64,000 nucleotides of DNA, taken from positions 62,001-126,000 of the forward strand of contig NZ_LQZA01000001.1 in NCBI RefSeq assembly GCF_001581925.1, read 5' to 3'. Origin of the DNA: Ferrovum sp. PN-J185 (lineage in GTDB: Bacteria; Pseudomonadota; Gammaproteobacteria; Burkholderiales; Ferrovaceae). A program made the position numbers and the translations under genes. The notes beneath the pieces were generated by a model. That model saw nothing but the letters and a program-made list of their open reading frames with translations, was not told where the DNA came from and ran no database searches. Below, piece after piece: positions 1 to 64,000 of this stretch (the first letter of the stretch is position 1; each line of letters begins with the position of its first letter).

Positions 1-1
1 A

Positions 2-763
2 GTTTTAGGTGGTTTGGGGTCGATTACGCGTACCCAGTCGGATTCGGTGATTTCACACTACAACATTAAACCTGCTTTTGATATTTATGCTTCCACTCAA
101 GGGCGTGATTTAGGGAGTGTGTCTGCTGATATTCAGAAAATTATTGATAAAAACAAAAAAGACTTACCACGCGGTGCCATCATTGAGCTACGTGGCCAAG
201 TTCCCATTATGGAAAACTCCTATATGGGCTTAAGCCTAGGGTTGATTGCCTCAATCGTGTTGATTTACTTTTTAATTGTGATCAATTTTGAGTCTTGGCT
301 TGATCCATTTGTGATTATTACAGCGCTTCCTGCAGCTTTGGCTGGTATTGTGTGGATGCTCTTTACCACCTACACCACCCTTTCCGTACCTGCACTAACG
401 GGTGCCATTATGTGTATGGGGGTCGCCACTGCTAACAGTATTTTAGTGGTGAGCTTTGCGCGTGAGCGATTACAAGAACTGAAGCATCCAGTACAAGCTG
501 CATTAGAAGCTGGAGTAACACGTTTTCGACCTGTGCTGATGACAGCAGCTGCCATGGTGATTGGTATGATCCCGATGGCATTGGGCTTGGGGGACGGTGG
601 AGAACAAAACGCACCTTTAGGGCGTGCGGTGATTGGTGGTTTGTTATTTGCTACTTTTGCGACATTATTGTTTGTGCCAGCGGTATTTAGTTTGGTTCAT
701 CGTAATGATCGATTTGATGAAGTTGAACAATCATGGGACGATGAATCACATGATCCCGTGTAA
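2..763 (+). CDS. RND efflux permease, C-terminal part (5' end outside window)
   Basis: This is the C-terminal 250 or so residues of a resistance-nodulation-division inner-membrane pump driven by the proton gradient. The reading frame is open from base 2, so the start lies upstream; the TTG at 14 is internal. Visible are the end of the second periplasmic domain and then the last membrane segments, including the conserved stretch GAIMCMGVATANSILVVSF and the helix region VLMTAAAMVIGMIPMALGLG, both typical of AcrB/HAE1-type permeases. The tail is acidic and cytoplasmic. It is followed 28 bases later by an adaptor gene and then by an outer-membrane channel gene, so the three form a complete export system. 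The substrate cannot be read from the C-terminal part; drugs, solvents or metals are all possible. Confidence 0.93.
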   Translation, partial: VLGGLGSITRTQSDSVISHYNIKPAFDIYASTQGRDLGSVSADIQKIIDKNKKDLPRGAIIELRGQVPIMENSYMGLSLGLIASIVLIYFLIVINFESWLDPFVIITALPAALAGIVWMLFTTYTTLSVPALTGAIMCMGVATANSILVVSFARERLQELKHPVQAALEAGVTRFRPVLMTAAAMVIGMIPMALGLGDGGEQNAPLGRAVIGGLLFATFATLLFVPAVFSLVHRNDRFDEVEQSWDDESHDPV

Positions 764-791
764 GTTAGTAATGATTTAAAGGAGTTTGGGA

Positions 792-1970
792 ATGCATCAC
801 GATTCTGATGAAGTTCATTTTGATGTTAAGTCGATTCCAAACCTCAGGCGTAAACTCGTCATTGCTGTCGCAGTGATTGTATTAATTGCGCTATGGGGTG
901 GGATTAAACGTTATCTTGACTACAATAAAGAGGCAAAATGGAGCGCTGAACAAGCAGTAGAATCTGTTGCTGTTATTCATCCTCATATTGGTATTCATGG
1001 TAACACCTTGGTTTTACCAGGTACTTTGCAACCTTATATCGATGCGCCAATTCTTGCCCGGGTGGATGGCTACCTTAAAATTTGGTATCACGATATCGGC
1101 GCCAAAGTAAAAAAAGGTGAGTTGCTGGCTGTAATTGATACCCCTGAGTTAGATCAACAACTCAGTCAAGCGAAAGCCAATCTAGTCAGAAAAAAGGCTG
1201 ATGAAAAATTAGCTGAAGTTACCATGAAACGTTGGAAAGCTTTACTAGCTAAAGACTCGGTATCAAAGCAGGAAACGGATGTACATATTGCAGACTTTGA
1301 GGCACGTAAGGCTGATGTATTAGCAGCTAAAGCTGATGTAGCAAGAATTGAAGCCTTTGAAAATTTTAAACGAGTGGTGGCTCCCTTTGACGGAATTATT
1401 ACTGCCAGAAAAACTGACGTGGGTTTTTTAATTAGTGCAGGCAAAGGTACTGAACTCTTTAATGTCTCAAGCGTTGATCCGCTGCGTTTGTATGTTCCCG
1501 TACCTCAGGTCTACAGTGATCAAATTAAAAATGGCCAAACTGCTACCTTAACCGTGCCAGAATTTCCAAATCGTACCTTCTCGGCCAAAGTGGAAACCAC
1601 ATCAGGTGGAATTAGTAATACCAGCGGTACCATGTTAGTTGAGTTATTGGTACAAAACATAGATGAAACGCTAAAACCAGGTGACTATTCTCAAGTAAGA
1701 TTTGATTTACCTGAAAATAAGAGTGCTGTACGTGTTCCATCAAGTTGTCTTATTTTTAGATCAGGTGGTTTGAGAGTGGCGGTGCTTGGTGCTGACAATC
1801 ATGTAATGTTAAAACCGATTGTTGTGGGTAGAGATTACGGTAGTGAGGTTGAGGTAGTGAGTGGTTTATCGATTAATGACCAGGTCATTGATAGTCCCTC
1901 TGACTCTATTGAGAACGGTGATTTGGTTAAACCACAAACTAATTCTGGTAATCAATCAGGTGGACATTGA
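792..1970 (+). CDS. RND efflux periplasmic adaptor (membrane fusion protein)
   Basis: The 392-residue protein links the inner-membrane RND pump to the outer-membrane channel in the periplasm. It has one N-terminal membrane anchor (about residues 20-40) and no lipobox. After that come a lipoyl-like half (VDGYLKIWYHDIGAKVKKG), a coiled-coil hairpin rich in Lys, Ala and Glu (about residues 115-185), the second lipoyl half with VVAPFDGIITARK, and a beta-barrel domain ending in a flexible Gly/Asn tail. The ATG at 792 was chosen because GGAG at 781-784 is seven bases upstream; an in-frame TTG at 786 has no such spacing. The gene sits between the permease and the channel gene and is probably cotranscribed with both. 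The family assignment is firm; the substrate is unknown. Confidence 0.93.
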   Translation: MHHDSDEVHFDVKSIPNLRRKLVIAVAVIVLIALWGGIKRYLDYNKEAKWSAEQAVESVAVIHPHIGIHGNTLVLPGTLQPYIDAPILARVDGYLKIWYHDIGAKVKKGELLAVIDTPELDQQLSQAKANLVRKKADEKLAEVTMKRWKALLAKDSVSKQETDVHIADFEARKADVLAAKADVARIEAFENFKRVVAPFDGIITARKTDVGFLISAGKGTELFNVSSVDPLRLYVPVPQVYSDQIKNGQTATLTVPEFPNRTFSAKVETTSGGISNTSGTMLVELLVQNIDETLKPGDYSQVRFDLPENKSAVRVPSSCLIFRSGGLRVAVLGADNHVMLKPIVVGRDYGSEVEVVSGLSINDQVIDSPSDSIENGDLVKPQTNSGNQSGGH

Positions 1971-1972
1971 TC

Positions 1973-3376
1973 ATGAAACAGTGGTATTTGGCTCTCGTTG
2001 CTTTACCAATTGTACTTAATGCGTGTTCTTTTGCGCCGGATTACAAGCGCCCCGATGTACCTCTAGCAACTAATTTTAAAGAGGATGGAGTATGGCGAAC
2101 AGCAGCGCCAATGGATGACAAGTCTAAGGGCGATTGGTGGCATTACTTTAATGATTCAGTTTTAAACGAGTTAGAGGCTAAGATTGACAAGGGCAACCTT
2201 CAGTTAGGTATTGCTCTAGCACGTCACGATCAAGCTTTAGCAATTGCTAATGAAAACGAGGCGCAACTTTATCCCGAAGTGGATGCATCAGGTAATTACT
2301 TAACCAATCGTCAATCACTCAATAGACCCTTAAGAAGCTCAAGTCTCAATTATAGTGTGTATGGTAATACCGCTATTGGTGCTGGTATTAACTATGAGTT
2401 AGATTTTTGGGGAAGACTTCGTAATCAAGCCAAAGCCTCCGCCTTATTAGAACAGGCAAGTCGCGCTGATATTGAAACTGTGCGCTTAAGCCAACAGGCA
2501 TTGCTCGCGTCAATATATTTTCAGCTGAGAGGCTATGACACTCAAATTGCTATTTTTAAAGACTCTATTAAAGCCTATGAGCGAGAGTTCACTATTATTA
2601 AAAATAGGCATGATGAAGGAGTGGTCTCTGGTTTAGATGTGGCAAGAGCTGAGAGTTTATTGGATCAAGTAAAAGGGCAATTACAAGATTTACTAGCCCA
2701 AAGAGCTAATCTTGAACACGCCCTTGCAGTATTAATAGGTGAAAGCCCTAGCTCTTTTAGTGTGGCGCCAGTGGATAATTTTGTAGAGGCTTACCCACAT
2801 TTACCTACTGAACTTCCTTCAGCAGTGCTGCAACGTCGTCCAGATATTGCTGCCGCAGAAAGACGTGTGGCATCAGCCAATGCTGAAATTGGTGTAGCAA
2901 AAGCTGCTTTTTTCCCGACCATTAATCTTTTAGCCTTTGGCGGATACCAGAACAGCGGTTACGGTAATCTTTTAACCACTCCTAATAGTACCTGGATGTT
3001 AGGGCCCTTAGCCTTCTTGCCTATCATTGATGAGGGCAGAAGACAAAGTTTAGTTGACTTGGCTAATGCACAAAATAAAGAGTTAATTGTGACTTATCGT
3101 CAAACCGTTTTAAACGCCTTTAAAGAAGTAGAAGACAGCATGGCGTCTCTCAATCACTTACAAAGCCAATTAACAGAACAGTCAAAGGCAGCTATCGCAG
3201 CTAACACCACTTATGATTTAGCGGTTAACCGCTATTTAGGAGGGGCTAGTAGCTACCTTGAAGTCATTGATGCAGAAAACACAAAACTAACAACTCAAAT
3301 TGCAGAGACCAAAGTTAAATCAGCACAAATGATTGCCGTGGTGAGCTTTGTTAAAGCCATTGGTGGCGGATGGTGA
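1973..3376 (+). CDS. RND efflux outer-membrane channel lipoprotein (NodT family)
   Basis: This 467-residue outer-membrane factor forms the TolC-like exit duct of the efflux system. The N-terminus is a lipoprotein signal with lipobox LNAC and lipidation at Cys18, followed by the FAPDYKRP motif common in NodT/OprM proteins. Two OEP repeats follow, the second with the diagnostic LQRRPDIAAAERRVASANA and VAKAAFFPTI segments. The ATG at 1973 begins two bases after the adaptor stop codon; a TTG six bases earlier was rejected because the signal peptide and a GGTGGA ribosome site fit the ATG. It is the last gene of the operon. A weak GTTGC/GCAAC dyad at 3386-3401 lies just downstream but lacks a T-run. 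Confidence 0.93.
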   Translation: MKQWYLALVALPIVLNACSFAPDYKRPDVPLATNFKEDGVWRTAAPMDDKSKGDWWHYFNDSVLNELEAKIDKGNLQLGIALARHDQALAIANENEAQLYPEVDASGNYLTNRQSLNRPLRSSSLNYSVYGNTAIGAGINYELDFWGRLRNQAKASALLEQASRADIETVRLSQQALLASIYFQLRGYDTQIAIFKDSIKAYEREFTIIKNRHDEGVVSGLDVARAESLLDQVKGQLQDLLAQRANLEHALAVLIGESPSSFSVAPVDNFVEAYPHLPTELPSAVLQRRPDIAAAERRVASANAEIGVAKAAFFPTINLLAFGGYQNSGYGNLLTTPNSTWMLGPLAFLPIIDEGRRQSLVDLANAQNKELIVTYRQTVLNAFKEVEDSMASLNHLQSQLTEQSKAAIAANTTYDLAVNRYLGGASSYLEVIDAENTKLTTQIAETKVKSAQMIAVVSFVKAIGGGW

Positions 3377-3415
3377 TTTAAAAATGTTGCAAAAGCGCAA
3401 CAATAGTGTTGTTAG

Positions 3416-3513
3416 TTTACAAATTACCTTTACAAAGTGGATTAATTCAATAGTTTCACGTTATAGTTAGACTATGAGAGCCTAGTTACTTGGGTTTTTA
3501 CTGTTTTTGTAAA
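3416..3513 (+). promoter_or_regulatory. TTTACAAA-type motif copies upstream of porin 1
   Basis: Within the 188-base gap before the first porin, the sequence TTTACAAAT occurs at 3416-3424, TTTACAAAG at 3429-3437, and the reverse form TTTGTAAA at 3506-3513. The same motif recurs upstream of the second porin. These may be operator half-sites for a shared porin regulator, or only a by-product of AT-rich duplicated DNA. No clear -35/-10 pair was found. Confidence 0.3.
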
Positions 3514-3545
3514 TCTTTTAAGTTAAGTTTTACATAATTCATTTT

Positions 3546-3599
3546 TAATAGATGGAGTTTACACATGAAAAAATCGCTACTCGCTTTAGCAGCTTTAGC
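3546..3599 (+). repeat. Left copy of 54-bp perfect inverted repeat (porin 1 start)
   Basis: The 54 bases covering the ribosome site, ATG and first 11 codons of porin 1 are identical, in inverted orientation, to 7898-7951 at the start of porin 2. The match begins at TAATAGATGGAG and ends with GCAGCTTTAGC. Sequence similarity continues beyond it at a lower level. It is a by-product of gene duplication at least, and could serve as a homologous crossover point. Confidence 0.9.
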
Positions 3600-4887
3600 A
3601 AGCGTTGCATCAGTTGCACACGCTCAAGATGGTATTCAGTTATACGGTGTTTTAGATGCTGGTGTTGTTCAAGCAACTAACAGCGGTAATATTTCACCTA
3701 ACTTTGTAACTGGTCAAACACCTACAAGTGCTCCTTACCTTGCTAATAGCACCCACTTAGGAACTGTTACAGGTATGATGAACGGTGGTGAATCCGCTAC
3801 TCGTTGGGGTATTAAAGGTAATGAAGATTTAGGTCAAGGCCGTAAAGTTGGCTTTACATTAGAATCTGGTTTCAGTATTAATAATGGTCAACTAGCAACC
3901 TCAGGTTTGGCTGGTTCTAGCAATATCTACTCAAATGCTGATACGAGTTTGAATGGTCAGTTGTTTGGTCGCCAAGCTCACTTGGATTTATCTGACCCAA
4001 CGTATGGTATGTTACAGATTGGTCGTGTTTATAACGTTCAAGCTGACATCATCACTGGCGGATACGATCCAGTTGACTTCCAAATGTTCTCACCAATTAA
4101 CTTCTCAGGCTCATATGGTGGTGGTGGCTTTACAGATAACTTCCGCGTTGATAATTCATTAAAGTATATTAAAAACTACGGAAACTACACCTTTAAATAC
4201 TTACATTCATTTGGTGGTATTTCAAATAGTTATGGTGCAAGAAGTTCCGATCAAGCAAGTTTGGGCTATGAAAATGCTCGATTTGGATTACAAACAGCAT
4301 ATGAGTACACACATGATGTAAGCAATATTGGTTTCCCAGGCACTTTCACGAGCTCGGCAATTTCTACAGGAGCTTCTGGAGTTCCAATTCCAAATTCTGT
4401 AAACGTATCATATTTTGATTTACGTTCATTCATGATAGCTGGCAAATACAACTTTAACAGTAAATTCACTGTAAAAGGTGGTGTTGAATTAATTCAATAC
4501 TCTGCACCTAGCAATTTAAGTGCAGACCAGGCCTTAACTAGCATTTACTCTTATACAGTGGCTAATGTTGGCTTAGCATCACAAAACGGTTTCAATAAAA
4601 CTGTTAATGTATTTTGGTTAGGTGGTAATTATAACGTTACAGATCGTATTAAACTTTCTGCTGGTTACTATTACGCTGCTCAATTGCCTGGTGCTGAGAA
4701 TGGCGTACAGTTAAATGGTGCTGATCGTTATGCGTCATTTGCAGCTGAATACTACTTAAGTAAACGTACAAACTTCTATGCTGCAGTTATGAATGATACC
4801 AAAACCGGTTCTGAAGCTTTAAATTACGGAATTGGTTACCCTTCAGTATTCAATACCTACGGTATTGGTGTACGTACCAAGTTCTAA
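3565..4887 (+). CDS. Trimeric general porin 1 (Gram-negative porin family)
   Basis: The 440-residue protein is an outer-membrane diffusion porin of the 16-stranded type typical of betaproteobacteria. It has a Sec signal peptide cleaved after AHA (about residue 20), begins the mature part with QDGIQLYGVLDAGV, shows the conserved ATRWGIKGNEDLGQGRKVGF and LFGRQAHLDL blocks, and ends on Phe (VRTKF) as outer-membrane barrels do. Start: ATGGAG at 3552-3557 precedes the ATG. A terminator follows. A second porin on the opposite strand (6658-7932) is roughly two-thirds identical by eye. The strands are conserved and the differences concentrate in segments expected to be surface loops, for example about residues 40-65 and 255-280. 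Confidence 0.95.
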   Translation: MKKSLLALAALASVASVAHAQDGIQLYGVLDAGVVQATNSGNISPNFVTGQTPTSAPYLANSTHLGTVTGMMNGGESATRWGIKGNEDLGQGRKVGFTLESGFSINNGQLATSGLAGSSNIYSNADTSLNGQLFGRQAHLDLSDPTYGMLQIGRVYNVQADIITGGYDPVDFQMFSPINFSGSYGGGGFTDNFRVDNSLKYIKNYGNYTFKYLHSFGGISNSYGARSSDQASLGYENARFGLQTAYEYTHDVSNIGFPGTFTSSAISTGASGVPIPNSVNVSYFDLRSFMIAGKYNFNSKFTVKGGVELIQYSAPSNLSADQALTSIYSYTVANVGLASQNGFNKTVNVFWLGGNYNVTDRIKLSAGYYYAAQLPGAENGVQLNGADRYASFAAEYYLSKRTNFYAAVMNDTKTGSEALNYGIGYPSVFNTYGIGVRTKF

Positions 4888-4930
4888 TCTCACACTGGCT
4901 TAGTCCAGTTAAGATTAGTGTAGTAAATAT

Positions 4931-4961
4931 AACCCGCTATAGAAATATAGCGGGTTTTTTT
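4931..4961 (+). terminator. Rho-independent terminator of porin 1
   Basis: A perfect 11-bp stem (AACCCGCTATA with TATAGCGGGTT), a GAAA loop and a following T-run lie 43 bases after the stop codon. The 40 or so bases between stop codon and terminator resemble the matching region behind porin 2, but the terminator stems differ in sequence. Confidence 0.93.
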
Positions 4962-5117
4962 GAGACCATATAAATTACAAATTTTTACAATTATTATTAT
5001 TTTTATATATTTACACACTTATAGATACAAATATTTTGAAATAAAAGAGTTAAGAAATTTAAACCATTTTTTTTTATTGTAGTTGTTAATACAAATTAAC
5101 CTATAAAGGTTGAATAT

Positions 5118-6476
5118 ATGGTAGTTAAAGAATATAGGCTTGGCCAAAAAGTAGACAATTATCTTGCACAAGATAACCATCTTATTTTACTGACCGGAAA
5201 ACTACTTTATGTAAACTCTTCGGACAGTAAATTATTTGATACTCCACAAATTATTAATCAAAATAAAGAGTACTTTTCTTCTAGTGATGAATTTTTTATA
5301 CCCATTGAAAACACCCAAATAGCAGTTGTTCCAAAAGAAGAAAATAAAAGCACTAAATCAAATAAAGTAACTGTAGATTCAAAGAATGACAAAGCTTTAT
5401 ATCAAAATCATACTTCGCTTGCGCAAACAGAGTCAGACTACCCCACAATTAAACAAGATTATTTTGATTTTTTAATCTCTAAAACAAAACAACATAGTCT
5501 ATTAGATGTAGTGAAAATTACTCTTCAAAACGAACAAGCTAAAGTATTAAGAAATGAAATTACACAACATACTTATAGAATGACATATTCAAGAATTTCA
5601 AAACATATTGTTCCCTTTTTTAAGAATTACATGGTTGAATCAATTGCCTATGAAGATATTAACAGATTCTATAATCACTTAAGTTTAGAGGGTTATAGCG
5701 CCATTACTTTGTCGCAGTACCTAGTTGCCTTAAAAAAGGTATTAGAGACCGCTAAAGCCCACTCTTGGATCAATGAAGTACCATATATACCTAAAGTTAA
5801 AGTACAAAAAAAAGCACGAGGATGGTTTACATTGTCTGAATATAAGACACTTTATAAAGAAAGTATAAAATTATCCTTATTTCATACCGTAATTACCCCA
5901 CCGTCTCATAGAAATAAACGTGATGGCATTTTCACAAATCAACAAAACTTAATAATTGGGTTAAATTGGGTCATTCGTTTTATGGTCAATTCATTTATAA
6001 GGCCCGTTGATCTTAAAATTATTCAACATCAACATATTGAAATTGTTAAAGGTAAATATACTTATTTAAGACTTAATCTTCCCGAAACCAAGAGACATAT
6101 TGGACAAATAATTACTTTACCTGGAGCGGTTTTTGCTTATCAAAGTTTAGTTAAGTATTACAAACAATTTAACCTTGCTAAGCCATCTGATTATTTGTTT
6201 TTACCAGAAATTAACGACCGTCAAGCTGCTATTACTATTCTTGAAAACAACTTTAGAAAATTACTTATTCATTGTAATTTAAGAGTTTCTACAAACGGTC
6301 TAAAAAGAACTCTCTATTCTTTACGTCATTCAGCAATTACATACCGTCTTTTATATGGTAAGAAAACTGATCTCTTAACACTTGCAAGAAATGCCCGGAC
6401 AAGTATAGATATGATTGATAAATATTATGCTAGCGAAGTCAGTGCGGAAATGAAAATAGATCATATTCATAGTTAA
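5118..6476 (+). CDS. Tyrosine recombinase / integrase-like protein between the porins
   Basis: The 452-residue protein has a C-terminal tyrosine recombinase catalytic domain (about 260-440) and a preceding SAM-like core-binding domain (about 150-220). Catalytic features: Arg in FIRPVDL (about 294), a probable beta-hairpin Lys in ETKRH, the box LYSLRHSAITYR where Tyr replaces the first His of HxxR, LARNARTSIDMIDKYY where Asn stands at the second His position, and the nucleophile Tyr near 435. This pattern resembles a known phage-type integrase subfamily. The first 130 or so residues are hydrophilic and match no domain I recognise. The gene is strikingly AT-rich compared with the core genes and is flanked by convergent porins, suggesting acquisition. 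A short dyad AACCT/AGGTT at 5098-5111 overlaps its ribosome site. Target sites are unknown. Confidence 0.88.
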   Translation: MVVKEYRLGQKVDNYLAQDNHLILLTGKLLYVNSSDSKLFDTPQIINQNKEYFSSSDEFFIPIENTQIAVVPKEENKSTKSNKVTVDSKNDKALYQNHTSLAQTESDYPTIKQDYFDFLISKTKQHSLLDVVKITLQNEQAKVLRNEITQHTYRMTYSRISKHIVPFFKNYMVESIAYEDINRFYNHLSLEGYSAITLSQYLVALKKVLETAKAHSWINEVPYIPKVKVQKKARGWFTLSEYKTLYKESIKLSLFHTVITPPSHRNKRDGIFTNQQNLIIGLNWVIRFMVNSFIRPVDLKIIQHQHIEIVKGKYTYLRLNLPETKRHIGQIITLPGAVFAYQSLVKYYKQFNLAKPSDYLFLPEINDRQAAITILENNFRKLLIHCNLRVSTNGLKRTLYSLRHSAITYRLLYGKKTDLLTLARNARTSIDMIDKYYASEVSAEMKIDHIHS

Positions 6477-6580
6477 GTAGTATTCATTTTAATTATCTTG
6501 ATTGTATTACTCAAAATTTTAGGTATTTTAAAAAACCACTGTTCCTACTAACTAATTATCCCTACAAAATTTATGTCATT

Positions 6581-6610
6581 AAAAAAACCCACTGTGTCGC
6601 CACAGTGGGT
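6581..6610 (-). terminator. Rho-independent terminator of porin 2
   Basis: On the minus strand, a 10-bp stem ACCCACTGTG/CACAGTGGGT with a 4-base loop is followed by seven T residues (A-run at 6581-6587 on the plus strand). It lies 47 bases behind the porin 2 stop codon. Confidence 0.93.
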
Positions 6611-6657
6611 CTAGTTTTACTACACTAATCTACAAACTGGACTAGGCCAGCGTGGGA

Positions 6658-7932
6658 TTAGAATTTAGTACGTACACCAATACCGTAGGTATTGAATGTT
6701 GAAGGATAGGCTGCACCTGCAGCAGCAGCACCTTGTTTAGTATCATTCATAACAGCAGCGTAGAAGTTTGTACGTTTGCTCAAATAATACTCAGCAGCAA
6801 CTGATGCATATTTATCGTAGCCATCACCACTGGTCCCACCAGCTTGTAGAGTGACCCAGTAGTATCCACCTGATAATTTAATTCTTTCAGATAGATTGTA
6901 ATCGGCACCTAACCAATACACGTTGTATTGTTTAGCTCCGCCGGCTGTGCTTGATGCAACAGTATAAGTATAAATACTTGTTAACTGTTGATCGGCTGCA
7001 AAATTACTAGGTGGTAAATACTGAACAAACTCATATCCACCTTTAACTGTTAATTTTTGGTTAAAGTTATACTTGCCAGCTAAAATATAAGATCTTAAAT
7101 CATTATAAGTTACAGCTACAGCGTTGCCTGGAACAAATGTAGTTGAATTAGCTGTAATTGTACCTGGCACCGCAAGTTCTGAAACATCATGAGTATACTG
7201 ATAACCACCTTGTAAACCAAAACGAGCATTTTCGTAACCTAAGGTAGCTTGGTCTGAACTTCTAGCATTGTAACTATTTGAGACACCACCAAATGAATGT
7301 AAATATTTAAAGGTGTAATTTCCGTAGTTTTTAATATATTTCAATGAGTTATCAATACGGAAGTTGTCTGTTGTACCACCACCACCGTAGAATCCTGAGA
7401 AAGCGATTGGTGAAAACATTTGGAAATCAACTGGATCATAACCACCAGCTACGATATCTGCTTGTAAGTTATAAACACGACCAATCTGTAATGTGCCATA
7501 GGTTGCATCTGATAAGTCTAAGTGTGCTTGGCGACCAAATAACTGACCGTTCAAGCTTGTGTCAGCAGCAGATAAGTTTGTGCTGCTACCAGCCAAACCT
7601 GCTTGTGCTAAAGTTCCGTTACCAATGCTAAAACCTGACTCTAAAGTAAAGCTCACTTTACGACCTGAGCCTAAGTCTTCTGAACCTTTGATACCCCAAC
7701 GTGTAGCTGATTCACCACCGTTCATCATACCTAAAACTGTGCCACGGTCAGCAGCTTTTGCTGAGGAGCCAGTAGGTACTAAACCGGTTACGAAGGTAGG
7801 TGAAATATCAGCAGCGTTTGTCGCTTGTACAACACCAGCATCCAAAACGCCGTATAACTGAATACCATCTTGTGCGTGCGCAACTGATGCAACGCTAGCT
7901 AAAGCTGCTAAAGCGAGTAGCGATTTTTTCAT
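6658..7932 (-). CDS. Trimeric general porin 2 (Gram-negative porin family)
   Basis: This 424-residue paralogue of porin 1 is oriented towards it. It has the identical signal peptide and first 39 residues, the same barrel blocks (ATRWGIKGSEDLGSGRKV, LFGRQAHLDLSD, KYIKNYGNYTFKYLHSFGG) and the same C-terminal VRTKF. Loop segments differ in length and sequence from porin 1, for example the region after TFVTG and the segment after THDVS. Ribosome site and upstream bases are shared with porin 1. DNA similarity also runs past the stop codon for about 45 bases, so the duplicated unit is larger than the coding region. It is an outer-membrane diffusion channel; solute preference cannot be read from sequence. 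Confidence 0.95.
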   Translation of the reverse strand: MKKSLLALAALASVASVAHAQDGIQLYGVLDAGVVQATNAADISPTFVTGLVPTGSSAKAADRGTVLGMMNGGESATRWGIKGSEDLGSGRKVSFTLESGFSIGNGTLAQAGLAGSSTNLSAADTSLNGQLFGRQAHLDLSDATYGTLQIGRVYNLQADIVAGGYDPVDFQMFSPIAFSGFYGGGGTTDNFRIDNSLKYIKNYGNYTFKYLHSFGGVSNSYNARSSDQATLGYENARFGLQGGYQYTHDVSELAVPGTITANSTTFVPGNAVAVTYNDLRSYILAGKYNFNQKLTVKGGYEFVQYLPPSNFAADQQLTSIYTYTVASSTAGGAKQYNVYWLGADYNLSERIKLSGGYYWVTLQAGGTSGDGYDKYASVAAEYYLSKRTNFYAAVMNDTKQGAAAAGAAYPSTFNTYGIGVRTKF

Positions 7933-7951
7933 GTGTAAACTCCATCTATTA
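7898..7951 (-). repeat. Right copy of 54-bp perfect inverted repeat (porin 2 start)
   Basis: This is the reverse complement of 3546-3599. It covers the first codons, ATG and ribosome site of porin 2. The two copies enclose about 4.3 kb holding both porins and the recombinase gene. Confidence 0.9.
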
Positions 7952-8277
7952 CAAATGAAGCTTATAAATTTATTATTTTATTTTTTAAATCATAAGGGTA
8001 GTTATGAAGTGGATTTATGATGGTTTACAAATGAGAAAATTATACTGTTTGTTACTAAATTAACCGTTAGATAATTTACAAATGATCAAATGAATATAAT
8101 TGTCTGAGCTGGTTTTTAACAAGTTGAAATATTTCTTTCATAAAGCAATATTTTTTCTTGTTAAAACTTAACAGTTATTAACATATATTTATTCAAGAAT
8201 CGGCTATGGTATCCACTTAATTTCTGTGACTAGAGTTGTTAGAATAAAACATTAAAGAAGAAATGGAAGGACCTACT
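7933..8277. promoter_or_regulatory. 345-base intergenic region between porin 2 and coq7
   Basis: This AT-rich divergent region must carry promoters for porin 2 (minus) and coq7 (plus). It contains TTACAAATGA at 7949-7958 and two exact copies of TTTACAAATGA at 8024-8034 and 8075-8085, start to start 51 bases apart, matching the motif upstream of porin 1. It also holds a long imperfect stem-loop (see 8114-8166). No convincing coding sequence was found, and no confident -10/-35 pair. Confidence 0.5.
8114..8166. repeat. Long AT-rich inverted repeat (stem-loop)
   Basis: TTTTAACAAG at 8114-8123 pairs perfectly with CTTGTTAAAA at 8157-8166. Inside it, AATATT at 8128-8133 pairs with AATATT at 8147-8152, with a 4-by-4 mismatch between the two stems and a 13-base loop. 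It could be a protein-binding dyad, a terminator-like element for an unseen small RNA, or a cruciform. Confidence 0.5.
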
Positions 8278-8907
8278 ATGATGATGACAGTTGATCAGTT
8301 GATTATTGCTTTTGATCGTGGTCTGAGAGTATTAGCAACTTCCCCTCAGTCAAAAAGGGCTACTCCAGCAAACGAATTTCAAGAAACCTCCCTTAGTGAG
8401 TCAGATCGACAGCATGCAGCACGATTAATGAGAATTAATCATACAGGTGAAGTATGTGCTCAAGCTCTTTATCAAGGCCAAGCACTAACAGCAAGAAGTA
8501 CTCAAACACGAGATGCATTAAAAAATGCTGCGCTAGAGGAAATTGATCATCTTGCGTGGTGTGAGCAGAGAATTAACGAATTAGGTGGACGGGTGAGTTA
8601 TCTCAATACGTTATGGTACTTAGGTGCCTTTAGTATGGGGGTTGCTGCTGGGATTGCAGGAGATGGTTGGAATTTGGCTTTTCTTAAAGAAACAGAAAAA
8701 CAAGTTGAAAACCATTTAAATAGCCATTTACAAAAACTAGCTGTTGAAGATTTAAAGACCAGAGCTATTGTTCAAGTCATGCGAGATGATGAAAAGGGGC
8801 ACGCAGAACTTGCTCAATCTTTGGGGGCCTATGAGTTTCCACGATGGTTGAAAGAGGCTATGAAACTCAGTTCATCGATTATGACTAAAACTGTCTATTG
8901 GGTTTAG
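8278..8907 (+). CDS. coq7: 2-polyprenyl-3-methyl-6-methoxy-1,4-benzoquinone monooxygenase (Coq7)
   Basis: This di-iron hydroxylase performs the penultimate hydroxylation in ubiquinone synthesis at the inner membrane. Iron-binding motifs are visible in order: NHTGEV, EEIDHLAWC, KQVENHLNSHL and DDEKGHAELA, supplying the Glu and ExxH ligands of a ferritin-like four-helix bundle. A hydrophobic stretch (WYLGAFSMGVAAGIAG) probably associates with the membrane. The ATG at 8278 was chosen because GGAAGG sits about six bases upstream; an in-frame ATG at 8263 would add five residues and also has purine-rich DNA before it. From 8278 the protein is 209 residues, normal for bacterial Coq7. It stands alone, divergent from porin 2 and before argB. 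Confidence 0.93.
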   Translation: MMMTVDQLIIAFDRGLRVLATSPQSKRATPANEFQETSLSESDRQHAARLMRINHTGEVCAQALYQGQALTARSTQTRDALKNAALEEIDHLAWCEQRINELGGRVSYLNTLWYLGAFSMGVAAGIAGDGWNLAFLKETEKQVENHLNSHLQKLAVEDLKTRAIVQVMRDDEKGHAELAQSLGAYEFPRWLKEAMKLSSSIMTKTVYWV

Positions 8908-8948
8908 CGCGTTTTTATCATAAAATGTGCACAGTTTATCCATTTTGA

Positions 8949-9863
<915 letters not shown>

Positions 9864-9874
9864 TTGTTGCTCAC

Positions 9875-11014
9875 TTAAGCGGGGTAGAGCGTCCCTAAGA
9901 CAACAGGATGCTTGGCCCCCGTTACAGAAACTAGATTCCCAGGAATTCTTTGATCAAAGGCCATAGCAAACCAAGCAAAGGCGGTGGCTTCCACTTGATC
10001 CACGGGAATTCCTAATTGATCTGTACTGGTAAGAGTAACATTGGGAAGATTGGCAGCTAATCGTTCAACGAGTAATTGATTTAGTGCCCCGCCGCCACAT
10101 AATACGACCTCTAACGGCAAATTACCTCTTAAAGGCTGAATCGCTCTTGCAACACATAAGGTGGTAAATTCAGTCAATGTGGCTTGTACATCTTCCGGTG
10201 TTAATTTATGCACTAAATTAAAGCTAAGTAACCAATTCAGATTAAAGGCTTCTCTGCCAGTGCTTTTAGGGGGAGGTATGGCCAAAAAGGGATGAGTCAG
10301 TAATGCATTTAATAAAGCATTATTCACTTGACCCAAACGACCCCAAGCGCCATTTTTATCATAGGCAACACCCTTACAATGCCGTATCCATTCATCTAAC
10401 AAGATATTGGCAGGGCCACAATCAAAACCGATAACGGAGGCATGGGGATCAAGATTGGTAATATTGGCAATGCCACCCAGATTAACGATCACTCTGTGAC
10501 AATGATCTGTACTAAACCACGCTTGGTGTACACGAGGAACCAGAGGTGCACCCTGACCACCTGCGGCAATATCACGTGCTCTAAAATCGCATAGAGTATC
10601 AATCCCAGTTAATTCAGCAAGGAGTGCACCATTAACCAATTGGATAGTAAACCCCTTGTCGGGTTGGTGACGAATAGTTTGCCCGTGGCAACCTATTGCC
10701 CTAATGGTTACTTGCGGATCTTTTAGTTGATTAACGCATTGAGCATACAGATGACTGAGTTCAATAGCTGTTGTTGTGGCAATTTCTAATTCATGTGGTG
10801 TTTCACCTGAGTAGTTAAGCTTTATCAGTGTTTTTTTTAAAGCCTCATTAAAGGGCAGGTGGGCATGACGAACAACTTGAGGAAAACTTGAACTAAAATC
10901 CACCAACACGCCATCAACCCCATCCATACTAGTTCCCGACATCAACCCGATGTAGAGTGGTGAATGAGGATTATTCGAAATTGGCTTGAGCGGTGGATGT
11001 GCCACGGATGGCAT
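9875..11014 (-). CDS. anmK: Anhydro-N-acetylmuramic acid kinase
   Basis: AnmK converts 1,6-anhydro-MurNAc, released from peptidoglycan by lytic transglycosylases, to MurNAc-6-phosphate during cell-wall recycling. The sequence opens with the family signature YIGLMSGTSMDGVDGVLVDF split over residues 21-40, contains IGCHGQTIRHQP, VNLGGIANIT, GFDCGPAN and VLCGGGALN, and has a normal length of 379 residues. The ATG at 11014 lies 44 bases inside the upstream M23 peptidase gene, so translation is probably coupled; no later in-frame ATG precedes the conserved start. Its substrate comes from reactions such as that of Slt, encoded in this window at 29998-31947. Confidence 0.94.
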   Translation of the reverse strand: MPSVAHPPLKPISNNPHSPLYIGLMSGTSMDGVDGVLVDFSSSFPQVVRHAHLPFNEALKKTLIKLNYSGETPHELEIATTTAIELSHLYAQCVNQLKDPQVTIRAIGCHGQTIRHQPDKGFTIQLVNGALLAELTGIDTLCDFRARDIAAGGQGAPLVPRVHQAWFSTDHCHRVIVNLGGIANITNLDPHASVIGFDCGPANILLDEWIRHCKGVAYDKNGAWGRLGQVNNALLNALLTHPFLAIPPPKSTGREAFNLNWLLSFNLVHKLTPEDVQATLTEFTTLCVARAIQPLRGNLPLEVVLCGGGALNQLLVERLAANLPNVTLTSTDQLGIPVDQVEATAFAWFAMAFDQRIPGNLVSVTGAKHPVVLGTLYPA

Positions 11015-12326
11015 TGAGTTCTTTGATTAACGGTGCTGTGGCTGCTAAAAATTGATTTTTAGCGTGACCTGCAACATTGACAGAGGCTCTTAGATAACGA
11101 CGTACCTCAGGACCCTGGGGGTCGCGTTGAACGTTATTAATCTTAAATTCATAATGTAGATGGGGGCCCGTTGCCCAACCAGTCATACCAACATAACCAA
11201 TTAGCTCACCTTGGCGGATATGTTCACCAACTCGTAATCCCCTGACAAAACCTGACAGATGACCGTAAACCGTATCTACACCATTACTGTGGCGAAGTTC
11301 AATGACATTACCATAACCATTCTTCCAGCCAGCAAACACGACCGTTGCATTGGCTACAGCTTCAACGGGAGTGCCCATGGGGGCTGCTAAATCAATACCC
11401 TTATGGGCTCGCCACATCTTGAGAATCGGATGAAAGCGTTCAGTGGTAAATCCTGAGGTGACGCGTGAAAAGGGAATGGGCGAACGCAAGAAAGAGGCCT
11501 TAATTCCTACCCCTTCAGGAGTAAAGTAATCACCACCATCGGCGTTATTGAAAAATACGCGGCGATAGGCTTGTCCTTTATTAACAAACTCAGCTGCCAT
11601 AATGCGACCTGGCTTGATTTGGTCAAACTCGTCAGTGTCCGCTTCATAAATCACCGAAAAAGTATCCCCTCTACGTAAATCATTGTGAAAATCAATGTCA
11701 GTAGAGAAAAGATGAGTTAATTGTCTGGTGACGCTGTCAGGGAGTCCTGCATTATCTGCTGCGGCAAAAAGTGAACTATAGATAGTGCCAGTGGCTTGCA
11801 ATAGTTGTTTGGTTTCAGTAGCAGGAGCGATACTGGCTTCAAAATGATCGTTAACACGGGTAATTTTCAATATGTCTTTATCATTGAGAGGAAAGCGCAG
11901 GCTCACCAACGTACCACTGGTATTTTTTTGTATACGGATAGGTTTGCCAGGGGCCATACTCCTAAAAATCTCTTTTGCAGTTTTATCTTCTCTAATAAAA
12001 GATAGGGCTTCCTGGTCATCCACCCCCATTCTAAAAAGAAGAGAAGCCAAGGTGTCACCATTATGGACGCTGTCTTGCTGCACATATAAGCCAGGTGTGG
12101 CAACCCCTGACAATTGGGTACGGGTAATGTCTTCAATAACAGGAGTAACACCATGACCACCGGTGGAGAGCCCTGGAGTAATACCAAAGGCTGTTGCCAC
12201 ACCGAAACTGAGCATTAGTAGCGAAGCTACCATACCGCTGCGGCGTGAATCTGAAGCCTTTGTTAGTGAATTTTGAGTTAAAATCCAATGTTTAATATCT
12301 TGGATTTTGATTTTTATAGTTTTCAT
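10971..12326 (-). CDS. M23 family metallopeptidase (peptidoglycan endopeptidase, MepM-like)
   Basis: This is a periplasmic zinc peptidase expected to cut peptide cross-links in peptidoglycan. From the ATG at 12326 the 451-residue protein has one N-terminal membrane anchor (about residues 32-52). It then has an OapA/LysM-like region (NGDTLASLLFRMGV), a middle domain with RRGDTFSVIYE, and the LytM/M23 domain with the zinc ligands His308 and Asp312 (RAHKGIDLA) and the HLH motif at 389-391 (GPHLHYEF). All catalytic residues are present, so it should be an active hydrolase rather than an EnvC-like activator. An in-frame TTG at 12380 could extend the start by 18 residues. It overlaps anmK and diverges from tyrS, a gene order common in betaproteobacteria. 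Confidence 0.93.
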   Translation of the reverse strand: MKTIKIKIQDIKHWILTQNSLTKASDSRRSGMVASLLMLSFGVATAFGITPGLSTGGHGVTPVIEDITRTQLSGVATPGLYVQQDSVHNGDTLASLLFRMGVDDQEALSFIREDKTAKEIFRSMAPGKPIRIQKNTSGTLVSLRFPLNDKDILKITRVNDHFEASIAPATETKQLLQATGTIYSSLFAAADNAGLPDSVTRQLTHLFSTDIDFHNDLRRGDTFSVIYEADTDEFDQIKPGRIMAAEFVNKGQAYRRVFFNNADGGDYFTPEGVGIKASFLRSPIPFSRVTSGFTTERFHPILKMWRAHKGIDLAAPMGTPVEAVANATVVFAGWKNGYGNVIELRHSNGVDTVYGHLSGFVRGLRVGEHIRQGELIGYVGMTGWATGPHLHYEFKINNVQRDPQGPEVRRYLRASVNVAGHAKNQFLAATAPLIKELNAIRGTSTAQANFE

Positions 12327-12415
12327 CTGCGTAAGTTTACCAGAAGCTGGCTTTTTGGACAAACCGGCAAATTGTGTCAATTTTTAACGATTTTCCTGTA
12401 GGACTCGCCTATTAA

Positions 12416-13612
12416 ATGAGCATATTAAGTGATTTTGATGAAATTAAACGTGGTAGTGATGAAATCCTACCAGAAACCCAATTTAAAGAGCGTCTAGCCA
12501 CTGGTAAAGCGCTTAAAGTTAAAGCAGGCTTTGACCCCACAGCCCCTGATTTACATCTGGGGCATACGGTCTTGATCAATAAAATGAAAACCCTGCAAGA
12601 CATGGGGCATGATATTGTCTTTTTGATTGGTGATTTTACTGGGTTAATAGGCGACCCTACTGGGCGTAATGCTACCCGTCCGCCTCTTACTCCTGAACAA
12701 GTGGCGCAAAATGCAGATACTTATCAAGCGCAGGTATTTAAGATTTTAGATCCCAAGCGCACTACCATTGCTTTTAACTCTACCTGGATGAATGAGTTGG
12801 GGGCTGCTGGGTTAATTAAACTTGCTGCAACGCATACTGTGGCACGTATGTTAGAGCGTGATGACTTTGCTAAGCGCTTCAAAAGTGAGCAGCCCATCGC
12901 CATTCATGAGTTTCTCTATCCTTTAGTACAAGGCTATGACTCAGTTGCTCTTAAGGCTGATTTGGAATTGGGGGGTACTGATCAGAAGTTTAATTTACTT
13001 ATGGGTCGTGAACTACAAAAGCATTTTGGACAAACTCCACAATCCATACTCACTATGCCGCTTTTAGAGGGGACGGATGGTATCAACAAAATGTCCAAAT
13101 CACAAAATAATTATATTGGCATTAACGAAGAGCCTGGCAGTCAATTTGGTAAATTGATGTCTATTTCTGATGAGTTAATGTGGCGATACTATGAATTATT
13201 GTCCTTCTCCTCCTTATCAACCATTGCCGGCTACCAAAAAGAGGTGCAGGAAGGACGTAATCCCCGTGACATTAAAGTATTGTTAGCTCAAGAGATTGTT
13301 AGGCGTTTTCATGGGCAGCAGGCAGCAGTTAAAGCGTTAGAAGACTTTGAATCACGTTTTCGTCATGGTGGGGTTCCTGAGGATCTGGAAGAGAGGGTGA
13401 TCTCTGTAGGGGAAAAGGGCTTGGCATTACCGCAACTGATGAAACAAATCAACTTGGTGGAGAGCTCTAGTGAAGGGATACGCTTAATTCAAAACAATGG
13501 TGTTAAGTTTAATGCAGAAACCATTCGTGATAAGGCTTTCTTAATGCAACCTGGAATGGCTGGCGTGATACAAGTTGGTAAACGTAAATTTGCTAAGGTG
13601 AAATGTACATAA
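12416..13612 (+). CDS. tyrS: Tyrosyl-tRNA synthetase
   Basis: This class I enzyme charges tRNA-Tyr. The HIGH-type motif is HLGH at residues 47-50, the KMSKS motif is intact near 225-229 (INKMSKSQ), and the tyrosine pocket segment [15 protein letters not shown] is typical. The C-terminal 60 or so residues form an S4 RNA-binding domain ([18 protein letters not shown]). At 398 residues it fits the long bacterial TyrRS group found in many betaproteobacteria. It diverges from the M23 peptidase gene and is followed after one base by an MFS gene, so at least the start of the downstream transporter run may be read from the tyrS promoter. Confidence 0.97.
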
Positions 13613-13613
13613 C

Positions 13614-14864
13614 ATGTCTTTGCGGCGAGCGCTTTTTCCTCTTTGGTGGACGCAATTTTGTGGCGCCTTCAATGACAACTTGTATAAAAATGCGCTCATT
13701 ATTATTTTTACCTTTCAAGCGCAAAGCTGGGGAATAAACCAAGGTGGCTCGTGGGTTAACATCATTGCCGCCTTGTTTATTTTACCTTTTTTATTGTTTT
13801 CTTTAATGGCTGGACGAGTAGCTGATCGTTTTAATAAAACGCGCTTAATCAGGTTACTTAAAACCATTGAAGTGGCGCTCATGTTGTTGGGTTCTCTCGC
13901 CCTGTTGATCCATTCACTATGGGGCATTTTAAGTATTATTTTTTTATTAGGTGTTCATTCGACTTTCTTTGGTCCTGTGAAATATGCCATTCTGCCTGAG
14001 CTTGTTAATAGCGAAGAATTAGCATTGGCTAATGGTTGGGTGGAGCTTGGCACTTTTATGGCAATTATTCTTGGTACCAATTTAAGTGCATTACTTATTC
14101 CTCAGGGGAGAGTGGGGGAGTACTTGTTGGTGAGTACAGTCCTTATAGTAGCGCTAATAGGATTAATATCGAGTTTTAATATGAGATTAACCTCTGTTAA
14201 AGATGACTCTATACAGATTGGGGTTAATCCCTTTCAAGGGGTAGTAGGACATTTATTGCTAGCCTCGCAAACAAAAGGATTATGGGCAGCTATTATAGGC
14301 AACTCTTGGTTTTGGTTTTTTGGTGCGGTGTATCTCACTCAATTACCTAACTATTGCAAAGAGGTGTTACAAAGCACTCCTTACCTTGTGACGTTGTTTT
14401 GGACTTTGCTTGCTTTTTCGGTGGCATTAGGATCGTTATTAAGTGGTCGATTGTTAAGCACACGTTGCTCTACATGGTTACTGCCTGTTGCCTTGACTGG
14501 TATGAGTATATTGTCATGGCCACTTTCTGTGTTGGAGGGGGGAAGTATGAACACAGTTGTCATGGCATTAATTGATGTGGTGTTTCTGGGTTTTTTTGCG
14601 GGGCTTTATATTGTGCCAATGTATGTATGGATTCAACGGCGCACAGCAATTCATCAACGTGCCGCTATATTGGGCTTAACCAATATGCTTAATGCGCTCT
14701 TTATGATTATCGCTTCATTGTTGATTTTATTTGGTTTATCGATGGGGTTATCAATTAGTCAACTCTTTGGCATTGTGGGTGGGATAAATGTGCTGTTTTT
14801 ATTAATTCTTGTTATATTTGCTCGCCCTTTACTATTGCAAGTTAAAGAAAGAGATTTGTGGTGA
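13614..14864 (+). CDS. MFS transporter, LplT-like (lysophospholipid flippase family)
   Basis: The 416-residue integral membrane protein has about 12 predicted helices. Its N-terminal motif FCGAFNDNLYKNAL is characteristic of the LplT group, and the major-facilitator loop MAGRVADRFNKTRLIR follows helix 2. LplT proteins move lysophospholipids across the inner membrane for re-acylation. In many bacteria the transporter is fused to, or next to, an acyltransferase/acyl-ACP synthetase (Aas); no such partner is seen here. It begins one base after tyrS and its stop codon overlaps the start of the MATE gene by one base. Family assignment is good, the lipid substrate is inferred. Confidence 0.8.
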   Translation: MSLRRALFPLWWTQFCGAFNDNLYKNALIIIFTFQAQSWGINQGGSWVNIIAALFILPFLLFSLMAGRVADRFNKTRLIRLLKTIEVALMLLGSLALLIHSLWGILSIIFLLGVHSTFFGPVKYAILPELVNSEELALANGWVELGTFMAIILGTNLSALLIPQGRVGEYLLVSTVLIVALIGLISSFNMRLTSVKDDSIQIGVNPFQGVVGHLLLASQTKGLWAAIIGNSWFWFFGAVYLTQLPNYCKEVLQSTPYLVTLFWTLLAFSVALGSLLSGRLLSTRCSTWLLPVALTGMSILSWPLSVLEGGSMNTVVMALIDVVFLGFFAGLYIVPMYVWIQRRTAIHQRAAILGLTNMLNALFMIIASLLILFGLSMGLSISQLFGIVGGINVLFLLILVIFARPLLLQVKERDLW

Positions 14865-16273
14865 TGGTTCATATCCTTCCTGCTCAGCGTATTGATGAGT
14901 ACGGTCATACTCACGTAGATGTTAAAGCCATTATTGCTTTAGCTATGCCTCTTTTTATTAATAGTAGTTTACAGGTGGTACTTAACTTAACTGATACATG
15001 GTTTATTGGTAAGTTGTCCACTGATGCCATGGCTGCGATGGGTGCGTGTTATTACTTGGTCTTTGTTTTCTTTTTAATCATAGGTGGAGTTGGCATGGGA
15101 GTGCAAACTCTGGTGGCTCAAGCTTATGGTGCAGGTCGATACAGCCACGCAGCACATGCTGCATGGTGCGGTATATGGGGGTCATTATTGACGACCCCAC
15201 TTTTTTTATGGGTAGCATTTAATGGTCATTGGTTTTTAAGTCCGTTTGGTTTAACTGAGTCTGTTAACGAGTTAGCTGACCAATTTTGGTTGCCACGTCT
15301 TTTAGGTGGCTCTATATCTGCTGTTTTATATTCATTAAATTCATTTTTTAATGGGGTTAGTCGCCCAAGAGTAACATTGTGGACCATGTTATCTGTGATG
15401 CTCATTAATGCTTTATTAAATCAATTATTCATTGTTCATTTTGCTATGGGTATTAGAGGTGCTGCATGGGCTAGTACGCTTGCTTTATTGATTGGTGTGG
15501 TGGTTGCTTTGCTGTTTTTTATGAGCCCTATTTTTGTGCGTGAATTTAATACTTTTCAGTCATGGCGACCTGAATGGAAAGGCTTAGTGCAAGTTTTTCG
15601 TCTGGGTATTCCAACTGGCCTTTTTCCTGCGGTAGATGTGATTGGTTTGGCGTTATTTCAATTAATGCAAGTACGTTTGAGTGCAGTGGATGGTGCCGCC
15701 ACGCAAATTGTGATGATGTTGACTTCTGTGGCGTATATGCCCGCCATTGGTATTGCTCTTGCTGGAACAACATTGGTAGGGCAATCAATTGGTGCGGGCG
15801 ATAAAAATTGGGCTATGCAGTGCGCTAAAGTCATTATGATGATGGCGATGATTTATATGGGTGTGATGGGATTATTATTGGCATTCAATGGTCAGTGGGT
15901 AATGAGTCTTTTTGTCTCTAACCATAGTCAAGATAGTGATGTCATTCAATTGGGTGAAAAACTTCTCTGGATTGCAGCAGCCTACCAGGTATTTGATGGC
16001 TTGAATTTATCGAGTTCCTTTTGTTTAAGAGGAGCTGGAGATGTACGTTTCCCCACTATTATGCTGTTATTATTATCGTGGTTGGTATTTATGCCGCTAT
16101 GTCATATGCTCACCTTTGCCCCACACCATGGATGGGTAGATTTTCTGCCACAGTGGGGATGGGGCGCGATGGGTGGTTGGATTGCCGCCTTGGTATATAC
16201 TATTTGTTTAGGATTGTCTTTATGGTTACGCTGGCAGTCACGGGCGTGGCAAAAAATTAATGTCTTTTCATGA
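14864..16273 (+). CDS. MATE family efflux transporter
   Basis: This 469-residue multidrug and toxin extrusion protein uses an ion gradient to export small, often cationic, molecules. It has 12 hydrophobic segments in two similar halves. Family features include LNLTDTWFIGKLSTDAMAA in helix 1-2, GVGMGVQTLVAQAYGAG, and in the second half GTTLVGQSIGAGD and SSSFCLRGAGDVRFP. The ATG at 14864 overlaps the MFS stop codon (TGATG); two in-frame GTG codons just before it are less likely. The stop overlaps the next small gene by four bases (ATGA), so the genes are translationally linked. Confidence 0.92.
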   Translation: MVHILPAQRIDEYGHTHVDVKAIIALAMPLFINSSLQVVLNLTDTWFIGKLSTDAMAAMGACYYLVFVFFLIIGGVGMGVQTLVAQAYGAGRYSHAAHAAWCGIWGSLLTTPLFLWVAFNGHWFLSPFGLTESVNELADQFWLPRLLGGSISAVLYSLNSFFNGVSRPRVTLWTMLSVMLINALLNQLFIVHFAMGIRGAAWASTLALLIGVVVALLFFMSPIFVREFNTFQSWRPEWKGLVQVFRLGIPTGLFPAVDVIGLALFQLMQVRLSAVDGAATQIVMMLTSVAYMPAIGIALAGTTLVGQSIGAGDKNWAMQCAKVIMMMAMIYMGVMGLLLAFNGQWVMSLFVSNHSQDSDVIQLGEKLLWIAAAYQVFDGLNLSSSFCLRGAGDVRFPTIMLLLLSWLVFMPLCHMLTFAPHHGWVDFLPQWGWGAMGGWIAALVYTICLGLSLWLRWQSRAWQKINVFS

Positions 16274-16572
16274 GTAAACGATTAGTCCTTCCTCACACAT
16301 ATAAATGGTTAAGAGTCATGGTATTGATTACCATGCTCTGTGCCATTCAATGGTTGGAAAGCACTCATTATCACCGTACTAGTATTGATCATACTTGTAC
16401 GGTATGCCAATTGGTTTCACATCAATCGCAACTGATGGGTGATGATGTTATTCAAACACACACACAACACTGGTTTGTTTTGTTTGTATTGTGTGCGCTA
16501 TTAAGCGTCAGTTCTTTACATATAGTTTTTTCTTTTTCCTATTCAACTCGCGCTCCTCCTCCTCTTAATTGA
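16270..16572 (+). CDS. Small membrane protein with His/Cys cluster, DUF2946-like
   Basis: The 100-residue protein has two hydrophobic segments (about residues 13-27 and 68-88) around a short extracytoplasmic stretch rich in possible metal ligands: HYHRTSIDHTCTVC. The C-terminus is RAPPPLN. This layout resembles DUF2946 proteins, which often lie next to TonB-dependent receptors and have been linked to metal uptake or homeostasis; the assignment is by resemblance only. It starts in the MATE stop codon (ATGA overlap) and lies 61 bases before a TonB-dependent receptor gene. A metal-related role with that receptor is an inference. Confidence 0.6.
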   Translation: MSKRLVLPHTYKWLRVMVLITMLCAIQWLESTHYHRTSIDHTCTVCQLVSHQSQLMGDDVIQTHTQHWFVLFVLCALLSVSSLHIVFSFSYSTRAPPPLN

Positions 16573-16633
16573 TGTAATCAATACCGCTCATAGTGTGTGG
16601 TTTTTTCATTGTTGATTAGTAGGAGTGAGGCTC

Positions 16634-18736
16634 ATGATCAAGCCCATTAAGTTACGCGCCTTAGCGCTATTATGTTTTTACCCCATATTGTCCTTTGCTG
16701 AGGATAATCCCCCCGTGGTAATGATGAGTCCCGTGATTGTGGATGCCACACCACCAGAGAGTTCAGGGCGCAATCGTGTAAGCCAAGAGGGAGTGTCTCA
16801 GTATCATTTTTCTGATACAGATATTCAGTCTCTTCCGCAAGGAGACAATACCCCACTGAATGAAGTCCTCTTACAAGCACCTGGTGTGGTACAGGATGGC
16901 TTTGGTCAAATTCATGTGAGAGGTAATCATGGCAATTTACAATATCGTTTAAATGGTATTCTCATTCCCTCTGGTTTAAGTGGCTTTGGCCAGATTTTTG
17001 ATTCACGCATGATCTCTAGCATGAATCTATTAACAGGAGCGTTGCCAGCAGATTATGGTTATGACACGGCAGGAGTGGTGGATATGCACACCGCAGGAGC
17101 CAAATCGGATCCCTATGGTGAAGTGTCGGTAAGTGCCGGCACACGTAATTATTTTCAGACAGGAATTGTGGCTAATGGCTCCCGTGGCAAATTAAGCTAT
17201 AACCTATCGGCCTCGTGGCTGACTAATGAAATTGGTATTAATAATCCCCAAGCAGGGCTGAATGCGCTTCATGATCGAACGCAACAAGGAAATGGTTTTG
17301 GTTTTCTTGCCTATGATGTGAATGCTGATGAACAAATCAGTGTTATGTTTGGACAGGCTAATAATGCGTTTCAAATTCCTAATCGGGTTGGCTTAACACC
17401 ACTCTACAATTCAACCATAACGCCTGCACCACCATCGAGCCAATTAAATGATCAACAAAATGAATTAAATAGTTTTCAGGTACTGACCTTAAAAAGTCAT
17501 TTATCTTCATCACTAGATTCACAATGGTCTGTTTATCATCGTCTCAGTCAAATTCAATATCTACCCGATGGTCAGTTAGGTGATCTATTTTTTACCGGGG
17601 TGAGTAGTAATATTACCCGTCGCAATGAGGCGTTAGGTATAGAAAATGATACGCACTATGTGGTTAATTTACAGCACACTCTGTCGTGGGGGTTAATGGC
17701 TCAAAATGAGCGCTTTTTAACTGACAATAATTCTCAGGTGTATTACCTAAATCAGTTAAATGCCAATAACATTGCCTCAACATTGCCTGCTAATGTGGTG
17801 AACAATACCAATTCAAATAGCCGTTATTTGGGCGTTTATGTATCTGATCAATGGCATTTTATGCCACTATGGACCATGAATTATGGACTACGTTTTGATC
17901 AAGTGGCTGGTATTACTAATGCCAATCAATTAAGTCCACGTGTAAATTTCTTATATCAACCTAATCAGCGTACTACCTGGCATGTGGGCTATGCTAATTA
18001 TTTCACCCCTCCTGCTAATGAGTTAATTAATACGACCACTGTCACAACCTATGCCAATACCACTAACGCGTCACCTTCGGGAGCCAACTTAACTGTTCAA
18101 GCAGAACGTACACAATATGTTGATATGGGAATTGATTACCGTTTGAATAGTGACTGGAATATCAATTGGGATAACTACTACAGTTCCGTCAAAAGCCTAC
18201 AAGATGAAGGACAATTTGGTAACGCGTTAATTTACTCTGCCTTTAATTACAATCTCGGTGTTATTTATGGCAGTGAATGGTCGGCAAATTACCATCATGA
18301 TCGATGGTCGGGAAATATTAATTTTTCAGTAAATCGAGCTGAAGCCAATGGGGTTCAAACAGGACAATATAATTTCCCTCAAAATGAAATTAATTATATT
18401 AGCCAAAACTGGGTATATTTAGATCATGATCAGCGCTATACCTTATCAGGCTCACTTCTTTATCGCGGACAATTAGCGACCTATTCGTTAGATGGGTTGT
18501 TTGGTAGTGGTTTACGTAGTGGCTTTGCTAACACACAAACATTACCCGCTTATGCCACACTCAATGGTTCAATTAGTCATCGTTTTAAGTCTTATCACGA
18601 TGTAGAAACACGTTTGACTGTGTTGAATATATTTGACCGCAGCTATTTACTGCGCGATGGAACAGGAATTGGCGTAGGGGCGCCACAATATGGATTTAGA
18701 CGAACTATTCTGATGACGATGAGTTATCCTTTTTAG
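16634..18736 (+). CDS. TonB-dependent outer-membrane receptor
   Basis: The 700-residue protein is an active-uptake receptor of the outer membrane. It has a Sec signal peptide (cleavage about residue 22), a short N-terminal segment MMSPVIVDATPP that may act as TonB box, a plug domain (LNEVLLQAPGVVQDGFGQ, then HVRGNHGNLQYRLNGI and LTGALPADYGYDTAGVVDM), and a 22-strand barrel ending in a terminal Phe (MTMSYPF). The ATG at 16634 is preceded by AGGAGTGAGG; an in-frame GTG nine bases earlier was rejected. The substrate is not obvious. The preceding small His/Cys protein hints at a metal or metal complex. Its last 32 bases overlap the 3' end of xerC on the other strand. No Fur box or cobalamin riboswitch is visible upstream. 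Confidence 0.92.
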   Translation: MIKPIKLRALALLCFYPILSFAEDNPPVVMMSPVIVDATPPESSGRNRVSQEGVSQYHFSDTDIQSLPQGDNTPLNEVLLQAPGVVQDGFGQIHVRGNHGNLQYRLNGILIPSGLSGFGQIFDSRMISSMNLLTGALPADYGYDTAGVVDMHTAGAKSDPYGEVSVSAGTRNYFQTGIVANGSRGKLSYNLSASWLTNEIGINNPQAGLNALHDRTQQGNGFGFLAYDVNADEQISVMFGQANNAFQIPNRVGLTPLYNSTITPAPPSSQLNDQQNELNSFQVLTLKSHLSSSLDSQWSVYHRLSQIQYLPDGQLGDLFFTGVSSNITRRNEALGIENDTHYVVNLQHTLSWGLMAQNERFLTDNNSQVYYLNQLNANNIASTLPANVVNNTNSNSRYLGVYVSDQWHFMPLWTMNYGLRFDQVAGITNANQLSPRVNFLYQPNQRTTWHVGYANYFTPPANELINTTTVTTYANTTNASPSGANLTVQAERTQYVDMGIDYRLNSDWNINWDNYYSSVKSLQDEGQFGNALIYSAFNYNLGVIYGSEWSANYHHDRWSGNINFSVNRAEANGVQTGQYNFPQNEINYISQNWVYLDHDQRYTLSGSLLYRGQLATYSLDGLFGSGLRSGFANTQTLPAYATLNGSISHRFKSYHDVETRLTVLNIFDRSYLLRDGTGIGVGAPQYGFRRTILMTMSYPF

Positions 18737-19628
18737 CTTTATTTTTGGCGCGCGGATGAGTCTGGTCGTAGATTTTAGACAAATGCTGAAAATCCAAATG
18801 GGTATACACTTGAGTGGATACGATGCTGGCATGACCTAACATTTCTTGTACAGCACGCAGATCTCCACTGGACTGTAAAACATGAGAAGCAAAGGAATGA
18901 CGTAACACATGGGGATGTACATGGTCAGGGAGCCCCACTTGTTGAGCTCTTAAGGTTATCCGCTGTTGAATGCTTCTCATACTTAAGCGTTGTCCATCAC
19001 GGCTTAAAAAGAGCGCGGGATTATCTTTGCATTGAGCTTGCGCTATCTTGAGCCAGCGCTCTAACGCCTCTTTGGCAAAACGTCCAATTGGGACGATGCG
19101 AGTTTTAGCACCCTTACCCGTGACCCTCACTGTATTCTCATCCCATTGAATATCCTGTCGATTTAATGAAGCGAGTTCCTGTAGACGCAATCCTGATGAA
19201 TAAAATAGTTCTAATAGCGCATGATCACGCAGTGCAATAGGGTCACTCCCTAAGTCAGACATTAACAATTGGGCTCGATCAGGAGAGAGAGCGTGAGGAA
19301 GATTTTTCTTGACCTTAGGTGAGCGTACATCATGACACGGATTCTGAGTGACTATTCGTTGGCGAATTAAAAATTGATAAAAACCACGCCATGCTGATAG
19401 TAGGCGACTTAAACTTCTCTCACCTAAGCCTTGCGCGTGAAGTGTTGCGATAACCTGGCGAATGAGTGGAGGTTTAGCCTCAGTAACATTAAGTGGATTG
19501 AGGTGTTGCGCTAATAACAATAAATCACGATGGTAATGTTTGACGGTTAGTAGTGACAATCGTCGCTCCTCAGCGAGGTAGCGACAATAGCGGTCTATCT
19601 GTGGGTCAGTCGGTGATATCTTGCTCAT
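18705..19628 (-). CDS. xerC: Site-specific tyrosine recombinase XerC
   Basis: XerC works with XerD at the dif site to resolve chromosome dimers. The 307-residue sequence has the usual SAM-like N-terminal domain and a catalytic domain with all active-site residues in place: Arg148 (SSGLRLQEL), Lys172 (GKGAKTR), His240 and Arg243 (HVLRHSFASH), His266 (MLGHASI) and Tyr275 (QVYTH). The ATG at 19628 was chosen; it lies 23 bases inside the DUF484 gene, and an in-frame TTG at 19655 is the alternative. The order dapF-DUF484-xerC is conserved in many proteobacteria. The 3' end overlaps the TonB receptor gene tail to tail. Confidence 0.95.
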   Translation of the reverse strand: MSKISPTDPQIDRYCRYLAEERRLSLLTVKHYHRDLLLLAQHLNPLNVTEAKPPLIRQVIATLHAQGLGERSLSRLLSAWRGFYQFLIRQRIVTQNPCHDVRSPKVKKNLPHALSPDRAQLLMSDLGSDPIALRDHALLELFYSSGLRLQELASLNRQDIQWDENTVRVTGKGAKTRIVPIGRFAKEALERWLKIAQAQCKDNPALFLSRDGQRLSMRSIQQRITLRAQQVGLPDHVHPHVLRHSFASHVLQSSGDLRAVQEMLGHASIVSTQVYTHLDFQHLSKIYDQTHPRAKNKAKKDNSSSSE

Positions 19629-20289
19629 GAGCGTGACGTTTAATACTGAATGCAATTAATTCAGCAAGGCGCTCTAGGTAGAGTGTGCCCATCCCTGAAA
19701 AAAAACGTTTACTGTCAGGAGAGCCTAATAATAAAGCGCCAAAGCAACGATGTTGTTTTAGTGGTAATAATGCAAAAGACTGACAGGTTGCCTCATCAGA
19801 AGACAACCAGGTATGAATATCATGAGGTAGTTCACTCCCGCATAGTGGTTCGCTTAGCTCACTTAGGGTATGTTGAATTTCGTGACTCACTGCTAAAAAT
19901 TCGCTAGCTTCCTCTTTATGGGTTTCATCAGAACTAACACCCCATAATCGTAATGTGACATAGGGAACACTAAAGTGTTCTGACAAGGCATGATAGGTGG
20001 TTGCCAAGACGCCAGAGAGTTGTCGTTGACTAATTAACTCGCAACTAAAGTGATGAATTTTGTTACTGATATCATCATTTTCTTTAGCGTAGCTAAGTAG
20101 TTCGTTTAATTTACTTTCCAGTGCGCGGTTTTTTTCACGAAAAGCAATTAATTGCCGCTCATTAAGAGACACGGCGTGACTGCCATGAGGATGAGGGATA
20201 GACAGTTGTGTGAGTAATTGACTGTGCTCATTAAAAAATTCTGGATGTAGGGTTAACCAGTTTGCTACTTGTTTGGATGAAAAAGACAT
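19606..20289 (-). CDS. DUF484 family protein
   Basis: The 227-residue protein is cytoplasmic and of unknown biochemical role. It opens with the family's conserved VANWLTLHPEFFNEHSQLL, followed by a heptad-rich segment (LIAFREKNRALESKLNELL, about residues 47-66) likely to be a coiled coil, and a GAF-like C-terminal half (FALLPLKQHRCFGALLLGS). Such proteins sit between dapF and xerC across proteobacteria, as here: two bases separate it from dapF and its end overlaps the xerC start. The constant neighbourhood suggests a link to cell division or wall synthesis, but no function can be read from the sequence. Confidence 0.85.
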   Translation of the reverse strand: MSFSSKQVANWLTLHPEFFNEHSQLLTQLSIPHPHGSHAVSLNERQLIAFREKNRALESKLNELLSYAKENDDISNKIHHFSCELISQRQLSGVLATTYHALSEHFSVPYVTLRLWGVSSDETHKEEASEFLAVSHEIQHTLSELSEPLCGSELPHDIHTWLSSDEATCQSFALLPLKQHRCFGALLLGSPDSKRFFSGMGTLYLERLAELIAFSIKRHAHEQDITD

Positions 20290-20291
20290 AT

Positions 20292-21137
20292 TTACCTCGT
20301 GTGTTCTGGCAGTGTAACACTACCTTCAAAAACTGTTACTGCATCACCTGTCATTAAAACAGGGGACCCTTCGCCCGCCCATTGAATAGTTAATACGCCA
20401 CCGCGTGTGGTGACGTTGACTTGCCCATCTAACAGATGTTGACGAATACCGCTCACCACCGCAGCGCAAGCTCCTGTTCCACAAGCCAACGTTTCTCCTG
20501 CACCTCGTTCATATACACGTAGTTGAATGTGATGCTTATTGATGATTTGCATAAATCCAGCATTGACACGTTGTGGAAAACGCGGATGGTGTTCAATGAC
20601 AGGCCCGTCTGTTAGAACGGGTGCAAGTTGAATATCCTCTACCACTTGCACTGCGTGAGGGTTACCCATTGATACCACGGATAATTTACTCACATGTCCG
20701 TTTACCTCAACCGGATAAATAAGTGATTCACTCTCTGCTATGAAAGGAATTTCTACCGGATGAAATTTAGGGATACCCATATTGACCGTCACACGTCCAT
20801 CATCAAGGAGGGTGGGTGAGATAAGTCCACCTGCTGTTTCAACCACTAGTTGATGTTTGTGAGTGAGTTGTTTGTCAAACACAAAGCGCGCAAAGCAGCG
20901 TGCTCCATTGCCACAATTCTCAACTTCACTGCCATCAGCATTGAGAATACGATAACGAAAATCGTGTTCTTGATGCAACGCTTTCTCGACCAAAAGAATT
21001 TGGTCGCAGCCTACACCAAAATGTCTGTCGGCAAGCCACTGGCAATCCTGTTCTGACAAATGAATGTTTTGATGAATGGCATCAATAACAATGAAATCAT
21101 TGCCTGAGCCTTGCATTTTAGTGAACTGAAATTTCAT
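20292..21137 (-). CDS. dapF: Diaminopimelate epimerase
   Basis: DapF interconverts LL- and meso-diaminopimelate, supplying lysine synthesis and the peptidoglycan cross-linker. The two catalytic cysteines are present: Cys75 in [11 protein letters not shown] and Cys219 in [11 protein letters not shown]. Other conserved segments are the N-terminal [13 protein letters not shown] and MGNPHAV. At 281 residues it has the usual length. It is upstream of DUF484 and xerC with a two-base gap, so the three form one transcription unit. DapB of the same pathway is encoded separately at 35626-36462. Confidence 0.97.
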
Positions 21138-21195
21138 GATATGCCTGCGCTGTTGTTAATGAGGATGCTAGCTCGTTTTGTTGACTTTGCCTATC

Positions 21196-22065
21196 CTAAT
21201 TGTAAGGGGAAAGCATTCCTTCCGGGCGCGTTTTAAAGCGTTTATGACTCCATAAATACAGTTCAGGCTTTTCTAGTACCCTCTCTTCAATAAAGGCATT
21301 CATGCGTCTTGTGTCTGCATATACATCGTTAGAAGGATAATTATCCCATGCTTTATAAAAACGAATGGTAAGAGTACCCTTGGCATAATCTTGATAAGCG
21401 TAACTAGGAACCACTTTGGCATGAGTGAGTTTACTCAATCGTGATAGAGCAGGAACCGTGGCTGCCTGTTGAGTAAAGAAATCAACAAAAATTGATTCTT
21501 TAGCACCAAAATCCAAATCAGGATGATAATAAAATGCCCAGCCTGTTTTTAAATCTTTAACAATAGGACGAATTCCATCTTGGCGTGAGAACATCTTGCC
21601 GCGTGCCCAGCGCAGTCTATGACGTTGAATTTGTTTGTCTATATCAGGGTTTTTATGACGAGCATACAATGACAAAATATTCACATCCGCTGCCAGACAA
21701 ATTCCTCCCGTATCCATGCCAAAAAAGTGTGGAGCAAGAATAATGACTGGTCCTTCTTTTAGCGCCTCTTCCAGATAGTCAAAGTGTTCATAACGCACAA
21801 TCTGTTTCATTGTGTGCAGCGGGCTAAACCATGCCATACCTTGTGAGAGAATATGGGTCGCGAAGGCTTGGAAATGTTTTTTAGCAATTGACTGTCGTTC
21901 ACTCTCACTCCATTGTGGAAAGCACAATGCTAAATTGGTTAAGGTGACTAAACGACGCTGTCTTGCCACCAAAAAAGCCAAGCTTCCCAGCTTTGATCCT
22001 AAGTAATTCACCCAAGGCATGGGTAAAAAATGAAGTAACCATAAAAATAACAAACCGATACGCAT
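21196..22065 (-). CDS. Lipid A biosynthesis lauroyl/myristoyl acyltransferase (LpxL/HtrB-like)
   Basis: This inner-membrane enzyme adds a secondary acyl chain to lipid A or its precursor. From the ATG at 22065 the protein has 289 residues with an N-terminal membrane helix (GLLFLWLLHFLPMPWV). It carries the acyltransferase HX4D motif at His113/Asp118 (APHFFGMD), then the family blocks GGICLAADVN, RQDGIRPIVKDLK and FVDFFTQQAATVPALSRL. A TTG start at 22098 (11 residues longer) is possible, but family members usually begin near the membrane helix. The gene lies 58 bases upstream of dapF on the same strand and diverges from metK. LpxL and related subfamilies cannot be separated here. Confidence 0.88.
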   Translation of the reverse strand: MRIGLLFLWLLHFLPMPWVNYLGSKLGSLAFLVARQRRLVTLTNLALCFPQWSESERQSIAKKHFQAFATHILSQGMAWFSPLHTMKQIVRYEHFDYLEEALKEGPVIILAPHFFGMDTGGICLAADVNILSLYARHKNPDIDKQIQRHRLRWARGKMFSRQDGIRPIVKDLKTGWAFYYHPDLDFGAKESIFVDFFTQQAATVPALSRLSKLTHAKVVPSYAYQDYAKGTLTIRFYKAWDNYPSNDVYADTRRMNAFIEERVLEKPELYLWSHKRFKTRPEGMLSPYN

Positions 22066-22088
22066 AATTATAAAGTCAATAAACCTTG

Positions 22089-22117
22089 TTGATTTCAATA
22101 ACGATATTATTTATACT
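22089..22117 (+). promoter_or_regulatory. Probable sigma-70 promoter of metK operon
   Basis: TTGATT at 22089-22094 and TATACT at 22112-22117 are separated by 17 bases, the ideal spacing. Transcription would start near 22124, giving a leader of only about 25 bases before the metK ATG. The same -35 hexamer occurs in the candidate carA promoter. Confidence 0.65.
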
Positions 22118-22133
22118 CATTTTTTTGAGAAAA

Positions 22134-22146
22134 GGCGGGGGTCGCC
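22134..22146 (+). promoter_or_regulatory. Small hairpin carrying the metK ribosome site in its loop
   Basis: GGCG at 22134-22137 pairs with CGCC at 22143-22146, leaving GGGGT, the only G-rich ribosome-site candidate, in the loop, two bases before the ATG at 22149. It may tune initiation of metK. It does not resemble any S-adenosylmethionine riboswitch I know. Confidence 0.4.
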
Positions 22147-22148
22147 AT

Positions 22149-23306
22149 ATGAGTCAATATCTTTTCACCTCGGAGTCCGTCTCCGAAGGTCATCCGGATA
22201 AAGTTGCCGATCAAATCTCTGATGGTGTCTTAGATGCTATTCTAGCGCAGGATCCACGTGCTCGTGTAGCCTGTGAAGTATTAACTAGCACGGGACTGAT
22301 TGTTATATCAGGGGAAATCACTACTACAGCTAATATAAACTACATCGATGTGGCTCGAGATGTGGTGAAACGTATTGGTTACAACAGTTCAGAGATCGGT
22401 TTTGATTATCAAACTTGTGCTGTATTAACAGCCTTAAATCGCCAAAGTCCTGACATCGCCATTGGCGTTAATGAAGGATCGGGGCTTGATCTTGATCAGG
22501 GGGCAGGTGACCAAGGTTTAATGTTTGGTTATGCCACTGACGAAACAGATACTTACATGCCGTTAGCCATTCATTTGGCTCACCGATTAGTTCAGCGTCA
22601 ATCAGAACTAAGAAAAGATGGTCGTTTGCCATTTTTACGACCAGATGCCAAATCACAGGTAACCATTCGCTATGAAAACGGTCAAGCAGTGGCAATTGAT
22701 ACCATTGTTCTGTCTACCCAACATAATCCAGAAATCAGCCATGCTGATTTAAAAGAGGCGGTGATAGAAGAAGTGATCAAGCCTGTGTTGCCCAAAAACA
22801 TGATTACTCCTGACACCAAGTATTTGGTTAATCCCACAGGTCGCTTTGTGGTGGGTGGTCCCATGGGGGATTGTGGATTAACAGGGCGCAAGATCATCGT
22901 GGATACATATGGTGGAGCAGCTCACCACGGTGGTGGAGCATTCTCAGGTAAAGATCCATCTAAAGTTGATCGTTCAGCAGCCTACGCCATGCGTCATGTG
23001 GCAAAAAATATTGTGGCAGCAGGACTTGCTCAACGTTGTGAGGTACAAGTGGCCTATGCCATTGGTATTGCTAAACCAGTGAGTCTGATGGTGAACTCTT
23101 TTGGTACGGGTAAAGTCTCAGATGAGCGTTTGGCTGAATTGGTGTTGGAACATTTTGATTTACGTCCTAAAGGTATCATTCAGTCATTGAATTTATTACG
23201 TCCGATTTACAGCAAAACTGCCGCCTACGGTCATTTTGGCCGCGAAGAGCCTGAGTTCTCTTGGGAAGCGTTGGATCGTGTTGCTGCCCTAAAACAAGCG
23301 ATTTAA
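22149..23306 (+). CDS. metK: S-adenosylmethionine synthetase
   Basis: MetK makes S-adenosylmethionine from methionine and ATP. The 385-residue protein begins [20 protein letters not shown] with the ATP-binding His, contains GEITT, the hexapeptide-like GAGDQG, the P-loop-like segment [19 protein letters not shown], and ends with the typical [11 protein letters not shown]. The frame is open further upstream from a TTG at 22086, but the ATG at 22149 matches the universal family start. The next genes are ahcY (12 bases on) and metF (2 bases on), together a complete activated-methyl cycle apart from methionine synthase. Confidence 0.97.
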
Positions 23307-23318
23307 GGAGTAAATGAA

Positions 23319-24632
23319 ATGAGTGCATTACCTAAAACACAGAATGAAGCTGATTTTAAAGTTGCTGATATTGGTTTAGCTGATTGGGGTCGCAAAGAGA
23401 TCTTGATTGCTGAGCGTGAAATGCCAGGTTTGATGGCTTTAAGAGAAGAATACGAAGGTAGCAAGCCTTTAAAAGGCGCACGTATTGCAGGGTGCTTACA
23501 TATGACCATTCAAACTGCGGTATTGATTGAAACTTTGGTTGACTTAGGTGCTGAAGTACGTTGGAGCTCTTGCAATATTTTCTCTACCCAAGATCAAGCC
23601 GCTGCAGCCGTTGCCCAAGCTGGTATTCCTGTATTTGCCTGGAAAGGTGAGACGGAAGAAGAGTTCTGGTGGTGTGTTGAGAAAACCATTTTTGGCCCCA
23701 ATGGTTGGCTACCTAATATGATTTTAGATGATGGTGGCGACTTAACCCTGGTCATGCATGATAAGTATCCTCATCTATTAGAGAATATCCGTGGTATTTC
23801 TGAAGAAACCACCACAGGGGTTCATCGCTTAAATGAAATGTTGAAAAAAGGCGAATTAAAGTGTCCCGCTTTCAATGTTAATGACTCAGTTACTAAATCT
23901 AAATTTGATAATTTGTATGGTTGCCGTGAGTCCTTACTTGACGGTATCAAGCGCGCCACCGATGTTATGGTGGCCGGCAAGATTGCTGTGGTAGCAGGTT
24001 ATGGTGACGTGGGTAAAGGCTGTGCTCAAGCTTTCCGCGGTATGGGTGCCACGGTTTGGGTTACAGAAATTGATCCCATTTGCGCGCTACAAGCTGCTAT
24101 GGAAGGCTTTAGAATTGTGACTATGGATCAAGCGGCTGCCACTGCAGATATTTTTGTAACAGCAACAGGGAATGTGAACGTTATCACCCATGAGCATTTA
24201 CGTGCCATGAAGCATGATGCTATTGTTTGTAACATTGGCCACTTTGATTCAGAGATTGATATTGCATCACTGCGTCAATATCAGTGGGAAAACATTAAGC
24301 CACAAGTGGATCATGTGATTTTCCCTGATGGTAAACGTATTATTGTTTTAGCTGAGGGACGTCTGGTGAACTTGGGTTGTGCTACAGGTCATCCTAGTTT
24401 TGTGATGTCAGCATCATTTACTAACCAAGTGATGGCACAAATTGAGTTATGGAATAACCCAGGAAAATATTCTGTAGGTGTGTATATTCTGCCCAAACAT
24501 CTTGATGAAAAAGTGGCAAGATTACACTTGAAAAAAATCGGAGCGCATTTAACAACGCTCACTCAAGAGCAAGCAACGTACTTGAGTATTAGCCCTCAGG
24601 GTCCTTATAAACCTCTTCATTATCGTTACTAA
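23319..24632 (+). CDS. ahcY: S-adenosylhomocysteine hydrolase
   Basis: AhcY splits S-adenosylhomocysteine, the product of methyltransferases, into adenosine and homocysteine. The 437-residue sequence shows the NAD-binding motif [18 protein letters not shown], the substrate segment [15 protein letters not shown], a conserved [13 protein letters not shown] with the catalytic Lys, and the C-terminus KPLHYRY. A strong ribosome site AAGGAG lies ten bases upstream of the ATG. Many betaproteobacteria carry an S-adenosylhomocysteine riboswitch before ahcY; here only 12 bases separate it from metK, leaving no room for one. Confidence 0.97.
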
Positions 24633-24634
24633 CA

Positions 24635-25495
24635 GTGGATAGTCAAAAGGGTCACCCTAAGTTATTTAGTTTTGAATTTTTTCCGCCTAAAACACCGGAA
24701 GGCATGGAGAAGTTGCGTCAAACTCAACGTCAGTTGTCGCAACTTCATCCGGCATTCTTTTCGGTTACCTTTGGTGCCGGTGGCTCAACCCGTGAACGAA
24801 CGCTAGGTACTGTTCTTGATATTTTGAAAGAAGGGGATCAGGCTGCTCCTCATATCTCTTGTATTGGTACCACTAAAGACACGCTCAAAGACATCTTAGA
24901 ACAATATCTTGCGAACGGTATTCGCCACGTAGTCGCTTTACGTGGAGATTTACCTTCAGGGACTTATGGCGGTGGTGAATTTCGTTATGCCAGTGAGTTA
25001 GTCCATTTTATTCGCCAAGAAGTGAGTAAAGAATTAATCATTGAAGTAGCCGCTTATCCTGAAACCCATCCTCAAGCCCGCTCTGCTCAAGAGGATCTGC
25101 TGCACTTTAAAGAAAAGGTCGAGGCAGGAGCTAATGCGGCTATTACTCAGTATTTTTATAATCCAGATGCGTATTTTGATTTTGTTGAGCGCTGTGAACA
25201 GCATCAAATCACAATTCCTATTGTGCCGGGCATAATGCCCATCGCAAACTTTAGTCAGCTTAGCCGCTTTTCTGATGCCTGTGGTGCTGAAATTCCGCGT
25301 TGGATTCGCCAGAAGATGGCAGGTTATGGTGATGATGCGGCGTCAATTCGTGCTTTTGGTTTGGATGTGGTCACACACTTATGTGATACCTTGCTGTCAG
25401 CAGGCGCCCCTGGATTACACTTCTATACAATGAATTCAGCCGGTCTAACCAGTGTTATCTGGGACCGGCTGCATTTATCAAGCTACAAAACTTAA
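24635..25495 (+). CDS. metF: 5,10-methylenetetrahydrofolate reductase
   Basis: MetF reduces methylene-THF to methyl-THF, the methyl donor for methionine synthesis, using FAD and NADH. The 286-residue TIM-barrel protein shows FSFEFFPPKTPEGMEKL near the N-terminus with the catalytic Glu, FSVTFGAGGSTRERT, HVVALRGDLPSG and the FAD/folate segment AAYPETHPQA. A GTG start at 24635 is used, two bases after the ahcY stop codon; no ATG suits the conserved N-terminus and no ribosome site stands out, suggesting translational coupling. Its end overlaps the aminotransferase gene on the other strand by four bases. Confidence 0.96.
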   Translation: MDSQKGHPKLFSFEFFPPKTPEGMEKLRQTQRQLSQLHPAFFSVTFGAGGSTRERTLGTVLDILKEGDQAAPHISCIGTTKDTLKDILEQYLANGIRHVVALRGDLPSGTYGGGEFRYASELVHFIRQEVSKELIIEVAAYPETHPQARSAQEDLLHFKEKVEAGANAAITQYFYNPDAYFDFVERCEQHQITIPIVPGIMPIANFSQLSRFSDACGAEIPRWIRQKMAGYGDDAASIRAFGLDVVTHLCDTLLSAGAPGLHFYTMNSAGLTSVIWDRLHLSSYKT

Positions 25496-26742
25496 GCTAC
25501 TTTAATTTTCTTTCTAGCAGCTTCAGCAGCGTGCTGTTCAGCATAAGACTGATGGGCAGCAGCCTCTGGGTGGCCAAGATGAATAGGGTAGCCTAAGTCA
25601 AGCAATACAGAACCCAATGCTGAGAGGCATAGCATAACGTTCTCTGATTTAGCGGAGTAGCCCATTAAACCAAAGCGCCAGATTTTGCCTGCCAAGGGAC
25701 CTAACCCTGCACCGATTTCTAGATTGAATTCAGTTAACAGCGTTTTTCTCACTTTAGCTTCATCAATACCTTCAGGCACCTTCACGGCATTCATTTGTGG
25801 TAAGCGGTATTCTTCTTTCACCAAATACTCTAAGCCCATGGCTTCAATACCTGCTTTAAACGCCAAGTAATGACGGTTATGTCTTGCCCAAGAGTTTTCT
25901 AAGCCCTCTTCACGAACCAGCAACAAGGCTTCATGTAAGGCGTATAAGCCGTTGGTTGGAGCAGTGTGGTGATAGGTACGGTTGGTATTACCCCAGTAAC
26001 CTAATACGAGCTCTAAATCCATGAACCAGCTTTGGCTTTTTCTTTTACGGTTTTTAACTAACTCCACTACGCGTTCGCTGAATGACACGGGGGACAAACC
26101 GGGGGTGCAGGATAAACACTTTTGGCTACCGGAGTAGATGGCATCAATATTCCACGCATCAACAAACAATGGCGCACCTGTCAATTGGGTTACTGCATCA
26201 ACAATAGTTAACGCACCATAGCGGTGGGCGATTTCCACTAAGGTTTTAGCATCAGACATACAACCTGTTGAGGTTTCTGCTAAGACAAACGCTACTACCT
26301 TGGTGTCTGGGTTTTTCTTAAGCGCATCTTCGAGCTTGTTAGGATCAACGGGTTCACCCCAGTTGTCTTCAACAATCACAGGAATACCGCCACAACGCTC
26401 AACGTTTTCGATCATTCTGCCGCCAAATACACCATTACGGCAAACAATTACTTTATCTCCAGGAGCGACCATGTTCACGAAACACATTTCCATGCCCACT
26501 GAACCAGGACCTGATGCAGGGAAAGTGAGAGGATTGTCTGTTTGGTAGACATAGCGCAGTAAAGACTTGAGCTCATCCATCATTTCAACAAAGATGGGAT
26601 CTAAGTAGCCAATACAGGGTAAGGACATGGCAGCTAATACACGTGGAGCGATCTCTGAGGGACCAGGACCCATCATGGTACGTTGCGGTGGATAAAAAGA
26701 ATTAATCTTTTTAGGTGGTAAATATGCAATGGTAGGATTCAT
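25492..26742 (-). CDS. Alanine/serine-glyoxylate aminotransferase family protein
   Basis: This is a class V PLP-dependent aminotransferase of 416 residues that uses glyoxylate or a related oxoacid as amino acceptor. It begins with the family motif MMGPGPSEIAPRVLAAM and binds PLP through Lys208 in SGSQKCLSCTPGLSP. It also has AETSTGC, DAVTQLTGAPLFVD and a HHTAPTNGLYALHEAL segment. The C-terminal 25 residues are an Ala/His/Lys-rich extension after the conserved domain. It could be serine-glyoxylate aminotransferase, alanine-glyoxylate aminotransferase or ureidoglycine-glyoxylate aminotransferase (PucG); no purine-breakdown gene is nearby, which favours glyoxylate salvage to glycine. It is convergent with metF. 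Confidence 0.85.
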   Translation of the reverse strand: MNPTIAYLPPKKINSFYPPQRTMMGPGPSEIAPRVLAAMSLPCIGYLDPIFVEMMDELKSLLRYVYQTDNPLTFPASGPGSVGMEMCFVNMVAPGDKVIVCRNGVFGGRMIENVERCGGIPVIVEDNWGEPVDPNKLEDALKKNPDTKVVAFVLAETSTGCMSDAKTLVEIAHRYGALTIVDAVTQLTGAPLFVDAWNIDAIYSGSQKCLSCTPGLSPVSFSERVVELVKNRKRKSQSWFMDLELVLGYWGNTNRTYHHTAPTNGLYALHEALLLVREEGLENSWARHNRHYLAFKAGIEAMGLEYLVKEEYRLPQMNAVKVPEGIDEAKVRKTLLTEFNLEIGAGLGPLAGKIWRFGLMGYSAKSENVMLCLSALGSVLLDLGYPIHLGHPEAAAHQSYAEQHAAEAARKKIKVA

Positions 26743-26760
26743 AACTATCTTTTCCTTAAT

Positions 26761-27690
26761 CTAATCTTTTAGTTTATCAGAATTAGCGACTCTCATGAAA
26801 TGGATGCGTTTGTCTTCTTGCCCATTTAAACGAAAAGCGCCGCGCTCTAATTCTTGTTCGTCAAATAGGGTATCCCCATTTTGATCAGTTTGTCCTGTTG
26901 CTTTGAGGGTAGTAAAGTCAAAGAGGTTCCGATCATTGAGGTGGGAGGGGCTAACCTGTTGTAGACCTTGGGTAATACTATTTATACGCCCAGGAAAATC
27001 TCGTTCCATGGTGGTTAACCACTCTTTTATTTGCTGTCTTTTTAAATTGTCCTGTGAACCACATAGGTCGCAAGGGATAATCGGAAAATTACGATGCTTG
27101 GCATAGCGTGCGATGTCTTTCTCGCGGCTGTAAGCCAGAGGACGGATTACCACATGGTGACCATCATCTGATACCAATTTGGCGGGCATCCCTTTTAAGC
27201 GACCGCCGTAAAACAGATTCAAGAAAAAGGTTTGTAATATATCGTCTTGATGATGCCCTAGTACAATTTTAGTGGCTTTAAGCTCTTTAGCGCTGCGGTA
27301 GAGAATACCGCGACGTAGTCGTGAGCATAATGAACAGGTGGTTTTGCCGGCGGGGATTTTCTCTTTGACAAGAGAATAGGTATCCGCTTCAATAATGCGA
27401 TAATCCACGCCACGTTGTTCTAAATAGTGGGGTAGCGTGTGCTCTGGGAACCCTGGTTGCTTTTGATCGAGATTAACGGCAATGATATCAAAATGAATTG
27501 GTGCCCTTTTTTTCATCTCCAGCAACAGATCAAGTAAGGTATGAGAGTCTTTACCGCCACTTAAGCACACCATTAATCGATCATTGTTGTCGATCATCTG
27601 ATAGTCGCCAATTGCCTTGCCCATTTCGGTGAGCAGGCGTTCTTTGAGACGTGTCATATTAGCGGACAATGGAACATCTGAAAATGTCAT
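26761..27690 (-). CDS. ttcA: tRNA 2-thiocytidine(32) synthetase TtcA
   Basis: TtcA thiolates cytidine 32 of certain tRNAs using ATP and an iron-sulfur cluster. The PP-loop SGGKDS is at residues 44-49, the cluster-binding CxxC is at Cys119/Cys122 (TTCSLCSRL), and a second CxxC is at Cys207/Cys210 (IPCDLCGSQ). The length, 309 residues, is typical. The upstream aminotransferase gene's start lies 18 bases beyond this gene's stop codon. It diverges from midA with only 12 bases between the two ATG codons, so their promoters must overlap the coding starts. Confidence 0.95.
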
Positions 27691-27702
27691 AAAATACTGC
27701 TT

Positions 27703-28878
27703 ATGAAAAAATTAATACCTCCTATTTTACCCGACTCTGTGGCCCCTAACGACATTCAGTTAGCGCACAGTAAAAAATTGCTCAATACGATTATTGATAG
27801 GATTCACGAACAAGGTGGCTGGATTGATTTTGCTACTTTTATGAATATGGTGTTATACGAACCAGGTCTTGGTTACTATGTGGCAGGCTCTGCAAAACTG
27901 GGAAGCCATGGTGATTTTGTTACTGCCCCTCAATTGGGCAATCTCTTTGCCAAAACACTGGCACAAGCCATTGTCCCAGTTTTGAATCAATTATCCACCA
28001 AAGAGTCGGTGGTGCTGGAATTGGGGGCAGGAAGTGGTCAGCTTGCCCATGATTTATTATTGGCTCTCGCTGAACGCGGTCAGTTACCTAAGCGCTACAT
28101 CATTCTTGATGTCAGTCCTGAACTTACAAGTCGCCAGCAAACACTCTTATCTCGTCTACCGCAACACATTAGCACACAGATTGAGTGGGCCAGCTGTTGG
28201 CCTACTCAATTTGATGGGGTATTAATTGCTAATGAAGTATTGGATGCCTTTGCCGTACATCGTATAGAACGTCGTTCCGAGGGATGGTTTGAATGGGGTG
28301 TTAGCGTTCATGAAAATGAATTAAGAGAAGAGTCGAGAGTGCTAACTAATCATGCGTTAATGGAGTGCTTACCTCCCATCAATAATGAGTATTTGCCTTA
28401 TATGACTGAAGTCAATCTCTCGGCTATGGCGTTAATGAAGGCAGTTGCAGAAAGCTTGCGTGAGGGTAGGGCGTATTTTATTGATTATGGTTTTCCAGAG
28501 CGTGAGTTTTATCATCCGCAACGCGCAGAGGGCACATTAATGTGTCACTACCGTCACTATGCTCATCCTAACCCCATGTGTTTATTTGGTTTACAAGATA
28601 TCACAAGCCATATTGATTTTACGTCAGTGGCGAGAGCCGCGAGACAGGAAGGATTAGTTATCAAAGACTATGCCACCCAAGCGCAATTTTTACTGCATCA
28701 CGGTTTAATTAATTGTTTGACAGCATTTGTAACAGACATGAATGTCGATATGGTACGTCAGTCGCAAGAAGTGAATATGTTGATGAGCCCTGCTGAAATG
28801 GGGGAATTGTTTAAAGTGTTGGTGTTGGGCAGAGGAGAGGAAGAGGAAAGTGCCTTAGTGCAATTGGGACTTAGTTAA
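27703..28878 (+). CDS. MidA/NDUFAF7-like class I SAM-dependent methyltransferase
   Basis: The 391-residue protein belongs to the family (DUF185) whose eukaryotic member NDUFAF7 dimethylates an arginine of the 49-kDa complex I subunit during assembly. Visible features: [20 protein letters not shown] and the strongly conserved [19 protein letters not shown] near the N-terminus, the SAM-binding loop [33 protein letters not shown], and [15 protein letters not shown]. The bacterial target is not established; the complex I homologue NuoD is encoded at 58363-59619 in this window. It diverges from ttcA and overlaps cca tail to tail by eight bases. Confidence 0.88.
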
Positions 28879-30001
28879 ATCCATATTGCCTTAATTTAGC
28901 TAAACGTAATGCTTTTAAAGTGGCAATTTTTTCAGGGACGCTAAGCGTTTCTGGATCAGTTAATTTTACTGCGATTAACTCGTGATGAACTAACCACAGC
29001 GGATGATGGGGGATTTCAGTGAGTGGTTTTTTATAGAATAACATCACCAATTCAAAAGCCTCTTGATAACGCTGCGGCCGTCTAATGGCATCAGCCCTTT
29101 CAATTAAAGACAGGGCATACTCGGCAGATAATTCTTTATTGAAGAGGGGTTCATGAGCGAGCTGATAAGTTAGTGTAGCTAATTCATTACATTCTTTTGG
29201 GCATTTTAATTGTCGACACAGTAAGGCGATCGTTTGATTAGCCTCTTTTGTTTGGCTAAAAAGAGTTAACACTAATCCCGCAAAGCGTTGACGCAATGGC
29301 AAGTTGAGTTGTGCTAACTGATCGATAAATGGCAGTGTTAACTCATGATATGAAGGATATACGTTAATCAATTGAGGTATGATTTTGTACAATGCGCCAC
29401 ATTGTTCAAGAACACGAAATAATTCTGATGGGGTGTTTTCCATTAAGCCGCGCGCAATTTCTTGCCACACTCGCTCTGCAACCAAAGCATCTACTTCACC
29501 TGAAGCGCTCATGTATTGCATCAGTGCCATGGTTTCAGGTGCTACACTAAAACCTAAGGGATGACTAAAACGCGCAGCAAAACGAGCCACACGAAGGATG
29601 CGCACAGGGTCTTCAATAAAGGCATCACTCACATGACGCAAAACTCGTTCCTGGCAGTCTCGAAGGCCGCCGTAAGGGTCGATGAGATGGCCTTCTGCAT
29701 CCCGTGCCATGGCGTTAATAGTAAGATCGCGGCGCTGTAAATCCTCTTCTAGAGTAACCTCAGGACTGGCATGAATAACAAATCCTTTATAACCTCGTCC
29801 TTGTTTTCTTTCGGTGCGTGCCAGAGCGTATTCTTCGTGAGTAGTGGGATGAAGAAACACAGGAAAATCATTACCCACAGGAATAAAGCCTTGCTTTAGC
29901 ATTTCCTCAACACTGGCTCCAACCACCACATAATCACGGTCTTGCACAGGAAGATTAAGGATCTCATCACGAACAGCGCCACCTACCTGATAGATTTTCA
30001 T
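28871..30001 (-). CDS. cca: tRNA CCA-adding nucleotidyltransferase
   Basis: This class II nucleotidyltransferase adds or repairs the 3' CCA end of tRNAs without a nucleic-acid template. It begins MKIYQVGGAVRDEIL with the catalytic Asp21/Asp23 pair in DRDYVVVGAS. It also has the RRDLTINAMA motif, the template-like FIEDPVRILRVARFAARF segment and a helical C-terminal half. At 376 residues it is shorter than the E. coli enzyme and no HD phosphohydrolase motif is visible, so only CCA addition is expected. It starts in the stop codon of slt (ATGA overlap). The one tRNA gene in the window already encodes its CCA. Confidence 0.93.
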   Translation of the reverse strand: MKIYQVGGAVRDEILNLPVQDRDYVVVGASVEEMLKQGFIPVGNDFPVFLHPTTHEEYALARTERKQGRGYKGFVIHASPEVTLEEDLQRRDLTINAMARDAEGHLIDPYGGLRDCQERVLRHVSDAFIEDPVRILRVARFAARFSHPLGFSVAPETMALMQYMSASGEVDALVAERVWQEIARGLMENTPSELFRVLEQCGALYKIIPQLINVYPSYHELTLPFIDQLAQLNLPLRQRFAGLVLTLFSQTKEANQTIALLCRQLKCPKECNELATLTYQLAHEPLFNKELSAEYALSLIERADAIRRPQRYQEAFELVMLFYKKPLTEIPHHPLWLVHHELIAVKLTDPETLSVPEKIATLKALRLAKLRQYGFN

Positions 30002-31947
30002 GGTTCACCCAGATGGATAGGCTGCAGATTGTCTACCGCAGGCACCAGACCAATACGTTGTTTAAGGGGAATATACGGTTGTTGTAAACGTTTACTGTAG
30101 AGTACCGTATTCGTCATAACGCGTTTTACATAGTCGCGCGTTTCATTAAAGGGGATGGTATCAATAAAAATAACACCATCCATGGGTTGTGTACTGAGCC
30201 ATTGTTTTACTCGTCTGGGTCCTGCGTTATAGCCTGCGGTAGCGAGTGCTGGGGTATTCAGCTGTTCCTGTAAATGCTGTAAGTAATAGGTACCTAAATT
30301 AAGATTGGTTTCAAGTTCTGTGGTTTGATCGGGCAGAAAACGTTTTAAAGAGAGATGTTTGGCAATCCAGCGTGCGGTCATCGGCATGATTTGCATTAAC
30401 CCTTGTGCGCCGGTTCTGGATAAAGCCTGGGGAGCAAATTGGCTTTCTTGGCGAATTAAACCATATACCCATGCTTCATCTAAATGGCGTTTTTTAACTG
30501 TGTTTTTTAACGTGTCTTCAAATGGAGTGGGGTAACTCAACGCTAAGTCTTCATAGAGTCCCACTTGGCTTGCACTGTAAATTGAACGATCAAGCCAGTT
30601 AGCCTCTTTGGCAATTTGGGCTGCGATTAAATGTTGTCTTGCTGTTAGTTTTTGGTTGGCCCAGTTCCACTCTATTCTATCCATTGGTTTAATATTCAAA
30701 CGATGTAGTCGAAGAGCACGCTCCATATGAGGTAACAGCTCTTTTGTATCATTATCAGTAATAGGAGCCATCTCTACCTTTTTGGTGGGATGAACCCCTA
30801 GTTCATCCTGAGCGAGTAGACCATAGAAATCAGATTCGTGGGTGAGCTCTTGCAATAAGACTTTGGCTGAGTCTTTCTTTTCTAAATGCATTAATGCTTC
30901 AGCTTGCCAATATTGCCACATTCTTAGTTTTTGTTCTTTAGGAGGCATGGTCTCTATGGTATTAAGTACCTCTTGCCACTTTTTATTTCTTAATGCCATG
31001 CGTACATGCCAAGCGCGATAATGATCTTGGTTAATACCATTGTGGGCCCTGTGAAACCAGTCAAGACTCGATGGATTGAGATTTAAAGCACCTTGATAAG
31101 CAATTTCTGCCCAGCCTAAGTCACGCCAATGAGGCGGTAGCATGCTTGCATGGTTTTGCCACCACTGTGAGGCTTCAATATCATCGTCTTTAGCAAAGAG
31201 CTGAATGGCATGAACTATCAAGACATAATGAGCATTATCAAGATGAGGATGAGTCAGTTGTTGATTTAAAAAACGCTTGGGATGATTGTTGGCCTCTTGC
31301 CAATCCCGTGAGGAGATATGTTGCGCATTAGGCAGTGATTGATTAATCAAGTCAGCACGGACATCTTGGTGATTATGGAGAGCCAAATGAAGAGATTGCC
31401 ATAATTCTTCTGTATCAATAACCGATAACGAGGTGAGTGGTGCCACAAGCTGACTGCAAAGATGATTGTCAGGATTATTAAGCCATAGTGATTTGGCTTC
31501 TGTTACTACATTTTTTGGTGTGTCTTGATTAAGGGTAAGGACAAGTTTGGCGCACTGTAAACCAAGGGTATTATTATCTTGTGCTTCTAGCTCAGATAAA
31601 AAAGTGTCACCTTGATGACTATTAAAAAGCGCATAGAGTAAATTGTTATGTAATGCAGGGTAGAGAGGGCTGTGAGGATACTTGTCTTTAAAACGATGCA
31701 CTTGGTTAATGGTCTCTTGGTTAACACCTTGATCAATGAGAGAGCTCAAATACCAAAAGTGAGGGTAATCAGCAAGATCATCATTGCCAATCTGATTGCT
31801 AATGGCTTCTAGAACTCTGCTTTGTTGCTTTCTATGTGCATTGAAAGCCTTGACCAATAAAGTATCGTGATTGGTTTCATTGTCAGCGCTAACAAGACCG
31901 GGTAGGGTCAGCGCTATGGTGACTATACAAACAAAAAAAACTCTCAA
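29998..31947 (-). CDS. slt: Soluble lytic murein transglycosylase
   Basis: Slt cleaves the glycan chain of peptidoglycan in the periplasm to form 1,6-anhydro-MurNAc ends. The 649-residue protein has a Sec signal peptide (about 21 residues), a long superhelical alpha region (about 25-470), a linker, and a C-terminal SLT domain. The catalytic Glu501 is in VYGLIRQESQF, followed by SRTGAQGLMQIMP and TAGYNAGPRRVKQWL, all diagnostic of family 1 transglycosylases. It is upstream of cca with a four-base overlap and diverges from the DUF2889 gene. The released anhydro sugars would feed AnmK (9875-11014). Confidence 0.94.
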   Translation of the reverse strand: MRVFFVCIVTIALTLPGLVSADNETNHDTLLVKAFNAHRKQQSRVLEAISNQIGNDDLADYPHFWYLSSLIDQGVNQETINQVHRFKDKYPHSPLYPALHNNLLYALFNSHQGDTFLSELEAQDNNTLGLQCAKLVLTLNQDTPKNVVTEAKSLWLNNPDNHLCSQLVAPLTSLSVIDTEELWQSLHLALHNHQDVRADLINQSLPNAQHISSRDWQEANNHPKRFLNQQLTHPHLDNAHYVLIVHAIQLFAKDDDIEASQWWQNHASMLPPHWRDLGWAEIAYQGALNLNPSSLDWFHRAHNGINQDHYRAWHVRMALRNKKWQEVLNTIETMPPKEQKLRMWQYWQAEALMHLEKKDSAKVLLQELTHESDFYGLLAQDELGVHPTKKVEMAPITDNDTKELLPHMERALRLHRLNIKPMDRIEWNWANQKLTARQHLIAAQIAKEANWLDRSIYSASQVGLYEDLALSYPTPFEDTLKNTVKKRHLDEAWVYGLIRQESQFAPQALSRTGAQGLMQIMPMTARWIAKHLSLKRFLPDQTTELETNLNLGTYYLQHLQEQLNTPALATAGYNAGPRRVKQWLSTQPMDGVIFIDTIPFNETRDYVKRVMTNTVLYSKRLQQPYIPLKQRIGLVPAVDNLQPIHLGEP

Positions 31948-32057
31948 GCCTCGCCTCTTTTTTCTTTTTTTATACTTGACCTTAATTCAGGTTGAAATAG
32001 TAAATTAAAGAGTATCATAGTAGGGTTATTAAGAATTGTTTTTTTGTGAGGGTGTAT

Positions 32058-32594
32058 ATGGCAGAGGTTGAATCTAGTCAACGTAAATTATTACATCGCA
32101 GAACGATTACTATTGAAGGATATGAGCGTGATGATGGTCACTATGATATCGAGGGGCATTTAGTCGATATCAAAGGGTACGATTTTCCGGTAATGAATGG
32201 CATAAGAAAAACCGGTGAACCGATTCATGACATGGTACTAGGTATTACCATTGATGCTGATATGACTATTATTGATGCCTATGCCAAAACACGCGCGCGG
32301 CCTTACCCTGGGTTTTGTGAGACGATCACAGACCATTATCAGTCTTTAAGAGGGTTGAAAATTGCGCCTGGATTTACCAAGGCCGTGAAAGAGCGTTTTG
32401 GTGGCGTTAGAGGATGTACGCACTTAACCGAAATGATTGGTACTCTTGCAACGGTTGCCTTTCAAACGCGTTATGGCTCAGCGGAGTCCCATTCCCCTAA
32501 CAAACCGCCGCACTTAGATGGCTGTCATGCGTTGGATACAACAGGTCCGGTGGTAGCTAAATTTTATTCACAATGGAAAGTAGATAAAAAATAG
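32058..32594 (+). CDS. DUF2889 family protein
   Basis: The 178-residue protein is soluble and of unknown function. It matches the DUF2889 pattern: HRRTITIEGYERDDGHYDIE, HLVDIKGYDF, GEPIHDMVLGITIDADMTI and RPYPGFC, then RFGGVRGCTHLTEMIGTL. The conserved His and Cys residues in PYPGFC, RGCTHLTE and LDGCHAL could bind a metal or form an active site; this is speculation. The ATG at 32058 is preceded by GAGGGTG; an in-frame GTG at 32046 is less likely. It stands alone, divergent from slt and before sucC. Confidence 0.8.
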   Translation: MAEVESSQRKLLHRRTITIEGYERDDGHYDIEGHLVDIKGYDFPVMNGIRKTGEPIHDMVLGITIDADMTIIDAYAKTRARPYPGFCETITDHYQSLRGLKIAPGFTKAVKERFGGVRGCTHLTEMIGTLATVAFQTRYGSAESHSPNKPPHLDGCHALDTTGPVVAKFYSQWKVDKK

Positions 32595-32705
32595 TGAGTA
32601 AACGTAACAGAGAATGCGCTTTTCATCACGATACTATCTGATAGAATAAAAAAAGTTTTAGGTAGATTTTTACTTGATTAACTTGTATATCGATAAGGCT
32701 AATCC

Positions 32706-33869
32706 ATGAAAATTCATGAGTACCAAGCAAAAGAAATACTGCGCCAGTATGGCGTTCCCACCCCGAAAGGGATTCCCTGTTTTAGCGTTGACGAAGCAAT
32801 CAAAGCCGGCCAAACATTGGCTCAACCTGTGCTAGTGGTTAAAGCGCAAATTCACGCTGGTGGACGAGGCAAGGGCGGGGGGGTGAAGGTTGCGAAATCT
32901 CCTGAAGAGTTAAAGGCTTATGCTAATCAAATATTGGGTATGAATTTAATTACCCATCAAACTGGTCCTCAGGGACAGCCTGTGCGTCGTTTGTTAATTG
33001 AGGAAGGCGCTGATATTAAGAAAGAGCTCTATATTGGTATGGTGGTTGATCGTAAATCCCAGCGTGTGGCTCTTATGGCAAGCCCTGAGGGCGGTATGGA
33101 TATTGAGGAGGTGGCAGCCCATACTCCGGAAAAAATTCTCACTGTATTGATTGATCCAATGACAGGATTAACCACTGCGCAGGCCAATCAAGTCTCTGAA
33201 TTCATTGGCGTTCCTAAAGAGTTATGGACACAAGCTGAGGGCTTATTTCAGGGTTTATATAAAGCCTTTGATGAAAAAGATGCCAGTCTTGCTGAAATTA
33301 ATCCTATGGTGATTACCGGTGATGGTCGCGTGTTGGCTTTAGATGCCAAAATGAATTTTGATAGTAATGCTTTATATCGTCATCCTGATGTTGTGGCGCT
33401 GAGAGATTTGGATGAAGAGGATCCGAGTGAGATTGAGGCTTCACGTTTTGATTTATCTTACATTTCATTAGACGGTAATATCGGCTGCTTGGTGAATGGT
33501 GCGGGATTGGCGATGGCTACCATGGATATTGTTAAACTCTATGGCGGTAACCCGGCAAACTTCCTTGATGTTGGTGGAGGGGCGACCACGGAAAAAGTTA
33601 CCGAAGCGTTCAAGTTAATGCTTAAAAACCCTGATCTTAAAGCTATTTTAGTCAATATTTTTGGTGGCATTATGAAATGTGATGTGATTGCTACGGGTGT
33701 TGTTGAAGCAGCAAAACAGGTAAAGCTTGGTGTGCCTTTAGTGGTTCGTCTTGAGGGGACTAATGTGGAGCTGGGTAAACAAATCTTGGCCCAATCAGGG
33801 TTACCTATTATTTCTGCTAATAACATGGCTGATGCTGCTGAAAAAGTAGTTCAAGCTGCGCGAGGTTAA
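32706..33869 (+). CDS. sucC: Succinyl-CoA synthetase, beta subunit (ADP-forming)
   Basis: SucC with SucD converts succinyl-CoA to succinate with ATP formation in the TCA cycle. The 387-residue subunit has the family start [18 protein letters not shown], an ATP-grasp domain with [18 protein letters not shown], the metal-binding ENP-like segment LAEINPMVI, and the C-terminal CoA-ligase half GGGATTEKV and [15 protein letters not shown]. sucD follows after one base. Malate-CoA ligase (MtkA) is a close relative; without other serine-cycle genes the TCA enzyme is the better call. The TCA dehydrogenase genes are not in this window. Confidence 0.93.
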
Positions 33870-33870
33870 T

Positions 33871-34749
33871 ATGTCTATACTTATCAATCGCAATACACGA
33901 GTACTCACTCAAGGTATCACCGGTAAAACTGGTATGTTTCATACCAAAATGTGTCAGGAATACGCATTCGGTAGAGAGTGTTTTGTCGCTGGGGTGACAC
34001 CTAAAAAAGGTGGGCAGTCTTATGAGGGAATTCCCATTTTTGATAGTGTGAAAGAAGCTAAAGAAGCTACCGGCGCCAATGTGTCGGTAATCTATGTCCC
34101 GCCACCCTTTGCCGCTGCAGCGATCGATGAGGCGGTCGATGCTGATATGGATTTGGTGATTTGTATTACAGAGGGAATTCCTGTGCGCGATATGATTCGC
34201 ACACGTTACAAGATGCAGGGCAAGAAAACCATTCTGATTGGTCCTAATTGCCCGGGATTGATCACTCCTGATGAAATTAAAATCGGTATTATGCCAGGCC
34301 ATATTCATAAAAAAGGCCCAATAGGGGTGGTCTCTCGTTCTGGTACGTTAACCTATGAAGCGGTGGGACAATTACGTGAATTAGGTTTGGGTCAGTCCTC
34401 TTGTGTGGGCATTGGAGGGGATCCTGTGAACGGTATGAAACACATTGATGTGTTAAAGCTATTTAATGATGATCCTGACACAGAGGCGGTGATTATGGTG
34501 GGTGAGATCGGTGGCGATGATGAGGAAACTTGCGCGCGCTGGATTAAAGACAACATGACTAAACCGGTAATTGGTTTTATTGCTGGCGTCACAGCCCCTC
34601 CCGGAAAACGCATGGGACACGCTGGGGCGATTATTTCAGGTGGTCATGGTACAGCTCAAGAAAAGCTTGCTGTGATGGAAGAGAGTGGTATTAAAGTAAC
34701 TCGTAATCCAGCTGAAATGGGTAAAACCCTTAAATCAGTTCTTAAATAG
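33871..34749 (+). CDS. sucD: Succinyl-CoA synthetase, alpha subunit
   Basis: The alpha subunit carries the CoA-binding site and the phosphorylated active-site histidine. The 292-residue sequence starts [19 protein letters not shown] and has the CoA-binding Rossmann region ([15 protein letters not shown]) and the segment [12 protein letters not shown]. The phosphohistidine is near residue 250 in [12 protein letters not shown]. It is translationally linked to sucC (one base between them). Its last eight bases overlap the end of fur on the opposite strand, and a strong stem-loop follows immediately (34758-34799), probably ending the sucCD transcript. Confidence 0.94.
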
Positions 34750-35179
34750 TGTTAAGTAATTTACGCGGACAATTCTCGCGAATACAGTCCGCGTAAATTT
34801 GTAGTGAATGATCGTGAATAACAAAGCCACGGTCTTTAGCAACTTTACTTTGTCTTTTTTCGATTTCAGAATCATAAAATTCTTCAACGTGACCGCATTG
34901 CATGCACACCAAATGATCGTGATGTTCCCCTGCATTCAGTTCGTAGACCGCGCGATTTCCTTCAAAATGATGGCGCACGAGGAGCCCTGCTTGTTCAAAT
35001 TGGGTGAGTACACGATAGACCGTGGCTAAACCAATTTCCATTCCCTCTTGGAGTAGACGACGATATACTTCCTCGGCGCTCATGTGGCGTAGATCGGACT
35101 GTTCAAATAGACTCAATACTTTAAGTCGAGGTAGAGTGGCTTTAAGACCAATGTCTTTTAAGTTTTGTGGATCGCTCAT
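34742..35179 (-). CDS. fur: Ferric uptake regulator
   Basis: Fur is an iron-responsive repressor. The 145-residue protein has the winged-helix N-terminal domain ([15 protein letters not shown], then the recognition helix [18 protein letters not shown]). The metal-binding segment [11 protein letters not shown] covers His86 to Cys95, and a second Cys pair lies in the tail (DCIRENC). Length and motifs are those of true Fur rather than Zur or PerR, though these can be confused. It diverges from bamE, the usual neighbour in beta- and gammaproteobacteria, and its 3' end overlaps sucD. The last codons contain a perfect 13-bp inverted repeat. Confidence 0.95.
34758..34799. terminator. Strong stem-loop inside the fur 3' end, behind sucD
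   Basis: AATTTACGCGGAC at 34758-34770 pairs perfectly with GTCCGCGTAAATT at 34787-34799 (13 bp). The 16-base interval holds a second small stem ATTC/GAAT around TCGC. It begins nine bases after the sucD stop codon and lies wholly within the last 20 or so codons of fur. There is no long T-run on either strand, so termination would rest on the stem or on Rho; it may equally protect the sucCD mRNA 3' end. Confidence 0.6.
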
Positions 35180-35260
35180 GAATCGTGTTTTATGATCAAG
35201 ATAGGGTATTATAGGCAGATTCGTAAAAAACTGTTGATTATCGTTGAGGTTAAAGTTTCT

Positions 35261-35629
35261 GTGGGTAAAATTAAGTGGTTAAGAAAAGGATGGCTATTGA
35301 GTTGGGTATTACTATCGGCCTGTAGCTTTGATCTTCATCCATACAAAATGGAGATTCAGCAGGGTACCGCTATTGACTCAAAAATGGTTGAGCGCTTAAA
35401 GCCTGGAATGACAAGAACCCAAGTCAGTCTTGTTTTAGGAACGCCACTACTGGCTGATCCCTTCCATGCCAATCAATGGGATTATATTTTTTATACCCGA
35501 GAGAAAGGGGTGTTAAGTAAACCTTATCATTTAACGGTTTATTTTGTGAAAGACCATTTGGATCACTTTACTAACGATTATCCTCCAGTTAAGCCTGCTG
35601 AATATGAGGGAGCGAACGGCGAGAAATGA
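35261..35629 (+). CDS. bamE: Outer-membrane protein assembly lipoprotein BamE
   Basis: BamE is a small lipoprotein of the BAM complex that inserts beta-barrel proteins, such as the porins of this window, into the outer membrane. From the GTG at 35261 the protein has 122 residues with a lipoprotein signal ending in LLSAC (Cys21), the SmpA/OmlA domain with [16 protein letters not shown], and [17 protein letters not shown] at 35245-35248 is 12 bases before the GTG, slightly far. The frame is open further upstream to a TTG at 35165, but that would place the signal peptide internally. It is divergent from fur and overlaps dapB by four bases. Confidence 0.9.
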
Positions 35630-36462
35630 GTATTCGTATTGCGATAGCCGGCAGTACCGGCAGAATGGGAAGGACGCTCATTGATGAAGTGTTATCTGAT
35701 AACGAGTTAACATTAAGTGCTGCATTAGAAAGAAGGGGTCATTCTTTATTGGGACGTGATCCAGGAGACTGGGTTGGTGTGGCAACCAATGTACAAATCG
35801 CTTGCTTATCACCTGATGAGCTTGCTAATACAGAAGTACTAGTGGATTTTACTCGTCCCGAGGCAACATTGGCGCATCTTCAAGTATGTCGTGAGTTGGG
35901 TGTTGCGATGGTGATTGGAACCACGGGTTTTAGTGCAGCAGAGCGTGAATTGATTTACCAAAGCGCGCAAACCATTCCTATTTTGATGGCTCCTAATATG
36001 AGTGTCGGCGTCAATGTTACTCTTTCTTTGTTGGATTTGGCTGCCCGTATGCTAAAAGAAGGCTTTGATGTGGAAATTACGGAAGCGCATCATCGTCATA
36101 AAGTGGATGCCCCATCAGGCACTGCACTACGATTAGGAGAAGTCATTGCTCAAGCGCGTGGTGTTAAGCTTTCTGAGGTGGCTTTATATGGTAGAGAGGG
36201 GATCATGGGCGAGAGAGACCCTAATACTATTGGTTTTGCAACAATTCGCGGTGGCGATGTGGTGGGTGATCATACCGTATCGTTTTTGGGTGATGGCGAG
36301 AGAGTAGAGATTACTCATAAGGCAAGTGGTAGAGATACATTTGCTAAGGGTGCACTGCGAGCGGCGAAATTTTTACACACCCAGTCTGCGGGATTTTTTG
36401 ATATGGAAGATGTGTTGGGATTAAAAGCAATTCGACAATTATTTAAGGACATAAACGTTTAA
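35626..36462 (+). CDS. dapB: 4-hydroxy-tetrahydrodipicolinate reductase
   Basis: DapB catalyses the NAD(P)H-dependent second step of the diaminopimelate/lysine branch. The 278-residue protein has the Rossmann motif AIAGSTGRMGR at the start, the nucleotide segment VIGTTGFSAAE, and the active-site block EAHHRHKVDAPSGTAL (about residues 152-167) with the catalytic His pair. Near the C-terminus are GDHTVSFLGDGER and HKASGRDTFAKGALRAA. The ATG overlaps the bamE stop codon (ATGA), and the gene pair is probably one transcript. The gene is followed by 138 non-coding bases leading to carA. Confidence 0.96.
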   Translation: MSIRIAIAGSTGRMGRTLIDEVLSDNELTLSAALERRGHSLLGRDPGDWVGVATNVQIACLSPDELANTEVLVDFTRPEATLAHLQVCRELGVAMVIGTTGFSAAERELIYQSAQTIPILMAPNMSVGVNVTLSLLDLAARMLKEGFDVEITEAHHRHKVDAPSGTALRLGEVIAQARGVKLSEVALYGREGIMGERDPNTIGFATIRGGDVVGDHTVSFLGDGERVEITHKASGRDTFAKGALRAAKFLHTQSAGFFDMEDVLGLKAIRQLFKDINV

Positions 36463-36488
36463 AATGATTGAGTCTTCAGTTCATCGCC

Positions 36489-36517
36489 TTGATTTAATTG
36501 GCTTAATCTGGTAAGAT
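36489..36517 (+). promoter_or_regulatory. Probable sigma-70 promoter of carAB
   Basis: TTGATT at 36489-36494 and TAAGAT at 36512-36517 are separated by exactly 17 bases. A transcript would start near 36524, just before the hairpin at 36530-36570, so that hairpin would lie in the carA leader. Confidence 0.6.
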
Positions 36518-36529
36518 TCTAACAATCGG

Positions 36530-36570
36530 AAACGGGAAGACGTGTGTAATTAAGCGTCCTTCCCGTTTTT
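36530..36570 (+). terminator. Intrinsic terminator, candidate carAB attenuator
   Basis: AAACGGGAAGACG at 36530-36542 pairs with CGTCCTTCCCGTTT at 36555-36568, with one bulged base, followed by a run of five T residues at 36566-36570. It can end dapB transcripts, but it also lies downstream of the candidate carA promoter. TCCCGT at 36580-36585, next to the carA ribosome site, can pair with ACGGGA of the left arm instead, giving a mutually exclusive fold. Confidence 0.75.
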
Positions 36571-36600
36571 CATATCTAATCCCGTCTGGAGTTCATTGTC

Positions 36601-37755
36601 ATGGTCTTGGATAGATCAAATAATACGACCGTGCCTGCTGTTTTGGTTCTAGCAGATGGGTCGGTATTCCAAGGTGTGTCTATTGGTGCAGAAGGTACTA
36701 GTGTTGGTGAGGTGGTGTTTAATACTGCCATGACTGGGTACCAGGAAATTCTTACCGATCCATCCTACGCTCAGCAAATGGTGACGTTAACCTACCCTCA
36801 TATTGGGAATGTCGGCGTAAATAATGAGGATAAGGAGTCTACAGCTGTGTGGGCTGCGGGACTTATTATTCGCGATTTACCTCGTTTGTTATCAAATTTT
36901 CGTGCACAACAATCACTACCTGCTTACTTACAAAAAAACAATGTTGTTGCTATTGCAGGCATTGATACACGTCGCTTAACTCGCTTGTTAAGAGAAAAAG
37001 GTGCTCAATCTGGCTGCATTATGGCGGGCGTTCATATCAACGAAGAGCAGGCCTTAACTCAAGCGCGTGCTTTTGGTGGTCTTGCCGGTCTTGATTTGGC
37101 CAAGGTGGTGAGCACTAAAACTGCTTATACTTGGACTGATAATGTATGGCGTTTAGCGGCTAATCCGATTAAAGAAGCTGTGGTTGAAAAGCAGTTTAAA
37201 GTAGTTGCCTACGATTTTGGTGTGAAACACAACATTCTACGTATGCTCGTTGAGCGCGGTTGTGAGGTGGTGGTGGTTCCTGCTCAAACCTCAGCCCAAG
37301 AGGCCTTATCTTATCAGCCTGATGGCATATTTTTATCCAATGGCCCGGGAGATCCTGAGCCCTGTGATTATGCTATTGAAGCCATTAAGGTGTTTACTGA
37401 GAAAAAAATTCCTTTGTTTGGCATTTGTTTGGGCCATCAATTGCTTGGCTTGGCATCAGGAGCTAAGACCATGAAAATGAAGTTTGGTCATCATGGTGCC
37501 AACCATCCTGTGCAGGACTTAGCCACTGGCAGAGTAATGATTACCAGCCAAAACCATGGTTTTGCCGTTGATGCAAAGACGTTACCTGATACCTGTCGCA
37601 TTACCCATGTGTCTTTGTTTGATCAAAGCTTGCAGGGAATTGAGCGAGTGGATTGTCCTGCATTTAGCTTCCAGGGTCACCCAGAAGCGAGTCCCGGCCC
37701 GCATGAAGCCTCGCTGTTATTTGACCATTTTATTGACTTAATGAAAGCTAACTGA
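36601..37755 (+). CDS. carA: Carbamoyl-phosphate synthase, small (glutaminase) subunit
   Basis: CarA releases ammonia from glutamine and channels it to CarB to make carbamoyl phosphate for pyrimidine and arginine synthesis. The 384-residue protein has the N-terminal CPSase domain ([11 protein letters not shown], then [17 protein letters not shown]) and a class I glutamine amidotransferase domain. The nucleophile is Cys276 in [13 protein letters not shown] and the catalytic His359 lies in [15 protein letters not shown] lies nine bases before the ATG. carB follows after 15 bases. The leader carries a possible attenuator. Confidence 0.97.
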
Positions 37756-37770
37756 CGTTGAGATTGTGTT

Positions 37771-40700
37771 ATGCCAAAAAGAACTGATATCCATTCTATT
37801 TTAATCATTGGTGCTGGACCGATTGTTATTGGTCAGGCGTGTGAGTTTGATTACTCTGGGGCGCAAGCATGTAAGGCGTTAAGAGAGGAAGGGTACCGTG
37901 TGATTTTGGTTAACTCGAATCCTGCTACCATCATGACTGATCCAGAAATGGCCGATGTGACCTACATTGAGCCCATTAATTGGAAAACCATAGAAAAAAT
38001 CATCGCCAAAGAAAAACCTGATGCATTGTTACCTACCATGGGTGGTCAAACAGCCTTAAATTGCGCGCTTGATTTGGCCCGTGAGGGAGTGCTTGAGCGC
38101 TACTCGGTGGAAATGATTGGTGCACGTAAAGAGGCCATTGATAAAGCTGAAGACCGTGAAAAGTTTAAAGCGGCAATGACTCGTATTGGTTTACACACTC
38201 CACGCTCTGCTATTGCTCATAGTATGGAAGAAGCACTGCAGGTACAGGCATTGGTGGGGTACCCTGCCATCATACGTCCATCCTTCACGATGGGCGGGAG
38301 TGGCGGAGGAATTGCTTACAATCACGAAGAGTTTGTTGCGATTTGTGAGCGTGGCTTGGATGCCTCGCCAACCCGTGAATTGTTAGTGGAAGAGTCAGTT
38401 ATTGGCTGGAAAGAATATGAAATGGAAGTGGTACGTGATCGCAAAGACAATTGCATCATTATTTGTTCCATTGAAAACTTAGACGCCATGGGAGTGCACA
38501 CCGGTGACTCAATTACCGTGGCTCCTGCCCAAACGTTGACGGATAAAGAATATCAAATTATGCGTGATGCTTCTCTGGCGGTATTAAGAGAGATTGGTGT
38601 CGAGACAGGTGGTTCAAACGTTCAGTTTGCGGTTAATCCCAAAGATGGTCGGATGATTGTTATTGAAATGAATCCGCGTGTATCACGCTCTTCAGCTTTA
38701 GCGTCCAAAGCCACCGGCTTTCCGATTGCTAAGGTGGCGGCAAAATTGGCAGTAGGCTATACCCTTGATGAATTAAGTAACGATATTACCCAAGGTGCTA
38801 CACCAGCCTCTTTCGAGCCAACCATTGATTATGTGGTCACCAAGATCCCCCGTTTTGCTTTTGAGAAATTTCCTCAAGCCAATGATCGTTTAACCACGCA
38901 AATGAAATCAGTGGGAGAAGTGATGGCCATTGGCCGTTCTTTCCAAGAGTCTTTGCAAAAAGCGTTGCGTGGCCTTGAGACAGGTGCTCAAGGTCTGGAT
39001 GATATGCCAGCTGATCGCGCTAGTATTGAGGCTGAGTTAGCTAACCCTGGTCCCTATCGTTTGTGGTATGTGGGTCAAGCCTTTCGCGATGGCATGAGTC
39101 TGCATGAGATTTACACATTAAGTCATATTGATCCATGGTTCTTGGCAGAAATTGAGGATTTGGTTGCTGAAGAGCAGTGGGTGAAAAATAACCCTGACGC
39201 CGCCTTATCTAAGGATCATTTGAGACGATTAAAGCGTAAAGGGTTTTCAGATAGACGTCTGGCAACGCTCATCAACCGTAACGAAGACAGTGTTCGTGAA
39301 GCAAGACATAGTCACGCTATTCGTCCGGTATATAAACGTGTGGACACCTGTGCTGCTGAGTTTGCGACTGCCACTGCGTATCTCTATTCATCGTATGATG
39401 AAGAGTGTGAGGCTAACCCCAGTGATCGTAAAAAAATCATGGTGTTAGGTGGTGGGCCTAACCGCATTGGTCAGGGCATTGAGTTTGATTATTGTTGCGT
39501 TCATGCCGCCTTGGCTTTACGTGAAGATGGTTATGAAACAATCATGGTTAATTGTAACCCTGAAACCGTTTCAACTGACTATGACACCTCTGATCGTTTG
39601 TATTTTGAGCCACTTACTCTTGAGGATGTATTGGAGATAGTGGCCATTGAAAAACCACACGGTGTGATTGTTCAGTTTGGTGGTCAAACCCCTCTTAAAT
39701 TAGCACGTGGTTTGGAGAGAATGGGGGTGCCCATTGTGGGTACTCAACCAGATAGTATTGATCGTGCCGAAGACCGTAAACGCTTTCAGCAATTACTGCA
39801 TGATTTAGGATTAAAACAACCTGATAACCGTACAGCATTTAATCGCGAATCAACACTTAAGTTAGCGCAAGAATTAGGTTACCCTATTGTTGTTCGCCCT
39901 AGTTATGTATTGGGTGGTCGTGCTATGCAAATTGTTCACACCCAAGCTGATTTAGAAAAATATTTACGCGACGTGATATCTGACACAGATGGGATGAATG
40001 GTGTGGCGGTCACAGAGGATGCGCCTATTCTTCTTGACCGCTTTTTAAATGATGCGCTGGAAGTGGATGTGGATGCAGTGAGCGATGGTGAACAAGTTAT
40101 CATCGGCGGTATTATGGAGCATATTGAACAAGCTGGCGTTCACTCTGGTGATTCAGCCTGTTCTCTGCCACCCTTTAGTCTTAGCGAATCACTACAAAAT
40201 GAATTACGTCGTCAGACTGTGGCCATGGCCAAGGCATTGAATGTGGTAGGTTTAATGAATGTACAATTTGCCATTCAAGGTGAGACGGTCTATGTGTTAG
40301 AAGTCAATCCGCGTGCTTCACGGACGGTGCCTTATGTTGCTAAAGCTACCGGTAGACAATTAGCTAAAGTCGCTGCACGCTGTATGGTAGGGCAAAGCTT
40401 GAAAGATCAGGGGGTGGTGAGTGAAATTATTCCTCCTCACTTTTCAGTAAAAGAGGCGGTATTCCCCTTTATTAAGTTTCCTGGTGTTGATACCATTTTG
40501 GGTCCTGAGATGAAATCCACGGGCGAGGTGATGGGAGTGGGAGCCACTTTTGCAGAAGCCTTTTTGAAATCGCAAATTGCTGCAGGGGTGAAATACCCAA
40601 CCTCAGGTAAAGTGTTTTTGAGTGTTAAAAATAACGATAAAGCGCAAGCGGTAGATGTGGCAAGACAATTATCGCAATTGGGCTTTACGGTGGTGGCCAC

Positions 40701-41013
40701 TAAAGGTACAGCGCAAGCACTACAAGCTGCTGGTATCCAAGTTATATCAGTGAACAAAGTTGCTGAAGGACGCCCGCATATTGTGGATATGATTAAAAAC
40801 CGTGAAATCAGTATGATTATTAACACAGTTGAAGAGCAGTCGCGAGCAGTTCAGGATTCATGGTCGATTCGTAATGCAGCGCTACAAGGGCGTATTACTT
40901 ATTACACAACCATTGCCGGTGCTAAGGCGGCATGTCTTGGTATGGCGCTGGCTCAATCAGAGAATTTATCTGTGTATGATCTACAATCGTTACAACAATC
41001 TATAGTTAAGTAG
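37771..41013 (+). CDS. carB: Carbamoyl-phosphate synthase, large subunit
   Basis: CarB forms carbamoyl phosphate from bicarbonate, ammonia and two ATP. The 1080-residue protein consists of two homologous halves, each with a pre-ATP-grasp and ATP-grasp domain. The first half has [31 protein letters not shown] and [13 protein letters not shown]. The second half has [36 protein letters not shown] and [12 protein letters not shown]. The C-terminal 140 or so residues form the allosteric MGS-like domain ([23 protein letters not shown]). It is full length and follows carA. greA is 11 bases downstream, so the carAB transcript may continue into the greA-yhbY-rlmE group. Confidence 0.98.
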
Positions 41014-41024
41014 GGAGTATTAGT

Positions 41025-41501
41025 ATGAGTACCATTCCACTGACCGTTGTCGGTGCCGAACGTTTAAAAGCAGAATTACATCGCTTAAAACATGTGGAGC
41101 GCCCCAATGTCATTCAGGCTATCAGTGAGGCAAGAGCCCAGGGTGATTTGTCTGAGAATGCTGAATATGATGCTGCTAAAGAGCGTCAGTCTTTTATTGA
41201 AGGGCGTATTGTCGAATTGGAATCTAAATTATCCAATGCGCAAATTATTGATCCCACCTTACTTGATGCTGAGGGTCGTTGTGTTTTTGCTTCTACAGTG
41301 GAAATTGAAGATTTAGCCAATCAAGAAACATTCACCTATCAGATCGTGGGTGAGGATGAGGCGGATATTAAAGAAGGTAAAGTATCCATTAGTTCTCCCA
41401 TAGCGCGTGCTTTAATTGGTAAATATGCTGGTGATGTAGTAGAAGTCATCACTCCAGGGGGGGTGAAAGAGTATGAAATCCTCGACGTCAGATACTTATA
41501 A
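41025..41501 (+). CDS. greA: Transcription elongation factor GreA
   Basis: GreA rescues backtracked RNA polymerase by stimulating cleavage of the nascent transcript. The 158-residue protein has the N-terminal coiled coil with the conserved acidic tip (ARAQGDLSENAEYDAAKERQ, about residues 34-53) and the C-terminal FKBP-like domain (SPIARALIGKYAGDVVEV). A GGGAG ribosome site precedes the ATG. Its 3' end overlaps the start of the next gene by 29 bases. Confidence 0.97.
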   Translation: MSTIPLTVVGAERLKAELHRLKHVERPNVIQAISEARAQGDLSENAEYDAAKERQSFIEGRIVELESKLSNAQIIDPTLLDAEGRCVFASTVEIEDLANQETFTYQIVGEDEADIKEGKVSISSPIARALIGKYAGDVVEVITPGGVKEYEILDVRYL

Positions 41502-41814
41502 TGTGATTCCAGAGGGGCTCGTTGCTCCTCAATTGAATTCTCAGCAACGTGCTCTTTTGCGCTCACGAGCTCATGCTCTTAATCCTGTGATCTTGTTAGG
41601 ACAGGCGGGTTTGACAGAAGCAGTCCTCCTTGAAACCCATCGCACGCTGTTATCTCATCCTTTAATTAAAATTAAGTTAGCCAGTGATGACAGACAAGTT
41701 CGTGATGAGTGGTCGCAAACCATTTGTCAGCGTTTGGGCGCTGCATGGGTGCAGCAGGTGGGTAAAATTTTAGTTATTTATCGCCCTTTGCATGAAACCA
41801 ACCCGCACCAGTAA
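41473..41814 (+). CDS. yhbY: YhbY family ribosome-associated RNA-binding protein (CRM domain)
   Basis: The 113-residue protein contains a CRS1-YhbY domain (about residues 23-105) with LNPVILLGQAGLTEAVLLE and the GAAWVQQVGKILVIYRP end. Members bind pre-50S ribosomal subunits. The ATG at 41473 has a G-rich ribosome site but lies 29 bases inside greA and adds about 20 residues that are not in the usual family start; a GTG at 41503, just past the greA stop codon, is an alternative. In many betaproteobacteria yhbY is divergent from rlmE; here it lies on the same strand and overlaps the rlmE start by 23 bases. Confidence 0.88.
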   Translation: MKSSTSDTYNVIPEGLVAPQLNSQQRALLRSRAHALNPVILLGQAGLTEAVLLETHRTLLSHPLIKIKLASDDRQVRDEWSQTICQRLGAAWVQQVGKILVIYRPLHETNPHQ

Positions 41815-42451
41815 AGCATGGATGCGCGAGCATGTGAATGACCCTTTTGTCAAAAAGGCAAAGTTAGAGGGTTATCGTTCCCGTGCTTCTTACAAATTAA
41901 TGGAAATTGATGACCGGGACAAGCTTATTGTCCCAGGTAGTTCGGTGGTTGATTTGGGTGCCACGCCTGGAGGTTGGTCGCAGGTTGCCAAGGAGCGCTT
42001 AAAAGGGCGAGGGCGAGTTGTTGCAATTGATATTTTGCCTATGGTGCCTATTCAGGGAGTGGATTTTCTAGAGGGCGACTTTAATGATCCCCACATCAGG
42101 CAATTGTTAAAAGAAAGATTGCCCAGCCCTCAAATAGACCTTGTTTTATCGGATTTAGCCCCCAATATAAGTGGTGTGGCGTTATATGATCAAGCCCGTG
42201 CCACAGAATTATGGGTGGCTGCCTTGGAATTTGCTGTGCAATGTTTGAAACCAAATGGCCAGTTTTTAGTCAAAGTTTTTCATGGTATTGATTTTGAAGA
42301 CTTTGTCAGGTTAATGCGCGCTGTATTTATTACAGTGCAAACGCGAAAGCCCGCTGCGTCCAGGGATCGATCTACGGAAGTGTATTTGTTGGGAAAAACC
42401 CTACGAGAAGATGCGCAAAGCGCTCTCGATAGGTACTTAGGGGCTGAATAA
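41792..42451 (+). CDS. rlmE: 23S rRNA 2'-O-ribose U2552 methyltransferase RlmE (FtsJ)
   Basis: RlmE methylates U2552 in the A loop of 23S rRNA in a late step of 50S assembly. The 219-residue protein shows the catalytic tetrad: Lys35 (SYKLMEID), Asp121 (LSDLAPN), Lys161 (FLVKVFHG) and Glu196 (STEVYLLG), plus the SAM loop DLGATPGGWSQVA. The ATG at 41792 starts 23 bases inside yhbY; a later ATG at 41819 would shorten the N-terminus by nine residues. The next gene is ftsH, as in most proteobacteria. Confidence 0.96.
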   Translation: MKPTRTSKAWMREHVNDPFVKKAKLEGYRSRASYKLMEIDDRDKLIVPGSSVVDLGATPGGWSQVAKERLKGRGRVVAIDILPMVPIQGVDFLEGDFNDPHIRQLLKERLPSPQIDLVLSDLAPNISGVALYDQARATELWVAALEFAVQCLKPNGQFLVKVFHGIDFEDFVRLMRAVFITVQTRKPAASRDRSTEVYLLGKTLREDAQSALDRYLGAE

Positions 42452-42528
42452 ATCAGTTATTTAGTAGTACAATGGATTGACGTGGGTTGTTCCACGGTTA
42501 AATTTGTAATGTCTTGGAGGTTGCTGTC

Positions 42529-44427
42529 TTGAACAATATCTTCAAAAATGTGCTGGCTTGGGTCTTCGTTGGTGTCGTCTTAATGTTATTGGTTAGCCAA
42601 TTTCAAGGTCGAACCAGTTCAGGAGAAGTCCTTTCCTATTCCGCATTTATTAATGAAATGAAAGCTGGTCACGTCAGTAGAGTGGTGATCGATGGTCATG
42701 CTTTGCGTGGCGAGAAAACAGACGGTAAATCTTTTACTACCTATACGCCATCTGATCCATGGATGGTCAGTGATTTATTAAAATATGGCGTCAATGTCTC
42801 AGCGAAACCTGAGGAAGAGCCCTCTATATTCATGAACCTGTTGATGTCATGGTTCCCTATGCTGCTGTTGATTGCCGTATGGATCTTTTTCATGAGACAA
42901 ATGCAAGGTGGTGGACGAGGTGGGGCATTCTCCTTCGGTAAAAGCCGAGCGAAAATGCTTGATGAAAATACCAACCCCGTAACCTTCGCTGATGTGGCAG
43001 GTGTTGACGAAGCGAAAGAAGAAGTGGGTGAATTGGTTGAATTTTTACGTGACCCCAGTAAATTCCAGAAACTTGGCGGCAAAATTCCCCGAGGTGTACT
43101 AATGGTGGGTAATCCTGGAACAGGTAAAACATTGTTAGCGCGTGCTATCGCAGGTGAAGCAAAGGTACCTTTCTTTAGTATTTCAGGATCTGATTTTGTT
43201 GAAATGTTTGTTGGTGTCGGGGCTGCACGTGTTCGAGACATGTTTGAACAAGCCAAAAAAAATGCGCCGTGTATTGTTTTTATTGACGAGATTGATGCAG
43301 TAGGCCGTCAACGTGGTGCTGGGCTTGGTGGTGGTAACGATGAACGTGAACAGACTTTAAACCAGTTACTGGTTGAGATGGATGGGTTTGAAGGTACCTC
43401 AGGAGTTATTGTGATTGCTGCGACTAACCGTCCTGATGTACTTGATCCTGCTCTTCTTCGTCCAGGTCGTTTTGACCGTCAAGTGGTCGTTCCTTTACCT
43501 GATATTCGTGGTCGTGAGCAAATTTTAATGGTGCACATGCGTAAAGTGCCTATTGCTCCTGATGTTAAGGCGGATATCATTGCTCGTGGTACACCTGGCT
43601 TTTCTGGAGCTGATTTGGCTAACCTTGTTAACGAAGCAGCTTTATTTGCAGCGCGCTTTAACAAACGCTTAGTTGATATGGATGATTTTGAACGTGCTAA
43701 AGACAAGATCATTATGGGTGCTGAGCGTCGTTCCATGGTTATGCCTGAAGATGAGCGTCGCAATACGGCTTACCATGAGTCTGGACACGCAGTGGTGGCT
43801 CGTTTATTAAGTAGAACGGATCCTGTGCACAAAGTGACTATTATTCCTCGTGGACGTGCGCTGGGGGTGACCATGCAATTGCCTACAGAAGATCGCTACA
43901 GCATGAACCGCGATCAGATTCTACAAAACATTTCGGTACTCTTTGGTGGCCGTATTGCTGAAGAAGTGTTTATGAATCAAATGACTACTGGGGCTAGCAA
44001 CGACTTTGAACGTGCCACTGATATGGCTCGTCGTATGGTAACTCAATGGGGTATGTCTGACTCGTTAGGGCCTATGGTGTATGGTGAAAATGAAGGAGAG
44101 GTTTTCCTAGGACGTACGGTTACCACTCATAAAAATGTGTCAGAATCCACCATGCAAAAAGTGGATACAGAAATTCGTCGCATTATTGATGAACAGTATG
44201 CTCTGGCACGTCATTTGATTGAAAGCAATCGCGATAAAATCGAAGCCATGGCACAAGCTCTTTTGGAGTGGGAAACTATTGACTCTGAACAAATCGAGGA
44301 TATTATGGAAGGCCGTCCCCCACGTCCTCCCAAACCTACTACCTCGCAAAAAGCCCCACCCAAAAATCCAACAGGCACATCTGGTGCAACTATCGGGCAT
44401 ACCACCCGACCTGCCGAAGAAGTGTAG
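42529..44427 (+). CDS. ftsH: ATP-dependent zinc metalloprotease FtsH (TTG start)
   Basis: FtsH is a membrane-bound AAA+ protease that degrades membrane proteins and regulators such as LpxC. From the TTG at 42529 the 632-residue protein starts [20 protein letters not shown] like its homologues. It has two membrane helices around a periplasmic domain, a Walker A motif GNPGTGKT (about 193), Walker [11 protein letters not shown], the second region of homology ([19 protein letters not shown]) and the zinc motif HESGH (about 416). GGAGG at 42516-42520 is eight bases before the TTG. An ATG at 42509 opens a seven-codon frame whose stop codon overlaps the TTG. A small CGTGG/CCACG hairpin lies at 42481-42496. 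Confidence 0.97.
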
Positions 44428-44438
44428 TTTTGTCTCAT

Positions 44439-44469
44439 AACAATCCCGGTTATACCGGGATTGTTTTTT
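44439..44469 (+). terminator. Rho-independent terminator of ftsH
   Basis: A perfect 12-bp stem (AACAATCCCGGT with ACCGGGATTGTT), a 3-base loop and a T-run follow the ftsH stop codon by 11 bases. folP starts 15 bases later, so folP-glmM either has its own promoter overlapping this region or depends on read-through. Confidence 0.95.
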
Positions 44470-44483
44470 CTATTTAGCTAATC

Positions 44484-45302
44484 ATGTTAACTTCTCAATG
44501 GACCACCCAACCCCAGGTGATGGGTATTATAAATGTCACCCCTGATTCCTTTTCAGATGGAGGACGGTTTAATCAGGTTGATTCAGCTGTTGCTCATGCC
44601 CACCAGCTCATTGCAGAGGGTGCTGATATGCTTGATATTGGTGGCGAGTCCACGCGCCCTGGTGCTGACCCTGTCAGTATTGAGGAAGAAATAAACCGGG
44701 TATTGCCGGTAGTCTATGCACTGAAAGATTGTGGTGTGCCACTGTCAATTGATACAAGGCATCATGAGTTGATGCAGAGGGTGCTTGATGTAGGCGTGGA
44801 GATGATTAATGATGTCACCGCTTTAATTGATCCATTAGCAGTTGACTGTTGTCGTCAAGCGCAGGTCAAGGTGTGCATTATGCACATGCAAGGTGAACCT
44901 AATACCATGCAACATCAACCTCACTACACCAATGTGGTTGAGGAGATTTATAGTTTTTTAAATAAGCGTATTGATGAACTTGTTACAGCTGGCATAAATA
45001 GAGATAAAATTTATATTGATCCAGGGTTCGGTTTTGGTAAAACAGTAGATCATAATTTAAAGTTATTACAACAACTATCACGTTTTAGAGAGTTAGGTTG
45101 TCCTTTGTTAATTGGTGTGTCACGTAAAAGTTTTCTCGGTAAGGTAACAAACACAGAGGTCAATGAGCGTATGCTACCCAGTGTTATCGCTGCTCTCTGG
45201 GCGACATTATCTGGTGCGGATATATTGCGTGTACATGATGTAAAACAAACTAAGCAAGCTCTAATAATGTGGCAAGCAATCGCTGAGGGAGAATATCGAT
45301 AA
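44484..45302 (+). CDS. folP: Dihydropteroate synthase
   Basis: FolP joins p-aminobenzoate to dihydropterin pyrophosphate in folate synthesis and is the target of sulfonamides. The 272-residue TIM-barrel protein shows [15 protein letters not shown] at the start, [23 protein letters not shown], the [11 protein letters not shown] segment, [13 protein letters not shown] and GVSRKSFLG. All usual substrate-binding residues appear present. Its stop codon overlaps the glmM start by one base (TAATG), so the pair is translationally coupled, an order shared with E. coli. Confidence 0.97.
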
Positions 45303-46645
45303 TGGCAAGACGTTACTTTGGTACGGATGGTATTCGCGGACGGGTGGGGCATACCCCTATTACCCCTGATTTTGTATTACGTTTAGGTTTTGCTGCAGGT
45401 AAGGTATTAACGCAATCCACCAATACCCACAGTACGCGTCCGCGAGTGATTATCGGTAAAGACACCAGAGTGTCTGGTTATATGTTGGAGTCTGCCTTAG
45501 AGGCAGGACTCTCTGCAGCAGGGGTAGATGTGTTGTTGGTGGGGCCAATGCCAACCCCTGCGGTGGCTTACTTGACTAAGGCGCTACGTTTACAGGCCGG
45601 TATTATGATTAGCGCCTCGCATAACCCTTATCCTGATAATGGAATTAAATTCTTTTCTGAAGAAGGGGAGAAACTTCCCGATGCGGTTGAGCAGGCCATA
45701 GAAGAAGAGTTAGAGCGTCCCATGGTATGCCTTGAGTCTGATTTACTTGGGCGCGTTAAACGTATTGATGATGCGCCTGGCCGCTATATTGAATTTTGTA
45801 AAAGCACATTCCCCAGTCAACTTGATTTAAAAGGGATGAAGCTCGTGGTCGATTGTGCTCATGGTGCTACCTATCACGTGGCACCGTGGGTCTTTCATGA
45901 ACTGGGTGCTGAAGTGATTACAATAGGTAATCAACCTAACGGATTAAATATTAATGACGGGGTAGGGGCTACTGCTCCTCAGTCATTACAACAGCAGGTA
46001 ATTGAAAATCGAGCTGATTTAGGCATTGCTTTAGATGGCGATGGTGATCGCTTGGTTATGGTTGATCAAGCAGGACGTCTTTATGATGGTGACGAATTAT
46101 TGTTTGCTATTGTGAAAGATCGCCAGGTACGTCAACAGTTACAAGGTGGGGTGGTTGGCACACTCATGACTAATCTTGCCGTAGAAAATGCGTTTAAAGA
46201 ATTAGCTATTCCATTCTTTAGAGCCAAAGTAGGAGATCGCTATGTGCTCGAAGCCCTTACGCAACGTGGTTGGTATTATGGTGGTGAAAATTCAGGACAC
46301 ATTCTCTGTTTAGATAAACATACAACAGGTGATGGCATTGTTTCTGCATTACAAGTTTTAGCTGCTCTGAAATATCAACAGTGTTCCTTGTCAGAGTGGT
46401 TGGGGTCATTAAGCTTATACCCACAAATATTAATCAATGTACCCACCCCGCAAGGATTTAAATTAACTGATAGTGCTCCTGTATGGACTGTTGTCAAAGA
46501 AGCAGAACAAGATCTTCAACAACAAGGAAGAGTACTATTGCGCCCCTCTGGAACAGAGCCTGTAGTAAGAGTAATGGTTGAAGGGCAGGATAAAGGAAAG
46601 GTCAGTTATTGGGCAAAACATATCGCCCAGCATGTTATCAATTAA
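45302..46645 (+). CDS. glmM: Phosphoglucosamine mutase
   Basis: GlmM converts glucosamine-6-phosphate to glucosamine-1-phosphate on the way to UDP-GlcNAc for peptidoglycan and lipopolysaccharide. The 447-residue protein begins [14 protein letters not shown] and carries the phosphoserine loop [14 protein letters not shown] (Ser near residue 103). It also has the metal-binding DGDGDR, the sugar-binding GGENSGHI and the phosphate-binding [15 protein letters not shown] near the end. It is convergent with sixA after five bases. Confidence 0.97.
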
Positions 46646-46650
46646 AGCAC

Positions 46651-47106
46651 TCATACCATATCAGGATTGAGTACAGCTCGTAAAACCACCTCGGGGTGAT
46701 GGTGGCGCTCGCGATAACTGAGCCACCAAATCGCTCCTTTTTTAATACTCCAGTTGTGTTGTTTGCCTGAGAGTAACAGTGACGCCACTTGGCCGAGAGT
46801 AGGTTGATGTCCTACCACCACAACGGGTAAAGGAGAGTGTGGCCATTGTGCCGCGCGAATTATATCTTCCGCGTGAGCTCCCACAGCCAGTAAACGATTG
46901 GTTTCAATAGTATGATTAAGTGCTTTAGCAGTACTTTGTGTGCGTTTAGCAGGGCTTACTATTAATCTATAATTATTGTCAGATAGAGATTGATTGAGCC
47001 ATTTGGCCACACGTATTGCCTGATCTTCGCCGCGAGCTGTGAGGGCTCTTAAATGATCGGGTGAACCATCTTCTGCTTCAGCGTGACGCCATAGAATTAA
47101 ATCCAT
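46651..47106 (-). CDS. sixA: Phosphohistidine phosphatase SixA-like (histidine phosphatase superfamily)
   Basis: The 151-residue protein has the single-domain histidine phosphatase layout: the RHG-type motif LILWRHAEAEDG at the start with the nucleophilic His, SPAKRTQSTAKAL, and the second His in VVVGHQPTLGQVAS. SixA removes phosphate from histidine in phosphorelay or phosphotransferase proteins; the target here is unknown. The ATG at 47106 follows AAGGGGTG, and an in-frame GTG at 47112 is within that ribosome site. It lies 30 bases behind ppk on the same strand, a common betaproteobacterial pair. Confidence 0.88.
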   Translation of the reverse strand: MDLILWRHAEAEDGSPDHLRALTARGEDQAIRVAKWLNQSLSDNNYRLIVSPAKRTQSTAKALNHTIETNRLLAVGAHAEDIIRAAQWPHSPLPVVVVGHQPTLGQVASLLLSGKQHNWSIKKGAIWWLSYRERHHHPEVVLRAVLNPDMV

Positions 47107-47136
47107 AATCACCCCTTATTGGTGAATGATAAAATA

Positions 47137-49218
47137 TTAAGATTTATTTGTATCATAACGATTTAGTAAATAGTGATGAACATCAAAACCCTTTCCGCTA
47201 CGCGGTTGGCGCTGATGATAGGTGCCATTACTATCCATTTGCCAAGCACGTAGATTATCGCGTAAATAAGGTTTAAGCCCTTCGTTTAAAACTCGTTTTT
47301 TAATGGTGTTATCGAGTATGGGAACACAGACTTCAATACGTCTGAAAAAGTTTCTTTCCATCCAATCTGCACTCGATATATAAACTGTTTCATCGACATC
47401 GTGCTGAAAGTAAAAGATACGATGATGCTCAAGAAAGCGACCAATAATAGAGAACACACGAATATTCTCTGATAGATTTTTTACTCCAGGACGCAATAAA
47501 CATACCCCACGTACAATTAAATCCACTTTAACCCCTGCTTGAGATGCTTGGTATAACTCTTGAATAATTGACGGTTCGGTGAGCGAATTCATTTTTGCAA
47601 TGATGTGTGCTTGCCGTCCTGCTTGAGCAATGCTAATTTCTTTTTGTATAGCATGAATAAGCTCTGGGTGGAGCGTGAAGGGTGATTGAAACAAATGTTT
47701 TAATGGAGCATGTTTACCTAACCCTGTTATCTGTAAGAACACTTCATTCACATCGCTGGTAATACCCTCATGGGCGGTGAGTAGACCAAAATCAGTATAA
47801 ATTTTAGTGGTTTTTGAGTGGTAGTTACCCGTACCTAAGTGCACATAGCGTTTGAGTACGCCGTTTTCTCGGCGAATGACTAAAGCCATTTTGGCATGGG
47901 TTTTAAAACCATACACACCATACACCACATGTGCTCCAGCTTCTTCTAATTTAGCCGCCCAGTTGATATTAGCCTCTTCATCAAAACGCGCCAAGAGTTC
48001 CACCACCACAGTCACTTCTTTACCTTGGTGAGCTGCATCAATCAAGGCTTCAATTAATTCTGAATCAGTCCCTGCTCGATATACCGTTTGTTTGATAGCC
48101 AATACCTGTGGGTCTTGTGCCGCTACGGCAATGAAATCAACCACTGAGGAAAACGATTGAAAAGGGTGATGAAGTAATACATCTTTTTTCTTCAGTGACG
48201 TAAAGATGTCACTATTTTTACCATTTAATTCCTTGGGATTGTTTTGATTAAAACGTGGGAAACGAAGATCAGGGCGATCCACCATATCAGCCACTTGCAT
48301 CAAGCGCACTAAATTTACTGGCCCATTAACGCGATATAAATCGCGCTCTGATAACTCAAAAGTATTTAATAGAAATGAGGCCATACTATCAGAGCAGTTT
48401 TCTGCTACTTCCAAGCGTACTTCATCACCAAATTGACGATGACTTAACTCTCCTTCAAGAGCTAAACGTAAATTTTTTGCATCCTCTTCTTCTAAAAACA
48501 ATTCACTGTTACGGGTAACGCGAAATTGATAACAGCCATTCACTGTCATCCCTTGGAAAAGCTCACCCACATTAGCATGTAAAATCGATGATAGAAAAAT
48601 AAAACCATAAGGACAACCAGCAATTTTTTCTGGCAAACGGATAAAGCGAGGAAGGCTGCGTGGAGCTTGAACAACAGCATGGGTGGCATTACGACCAAAG
48701 GCATCCACACCACTTAACTCCACGGCAAAATTCAAACTTTTATTGAGAATACGAGGGAAAGGATGGGCAGGATCTAAGCCAATAGGTGTTAATACGGGGA
48801 AAATTTCACGGAAGAAATAGTCTCTTGCCCAGGCTTTTTGCTCCTCTGTCCAGTGTCCACGACGATGAAAACAAATGCCCTCCAGAGCCAGGCGTGGTAA
48901 AATAATGTCATTGAGTAGAGCGTATTGTTCATCAATGAGTGCATGTGCTTCTTGGCTGACGAGCTCAAATACTTTTTGTGGTGGTAAGCCATCAGGACCG
49001 GAAGTAGTAATACCCTGGTTAATTTGTTGTTTTAAACCAGCGACCCGAATTTCAAAAAATTCATCAAGATTACTACTGACAATACACAGGTAGCGTAATC
49101 GTTCCAGCAGCGGCGTATCGTCGCTTTGAGCCATATTTAGCACACGTCGATTAAAAGCCAATAAGCCCAATTCTCGGTTAAGAAACTGTTTTTGAATGGA
49201 TTGAGGTGAATTTTTCAT
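47137..49218 (-). CDS. ppk: Polyphosphate kinase 1
   Basis: Ppk reversibly polymerises the terminal phosphate of ATP into polyphosphate. The 693-residue protein has the N-terminal domain (FLNRELGLLAFNRRVL), the head domain and two phospholipase-D-like catalytic domains. The autophosphorylated His is near residue 441 in GFKTHAKMALV, with YVHLGTGNYHSKTT next to it and the second His region in IIGRFLEHHRIFYF. It is intact and of usual length. The neighbouring divergent genes encode an OlsB-like acyltransferase and then the polyphosphate-degrading Ppx, so both directions of polyphosphate turnover are coded within 5 kb. Confidence 0.97.
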   Translation of the reverse strand: MKNSPQSIQKQFLNRELGLLAFNRRVLNMAQSDDTPLLERLRYLCIVSSNLDEFFEIRVAGLKQQINQGITTSGPDGLPPQKVFELVSQEAHALIDEQYALLNDIILPRLALEGICFHRRGHWTEEQKAWARDYFFREIFPVLTPIGLDPAHPFPRILNKSLNFAVELSGVDAFGRNATHAVVQAPRSLPRFIRLPEKIAGCPYGFIFLSSILHANVGELFQGMTVNGCYQFRVTRNSELFLEEEDAKNLRLALEGELSHRQFGDEVRLEVAENCSDSMASFLLNTFELSERDLYRVNGPVNLVRLMQVADMVDRPDLRFPRFNQNNPKELNGKNSDIFTSLKKKDVLLHHPFQSFSSVVDFIAVAAQDPQVLAIKQTVYRAGTDSELIEALIDAAHQGKEVTVVVELLARFDEEANINWAAKLEEAGAHVVYGVYGFKTHAKMALVIRRENGVLKRYVHLGTGNYHSKTTKIYTDFGLLTAHEGITSDVNEVFLQITGLGKHAPLKHLFQSPFTLHPELIHAIQKEISIAQAGRQAHIIAKMNSLTEPSIIQELYQASQAGVKVDLIVRGVCLLRPGVKNLSENIRVFSIIGRFLEHHRIFYFQHDVDETVYISSADWMERNFFRRIEVCVPILDNTIKKRVLNEGLKPYLRDNLRAWQMDSNGTYHQRQPRSGKGFDVHHYLLNRYDTNKS

Positions 49219-49299
49219 AAAAGTTTAATAAAAGCTTCACGCTTTAGTAAAAGCAAAGCTACATATTAACGCCATAATTGTGACAAAAGGACGTCATTA

Positions 49300-50079
49300 A
49301 TGTTTCAACTTGAAAAAAAATTAGAAATAACCAAGCAACCCCGTTTGGTTTTTCAATATGCCCGCTCCGAAGCTGATATTCGTGCGGCCCAAAAATTACG
49401 TTGGCGCGTATTTGCTGACGAAATGGGGGCGAGCTTATCTAGCCCTGAACCTGGCGTGGACATGGACCGTTTTGACGCATTATGCGACCACTTGTTGGCT
49501 CGTGACACCAGAACTAATGAAGTGGTGGGGACCTATCGCATTCTTAATGCTCGCCAAGCTGAGCAAGCGGGAGGCTTTTACTCTGATACGGAATTTGATT
49601 TATCTCGTCTAGCGCACGTTAGAGATCACGTTATGGAAGTGGGCCGCGCCTGTGTCCATCCTGATTACCGTAGTGGTGCCACCATTGCTGTGTTATGGGC
49701 AGGATTAGCCGATTATATTAAGTCTCATCAAGTACAATATTTAATGGGTTGCGCCAGCATCAGTATGATTGATGGTGGATTTGCTGCAGCTAACATTTAC
49801 CGACAATTAGCAGAACATAATCTCGCTCCAATTGATTGGCGCGTGTTCCCGAAATGCCCTTTACCTTTAGAGCGTTTAGAAAGCGCTTCGGCGGTAAATG
49901 CTGAAGTCCCGCCGTTAATTAAAGCTTACTTACGAGTAGGTGCTTATGTGTGTGGTGAGCCGGCTTGGGATCCTGATTTTAATACAGCTGACTGTCTATT
50001 GTTATTGCCGACAGCTAATATGGACCACCGCTATTCCCGTCATTTTATGAAGCAATCTGTGACAGAAAAACTTCTGTAG
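49300..50079 (+). CDS. GNAT-family N-acyltransferase, OlsB-like (ornithine lipid synthesis)
   Basis: The 259-residue protein resembles acyl-ACP N-acyltransferases of the OlsB/hemolysin-like group, which attach a 3-hydroxyacyl chain to ornithine. Visible blocks are AQKLRWRVFADEMGA near the N-terminus, DMDRFDALCDHLLARD, VGTYRILNA, a conserved MEVGRACVHPDYRSGA typical of the group, and LMGCASISM. The C-terminal region (PPLIKAYLRVGAYVCGEPAWD) is also group-typical. Ornithine lipids commonly replace phospholipids during phosphate starvation, and the gene sits among ppk, ppx and pst, which supports the call. A second acyltransferase (OlsA) is not adjacent. The ribosome site AAAGGACG precedes the ATG, and a terminator follows. 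Confidence 0.82.
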   Translation: MFQLEKKLEITKQPRLVFQYARSEADIRAAQKLRWRVFADEMGASLSSPEPGVDMDRFDALCDHLLARDTRTNEVVGTYRILNARQAEQAGGFYSDTEFDLSRLAHVRDHVMEVGRACVHPDYRSGATIAVLWAGLADYIKSHQVQYLMGCASISMIDGGFAAANIYRQLAEHNLAPIDWRVFPKCPLPLERLESASAVNAEVPPLIKAYLRVGAYVCGEPAWDPDFNTADCLLLLPTANMDHRYSRHFMKQSVTEKLL

Positions 50080-50114
50080 AGGGTTTCAAATAATAGAAAA
50101 GTCTATTGATATTT

Positions 50115-50143
50115 TCCCTTCCCTAAAAGAAGGGATTTTTTTT
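50115..50143 (+). terminator. Rho-independent terminator after the OlsB-like gene
   Basis: A 7-bp stem TCCCTTC/GAAGGGA with a 7-base loop is followed by eight T residues. It separates the acyltransferase gene from ppx. The remaining 120 bases before ppx are AT-rich; a TATAAT hexamer occurs at 50208-50213 without a clear -35 partner. Confidence 0.88.
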
Positions 50144-50263
50144 GGCGTCCTTGTCTTATATCTTTGCTCTGAACGACAGGACTTTCTATACGAATGTGGT
50201 AAATAATTATAATCAGGCTTTTTATTTGGTAGACTATGGTTTTTATCTTAAGCGAAGTGAGTT

Positions 50264-51742
50264 ATGTCTCATTCGGTCATTGCTGCCATTGATCTGGGTT
50301 CAAATAGTTTTAGACTTGAGGTGGCTCGAGTTGTTAACGGTCAGTTGTATACATTAGATGCACTAAAAGAAACCATACGTTTAGCAGCAGGCTTAAAAGA
50401 AGATAAAACACTTGATCATACCTCTCAGCAACGCGCGCTTAACTGTTTAAAACGTTTCTCTGAGCGTATCCGTGGTTTACCAGCAGGAGCGGTGAGAGTG
50501 GTGGGCACGAACACACTTCGCGTTGCTAAGAATGCCACACAATTTTTGCGTCAAGCAGAAGCTATCTTAGGTGTACCCATTGAGATAATTGCAGGCCATG
50601 AAGAAGCACGATTAATTTACATTGGTGTGTCCCATTTTCTGCCGCGCAGCAATGAAAAACGCTTGGTCGTTGATATCGGTGGAGGATCCACAGAGTTTAT
50701 TATAGGTCAGCGCTATCGCCCTCTGGTGGTAGAGAGTCTTTATATGGGCTGCGTCACCTATTCGTCGCGTTTTTTTCCTGAGGCTAAAGTCAGCCACAAA
50801 GCGTTTAAACAAGCTGAACTTGCTGCAGCAACTGAGTGCCAAGTGTTAAAAAAACAGTTTGGTGGTCATCAGTGGCAAGTGGCAGTGGGCTCCTCAGGTA
50901 CCGCTAAAGCGCTCACTGAACTATTAGAGCAAAATGGTTTTCCAGCAGGCCTTATCACGAGAAAAGGTCTTGAGTTTCTCAAAGAGCGTTTGATTGCGGC
51001 AGGCGATACCTATAATTTAAAGCTTCCTGGTCTTAAAAGTGATCGTATTCCTGTATTAGCCGGCGGTCTTGCCATTATGCTCAGTATTTTTAAAGAGTTA
51101 GCAATCACTGAGATGGTGACCACCGATTGTGGTTTACGTGAGGGCGTACTCTATGAAATGTTAGGGCGTATAGAACATCAAGAGGATATTCGCGTCACCA
51201 CTGTTAATGAATTCGCACAGCGCTACCATACTGACAGTGCTCAAGCTTTACGTGTTAAACAACTGGCCTTAAAACTATTTAAGCAATTGGTTGATAAAGA
51301 GAACTATCAGCGCTATGCGCTTTATCTAGGTTGGGCTGCTCAATTACATGAGATTGGTTTATCTATTGCCCATGCCGGATACCATCGTCACGCAGCCTAC
51401 ATTATTGATAATGCCGATATGCCGGGGTTTTCCAAACAAGAACAAGCCATTGTTGGTGGATTATTGCAGGCTCAGCGGGGTAGATTAACCAAGGTTCAAC
51501 CACGAGTAACTAATGATATTGGGTGGTCAATGATTCTTGCCTTACGCTTAGCGGTACTTATTCATCGTGATCGACGTCAATTATCAGAACCAATCATGAG
51601 GCTGTCACCCAATACTAAAGGATATGCTTTAACCATCAGTGCGCGCTGGTTGCAACACAATCCTTTAAGTGCGGCTAATTTGACTATCGAATCTGAGCAT
51701 TGGAGCGAGCTTGGTAAAAGTCTTGTTGTAAGAAATAAGTAG
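50264..51742 (+). CDS. ppx: Exopolyphosphatase / guanosine pentaphosphate phosphohydrolase
   Basis: Ppx releases phosphate from polyphosphate ends and in related enzymes also converts pppGpp to ppGpp. The 492-residue protein begins AAIDLGSNSFRLEVARV, an ASKHA phosphate-binding motif, and continues with RVVGTNTLRVAKN, EEARLIYIGVSHFL, VVDIGGGSTEFIIG and AVGSSGTAKAL. The C-terminal region (about 310-492) is a helical HD-like domain containing HEIGLSIAHAGYHRHAAYI. It reads towards pstSCAB with a 93-base gap. The Ppx/GppA distinction cannot be made by eye; the neighbourhood with ppk favours Ppx. Confidence 0.93.
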   Translation: MSHSVIAAIDLGSNSFRLEVARVVNGQLYTLDALKETIRLAAGLKEDKTLDHTSQQRALNCLKRFSERIRGLPAGAVRVVGTNTLRVAKNATQFLRQAEAILGVPIEIIAGHEEARLIYIGVSHFLPRSNEKRLVVDIGGGSTEFIIGQRYRPLVVESLYMGCVTYSSRFFPEAKVSHKAFKQAELAAATECQVLKKQFGGHQWQVAVGSSGTAKALTELLEQNGFPAGLITRKGLEFLKERLIAAGDTYNLKLPGLKSDRIPVLAGGLAIMLSIFKELAITEMVTTDCGLREGVLYEMLGRIEHQEDIRVTTVNEFAQRYHTDSAQALRVKQLALKLFKQLVDKENYQRYALYLGWAAQLHEIGLSIAHAGYHRHAAYIIDNADMPGFSKQEQAIVGGLLQAQRGRLTKVQPRVTNDIGWSMILALRLAVLIHRDRRQLSEPIMRLSPNTKGYALTISARWLQHNPLSAANLTIESEHWSELGKSLVVRNK

Positions 51743-51756
51743 CGTAATAAGTACGA

Positions 51757-51788
51757 TCGTAATGAAAGTGTAATGATTGAACTGTAAC
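51757..51788 (+). promoter_or_regulatory. Candidate Pho box upstream of pstS
   Basis: TCGTAAT at 51757-51763 and GTGTAAT at 51768-51774 form a direct repeat with the 7-4-7 spacing of a PhoB site, and CTGTAAC at 51782-51788 is a further half-site three bases out of the 11-base phase. The consensus is CTGTCAT repeated every 11 bases, so the match is partial. It lies 48 bases before the pstS ATG. Confidence 0.5.
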
Positions 51789-51835
51789 CTACGCCTGAAA
51801 CATTTATTTTCATTTTTGATTGGAGAGTTTTAACC

Positions 51836-52870
51836 ATGACTAAAACTTTATCTAGACTGATTGTTGCTCTAGGATTTGCGTCACTTGCAGTAAGTGCTTC
51901 TGCTGCCAATATTACTGGTGCAGGCGCCACTTTTCCTTACCCCATCTATGCTAAATGGGCTGAAGCGTACAAAGCTAAAACCGGCGTTGGATTGAACTAT
52001 CAATCTATTGGTTCTGGTGGTGGTATTAAACAAATTGAAGCTAAAACAGTGGATTTTGGTGCATCAGACAAGCCTTTAGAAAAAGCTGATCTAGAAAAGA
52101 ATGGTTTAATGCAATGGCCAATGGTAATTGGTGGTGTTGTGCCTGTAGTACATTTAAGCAGTGTTAAGCCAGGTCAATTAAAATTATCTGGTGAGTTATT
52201 GGCAGATATTTACTTGGGTAATGTTAAAAAATGGAATGACCCTGCTATTGCCGCTTTAAACAAAGGTGTTAGCCTTCCTGATCAAGATATCGTAGTCGTA
52301 TCCCGTTCCGATGGTTCTGGTACCACATTTAACTTTACCAATTACTTGGTTAAAGTGAGCGATAACTGGAAAACCAAAGTAGGTAGCAGTACTTCTGTTA
52401 AATGGCCTGTTGGTATTAGCGGTAAAGGTAATGAAGGTGTTGCCTCTTACGTGAAACAACAAGATGGATCTATTGGTTATGTTGAATACGCCTATGCTCT
52501 GCAAAATAAAATGACTTATGTATTGATGAAAAATAAGTCAGGTCATTTTGTAGCACCTGAGAGTAAGACTTTTGCTGCTGCTGCAGCTAACGCTCACTGG
52601 GTTGCTGAAGAGGGTTTTCATGAGATCTTAACCGATGAGCCTGGTGCTGATTCTTGGCCAATTACTGCTGCCACATTTATCTTGATGCATAAAGAGCAAG
52701 AAAAGCCTGACAATGCAAAAGCAGCGCTTAAATTCTTTAATTGGGCTTATAATAATGGGTCTAAAGCAGCACTTGAATTAGATTACATTCCTATGCCTAA
52801 GGCTGTTGTAAAACAGGTTGAAGAAACTTGGAAAAACATTAAAGATACGTCTGGTAAGTCAGTTTACTAA
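51836..52870 (+). CDS. pstS: Phosphate ABC transporter, periplasmic phosphate-binding protein
   Basis: PstS captures inorganic phosphate in the periplasm for the PstCAB importer. The 344-residue protein has a Sec signal peptide cut after ASA (about residue 23), then the conserved start NITGAGATFPYPIYAKW with the phosphate-binding TGAGATF, SIGSGGGIKQI, DFGASDKPL and VSRSDGSGTTFNFTNYL. It is complete and headed by a GGAGAG ribosome site and a possible Pho box. The following pstC, pstA and pstB lie on the same strand. Confidence 0.97.
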   Translation: MTKTLSRLIVALGFASLAVSASAANITGAGATFPYPIYAKWAEAYKAKTGVGLNYQSIGSGGGIKQIEAKTVDFGASDKPLEKADLEKNGLMQWPMVIGGVVPVVHLSSVKPGQLKLSGELLADIYLGNVKKWNDPAIAALNKGVSLPDQDIVVVSRSDGSGTTFNFTNYLVKVSDNWKTKVGSSTSVKWPVGISGKGNEGVASYVKQQDGSIGYVEYAYALQNKMTYVLMKNKSGHFVAPESKTFAAAAANAHWVAEEGFHEILTDEPGADSWPITAATFILMHKEQEKPDNAKAALKFFNWAYNNGSKAALELDYIPMPKAVVKQVEETWKNIKDTSGKSVY

Positions 52871-52941
52871 TGTGGTATCAAATCTGAGGCAGTGTTGTGA
52901 TTGTTAATCCTAATAAATAATTAATGTAGTTACTATTACAG

Positions 52942-53925
52942 ATGAGCACTCAAGAGCCTCAATTATCTCAAGTCAACCGCTCCTCTAAGGAGCGGTTGTA
53001 TCGCTTAGGGGATGTGTTTTTTGAAAACATAACCCGCTTTTTTGCTCTACTAGTATTGTTAATATTAGCGGCTATTTTAGTGTCTTTAGTTATATCCAGT
53101 ATGCCTTCTATTAAGGCATTTGGAATTGGTTTTCTTTTTTCTGACGATTGGGATCCTGTTCAGGAAAAATTCGGTGCTTTAGTGCAAATCTACGGCACCT
53201 TAGTGAGTTCTTTCATTGCCCTAATTATTGCCTTACCAATTAGCTTTGGTATTTCTATTTTTCTGACAGAGATGTCTCCTAAATGGTTACGACGTCCCTT
53301 GGGAACTGCCATTGAATTATTGGCAGCCATTCCTAGTATTATTTACGGTATGTGGGGTTTATTTGTATTTGCCCCCATTTTCCAGAAAACAGCTCAACCC
53401 TTTTTAAAAGAAACCATTGGTCATATCCCTGGCTTATCGTTTTTATTCTCTGGTCCGCCCATGGGTATTGGTATGCTGGCAGCAGGAATTATTCTGGCCA
53501 TTATGATTATTCCTTTTATTACCGCGGTGATGCGCGATGTGTTTGAGTTGGTTCCTATTGTGTTAAAAGAATCTGCTTATGGATTAGGCTCAACCACGTG
53601 GGAAGTCGTGTGGCGTGTAGTTCTTCCTTATACCCGTGCAGGGGTGGTTGGTGGTGTGATGCTAGGCTTAGGGCGTGCTCTTGGTGAGACCATGGCGGTG
53701 ACCTTTGTGATTGGTAATGCCCAGCGTTTACAGACCTCTCTCTTGGCCCCTGGTAACAGTATTGCTTCATCGCTTGCTAATGAATTTCAGGAGGCAGTGG
53801 GGACGCTTTATACTTCCTCGTTAATCGAGTTAGGATTGATTTTGTTTTTCATCACCACCTTGGTGTTAGCACTGGCTAAATGGATGCTGTTGCGCATGAA
53901 CCGTTTAGAAGGGACAAAGAGCTAA
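52942..53925 (+). CDS. pstC: Phosphate ABC transporter permease PstC
   Basis: PstC is one of the two inner-membrane permease subunits. The 327-residue protein has six membrane segments and the family blocks [18 protein letters not shown] (periplasmic loop after helix 1), [14 protein letters not shown], and the ABC-interaction EAA-like loop [20 protein letters not shown] followed by [18 protein letters not shown]. pstA starts one base after its stop codon. Confidence 0.97.
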
Positions 53926-53926
53926 T

Positions 53927-54793
53927 ATGCAAAAACATTTAAGTAGAGAATCAAGAGCAATTTATCGTCGCCGACGCTATATCAATAACTTTAATATGAT
54001 TGGCTCAGCCTTTGGTATGGCCTTTGGCTTATTTTGGTTATTTTGGATTTTAGCCACTCTTTTTGTGAAGGGAATTGATGCTATAAATTGGCAGATGTTT
54101 GCAGCGTCCACCCCGCCTCCAGGAAGTGATGGTGGACTATTTAATGCCATAGTGGGTAGTCTTCTTATGGCAGGTTTGGGTACTGTAGTGGGCACTCCCA
54201 TTGGCATACTTGCTGGTACCTATTTATCTGAGTATGGTCGCAACAATTGGTTATCCTCTGCAACGCGCTTTATTAATGATATTTTATTGAGTGCCCCATC
54301 TATCGTTCTTGGTTTATTTGTTTACTCAGTTTATGTTGCCAAAACAGGCCATTTCTCAGGTTATGCTGGTGGACTTGCGCTGTCTCTAATAGTTATTCCT
54401 GTGGTGGTTAGAACCACTGATGACATGTTGAAATTAGTGCCCGATAGTCTACGAGAAGCCGCGATTGCTTTGGGTGCCCCTAAATGGAAGATGATCACTA
54501 TGGTATCTTATCGGGCTGCCAGAGCCGGGATTGCGACAGGGGTATTGTTAGCGGTCGCTCGTATTAGTGGAGAGACTGCGCCGCTTCTTTTTACGGCACT
54601 TAATAACCAGTTTTTCTCGTTAAATATGAATGAGCCCATGGCTAACTTACCTGTGGTTATATTTCAGTTTGCCATGAGTCCCTATGAGGATTGGCATCGC
54701 CTAGCTTGGGGTGGGGCGATTTTGATTACATTCAGCGTGTTATTATTAAACGTTTTGGCGCGTGTTTTTTTCCGTCAAAAGAATAATGGATAG
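53927..54793 (+). CDS. pstA: Phosphate ABC transporter permease PstA
   Basis: PstA pairs with PstC to form the phosphate channel. The 288-residue protein has six hydrophobic segments. It shows the PstA-typical GGLFNAIVGSLLMAGLGTVV, GILAGTYLSEYGR, SAPSIVLGLFVYSVYV and the ABC-contact loop LVPDSLREAAIALGAPKWK, then ISGETAPLLFTAL. It is separated from pstC by one base and from pstB by 16 bases. Confidence 0.97.
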   Translation: MQKHLSRESRAIYRRRRYINNFNMIGSAFGMAFGLFWLFWILATLFVKGIDAINWQMFAASTPPPGSDGGLFNAIVGSLLMAGLGTVVGTPIGILAGTYLSEYGRNNWLSSATRFINDILLSAPSIVLGLFVYSVYVAKTGHFSGYAGGLALSLIVIPVVVRTTDDMLKLVPDSLREAAIALGAPKWKMITMVSYRAARAGIATGVLLAVARISGETAPLLFTALNNQFFSLNMNEPMANLPVVIFQFAMSPYEDWHRLAWGGAILITFSVLLLNVLARVFFRQKNNG

Positions 54794-54809
54794 TTTTTAA
54801 ATAGGTGTC

Positions 54810-55589
54810 ATGATGACTGAACAGCATATGGGTTCGAAATTACGTATTTCTGTGAGAAATCTTAATTTCTATTATGGTAAATTTCATGCCATAAAGAATG
54901 TCTCTATGGACATTCAATCCAATAAAGTGACCGCGTTTATCGGGCCCTCTGGTTGCGGTAAATCAACTCTATTGAGAACCTTTAATCGTTTACATGAGTT
55001 ATATCCACAAAATCGTGCCACAGGCGAAATTTTGCTTGATGGAAAAAATGTATTAAATAGCCGTAGTGATCCTACTTTGTTGCGTGCTCGTGTGGGTATG
55101 GTGTTTCAAAAACCAACCCCCTTTCCCATGTCCATTTATGACAATATTGCTTTTGGCGTAAAACTCTACGAGAGATTATCCAAGGCTGAAATGGATGAGC
55201 GTATTGAATGGGCTTTGACTAAGGCTGCGTTATGGAAAGAAGTAAAAGATAAACTCCACCAAAGTGGTTATGGATTATCCGGTGGACAGCAACAGCGTTT
55301 ATGTATTGCCCGTTGTATTGCCATTAAACCTGAGGTGATTTTGCTTGATGAACCCACCTCAGCGTTGGACCCCATATCAACAGCTCATATTGAAGAATTG
55401 CTAGATGACCTCAAAACAGATTACACTGTAGTGATTGTGACACACAATATGCAGCAGGCTGCACGGGTGTCCGATTACACAGCTTATATGTACTTGGGCG
55501 AGCTCATTGAGTTTGATGAGACCGATAAAATATTTACAAAACCCAATCAAAAAGCGACAGAAGATTACATTACCGGAAAGTTTGGATAA
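54810..55589 (+). CDS. pstB: Phosphate ABC transporter ATP-binding protein
   Basis: PstB hydrolyses ATP to drive phosphate import. The 259-residue protein shows [16 protein letters not shown], Walker [10 protein letters not shown] (about residues 45-53), the Q-loop [18 protein letters not shown], the signature [13 protein letters not shown], Walker [14 protein letters not shown] and the H-loop [16 protein letters not shown] codons at 54810 and 54813 are both possible starts. It is followed 23 bases later by tpiA; the usual phoU and phoB/phoR genes are not next to it. Confidence 0.97.
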
Positions 55590-55612
55590 ATTATTGGCAT
55601 AAAGGGGAGAGT

Positions 55613-56383
55613 ATGCGCAAGAAGCTGGTGGCTGGGAATTGGAAAATGAATGGTTCCCTAAAAGAAAACGAAGCGCTACTAAAAACCCTAGTCCAACGCC
55701 AGCTTCAATTTAATCAGCTACAAACCGCTGTCATTCCGCCTTTTCCCTATCTTAGTCAAACGCAACAACAGTTACATACCAGTACAATCCTGTGGGGTGC
55801 TCAAGATGTTAGTGTTGAGAGTAAAGCAGGAGCCTTTACAGGGGAAGTATCGGCATCTATGTTACTTGATTTTGGTTGCCATTTCGTTATTGTTGGTCAT
55901 TCCGAACGACGTCAACGCCATCAAGAAACCGATCAAGTGGTTGCTCTGAAGGCCAAGGTATGCATCGAAAATGGCTTAAGACCAATTGTCTGTATTGGCG
56001 AAAGTTTAGGGGAGCGTGAAAAAGGTGAAACCTTATCGGTATTATATCGTCAAATTGATGCAGTTTTAAATGCTTTGGATGTTGACCATATTCAACGCTT
56101 AGTATTGGCTTATGAGCCTATATGGGCAATTGGCACAGGAAAAAGCGCTACCATAGAACAGGTCCAAGAAGTGCACCAGGCCTTACGTCAGAGAGTGGCG
56201 GCAGTGGATTGGGTGGCAGCTTCTGCATTAAATATTCTCTATGGTGGTAGCGTGAAACCCGCGAACGCGTTAGAATTAATGTCCTTGCCAGATGTTGATG
56301 GTGCATTAGTAGGTGGAGCGTCTCTCGTGGCAGAGGATTTTATGGCGATTATTCAAGCTGCAGCCGTGAGTGCTGCAGGGTAA
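55613..56383 (+). CDS. tpiA: Triosephosphate isomerase
   Basis: TpiA interconverts glyceraldehyde-3-phosphate and dihydroxyacetone phosphate in glycolysis, gluconeogenesis and the Calvin cycle. The 256-residue TIM-barrel protein has the substrate Lys in GNWKMNG, the electrophilic His near 96 in IVGHSERRQ, the catalytic Glu near 168 in AYEPIWAIGTGK, and the phosphate-binding YGGSVKP and VGGASL. A GGGGAG ribosome site precedes it. secG follows 12 bases later, the standard tpiA-secG-tRNA-Leu-nuo order. Confidence 0.97.
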   Translation: MRKKLVAGNWKMNGSLKENEALLKTLVQRQLQFNQLQTAVIPPFPYLSQTQQQLHTSTILWGAQDVSVESKAGAFTGEVSASMLLDFGCHFVIVGHSERRQRHQETDQVVALKAKVCIENGLRPIVCIGESLGEREKGETLSVLYRQIDAVLNALDVDHIQRLVLAYEPIWAIGTGKSATIEQVQEVHQALRQRVAAVDWVAASALNILYGGSVKPANALELMSLPDVDGALVGGASLVAEDFMAIIQAAAVSAAG

Positions 56384-56395
56384 TAGGAAAAGGTT

Positions 56396-56743
56396 ATGTT
56401 GCATACATTAGTCTGGGTTGTCCATGTTTTAGCGGCAGTCGGCGTCATTGGTTTAGTATTGATTCAGCACGGTAAAGGTGCTGATTTAGGTGCCGCTTTC
56501 GGTAGTGGTTCAGCAGGTGGGTTATTTGGTGCCTCAGGTGCTGGTAACTTCTTAAGCCGCTCAACAGCTATTCTAGCAGCCATTTTTTTTGCAACAAGTT
56601 TGTTGTTAACGTGGTTCTCGGGGCATAGCTCAGGAGCGACCAGTGTCATGCAGCAAACCACGATAACGCAGCCGGTGGCGCCAAAAGTGGCACCTGTTGC
56701 GCCGTCAGTTTCGGACTCTAAATCCTCTGAAATTCCGAAATAA
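56396..56743 (+). CDS. secG: Protein translocase subunit SecG
   Basis: SecG is an accessory subunit of the SecYEG inner-membrane channel. The 115-residue protein has two membrane segments (about residues 2-22 and 52-72) connected by the conserved loop LIQHGKGADLGAAFGSGSAG, with LFGASGAGNFLSRSTAILA before the second helix. The C-terminal 40 residues are a Pro/Val/Ser-rich tail, as in other betaproteobacteria. A short CATACG/CGTATG dyad at 56756-56772 lies between its stop codon and the tRNA gene. Confidence 0.93.
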   Translation: MLHTLVWVVHVLAAVGVIGLVLIQHGKGADLGAAFGSGSAGGLFGASGAGNFLSRSTAILAAIFFATSLLLTWFSGHSSGATSVMQQTTITQPVAPKVAPVAPSVSDSKSSEIPK

Positions 56744-56788
56744 GGTTAACTAAATCATACGCAAAACGTATGGAATGATAAAAATAAT

Positions 56789-56873
56789 GCCGATGTGGTG
56801 AAATTGGTAGACACGCCGTCTTGAGGGGGCGGTGGCGAAAGCCGTAGCAGTTCGAGTCTGCTCATCGGCACCA
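56789..56873 (+). tRNA. tRNA-Leu (anticodon GAG)
   Basis: The 85-base sequence folds as a class II tRNA. The acceptor stem GCCGATG (56789-56795) pairs with CATCGGC (56863-56869), followed by A and an encoded CCA. The D-loop contains AATTGGTAGAC, the anticodon loop TTGAGGG gives GAG at 56823-56825, a long variable arm TGGCGAAAGCCG follows, and the T-arm is GCAGTTCGAGTCTGC. The position between secG and nuoA is the usual one in betaproteobacteria. Confidence 0.97.
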
Positions 56874-56892
56874 TTACGAGGAGTTAATGTAG

Positions 56893-57252
56893 GTGATGGT
56901 GCAAAATTATTTGCCTGTGTTGTTGTTTATTTTAGTAGGCCTCGTAATCGGCGTATTGCCTCCCTTTTTAGGTAGGCTGTTGGCCCCTAGTCGTCCTGAC
57001 GAAGCAAAAAATTCTCCGTATGAGTGCGGGTTTGAGGCCTTCGAAGATGCGCGTATGCGTTTTGACGTTCGCTATTATCTCGTTGCTATCTTGTTTATCT
57101 TATTTGATTTAGAAATCGCTTTTCTATTTCCTTGGGCCATTGTCGTCAAGGATATTGGTTGGTTTGGTTTTATCGCAATGATGATATTCCTACTCATTTT
57201 AGTAGTTGGTTTTGTCTACGAGTGGGTGAAAGGCGCCCTGGAGTGGGAATAA
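56893..57252 (+). CDS. nuoA: NADH-quinone oxidoreductase subunit A
   Basis: NuoA is a small membrane subunit of complex I with three helices. The 119-residue protein has [20 protein letters not shown] in the loop after helix 1, the family signature with the conserved Cys, and [15 protein letters not shown] in helix 2. Start choice: AGGAG at 56879-56883 is nine bases from the GTG at 56893 and 12 from the ATG at 56896, so either is possible. An ATG followed directly by TAG occurs at 56887-56892. It heads the nuo operon, which runs to the end of the window. Confidence 0.95.
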
Positions 57253-57281
57253 ACGTTCAGTAAATTAGGAGGCGTAGTGTT

Positions 57282-57764
57282 ATGGCTCTAGAAGGGGTAT
57301 TAAAAGAAGGCTTTGTGACAACCAGCCTTGATACCATTATCAATTGGACTCGTACTGGTTCCTTATGGCCAATGACGTTTGGCTTGGCCTGTTGTGCTGT
57401 GGAAATGATGCATGCTGGTGCTTCGCGCTATGACTTGGATCGTTTTGGTGTGGTGTTTAGACCTAGCCCACGACAGTCTGACTTAATGATTGTTGCGGGG
57501 ACTCTGTGTAATAAAATGGCACCTGCTTTACGTAAAGTCTATGATCAGATGGCAGAGCCACGCTGGGTGCTCTCTATGGGATCCTGCGCCAATGGCGGTG
57601 GTTATTACCATTACTCATATTCCGTTGTGCGCGGCTGTGACCGTATTGTTCCTGTGGATGTCTATGTACCTGGTTGCCCCCCCACAGCTGAAGCGTTGCT
57701 CTATGGTGTTATTCAGTTACAACAAAAAATCCGTCGTACTACAACTATTGCGCGTGCAGCCTAA
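57282..57764 (+). CDS. nuoB: NADH-quinone oxidoreductase subunit B
   Basis: NuoB carries the terminal iron-sulfur cluster N2 that reduces quinone. The 160-residue protein provides the cluster ligands Cys37 and Cys38 ([12 protein letters not shown]), Cys102 ([11 protein letters not shown]) and Cys132 ([12 protein letters not shown]). [17 protein letters not shown] is also conserved. AGGAGG precedes the start. nuoC follows after three bases. Confidence 0.97.
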
Positions 57765-57767
57765 CTT

Positions 57768-58370
57768 ATGATGAATGAACGTTTAGAACAGTTGCAAGCA
57801 GCATTCAATGAGCGCTTTGGTGATGCCATTGATCACGCGGTTATTCGTTTGCGTGAATTAACTATTGAAGTTAAGGCAGAAGCTTGGTTTAGCGTTGCTC
57901 AAGCTCTGCGAGATGAGTTTCATTTTGAGCAGTTGATTGATTTGTGCGGTGTTGATTACATGACCTATCAAGACCGTGAAAGCGGACCGCGCTTTGCTGT
58001 GGTTAGTCATTTACTGTCTGTGAAAAACAACCAACGTCTACGCGTTCGTGTGTTTGCCGAGGACGACAGTCTGCCTGTTTTGTCGTCTGTGGAATCCATT
58101 TGGTCATCGGCTAATTGGATGGAGCGTGAGGCCTTTGATTTGTTTGGCATTATTTTTGAAGGACATCCTGATTTACGTCGTTTGCTCACTGATTACGGCT
58201 TTGTGGGGCATCCATTCAGAAAAGATTTTCCGATATCAGGCTATGTAGAAATGCGTTACGACGAACACCAAAAACGCGTGGTATACCAACCGCTTACATT
58301 GGTACCTCGTGAAGTGGTGCCACGTATTACTCGTCCAGAAAATTATGGGGATACAGAACACCATGGCTGA
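57768..58370 (+). CDS. nuoC: NADH-quinone oxidoreductase subunit C
   Basis: NuoC is the 30-kDa peripheral arm subunit that contacts NuoD and NuoB. The 200-residue protein contains [20 protein letters not shown] and the signature [29 protein letters not shown] split over about residues 123-151, then [18 protein letters not shown] codons at 57768 and 57771 are both possible starts. NuoC is a separate gene here, not fused to NuoD as in E. coli. Its last eight bases overlap nuoD. Confidence 0.96.
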
Positions 58371-59619
58371 GATTAGAAATTACACCATGAATTTTGGTCC
58401 GCAACACCCTGCGGCACACGGCGTATTACGTCTTGTATTAGAGCTTGATGGTGAAGTGATTGAGCGTGCTGATCCACACATTGGCTTATTGCATCGTGCC
58501 ACAGAAAAGTTAGCAGAAACCCGTACTTACTTGCAAACTGTGCCTTACATGGATCGACTCGATTATGTATCGATGATGTGTAATGAGCATGGTTATGTCA
58601 TGGCCTTAGAGAAATTATTGCAAATTGACGTGCCAGTTCGTGCGCAATACATACGAGTTATGTTTGATGAGATCACTCGTATTCTTAACCACCTGTTGTG
58701 GTTGGGAGCGCATGCACTGGACGTGGGCGCCATGACAGTTTTTTTATATGCGTTTCGTGAGCGTGAGGACTTGATGGATTGCTATGAGGCAGTCTCAGGT
58801 GCCAGGATGCATGCTGCCTACTATCGCCCTGGTGGGGTATACCGTGATCTTCCTGATCGTATGCCGCAGCATTTGGCCAACAAAGGTGGACGCAGTGATG
58901 CCAAGGCTCGTTCTTTAAATGCTGGACGGCAAGGCTCTATGCTGGATTTCATTGAGGATTTTACTGTTCGTTTTCCAGCTCTTGTGGATGAGTATGAAAC
59001 GCTGTTAACTGATAACCGTATTTGGAAGCAAAGGACTGTGGGTATTGGGGTGGTCAGCCCCGAGCGCGCTTTAAGTATGGGTTTTACAGGTCCCATGATA
59101 AGAGGCTCAGGTATCGCTTGGGATTTACGTAAAAAGCAACCCTATGAAGTATACGCGGATTTAGATTTTGATATTCCCATAGGCGTAAATGGTGATTGTT
59201 ATGATCGCTATTTAGTGCGTATTGAAGAAATGCGTCAGTCTAATCGAATCATCAAACAGTGTATTACGTGGCTTCGTAATAACCCAGGACCAGTTATTAC
59301 AGACAATCATAAAGTGGCGCCACCTACACGTACTGATATGAAAACCAACATGGAAGAGTTAATTCACCATTTCAAACTCTTTACTGAGGGCATGCATATT
59401 CCTGCAGGTGAAGCCTTAGCTAGTGTGGAAGCACCCAAGGGTGAGTTTTCTATTTACATGATTTCAGATGGGGCAAATAAACCCTATCGGTTAAAGATTC
59501 GTGCACCGGGTTATGCGCACTTGTCTGGTTTGGATGAGATGACAAGAGGGCACATGATTGCTGATTTGGTAGCTATCATTGGTACACAAGATATTGTATT
59601 TGGGGAGATTGACCGTTGA
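58363..59619 (+). CDS. nuoD: NADH-quinone oxidoreductase subunit D
   Basis: NuoD is the 49-kDa subunit that lines the quinone site. From the ATG at 58363 the 418-residue protein begins [20 protein letters not shown], continues with [47 protein letters not shown], and ends with DIVFGEIDR. The frame is open upstream to 58309 but that part is out-of-frame nuoC sequence. Its stop codon overlaps the TTG start of nuoE. The MidA-like methyltransferase at 27703-28878 may modify an Arg of this protein, by analogy with NDUFS2. Confidence 0.97.
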
Positions 59620-60098
59620 GCTTATTATCCAAAGAATCCCTCGAGAAAATTGATCACGAGATTCGTAAGTATCCAGCGGATCAAAAACAGTCTGCTGTGA
59701 TGTCTGCGCTACGTATTGCTCAAGAACAGCATGGTTGGTTATCTAATGACGTCATGGATAGTGTGGCGCAGTATTTGGGTATGCCCTCCGTTGCTGTGTA
59801 TGAAGTGGCAACCTTCTATGAAATGTATAACACCAAGCCCATGGGTAAGTACAAATTGACTTTATGTACCAATTTACCCTGTGCTCTATCTGGTGCTGAC
59901 GCCATTTGTAAAAAATTAAAAGAACGGTTGGGTATTGATTTTAATGAAGTCACTGAGGACGGTATGTTTAGTCTTAAGGAAGGGCAATGTTTTGGGGCGT
60001 GCGGTGATGCCCCAGTATTGTTGGTGAATAACCACGATATGCGTTCCTTTGTTACAGAAGAAAAGTTAGACGAATTGTTGAAGGAGTTAAAGTCATGA
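59616..60098 (+). CDS. nuoE: NADH-quinone oxidoreductase subunit E (TTG start)
   Basis: NuoE is the 24-kDa subunit with a thioredoxin-like 2Fe-2S cluster. The ligands are Cys84 and Cys89 ([12 protein letters not shown]) and Cys125 and Cys129 ([12 protein letters not shown]). The 160-residue protein starts at TTG 59616, overlapping the nuoD stop codon (TTGA) with GGGGAG about eight bases upstream; no ATG fits. The end overlaps nuoF by four bases (ATGA). Confidence 0.95.
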
Positions 60099-61390
60099 CC
60101 GGTGCGATATTAGGGCAACTCGGTGACGACAGAGAGCACACTTGGCATTTACATGATTATGTAAAGCGTGGTGGCTATGAGGCACTGAAAAAAGTACTCA
60201 GTGGTATGAGTCCTGAGGCCGTTATTGATGAAGTGAAAAAATCAGGGTTACGAGGTCGTGGTGGGGCAGGTTTCCCAACCGGCACCAAATGGACCTTTAT
60301 GCCCAAAGAAGTCAGTGGCGAGCGCTATGTGGTATGTAATTCCGATGAAGGTGAGCCTGGTACATTTAAAGACCGTGATATTTTGCGCTATAACCCGCAC
60401 GCCGTTATTGAAGGAATGATTATTGCTGGTTTTGCAATGCGGGCAACGCGTGGTTATAACTATATCCATGGCGAGATTTGGTCGGTCTACGAGCGTTGTG
60501 AAGAAGCCATTGCTGAAGCTAGAGCAGCTGGGTTCTTAGGTAACAATATTTTAGGTAGTGATTTTTCTTTTGAATTATTTAACCACCATGGTTATGGGGC
60601 TTATATTTGCGGTGAAGAAACAGCTTTATTAGAGTCGTTAGAAGGAAAAAAAGGACAACCTCGCTACAAACCACCTTTCCCGGCCACCTACGGTTTATAT
60701 GGTCGACCAACAACCATCAATAACACAGAAACCTTTGCTAATGTCCCCTGGATTATTCGTGAAGGGGGCGAGGCTTTTTTAGCTATGGGTCGCCCTAACA
60801 ATGGTGGTACAAAAATTTTCTCAGTCTCAGGGCACGTGAATCGTCCTGGTAATTATGAAGTACCGCTTGGTACTCCTTTTGCAAAGCTACTGGATATGGC
60901 TGGCGGCATGAGAGGGGGACGTAAGATTAAAGCTGTGATTCCAGGTGGTTCCTCTATGCCGGTTATTCCAGGACAAATTATGATGGAAACAGACATGGAT
61001 TATGACTCCATAGCCAAGGCAGGTTCAATGTTGGGCTCAGGGGCTGTGATTGTCATGGATGAGACCACCTGTATGGTGCGTGCATTAGAGAGATTATCTT
61101 ATTTTTATCACGAAGAATCCTGTGGTCAATGTACTCCCTGTCGCGAGGGCACAGGATGGTTGTACCGTGTTGTTCACCGTATTGAAAAAGGTGAAGGGCG
61201 TGGTGAGGATCTCGATTTGCTGTTATCGCTATGTAATAACATTCAAGGACGAACTATTTGTGCTCTGGGTGATGCGGCAGCGATGCCTGTACGTGCATTT
61301 ATTACCCATTATCGTGATGAGTTTGAATACCACGTCACACACAAGCGCTGCCTTGTGGGTGCTGATCACGTTTCTGAGAAGGCGGCGTAA
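60095..61390 (+). CDS. nuoF: NADH-quinone oxidoreductase subunit F
   Basis: NuoF is the 51-kDa subunit that oxidises NADH with FMN and a 4Fe-4S cluster. The 431-residue protein shows the NADH-binding [16 protein letters not shown], the FMN-binding [33 protein letters not shown], and the cluster motif [14 protein letters not shown] near residues 342-355, with the fourth Cys in [12 protein letters not shown]. nuoG follows after two bases. Confidence 0.97.
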
Positions 61391-61392
61391 AC

Positions 61393-63774
61393 ATGGCTTT
61401 GGTTACTGTTGAGATAGATGGACAAACAACCCAAGTGGAGAGTGGGCGAACCGTAATGGATGCGGCCAGAAAGCTTGGTATAAAAATTCCACACTTTTGT
61501 TATCACAGAAAACTCTCTATTGCGGCCAATTGCCGCATGTGTCTTGTGCAAGTTGAGAAAGCGCCTAAACCCCTTCCCGCTTGCGCAACCCCTGCCACTG
61601 AAGGAATGAAAGTATTTACCCATTCTGAATTTGCCATTAATGCGCAAAAAGCAGTGATGGAGTTTTTATTAATTAACCATCCTCTAGATTGCCCCATTTG
61701 TGATCAGGGTGGGGAATGTAAATTACAAGATATTAGTGTGGGCTATGGCCCTAGTGCTTCACGTTTTAAAGAAGAAAAACGTGTGGTGAGTAATAAAAAT
61801 CTAGGACCGCTCATTCAAACGGATATGACCCGTTGTATCTTATGTACCCGCTGTGTACGTTTTGGTCAGGAAATAGCCGGTATTATGGAGCTCGGTGTGG
61901 GGGGTAGAGGTGAGCGCTCTGAGGTGTTAGCGTTTGTTGACCGTACCGTGAATTCTGAAATTTCTGGTAATGTCATTGATTTGTGTCCCGTTGGTGCATT
62001 GACCTCTAAACCATTTCGTTATCGCGCCCGTACCTGGGAGTTGCAACGCTCCCCCAGCGTCAGTCCTCATGATGCCATGGGTAGTCAATTAGTTGTTCAA
62101 GTAAAGCTTAAAAAAGAAGTGGTGCGTGTATTACCTGGTAAAAATGATGCGATTAATGAGTGTTGGTTATCCGATCGTGATCGCTTTGGTTTTGAAGCGG
62201 TGAACAGCAGTGATCGCTTATTAAAACCCATGATTAAAGAGGAAGGTGAGTGGCGCGAAGCAGAATGGGCTGAAGCGCTGCAAGTGGTGGTTGATGCCTT
62301 TGATAAAATTAAAAGTGCACATGGAGCTAACTCATTGGGGCTGTGGGCGAGCCCGCAGTTATCTTTAGAAGAATTGTGGTTGGCGCAAAAATTAATGCGT
62401 GATTTGGGTTCTTCTAATATTGATCACCGTTTCCGTCAGCGCGACTTTTCTATGGACCATGCTGATGTCAGCGTGCCATGGCTTGGCATGCCAATTGAAC
62501 AGTGGTCACAACTCAATACCACTTTATTAATAGGTTCAAGAATCCGTTCCGAGTTTCCTTTGCTTGCCGTACGTTTACGTCACGCCGTCAAAGCCGGTGG
62601 GGTGGTTCATTTAATAAACTCTTTCACTGATGATTTAGCTATGCCAACTGGTCAGCAGTTGGTGGGTACGCCAAGTGTCATGCCATCTTTATTGGCTCAG
62701 GTATTACAAGCTGCAGCAAGCCTCACAGGGCAGACAGTAAACGCCAATTGCCAAGCCATGATGGGTGGGGTGGTCAGCGAAGAAGCTCAGTCTATCGCTC
62801 ACAGTTTGATTGGTGAGGGTAAAAAAGCAGTGGTGTTAGGTCAGCTTGCAGAACAGCACGCAGATTATGCCACGCTATGGAGTCTTGCCCAAGAGTTGTG
62901 TCGCATTACAGGTAGTACACTCAGTTATTTGCCACAAGGGGCGAATGCCGTTGCAGCTCATGCTGTGGGAGTGGTGCCTTATCAAGGTAGTCTTGGAGCA
63001 CATGCTTATCAGGGTTTAAATGCACAACAGATGATGGAGCAGCCACGCCATGCACTGATGGTGTTAGGTCTTGAGCCAGAGGTAGATGCGCTTGAATCAC
63101 ATCGTGCATTAAAGGCGTTACAGGCTGCTGATTTTGTTGTTGCCATGCATGCGTTCAAAGGTAATTTGCCTGAGTGGGCTGATGTTATTTTACCGATTGC
63201 GCCCTTCACTGAGACGCCAGGAACCTTTGTCAATATGGCAGGGCAGGTACAAACAGTGAAAGCGGCTATCCACACCAAAGGGGAAAGTCGCCCCTTGTGG
63301 AAAGTGTTACGTGTGTTAGCCAATTTATTTGATTTACCGGGTTATCAATATGACACCTTGGAAGAGGTGTATAAAGAGGGTGAATTAAATTGGGCTGATG
63401 TGATTAAACAGAAATTGAACAATCACAGACACTATTTGCCAGCACTTAAAATGCGTGCTTCGTTGAATGTGTTAGAGCGCTTAAGTGAGGTACCACCGTA
63501 TCAAATTGATGCCTTAACACGTCGCTCAGCTCCACTACAAGACAGCACCTTAGGACAATGTCGTTATGTAGCACTGTCTACTAACACTGCTAATAAGCTC
63601 AAAGTAACTGAAGGACAACAGGTTCGTATTAGCCAAGGATCAGGACAAGCCCAATTGAGTGTACGAATTAATAATCAATTGGCTGATCATGTGTTATGGC
63701 TACCCAGTGGTATTGACGAGACTAAAGAGTTAGATGTGAATCAGTTAACGATTACCGTGGAGGCCGTAAGCTAA
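61393..63774 (+). CDS. nuoG: NADH-quinone oxidoreductase subunit G
   Basis: NuoG is the 75-kDa subunit that carries several clusters of the peripheral arm. The 793-residue protein has the 2Fe-2S ferredoxin ligands Cys36, Cys47, Cys50 and Cys64, the His/Cys cluster block [19 protein letters not shown] (about residues 95-113), and the 4Fe-4S motif [17 protein letters not shown] long molybdopterin-oxidoreductase-like domain without cofactor function follows, with [20 protein letters not shown] near the end. Its stop codon overlaps the nuoH start (TAATG). Confidence 0.96.
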
Positions 63775-64000
63775 TGCAAGCTGTTATTGATTTCTTCGGT
63801 CCTCTCTGGCCTTTGGTGTGGACACTGTTAAAGATTGTTGTGATTGTCCTGCCTTTATTAGGTGCTGTGGCCTATCTAACCTTAGCTGAGCGTAAAGTAA
63901 TTGGTTATATGCAAATTCGTATTGGTCCTAATCGTGTGGGGCCAAAAGGATTATTGCAACCTATTGCTGATGCCATCAAATTGTTGATGAAAGAAATTGT
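63774..64000 (+). CDS. nuoH: NADH-quinone oxidoreductase subunit H (3' end outside window)
   Basis: The first 75 codons of the membrane subunit NuoH are present. The first membrane helix ([20 protein letters not shown]) is followed by the signature [19 protein letters not shown] and [20 protein letters not shown], which form the quinone-channel entrance. The gene starts in the nuoG stop codon and continues beyond the window, where nuoIJKLMN would be expected. Confidence 0.96.

Follow-up and report, generated by a model that had tools for sequence, protein, structure and literature searches.

Two facing porin genes around a tyrosine recombinase in Ferrovum sp. PN-J185: a candidate outer-membrane protein inversion locus with relatives in freshwater Burkholderiales

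In the fim and mpi systems, tyrosine recombinases flip a short promoter element of surface structures between short inverted repeats. The surface-layer inversion of Campylobacter fetus is instead RecA-dependent homologous recombination, and the conserved 5' ends of the surface-protein genes are the crossover regions behind fixed promoters. The Campylobacter inversion is also mentioned in PMC11852207. The SusC/SusD shufflon of Bacteroides fragilis has a tyrosine recombinase, Tsr0667, and inverted repeats that overlap the start codons of the surface-protein genes (PMC11852207; PMC5729914; Nakayama-Imaohji 2009 as cited there), and its inversion alters which gene stands behind which promoter (PMC11852207; PMC5729914). 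For Dichelobacter nodosus, a site-specific inversion among the omp1 genes is described (Moses et al. 1995, as cited in PMC5903667 and PMC11852207).

The locus presented here lies in a window of 64,000 nt from Ferrovum sp. PN-J185 (contig NZ_LQZA01000001.1, positions 62,001 to 126,000, forward strand), and its nearest counterparts in mode of action would be, by analogy, the SusC/SusD shufflon of Bacteroides and the omp1 locus of Dichelobacter. With the shufflon it has in common a tyrosine recombinase tied to outer-membrane protein genes, the recombinases being likened by description, and repeats at the gene starts; with omp1, also compared by description, it shares proteobacterial outer-membrane protein genes and inversion between copies. 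It differs from both in gene family, in lineage and in having the recombinase inside the inverted segment: the shufflon is built from TonB-dependent SusC/SusD pairs with an invertible promoter and belongs to a different phylum, whereas the window has two porins of the trimeric type (Porin_4). Shared with the outer-membrane inversion systems are the inverted surface-protein gene ends that flank the segment in the window and, between species of Polynucleobacter, both orientations of the segment against fixed flanks. The likeness to fim and mpi is limited to a tyrosine recombinase, inversion and a surface structure; unlike there, what moves at the porin locus is the recombinase gene together with entire 3' parts of the porins. 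On the whole we lean, with modest confidence, towards the view that this is an outer-membrane protein inversion locus, in which facing porins under different promoters surround a dedicated tyrosine recombinase. A literature search with partial coverage found nothing relevant on a porin recombinase in Burkholderiales, Polynucleobacter or Limnohabitans.

In the window (Table 1), porin 1 and the recombinase share a strand, with porin 1 upstream, and porin 2 is convergent with porin 1. Both are above the Pfam gathering cut-off for PF13609 (Porin_4), and the 1.89 Mb genome has no other porins of their type. The segment with the recombinase is rich in AT, with 27-30% GC against 36-43% in the surroundings. 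Reading frames, Pfam and GC content thus confirm what a first, sequence-only reading of this DNA had described, namely facing porins around an AT-rich recombinase, and the bounds it gave to the locus (3546 and 7951) match the outer ends of the identical 5' blocks. The porins form inverted repeats at 3529-3725/7772-7968 (87% identity), 3760-4319/7184-7743 (79%) and, at the 3' ends, 4837-4910/6635-6708 (89%), and a short inverted repeat continues beyond them at 4912-4927/6616-6631 (100%). Compared zone by zone, the nucleotide identity of the two is 43% in the promoters, 97% from -19 to +75 (including the perfect 54-nt run of the 5' blocks), 69% in the body, 89% over the last 36 nt and 25 nt beyond the stop, 68% over the 65 nt that follow this shared zone and 46%, which is background, farther out. 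Given a whole-gene synonymous distance of about 1.1, the likeness of the matched ends goes far beyond what chance, or a shared descent of the entire gene, would produce, and the ends have been homogenised or held under constraint independently of the body; the matched starts, ends and 3' flank that had been claimed from the letters alone therefore stand. The 3' dyad is on its sequence a candidate for either a recombination site or a 3'-UTR hairpin, and Rfam gave no match for its copies in the window. A second, unrelated tyrosine recombinase at 18705-19655 (-) resembles the housekeeping enzyme XerC/XerD.

Table 1. The porin-recombinase-porin locus and its adjoining frame gene, in positions of the window
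Feature	Position	Strand	Remarks
Porin 1 (left)	3565-4887	+	ORF of 440 aa; Porin_4, Pfam PF13609, E 2.9e-26
Tyrosine recombinase	5118-6476	+	ORF of 452 aa; Pfam phage-integrase SAM-like N-terminal domain
Porin 2 (right)	6658-7932	-	ORF of 424 aa; Porin_4, Pfam PF13609, E 2.4e-28
Porin 1 5' block (ribosome-binding site, start codon, signal-peptide codons)	3546-3599	+	54 nt, equal to the inverted copy
Porin 2 5' block	7898-7951	-	inverted copy of 3546-3599
Porin 1 3' dyad past the stop, CTAATCTCACACTGG-CTTAGT-CCAGTTAAGATTAG	4884-4918	+	limit of the sequence common with porin 2
Porin 2 3' dyad past the stop	6625-6661	-	inverted copy of 4884-4918; sole other copy in the genome
Porin 1 terminator-like hairpin	4932-4962	+	sequence unlike the porin 2 hairpin; from sequence reading
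Porin 2 terminator-like hairpin	6581-6610	-	from sequence reading
coq7, right-hand outer frame gene	8263-8907	+	ORF

Pfam detects solely the SAM-like N-terminal domain in the recombinase, and the best that NCBIfam offers is a weak match to Xer, far under the cut-off. An AlphaFold2 model, built from 26 relatives, has mostly high confidence in the catalytic region, and its best Foldseek matches are lambda Int (3.1e-8) and Cre (1.1e-7), both at a match probability of 1.00, so the catalytic domain is predicted to have the fold of the lambda Int/Cre/Xer type of tyrosine recombinases. R295, K325, Y400-x-x-R403, N425 and Y437 are invariant in the 26 relatives. Checked against the usual R-K-HxxR-H/W-Y active site, the histidine positions are taken by Y400 and N425 in all of them, which from the alignment looks like a consistent variant of the active site and not decay. 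Two close pairs of relatives (L072/L073 and L158/L159) have a dN/dS of 0.07-0.16, a value that indicates purifying selection. Taken together, the intact predicted fold, the invariant residues and the low dN/dS mean that the recombinase is being maintained and is probably active, with a slightly variant active site. Some lineages are losing it, to judge by stop codons within the genes of G037 (C17:279678-280842), G164 (C2:327369-328081), G130 (C2:331-1395) and G158 (C1:118794-119834).

Relatives of the recombinase were found in Burkholderiaceae, Comamonadaceae, Oxalobacteraceae and Methylophilaceae. In family members flanked by 1.7 kb or more on each side, a porin adjoins the recombinase in 27 of 37 loci, compared with 0 of 29 for other tyrosine recombinases, the latter being more distant recombinases from the same searches, where two seeming matches were fragments of family members. 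A porin profile places the porin no more than 600 nt away in 25 of the 37, and two Methylobacillus-type loci add a more distant upstream Porin_4, recognised by Pfam in L083 and by a near-identical neighbour in L087; Pfam also assigns neighbours of the recombinase relatives in Methylobacillus, Oxalobacteraceae and Limnohabitans to Porin_4. There are two layouts. In the first, found in the window, in its congener G029 and in Polynucleobacter, a porin on the same strand precedes the recombinase, which as a rule faces another porin; in the second, found in Limnohabitans, Oxalobacteraceae and some Polynucleobacter, it is divergent from the porin, and the Limnohabitans-type loci have a single porin and no facing pair. 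Limnohabitans parvus II-B4 (L086, L096) has a stretch of about 33 kb with four recombinase genes, three pointing one way and one the opposite, and at least three of them are divergent from porins, which suggests a tandem multiplication of porin-recombinase pairs. Nine draft contigs (L068, L070, L071, L075, L078, L081, L097, L099 and L103) end a few hundred bases from the recombinase, as would be expected if the porin copies are near-identical repeats or if both orientations are mixed in the sample.

The simpler alternative put forward at the outset was an orphan integrase left over from a chance insertion between duplicated porins, and the AT-rich composition of the gene and the decay seen in the four genomes named above would suit such an origin. 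It is very improbable, however, when the recombinase recurs beside porins in many genera and across several families, when its catalytic residues are intact in 26 relatives with a dN/dS of about 0.1, when a convergent pair is found only in its company, and when it occupies the same place in two species of the window's genus at 65% recombinase identity. We also rejected an integrase of a prophage or integrative element, as the porins would be its sole cargo, the repeats are inverted and not direct, and no relatives of the recombinase were found in IMG/VR viral contigs. A plasmid origin was likewise discarded, the plasmid matches being just 25-34% and to other recombinases, and so was membership of an anti-phage system, for which PADLOC gave no match. 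A truncated distant recombinase in the same genome (C3:730-1587, L002; 31% identity), beside an IS3-type transposase ORF at a contig end, is probably a mobile-element remnant outside the porin-recombinase system.

In the congener G029 the whole porin-recombinase-porin layout is kept, with the recombinase at the same locus position and in the same orientation as in the window. The right porins, also at the same position, are 94% identical as proteins while their synonymous distance is saturated at 1.7, so that a recent transfer of porin 2 between the two can be set aside in favour of vertical descent under constraint, and exchange of porins between the lineages of the window and G029 appears to be rare or absent. 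The left porin of G029 is without the 3' dyad and the right one retains only a weak dyad; a lipoprotein-like gene (L003:597-1307, weak DUF3108-like match) stands between the left porin and the recombinase. Many members of the window's family have porins immediately upstream of coq7, and in those free of the recombinase these are direct tandem porins. The closer relative G031 (85% DNA identity in the right flank) has no recombinase and one porin, in direct orientation and adjoining coq7.

Polynucleobacter offers a homologous site within a fixed frame, petA-mscL-degS on one side and sel1-tatC-tatB-his on the other. The recombinase is present in about 20 of 186 genomes, patchily at this one locus, and two convergent porins enclose it in all nine of the complete loci. 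All 18 sampled loci free of the recombinase have a single porin, always in the right-hand orientation, and no traces of a left promoter or a recombinase were found in them, except that L181 has a short match at its right-hand promoter; in the loci sampled, a left porin always comes with a recombinase. That the left porin comes and goes with the recombinase, patchily and at one locus, together with the several recombinase-porin pairs in one region of Limnohabitans parvus, would also agree with a small mobile module of recombinase and porin that inserts beside a resident porin, the inversion being a side effect of the facing copies. We find this rather improbable: the same position and a conserved left-promoter core of 29-44 nt in several species speak for an old presence with repeated loss, direct-repeat insertion ends were looked for and none found, and no match was found on IMG/VR viral contigs and only distant ones on plasmids.

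Relative to the frame, the recombinase is on the + strand in L074, L076, L155, L156, L157 and L164 and on the - strand in L158, L159, L163 and L069, which amounts to at least three changes of orientation on a species tree of flanking proteins in which several rows are incomplete. Whichever way the recombinase points, left promoters resemble each other, as do right promoters, while the porin tails sort by their relation to the recombinase and not by side. Four closely related species put figures on this: promoter identity is 66% on the same side versus 27% on opposite sides, and the tail after the hairpin is 76% identical for the same relation to the recombinase versus 37% for the opposite one. 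In L074 and L069 the right-side promoters are 96% identical and the tails 86% identical across sides. Since promoters stay with the frame and tails move with the recombinase, the exchange point lies within the porin unit, from the ribosome-binding site to the 3' hairpin. The porin bodies of the four species are 76% identical within a genome versus 49% in every comparison between species, and are thus homogenised within each genome. These patterns indicate that the porins do recombine by inversion on an evolutionary time scale, as seen between species of Polynucleobacter. Both an inverted recombinase and swapped 3' halves, which the sequence-only reading had proposed to look for in relatives, were found in these homologues, so its idea of an inversion holds between Polynucleobacter species, with 5' ends and promoters fixed to the frame and tails and recombinase flipped, but gains nothing from the window's own genus, where both genomes have the same orientation.

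In the isolate G130 the recombinase is on a 10.8-kb contig that ends in inverted porin 3' ends, and the outer contigs share 1185 identical bp. This run begins precisely with the TTTGGAG of the ribosome-binding site, and the promoter in front of it differs between the two contigs. Such copies show a very recent exchange of a whole porin body, which inversion and gene conversion fit alike. Between the facing porins of L162 (G040) and L161 (G130) lie petA-mscL, and in G130 also degS and an operon for a glutamate-type ABC transporter, so the inverted segment can reach about 10-12 kb and include housekeeping genes.

Directly after the porin stop, 79 of the 186 Polynucleobacter genomes carry a hairpin-forming dyad, CTAATT-N4-GCTAGC-N4-GCTAGT, often followed by AATTAG, nearly always in one copy per genome (for example G044:C1:104852-104877) and related to the 3' dyad of the window. 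An inverted pair of dyads on one contig was found in 8 of 13 genomes with the recombinase and in 0 of 65 without it, counts that take no account of shared ancestry. As a recombinase-specific site the 3' dyad had to be rejected, because these 65 recombinase-free genomes carry it too, usually once and, where inspected, at the single porin; the dyad could instead be a former site or a hairpin of the 3'-UTR, and in Polynucleobacter it is possibly an element of the porin 3'-UTR. The 5' block is likewise conserved in recombinase-free genomes, and neither of the two can therefore be assigned as the site of the recombinase. For the same reason RecA-dependent exchange remains a serious rival, and it is the main rival to inversion driven by the recombinase: RecA-dependent recombination and gene conversion would act between the inverted porin paralogues, as modelled by Campylobacter fetus, and the recombinase would be a passenger or otherwise employed. 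The 5' block of about 95 bp, 94-99% identical within most genomes, is enough for homologous recombination, as are the perfect 1185-bp copies of G130, the exchange seemingly occurs anywhere from ribosome-binding site to hairpin without one sharp point, and the conserved porin ends exist without the recombinase. Facing porin pairs, however, were found only together with it (in none of the 18 sampled loci and none of the 65 genomes that lack it), members of the window's family that are free of it carry porins in direct tandem, and a passenger would be expected neither beside porins across several bacterial families nor under purifying selection. We therefore hold the RecA explanation to be unlikely, but well worth keeping in mind.

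In the explanation that we prefer, the recombinase would be the catalyst of the inversion. A crossover between the inverted porins, anywhere from the block of ribosome-binding site and signal peptide to the 3' hairpin, would flip the segment with the recombinase and both 3' tails, and would join the porin behind each promoter to the downstream part of the other porin. Repeated exchange or gene conversion would then homogenise the two porins and yield hybrids. Our comparison covers one genome per species and showed no switch within a strain. Inversion would also take place within strains, and it would presumably serve to vary the surface pore, for instance as a defence against phages or to alter permeability. 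The body identity of porins between species is 52% both with and without the recombinase, so the recombinase is rejected as the source of the loop diversity between species. The sequence-only reading had held that the same loop diversity in porins without a recombinase nearby would speak against it, and this is the case between species; given the equal diversity there, a role of the locus would be within populations.

Most known cases in which outer-membrane protein genes are inverted come from host-associated bacteria such as Bacteroides, Dichelobacter and Campylobacter. We tentatively hypothesize, at somewhat less than an even chance, that a new family of porin-dedicated tyrosine recombinases in freshwater Burkholderiales and Methylophilales inverts porin cassettes, from ribosome-binding site to 3' hairpin, between two promoters, and that the resulting variation of the major porin within populations is plausibly a bet-hedging of phage receptor or permeability. 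If true, the same strategy would be applied to the general porin of abundant free-living freshwater genera (Polynucleobacter, Limnohabitans and Ferrovum-like), where phage predation and nutrient uptake would be the likely pressures, and a family of otherwise "orphan" integrases would be given a likely job.
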